From positions 1 through 6,647 of the forward strand of contig JACPHL010000087.1 in NCBI GenBank assembly GCA_016188625.1: a stretch of 6,647 nucleotides of DNA, given 5' to 3'. This stretch comes from Candidatus Rokuibacteriota bacterium. GTDB taxonomy: Bacteria; Methylomirabilota; Methylomirabilia; Rokubacteriales; JACPHL01. The translations under genes and the position numbers were made by a program. The stretch's first letter is position 1, and every line of letters starts with the position of its first letter. Below, in pieces: positions 1-6,647 of the stretch. The notes beneath the pieces were generated by a model. The model did no database searches, was not told the origin of the DNA, and saw only the letters and a program-made list of their open reading frames with translations.

Positions 1-144
1 CACCACTCGATCAAGTTGACCGTGGACACCTACGGCCACCTGATTCCGGGGGCCAACCGGCAGGCCGTGGACCGGCTCGACGATGCGACCGGACGCAACC
101 TCTACGCAACCGCTCCGACCCAGGCGGAGCACTCCGTCAAGTAA
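1..144 (+). CDS. Tyrosine recombinase / phage-type integrase, C-terminal end only
   Basis: Frame 1 is open from the first base to a TAA at 142-144 and encodes 47 residues beginning HHSIKLTVDTYGHLIPGA. This is the C-terminal signature of tyrosine recombinases: the His/Trp position of the LGH box (first visible His), then about ten residues later the nucleophilic Tyr (codon 31-33) in TVDTYGHL. Family members cut and rejoin DNA through this Tyr, in integration, excision or chromosome resolution. The catalytic Arg residues lie off the left edge, so it cannot be told whether the gene is intact or a remnant, nor whether it is an element integrase or a Xer-like housekeeping enzyme; the YGHLIPG style and the extra tail of about 25 residues are more usual in element integrases. 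No tRNA gene or attachment repeat is visible in the 90 bases after the stop. Confidence 0.85.
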   Translation, partial: HHSIKLTVDTYGHLIPGANRQAVDRLDDATGRNLYATAPTQAEHSVK

Positions 145-175
145 TCCCGTCACTTCCGCCCACCCGGCGACGATC

Positions 176-184
176 TGCTATAAT
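176..184 (+). promoter_or_regulatory. Extended -10 promoter for the permease/quinone cluster
   Basis: A perfect sigma-70 -10 hexamer TATAAT (179-184) is preceded by the extended -10 TG at the correct spacing, giving TGCTATAAT. AT-rich hexamers are rare in this GC-rich window, so chance is unlikely. The -35 is poor (TTCCGC at 154-159, 19-bp spacer), which fits a promoter relying on the extended -10. Transcription would begin near 190-192, leaving a leader of about 45 nt before the permease ATG at 236. Confidence 0.7.
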
Positions 185-235
185 GCCCCCGATCCGGAAC
201 CCCCTGGCCCATCCACCGCGCGACGGGAGAGCCCC

Positions 236-727
236 ATGGACGTCTCGACCCTCATCATGGTGACGCTGGCCGCGGCCGCGACCCTGGCGGCGTACCTCCG
301 GGATCCCGGTCTGCCGCTCCTCGGGCTCAAGACCGGGCTCCAGCTCTTCTGGTTCATCTTCCCCCGACTCCTCGCCGCCCTGATCCTGACCGGTATGCTC
401 CAGGTGTTAGTCTCGCCGGAGCTGGTGAGCCGCTGGCTCGGCCGCGAGGCCGGCGTCCGCGGGATCCTCCTCGGGTTCGTGGCGGGGATCCTGACCCCCG
501 GCGGGCCCATGGTGAGCTTCCCGATCGTGGCGGTCTTCTACCAGTCCGGGGCCGCCCTCTCCGCGCTGGTGGCCTACGTGACGAGCTGGTCGCTCTTCGG
601 CTTCCAGCGGGTGCTGGTGTGGGAGCTCCCCTTCATGGGCGGGCCCTTCGTCCTGGCGCGAGTCCTCCCCACCCTCGCGGTCCCCATCCTGGCCGGCCTC
701 CTGGTGAGGCTGGTCTACCACGAGTAG
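236..727 (+). CDS. Small half-size permease (ArsP/YraQ, DUF318-like)
   Basis: A 163-residue, very hydrophobic inner-membrane protein. Likely membrane spans are residues 3-21, 35-59, 74-90, 92-118 and 138-160. The centre carries GILTPGGPMVSFPIVAVFYQSGA (split here as GILTPGGPMV, residues 84-93, then SFPIVAVFYQSGA, 94-106), which matches the layout of the permease family containing ArsP and YraQ, where a Pro-rich re-entrant motif precedes a short basic/polar turn. The usual CxC pair of that motif is replaced by TPGGP, and full-length relatives have about 300 residues, so this is one half and may act as a dimer. The ATG at 236 is chosen because GGGAG (225-229) sits 6 nt upstream and the strong -10 at 179-184 excludes the longer frame opening at 83. 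It is first in the cluster, 4 nt before the decarboxylase. Substrate is unknown. The family call is from recalled motif resemblance. Confidence 0.65.
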   Translation: MDVSTLIMVTLAAAATLAAYLRDPGLPLLGLKTGLQLFWFIFPRLLAALILTGMLQVLVSPELVSRWLGREAGVRGILLGFVAGILTPGGPMVSFPIVAVFYQSGAALSALVAYVTSWSLFGFQRVLVWELPFMGGPFVLARVLPTLAVPILAGLLVRLVYHE

Positions 728-731
728 GGCG

Positions 732-1508
732 GTGGCCTTCGACGACCTCCACGAGCTCATGGCGCACCTCGAAACGCGGGGCCAGCTCCGCCGGATCAGC
801 GTCCCGGTCCGGCGGGAGCTGGAGATCGCCGAGATCGCCGACCGGGTGGTCAAGGGCCCGGCCGCGGGGAACCTCGCCCTCCTCTTCGAGCGGGTGGAGG
901 GGTGCTCGATGCCGCTCCTCATCAACACCTTCGGGACCGCCCAGCGGACGGCCTGGGCCCTGGGCGTGGAGGAGCTGGACGAGCTGGGGGCCCGGGTCGC
1001 CAAGCTGCTTGACCTCCGGATGCCCGGCTCACTCTTCGACAAGTTCCGGAAGCTCGGCGACCTCTTCGGGGTGGCCAAGGCGGGGCCCAAGCTCGTCCGC
1101 TCGGCCCCCTGCCAGGAGGTGGTGGAGACCGAGCGCCCCTCGCTCGAGGGGCTCCCGATCCTCTGGTGCTGGCCGCAGGACGCGGGCTACTACATCACCT
1201 TCCCGCTCGTCATCACCCGCGCCCCCGAGACCGGCCAGCGCAACGTGGGGACCTACCGTCTCCAGGTCTTCGACGACCGGACCCTCGGGATGCACTGGCA
1301 GACCCACAAGGGCGGGGCCGAGCACGAGCGCGAGGCCCGGCGCCTGGGCCGGGAGCGGATCGAGGTCGCCATCGCCCTCGGGGCGGACCCCGCGCTGATG
1401 TACGCCGGGACGGCGCCGCTCCCGCCGGGGGTGGACGAGGTGGTCTTCGCGGGCTGGCTCCGGGGGAAGGGGGTGGAGCTGGTCAAGGCGAAGAGCGTGG
1501 ACCTGTAG
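732..1508 (+). CDS. UbiD-family decarboxylase (MqnL-like), N-terminal part up to an in-frame amber codon
   Basis: This is the first 258 codons of a prenyl-FMN-dependent UbiD-family (de)carboxylase, which would remove the ring carboxyl from a menaquinone (MqnL) or ubiquinone precursor in the cytosol. Family landmarks are present: MAFDDLHEL and ELEIAEIADRV at the start, APCQEVV, and the cofactor/metal region NVGTYR (N171, R176) with GMHWQTHKGG (H188, H192) and then VEL (E249). By comparison with fungal Fdc1 these correspond to the Asn/His/Glu ligands of the metal-phosphate site and the catalytic Arg. Start GTG 732 follows the permease stop by 4 nt and gives the family's normal N-terminus; no clear Shine-Dalgarno sequence is seen. 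The frame stops at TAG 1506-1508 within what should read VDL-E-VPAxAEIVLEG, then continues uninterrupted to 2192. On its own this fragment lacks the C-terminal half and the catalytic glutamates, so it is probably inactive unless the codon is a sequencing error or is read through. Confidence 0.85.
   Translation: MAFDDLHELMAHLETRGQLRRISVPVRRELEIAEIADRVVKGPAAGNLALLFERVEGCSMPLLINTFGTAQRTAWALGVEELDELGARVAKLLDLRMPGSLFDKFRKLGDLFGVAKAGPKLVRSAPCQEVVETERPSLEGLPILWCWPQDAGYYITFPLVITRAPETGQRNVGTYRLQVFDDRTLGMHWQTHKGGAEHEREARRLGRERIEVAIALGADPALMYAGTAPLPPGVDEVVFAGWLRGKGVELVKAKSVDL
1506..1508 (+). other. In-frame amber codon interrupting the UbiD/MqnL reading frame
   Basis: The sequence GTG GAC CTG TAG GTC CCC GCC shows a stop exactly where UbiD relatives, as I recall them, have Glu (DLEVPA in E. 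coli UbiD and in MqnL-type enzymes). GAG to TAG is a single-base change. Both flanks are in the same frame and align with the family without gap, giving a total of 486 positions, a normal UbiD length. The permease gene just upstream uses TAG as its terminal codon, which argues against genome-wide reassignment of TAG. Confidence 0.9.
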
Positions 1509-1529
1509 GTCCCCGCCCGCGCCGAGATC

Positions 1530-2192
1530 GTGCTGGAGGGGTACGTGGACCCGGCCGAGCAGCGGATCGAAGGCCCCTTCGGCGACCACACCGGCTACTA
1601 CTCCCTGCCCGTCGAGTACCCGGTCTTCCACCTGACCGCGGTGACCCGCCGCCGCGAGCCGCTCTACCCCACCATCATCGTGGGCCGGCCGCCCATGGAG
1701 GACTACTGGCTCGGGAAGGCGACCGAGCGGCTCTTCCTCCCCATCATCCGGATGGTCCTCCCCGAGGTCGTGGACATGAACATGCCCGCGGAGGGGGTCT
1801 TCCACAACCTGGTGATCGTCGCGGTGCGGAAGCGCTACCCCGGCCAGGTGCGGAAGGTGATGTACGGGCTCTGGGGGCTCGGGCTCCTGATGCTCGCGAA
1901 GAACATCCTGGTGGTGGACGAGTGGGTGAACGTCCACGACCTCTCCGAGGTCACCTGGCGGGTCACCAACAACATCGACCCGGCCCGGGACCTCGTGCTC
2001 GTCGAGGGGCCGATGGACGACCTCGACCACGCCGCGCTCCGGCACCGATACGGCGGCAAGCTCGGGATCGACGCCACCGAGAAGCGCGCGCCGCTGGATC
2101 AGGTGGGCCAGTCCTGGCCGGAGGAGATCCGCATGTCCGAGGAGATCCGGCGCCGCGTCACCGAGCGCTGGCGCGAGTACGGCCTCGGCTAA
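1530..2192 (+). CDS. UbiD-family decarboxylase (MqnL-like), C-terminal part after the amber codon
   Basis: Continuation of the same gene and frame as 732-1508; coding similarity actually resumes at 1509 (VPARAEIVLEG). GTG 1530 (the V of EIVLEG) is merely the first possible start codon after the stop, with no Shine-Dalgarno sequence, so independent translation is doubtful. The stretch carries the downstream UbiD landmarks: the AEIVLEG segment, EGPFGDHTGYYS, GRPPMEDYW, PAEGVFHNLVI, RKRYPGQVRKVMYGLW, VDEWVNVHD, NNIDPARDLVLVEGP and the closing GIDATEK. The glutamates of AEIVLEG are, by homology, in the region of the catalytic Glu residues. GRPPMEDYW and GVFHNLVIV are more like the menaquinone-route MqnL proteins than E. 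coli UbiD. No further frameshift or stop is seen, so the lesion is recent or artefactual. The TAA at 2190-2192 is followed 24 nt later by the prenyltransferase. Confidence 0.8.
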   Translation: MLEGYVDPAEQRIEGPFGDHTGYYSLPVEYPVFHLTAVTRRREPLYPTIIVGRPPMEDYWLGKATERLFLPIIRMVLPEVVDMNMPAEGVFHNLVIVAVRKRYPGQVRKVMYGLWGLGLLMLAKNILVVDEWVNVHDLSEVTWRVTNNIDPARDLVLVEGPMDDLDHAALRHRYGGKLGIDATEKRAPLDQVGQSWPEEIRMSEEIRRRVTERWREYGLG

Positions 2193-2216
2193 CCCCTGGG
2201 CGACGCGCGCCCCCCG

Positions 2217-3065
2217 ATGGGCAAGCCCCGCCACTTCCTCGAGGCGATCAAGGTCGAGCACACCGTCTTCGCCCTCCCCTTCGCCTACATCGGGATGGTC
2301 CTCGCGGCCGGGGGGTGGCCGGGGTGGCGGATCTTCTTCTGGATCACCGTCGCCATGGTCGCGGCCCGGACCCTGGCGATGAGCGCGAACCGCCTGGTGG
2401 ACCGCCACCTCGACGCCCGGAACCCGCGCACCGCCGGCCGCCACCTCCCCCGCGGGCTCCTGGCCGCGCGCGACCTCCTCCTCGCCGCCGCGGGCTCGGC
2501 GGCCCTCCTCCTCGTCGCCGCCTGGCGGCTCAACCCCCTCTGCCTGGCCCTGGCGCCGGTCGCCATCCTCTTCCTGGTCGGGTACTCCTACACCAAGTTC
2601 TTCACCTGGACCTCCCACTGGATCCTGGGGCTCACCGACGGTGCCGCCGCGGCCGGGGCGTGGATCGCGGTCCGGGGACGGCTCGACCCGCCGGCGCTCC
2701 TGCTCTGGCTCGCGGTCACGGTCTGGATCGCCGGCTTCGACCTCCTCTACGCCTGCCAGGACGTCGAGTTCGACCGTCGGGAGCGCCTCCACGCCGTCCC
2801 GGCCCGCTTCGGGGTGGCGACCGCCCTCCGCTGGGCGCGCTACTGCCACCTCCTGACCGCGGCCGCCCTGGCCGCCGTCGGCTGGGTCATGGGGCTGGGG
2901 ATCGGCTACTGGCTCGGGTGGCTCGCCGTGGTGGGGCTCCTGGTCTACGAGCACTCCCTGATCTCCCCCGATGACCTCTCCCGGCTCGACGTCGCCTTCT
3001 TCAACATTAACGGCTACATCAGCCTGATCACCTTCGCCGCCACGCTCGTGGGGCTCTACTTCTGA
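2217..3065 (+). CDS. UbiA-family aromatic prenyltransferase (menaquinone MqnP-like)
   Basis: A 282-residue integral membrane enzyme that would attach the polyprenyl tail to the aromatic ring of a quinone precursor. Both Asp-rich diphosphate/Mg motifs are present: N58-x3-D62-x3-D66 (NRLVDRHLD), running into NPRTAGRHLPRG (69-80), and a second site with D175, Y178, QD 181-182 and D186 (YACQDVEFDRR). About eight to nine hydrophobic spans fill the remainder, and the length is normal for the family. The N-terminus IKVEHTVFALPFA is the usual UbiA opening, which supports ATG 2217 although no Shine-Dalgarno sequence is visible; translation is probably coupled to the decarboxylase gene 24 nt upstream. 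Neighbouring UbiD- and UbiE-like genes place it in quinone synthesis. The futalosine-pathway role (MqnP) rather than 4-hydroxybenzoate prenylation is inferred from the MqnL-like neighbour and the QDVEFDRRERLHAVPARFG style. Confidence 0.9.
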   Translation: MGKPRHFLEAIKVEHTVFALPFAYIGMVLAAGGWPGWRIFFWITVAMVAARTLAMSANRLVDRHLDARNPRTAGRHLPRGLLAARDLLLAAAGSAALLLVAAWRLNPLCLALAPVAILFLVGYSYTKFFTWTSHWILGLTDGAAAAGAWIAVRGRLDPPALLLWLAVTVWIAGFDLLYACQDVEFDRRERLHAVPARFGVATALRWARYCHLLTAAALAAVGWVMGLGIGYWLGWLAVVGLLVYEHSLISPDDLSRLDVAFFNINGYISLITFAATLVGLYF

Positions 3066-3115
3066 GCGACGCGCGGCTCGGCCAGGGGCGCGACAAGGCC
3101 CGGGAGGTCCGGGCC

Positions 3116-3784
3116 ATGTTCGGCCGGATCGCCCACCGCTACGACCTGATGAACGCCCTGATGACCGGGGGGCGGCACCAGGCGTGGCGGCGGGTCGCGG
3201 CGCGCTTGGCCTGCGCGGAGTCCGGGCTCCTGGCCCTCGACGTGGCCACCGGGACGGCCGACCTCGCCCTCGCCCTCGTCGAGACCGGCCGGGCGCGCGC
3301 CGTGGTGGGGCTCGACTTCGTCGAGCCGATGCTGGGGCTGGCGCAGGCCAAGCTCGCCCGCCGGGCGGCCGGGACCCGCGTCCGGCTCGTGGCCGGCGAC
3401 GCCTTGGCCCTGCCGTTCCCCGAGGGGACCTTCGGGTGCGTCGCCTCGGCGTTCCTCCTCCGGAACCTCGCCGACCTCCGGGCGGGCCTGGCCGAGATGC
3501 GCCGGGTGACGGCGCCCGGCGGCCGGGTGGTCGCCCTCGAGATCGCCCAGCCAACCCTCCCGGGGTTCCGCGCGCTCTTCCGGGCCTACTTCCACCGCGT
3601 CGTCCCCTGGCTCGGAGGCCTGATCAGCGGGGACCGGGACGCCTACACCTACCTCCCCCGCTCGGTCGAGGACTTCCTCCCTCCCGAGGGCCTGGCGGCG
3701 CTGATGCGCGAGGTGGGACTCCGGGAGGTCGGCGTCCGGCGGCTCGGGCTCGGCACGGTCACGATCCACGTGGGGGTCGCCTGA
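3116..3784 (+). CDS. ubiE: UbiE/MenG quinone C-methyltransferase
   Basis: An AdoMet-dependent class I methyltransferase that adds the ring methyl to demethylmenaquinone (or a ubiquinone intermediate), the last step after prenylation. Residues counted from ATG 3116: MFGRIAHRYDLMN (1-13, the UbiE N-terminal signature), motif I LDVATGTADLAL with D42, post-I acidic GLDFVEPML with D67, GDALALPF with D95, then SAFLLRNLAD, and YTYLPRSVEDF near the C-terminus. At 222 residues it is slightly short. In-frame codons 3062-3115 encode SDARLGQGRDKAREVRA, typical of the residues that precede MFGRIA in relatives, but their only start candidate is CTG 3062, which overlaps the prenyltransferase TGA. The true start may therefore be CTG 3062. 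It closes the tight cluster; whether the product is menaquinone or ubiquinone is inferred, not shown. Confidence 0.9.
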   Translation: MFGRIAHRYDLMNALMTGGRHQAWRRVAARLACAESGLLALDVATGTADLALALVETGRARAVVGLDFVEPMLGLAQAKLARRAAGTRVRLVAGDALALPFPEGTFGCVASAFLLRNLADLRAGLAEMRRVTAPGGRVVALEIAQPTLPGFRALFRAYFHRVVPWLGGLISGDRDAYTYLPRSVEDFLPPEGLAALMREVGLREVGVRRLGLGTVTIHVGVA

Positions 3785-3867
3785 CAAACTCGGAGGGCGG
3801 CGAGCGACACGTCCCCGGCCGCGCCCGGCGCTGGGGTCCGGGCTTGACACCCGTGGGGATTTTTCCC

Positions 3868-3873
3868 AAGGTG
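3868..3873 (+). promoter_or_regulatory. Shine-Dalgarno-like site for the MetH-activation-like gene
   Basis: AAGGTG lies about 5-7 nt before ATG 3879 and is the only purine-rich ribosome-binding match in the 94-nt gap after ubiE; it fixes the ATG start. The rest of the gap (3785-3867) contains a TTGACA at 3844-3849 but no acceptable -10 at proper spacing, and no terminator hairpin with a T-run. Confidence 0.5.
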
Positions 3874-3878
3874 CAGAC

Positions 3879-4520
3879 ATGGCCGCCCCCTACCGCCTCG
3901 AGCCGAGGCCCGGCCGGATCAGCCCGCGGCTGATCCTCCGGCTCCAGCGCTACCGGGACCTCTCCCAGGTCCCGCCCCCCATCGTGGAGGTCGCCGAGGC
4001 GATGGCCCGGCTCGCCGAGCGGCTGGTGGAGCCGCGCGCCCTCGTCCTCCCGGTCCCCATCGCGGCCGTCGAGGCCGAGGAGGTCCGGCTCGCGGACGGA
4101 CCGACCTTCCACAGCCGGGCCCTGGCCTCGATGCTCCGCTCCTCGGAGCAGGCCGTCCTCTTCCTCCTGACCCTCGGGCCCCGCCTCGAGGCCGAGGTCA
4201 GCGCCCGCTCCGAGGCCAAGGAGCTCCTGGAGGCGGTCCTGCTCGATACCGCGGGGTGGGTGGCGATCGAAGGGGGGGTGCGGGCGCTCCGCGCCCATCT
4301 GCGGGAGTGCTGGCGGGCCGCCGGTCGGGGCGTGACCCACCGCCTGGCGCCGGGCTATCTCGACTGGCCCCTCGCGGAGCAGGCGCTCCTGTTCCGGCGC
4401 TTCGGGGGCGCCAACGACCTCGTCCGGCTGACCGGGAGCGGCGTCATGGTGCCACTCAAGTCGATCTCGGGCCTCTACGGCGTCTTCCCGCTCGGCGACT
4501 GCCCCCGGCCGGGGCGCTGA
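3879..4520 (+). CDS. Stand-alone MetH activation-domain-like protein (AdoMet-binding fold)
   Basis: A 213-residue soluble protein whose C-terminal half matches the reactivation domain of cobalamin-dependent methionine synthase (family PF02965). Visible landmarks are HRLAPGYLDWPLAEQ (R155, G159, Y160), equivalent to the RxAPGYPACP AdoMet-binding loop of MetH, and LTGSGVMVPLKSISGLYG (residues around 184-201, K194, S195, S197), equivalent to LTESFAMWPGASVSGWYF. Upstream, FHSRALASMLRSSEQAVLFLLTLGPRLE and the LLDTAGWVAIE segment fit the family's core. The cobalamin, folate and homocysteine modules of MetH are absent, so it cannot be a methionine synthase; stand-alone relatives are thought to reactivate or partner corrinoid proteins, but the role here is unknown. 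A single Cys near the end (GDCPRPGR) is shared with some stand-alone forms. No methyltransferase or corrinoid-protein gene is in view. It follows ubiE by 94 nt. Confidence 0.75.
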   Translation: MAAPYRLEPRPGRISPRLILRLQRYRDLSQVPPPIVEVAEAMARLAERLVEPRALVLPVPIAAVEAEEVRLADGPTFHSRALASMLRSSEQAVLFLLTLGPRLEAEVSARSEAKELLEAVLLDTAGWVAIEGGVRALRAHLRECWRAAGRGVTHRLAPGYLDWPLAEQALLFRRFGGANDLVRLTGSGVMVPLKSISGLYGVFPLGDCPRPGR

Positions 4521-4538
4521 CGGCCTACCGGCCCCCCC

Positions 4539-4790
4539 TCACCGGAACGCGACCCGCCGGCGGCGGGGCCTCTCGACCTGCTGCCCCTCCTCCACGGGCA
4601 GGAAGTGGCGGACCGTGAAGCCGCAGCGCGCGCACCGCCGGTAGTAGAAGCGCCTGCCCCGGTCCTCGTGGATGCCCCCCACCCGCTCCATCCGGCTCCC
4701 GCAGCACGGGCCGGGGCGGGTCGGGGAGACCAGGGCGGCGCGCTCGGCGACCGCTCGCTTCGCGTCGTCGTAAATCACCGTCAGCGGCAT
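4539..4790 (-). CDS. Small Cys-rich, zinc-ribbon-like protein of unknown function
   Basis: An 83-residue basic protein on the minus strand, starting at ATG 4788-4790 and ending in TGA 4539-4541, only 18 nt from the convergent gene's stop. It is supported as real by a strong Shine-Dalgarno sequence (AAAGGAGA on the minus strand, plus positions 4799-4806) about 8 nt before the ATG. Residues: MPLTVIYDDAKRAVAERAAL (1-20, amphipathic), then PCCGSRM with C29 and C30, a 22-residue spacer containing RRFYYRR, then CARCGFTVRHFLP with C53 and C56, and a basic tail VERPRRRRVAFR. The second knuckle is a normal zinc-ribbon CxxC(G); the first is an adjacent Cys pair rather than CxxC, so tetrahedral metal binding is plausible but not certain. 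I do not recognise the family. A nucleic-acid-binding role is suggested only by charge and fold type. Confidence 0.7.
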   Translation of the reverse strand: MPLTVIYDDAKRAVAERAALVSPTRPGPCCGSRMERVGGIHEDRGRRFYYRRCARCGFTVRHFLPVEEGQQVERPRRRRVAFR

Positions 4791-4834
4791 CGTCGGCTCT
4801 CCTTTCGCGACACGGGATGTCGGGACCGCTTACC

Positions 4835-4840
4835 CTTTTA
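4835..4840 (-). promoter_or_regulatory. Possible -10 for the small Cys-rich gene
   Basis: On the minus strand TAAAAG (preceded by GTC) is the only AT-rich hexamer in the divergent region and lies about 45 nt before the ATG. A 17-bp spacer would place the -35 at 4858-4863, which is a poor match and overlaps the inverted repeat at 4854-4868. Weakly supported. Confidence 0.3.
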
Positions 4841-4853
4841 GACGGGGGAGCCA

Positions 4854-4868
4854 CGCGAAGGGTTCGCG
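4854..4868. repeat. Perfect inverted repeat CGCGAA-GGG-TTCGCG in the divergent region
   Basis: Six-base arms (4854-4859 and 4863-4868) with a three-base centre lie between two divergently transcribed genes, about 42-57 bp upstream of the proposed start of the NDUFA9-like gene and over the putative -35 of the minus-strand gene. The position suits an operator for a dimeric regulator; it could also form a small hairpin. No regulator gene is adjacent, so the role is inference. Confidence 0.4.
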
Positions 4869-4894
4869 GACGCCTGGCGGGGCCCCGGACCGGG

Positions 4895-4903
4895 TGCTAG
4901 GAT
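4895..4903 (+). promoter_or_regulatory. Extended -10 promoter giving a probable leaderless transcript
   Basis: TGCTAGGAT has the extended-10 TG and a 4/6 match hexamer (TAGGAT, 4898-4903), echoing TGCTATAAT at 176-184. Transcription would start about 7 nt after the hexamer, at 4910-4911, which is exactly the GTG start of the NDUFA9-like gene. The ATG at 4902 lies inside the hexamer and therefore would not be transcribed. The -35 region (TGGCGG, 4875-4880) is weak. Confidence 0.5.
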
Positions 4904-4910
4904 GGGGGGC

Positions 4911-5816
4911 GTGCTGATCTTCCTGACCGGGGGGACCGGCTTCGTCGGCCGGGCGGTCGCGCGGGCGGTCCGGGCTCGCGGCCATCGGTTGCGCTGCCTG
5001 GTGCGCCCGGGCTCGGAGGGGCGATCCGCCGGCGACCCCGGGGTCGAGCAGGTCCCGGGGGACGTGACCCGGCCCGAGGGGTGGGCCGCTTCGGTCAGGG
5101 GGGCCGACGCCGTCATCCATCTGGTCGGCATCATCCGCGAGGTCCCCCGCCGGGGGGTCACCTTCGAGCGGCTCCACGCCGAGGCCACGGTCCACGCGGT
5201 CGAGGCGGCCCGCCGGGCCGGGGTCGGCCGCTACCTCCAGATGAGCGCCCTCGGGGTCCGTCCCGGAGCGCGCGCGCGCTACCACCAGACCAAATGGCGG
5301 GGCGAGGAGGCGGTCCGGGGGAGCGGGCTCGGGTGGACCATTTTCCGCCCCTCGGTAATTTTCGGCCCCGGCGACGGGTTCGTCTCGCTCCTCGCCAGGC
5401 TGGTCCGCTTCTTCCCCGTGGTCCCGGTCGTCGGGGACGGCCAGAACCGCCTCCAGCCGGTGGCGGTCGAGCACGTCGCGGAGGGGTTCGCCCGGGCCCT
5501 CGAGGCCCCCGCGGCGGTCGGGCAGACCTACGAGGTCGGGGGGCCCCGGGCCTATACCTTTGACGAGCTGCTCGACCTGGTCGGCCTGGCCCTGGGCCGG
5601 CGGCGGGTCCCGAAGCTCCACCACCCGCTCGGGCTCATGGCCCCGCTGGTGCGGCTCCTCGAGCCCATCCCGGCCTTCCCCCTCACCTCGGACCAGCTCC
5701 TCATGCTCCAGGAGGACAACACCTGCGATCCCGGCCCGTTCTACCGGGCCTTCGGCCTCGAGCCCCTGGATTTCCTCGACGGCATCCGCCGTTACCTGGG
5801 CCCCAAAACCGCTTGA
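4911..5816 (+). CDS. NDUFA9-like atypical SDR (NAD(P)-binding, complex I/quinone associated family)
   Basis: A 301-residue NAD(P)-dependent epimerase/dehydratase-type protein. The Rossmann dinucleotide motif TGGTGFVG is at residues 6-13, followed by DAVIHLVGIIRE, SALGV, the catalytic-type Y124-x3-K128 (YHQTK) followed by WRGEE, and FRPSVIFGPGDGF. VGIIRE, the GDGxNRLQPV segment and the C-terminal ITSDQL/LTSDQLLMLQEDN style are typical of bacterial proteins annotated as the complex I NDUFA9 subunit family. In eukaryotes NDUFA9 sits at the quinone end of complex I; the bacterial role is less certain, and a soluble NAD(P)H-binding quinone-related enzyme is a fair inference. GTG 4911 is preferred over ATG 4902 because it gives the usual short N-terminus (MLIFLTGGTGFVG) and coincides with the predicted transcription start. 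No Shine-Dalgarno sequence is visible, consistent with a leaderless message. Its TGA overlaps the -35 of the next gene. Confidence 0.85.
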   Translation: MLIFLTGGTGFVGRAVARAVRARGHRLRCLVRPGSEGRSAGDPGVEQVPGDVTRPEGWAASVRGADAVIHLVGIIREVPRRGVTFERLHAEATVHAVEAARRAGVGRYLQMSALGVRPGARARYHQTKWRGEEAVRGSGLGWTIFRPSVIFGPGDGFVSLLARLVRFFPVVPVVGDGQNRLQPVAVEHVAEGFARALEAPAAVGQTYEVGGPRAYTFDELLDLVGLALGRRRVPKLHHPLGLMAPLVRLLEPIPAFPLTSDQLLMLQEDNTCDPGPFYRAFGLEPLDFLDGIRRYLGPKTA

Positions 5817-5841
5817 CAAACCCCGCCCGATCCCGTATTTT
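5813..5841 (+). promoter_or_regulatory. Sigma-70 promoter of the TRAP binding-protein gene
   Basis: A perfect -35 TTGACA (5813-5818), a 17-bp spacer and a -10 TATTTT (5836-5841). The -35 overlaps the stop codon of the upstream gene. Transcription would begin near 5848, within the 8-bp palindrome TGGCGCCA (5842-5849), leaving a leader of about 58 nt. This is the best consensus promoter in the window and shows that the TRAP gene is its own transcription unit. Confidence 0.8.
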
Positions 5842-5891
5842 TGGCGCCACCACGCATCTTGTCAGACCAATTTCCGCGGGCCGAAACACCG

Positions 5892-5899
5892 AAAGGAGG
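5892..5899 (+). promoter_or_regulatory. Strong Shine-Dalgarno site of the TRAP binding-protein gene
   Basis: AAAGGAGG lies 6 nt before ATG 5906, a near-perfect anti-16S match. Most other genes in the window have weak or no Shine-Dalgarno sequence, so this gene looks built for high translation, as expected of an abundant periplasmic binding protein. Confidence 0.85.
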
Positions 5900-5905
5900 G
5901 GTTCT

Positions 5906-6647
5906 ATGAAGGAAGCCACAAAGTCCCCGGCCGAGGTCACGCCTCAGGCCCAGCCTGCCCCCCGGAACGAGTCGCGGCGGGGCTTTCTGAAGACCGCCGC
6001 CGTGGCGGCCACGGCCGCCGGCGCGGCGACCCTCAGCTTCCCGATGGTATCCAGGGCCCAGACCACCGTCCTGAAGATGCAGGGTTCCTGGGGCAAGGCC
6101 GACGTCTTCAACGAGTTCGCCGAGGACTATGTCAAGCGCGTCAACGAGATGGCCGGCGGGCGGCTCCGGATCGACTACCTGGTCGGCGGCTCCGTCGTCC
6201 ACCCCTTCCAGGTCTTCGACGCGGTCCATGGCGGCCAGCTCGACGCCGCCCACACGGTGACCGTGTACTGGTACGGCAAGCACAAGGCCGCCTCGCTCTT
6301 CGGCACCGGACCCGTGTTCGGCTTCAACGCCAACGAAGGCCTCGGCTGGATCCACAACGGCGGCGGCCGTGAGCTGTTCGACGAGCTCCAGACGAAGATC
6401 ATGAAGGTCGACATCATCAGCTTCTTCGCCATGCCGATGCCGACCCAGCCGCTCGGCTGGTTCAAGAAGCCCGTCAAGAGCATGGCCGACCTGAAGGGGC
6501 TGAAGTACCGCACGGTGGGTCTGGCGGCCGACCTGTTCCAGGCCATGGGCCTCAGGGTCACGCAGCTTCCGGGCGGCGAGATCGTGCCGGCCCTGGACCG
6601 CGGCGTGATCGAGGCTGCGGAATTCAACAACGCCTCCTCCGACCGCC
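5906..6647 (+). CDS. TRAP transporter substrate-binding protein, DctP/TakP-like (3' end cut off)
   Basis: The 247 complete codons seen belong to a periplasmic solute-binding protein that delivers organic acids (typically 2-oxo or dicarboxylic acids) to a TRAP membrane carrier. A Tat signal is clear: a 22-residue polar lead, then SRRGFLK (residues 23-29), a hydrophobic Ala-rich stretch 30-44, and a likely cleavage after SRA (49-51). The mature part reads LKMQGSWGKADVFNEFAEDY, FQVFDAVHGGQLDAAHTVTVYWYGK, GWIHNGGGRELFDEL, LGWFKKPVKSMADLKGLKYR (R202, the conserved carboxylate-binding Arg) and AAEFNN (E239-F240). The HTVxxYWYGK and HNGGG segments resemble Rhodobacter TakP. About 100-120 residues and the DctQ/DctM carrier genes, if present, lie beyond the right edge. 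Base composition is visibly less GC-rich than the quinone genes (more AAG, ATC, TTC codons), probably from high expression and composition constraints rather than transfer. Confidence 0.92.
   Translation, partial: MKEATKSPAEVTPQAQPAPRNESRRGFLKTAAVAATAAGAATLSFPMVSRAQTTVLKMQGSWGKADVFNEFAEDYVKRVNEMAGGRLRIDYLVGGSVVHPFQVFDAVHGGQLDAAHTVTVYWYGKHKAASLFGTGPVFGFNANEGLGWIHNGGGRELFDELQTKIMKVDIISFFAMPMPTQPLGWFKKPVKSMADLKGLKYRTVGLAADLFQAMGLRVTQLPGGEIVPALDRGVIEAAEFNNASSDR

Follow-up and report, generated by a model that had tools for sequence, protein, structure and literature searches.

MqnL, MqnM, and MqnP co-occur with the futalosine pathway (PMC4746308), and members of the UbiD family share a conserved E(D)-R-E network (PMC8988006). 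The window analyzed here, which is an entire contig (C211) of 6,647 bases, belongs to a Rokubacteria-like MAG of 2.60 Mb in 344 contigs that is 84% complete, and it carries a UbiD-family menaquinone decarboxylase gene that is interrupted once (Table 1). The closest named relatives of this mqnL gene were found in Candidatus Rokubacteria MAGs. The nearest whole genome, referred to here as G003, shares the order of the window but falls in a different family and is 82% identical to it over mqnL. A search of the literature on Rokubacteria futalosine genes and on in-frame stops in MAGs found nothing.

Table 1. Coordinates of the features in the window, with the profile matches on which they rest
Feature	Position	Strand	Evidence or remark
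ORF, weak ArsP-type permease match	83..727	+	PF03773 28.9 bits, below cut-off
mqnL/UbiD-family menaquinone decarboxylase gene, one interruption	732..2192	+	TIGR03701, PF20695, PF01977, PF20696
In-frame TAG, codon 259 of 486	1506..1508	+	Mostly Glu in relatives
MqnP-like UbiA-family prenyltransferase, intact	2217..3065	+	NF041586 376 bits (below 430 cut-off), PF01040 174 bits
UbiE/MenG-type methyltransferase, intact	3116..3784	+	TIGR01934 202 bits, PF01209 186 bits

The frame of mqnL started with GTG, stopped with TAA, and was open apart from the TAG; one codon was affected, and there was no frameshift. The preliminary description had read this frame as continuous except for the TAG over 486 positions, with both sides aligning without loss, and the frame check and profile searches agreed on both points. 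When read through the TAG, the product matched TIGR03701 (menaquinone biosynthesis decarboxylase, MqnL) with 601.7 bits, above the cut-off of 495.9, over profile positions 2-433 of 433 and with no gap at the stop, and it contained all three of the UbiD Pfam domains. Each half searched singly fell below the TIGR03701 cut-off (295 and 287 bits), and the halves met at profile positions 248 and 250 without loss. The gene co-occurs with mqnP and other mqn genes, and the same gene order was found in G003, where mqnL was uninterrupted. Two strong PF02621 (MqnA/MqnD-type) matches were located in intact genes on contig C164 of the same genome, and the menaquinone pathway therefore appears to be in use; UbiX-type flavoproteins (PF02441) were found on C144, C134, and C128. 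These results demonstrate that the interrupted gene is an ordinary mqnL, encoding a decarboxylase of the UbiD family from the late futalosine pathway to menaquinone, and its homology to the UbiD family is not in doubt.

The ORF preceding mqnL was conserved in G003, where its homologue ended at the same place with TGA; in the window it closed with a TAG at 725-727 that served as an ordinary stop, and its translation probably begins later than position 83, near 235. The beginning of the window (1-144) resembles the C-terminal end of a tyrosine recombinase, 47 amino acids long and without a Pfam match, and in G003 (L134, contig C210) a phage-type integrase (PF00589) and tRNA-Gln/tRNA-Glu genes lay just upstream of the quinone operon. 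The two regions are possibly a shared integration site. Downstream of the operon, small ORFs at 3879-4520 on the plus strand and 4539-4790 on the minus strand had no Pfam or NCBIfam matches; the paired cysteines of the second (CC and CxxC) suggest a zinc-ribbon-like protein.

The site of the stop was then compared across 101 non-window sequences, including 2 distant paralogues from the same genome. Glu, encoded by GAG or GAA, was present in 84 of the 101, the other residues were Met, Gln, Tyr, Asp, Leu, Arg, Phe, and Lys, and none of the sequences had a stop, which bears out the earlier statement that relatives carry Glu, one base away from TAG, at this place. An order-wide survey found mqnL in 55 of 60 genomes, with an internal stop in the window copy only. 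A search of this genome for a second intact ubiD/mqnL, proposed in the preliminary description, yielded no orthologous copy and only two other UbiD proteins, both encoded on C134 and approximately 29% identical to the mqnL product, which are distant paralogues. Constraint was measured by comparing the window with G003 against 20 outgroups. Between 17 and 32 lineage-specific amino acid changes were counted for the window versus 32 to 46 for G003, the window value being lower with every outgroup, and departures from invariant columns, the stop excepted, numbered 3 of 204 in the window versus 5 of 206 in G003. The dN/dS ratio of mqnL relative to G003 was 0.24 for the whole gene, with 0.30 for the part preceding the stop and 0.17 for the part following it. 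Neither the relaxed constraint nor the further lesions of a pseudogene were found in mqnL, a result still compatible with a very recent lesion. A long-dead mqnL was rejected, since its constraint pattern would differ. Because mqnL bears no trace of decay, the organism either lacks the stop or acquired it very recently.

Other breaks were found in the same assembly. A codon-usage scan of 544 kb of sampled genome stretches detected 21 stops flanked on both sides by coding-like sequence. Most of these were judged from their junctions to be neighboring genes in one frame rather than internal stops, among them a candidate on C37 in which a carboxyltransferase-domain gene continued the frame of a D-glutamate cyclase gene. 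The 21 also included one TAA in prcA and one TGA at an AhpD-type Cys position. The TAA interrupted the proteasome alpha subunit gene (TIGR03691; L188/L195, G000:C93:19570-20250) at codon 89, and prcA was uninterrupted in 17 relatives. The bases read GGG GAC ATG TAA versus GGC TAC TCC TAC in G003, with conserved flanking codons, so that six changes fell within twelve bases of a conserved stretch, a cluster present in none of the compared relatives. Judging from this alignment, the prcA break looks like a local consensus error of assembly or base-calling. In a branched-chain amino-acid transporter locus (L133, C160, approximately 1109-3585), the reading frame of livM shifted, and livG contained a TAG at 2449. 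Matches to short-chain dehydrogenases were interrupted in 0 of 20 cases, and those to ABC domains in 1 of 68. As a separate observation, an AhpD-like gene (PF02627; L150, C110, 4641-4054, minus strand) had TGA at the second Cys of its CxxC motif (CHY-TGA-VRFH), a stem-loop was predicted shortly 3' of this TGA (z -1.7), and a SelB match above its cut-off was located on C273 of the same genome. AhpD-like 2 selenoproteins are a known kind (PMC2398784), and this gene probably encodes one.

The preliminary description had offered a sequencing error, a very recent nonsense mutation, or stop-codon readthrough as explanations for the TAG in mqnL; the first two held up, and readthrough received no positive support. 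Translation through the TAG, by means of a suppressor tRNA, pyrrolysine, or a leaky context, would give a full-length enzyme, and the well-conserved frame downstream is consistent with this, as is the presence of Gln, Tyr, Met, Leu, and others at the site in distant relatives, which suggests that any of several residues inserted at the TAG might be tolerated. We nevertheless consider it very improbable. The genes for both release factors, PVT (RF1 type) and SPF (RF2 type), were present and open; the coding-like ORFs in the 544 kb (n = 392) ended with TGA in 257 cases, TAG in 105, and TAA in 30; the stop was common to no relative; and the other breaks in the assembly include TAA besides TAG. 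A suppressor tRNA(CUA) or pyrrolysine machinery, for which a search had been recommended, did not emerge: the 29 recovered tRNA genes, an incomplete set from an incomplete MAG, included no CUA anticodon, and PF01409 gave no match that could be assigned to PylS, its matches consisting of one contig-edge fragment that covered the C-terminal 59 family positions only and two marginal ones. Recoding of TAG was thus set aside as unlikely on the basis of release factors, tRNAs, PylRS-type synthetases, stop usage, and the other in-frame stops. TAG as a normal stop in the standard code fits all of these data, with a small opening left by the incompleteness of the bin. That a true TAG is combined with full-length MqnL through programmed or suppressor readthrough, with the machinery encoded in the unrecovered portion of the genome, we rate as slighter still; if true, an uncultured phylum would supply a new example of stop readthrough, but nothing here favors it. 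Least credible of all, and likewise lacking positive support, is a split gene, in which two polypeptides would form one enzyme and the second would be started in frame, for example at the GTG at 1530. An ORF started by this GTG (1530-2192) exists mechanically, but the earliest possible start lies 21 bases past the stop, where the domain is conserved, the break is inside PF01977, and no relative is split at this site.

The explanation that we favor, with modest confidence, is that the TAG is a consensus error (base-calling or assembly) of a fragmentary metagenome assembly; the organism itself would then probably have a full-length mqnL frame, and the erroneous base is one that we infer. A consensus error is likeliest because an apparently needed, fully constrained, single-copy mqnL is broken in one fragmentary assembly only, and because the same assembly contains at least one further break that looks like an error, in prcA, besides the livM/livG locus. 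Against it, the change in mqnL is an isolated single substitution, unlike the cluster in prcA. This isolation, in a contig whose other genes are open, counts toward a genuine nonsense allele of very recent origin, whether fixed or segregating in the population, as do the single base that separates TAG from the GAG of relatives and the existence of further broken genes in the genome such as livM/livG. Such an allele would inactivate mqnL, leaving a truncated product of 258 residues that lacks E280, D285, and the C-terminal domain. We rank it after consensus error, as a serious possibility whose chances are nonetheless below even: mqnL has no sign of decay elsewhere, no orthologous second copy was found in the genome, and mqnP, menG, and the mqnA/mqnD-type genes are intact. 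A true mutation of such recent origin would look just like a consensus error here. With a consensus error as the preferred reading, the locus advises caution, in that neither pathway loss nor recoding should be concluded from one in-frame stop in a single fragmentary bin.

Compared with pyrrolysine or suppressor-tRNA recoding, the window is similar in having an in-frame TAG followed by a conserved frame but differs in its intact RF1, in the use of TAG as a common terminator, in relatives that are without the TAG, and in a genome that yielded neither a suppressor tRNA nor a PylRS. Its resemblance to MqnL (TIGR03701) extends to the full-length match, the adjoining mqnP and ubiE/menG, and the mqnA/mqnD-type genes elsewhere, and the difference is the TAG at codon 259, which is confined to this assembly. 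For residue mapping, the product was aligned with E. coli UbiD (PDB 2idb, 5m1d), the source of its known fold. It differs from E. coli UbiD in its context, the Mqn pathway rather than ubiquinone. The alignment covered residues 1-483, and N171, R176, E236, E280, and D285 of the window matched N175, R180, E241, E285, and D290, of which we take N175 and E241 to be metal ligands. The metal-site residues had previously been given as N171, H188/H192, and E249. N171 was retained. H192 corresponded to a His (position 196 in E. coli), H188 corresponded to an Arg, and E249 lost its place to E236; E249 was also variable, being E in 14 and P in 7 of 21 close relatives. The earlier expectation that neither half would work alone is upheld by the position of the TAG, which leaves N171, R176, and E236 before it and E280 and D285 after it; judged from these residues, each half should be inactive by itself. 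The residues of the metal/prFMN site and of the E(D)-R-E network are thus all encoded in mqnL but, as written, are parted into two chains by a TAG that stands at the place of E264 in E. coli UbiD.
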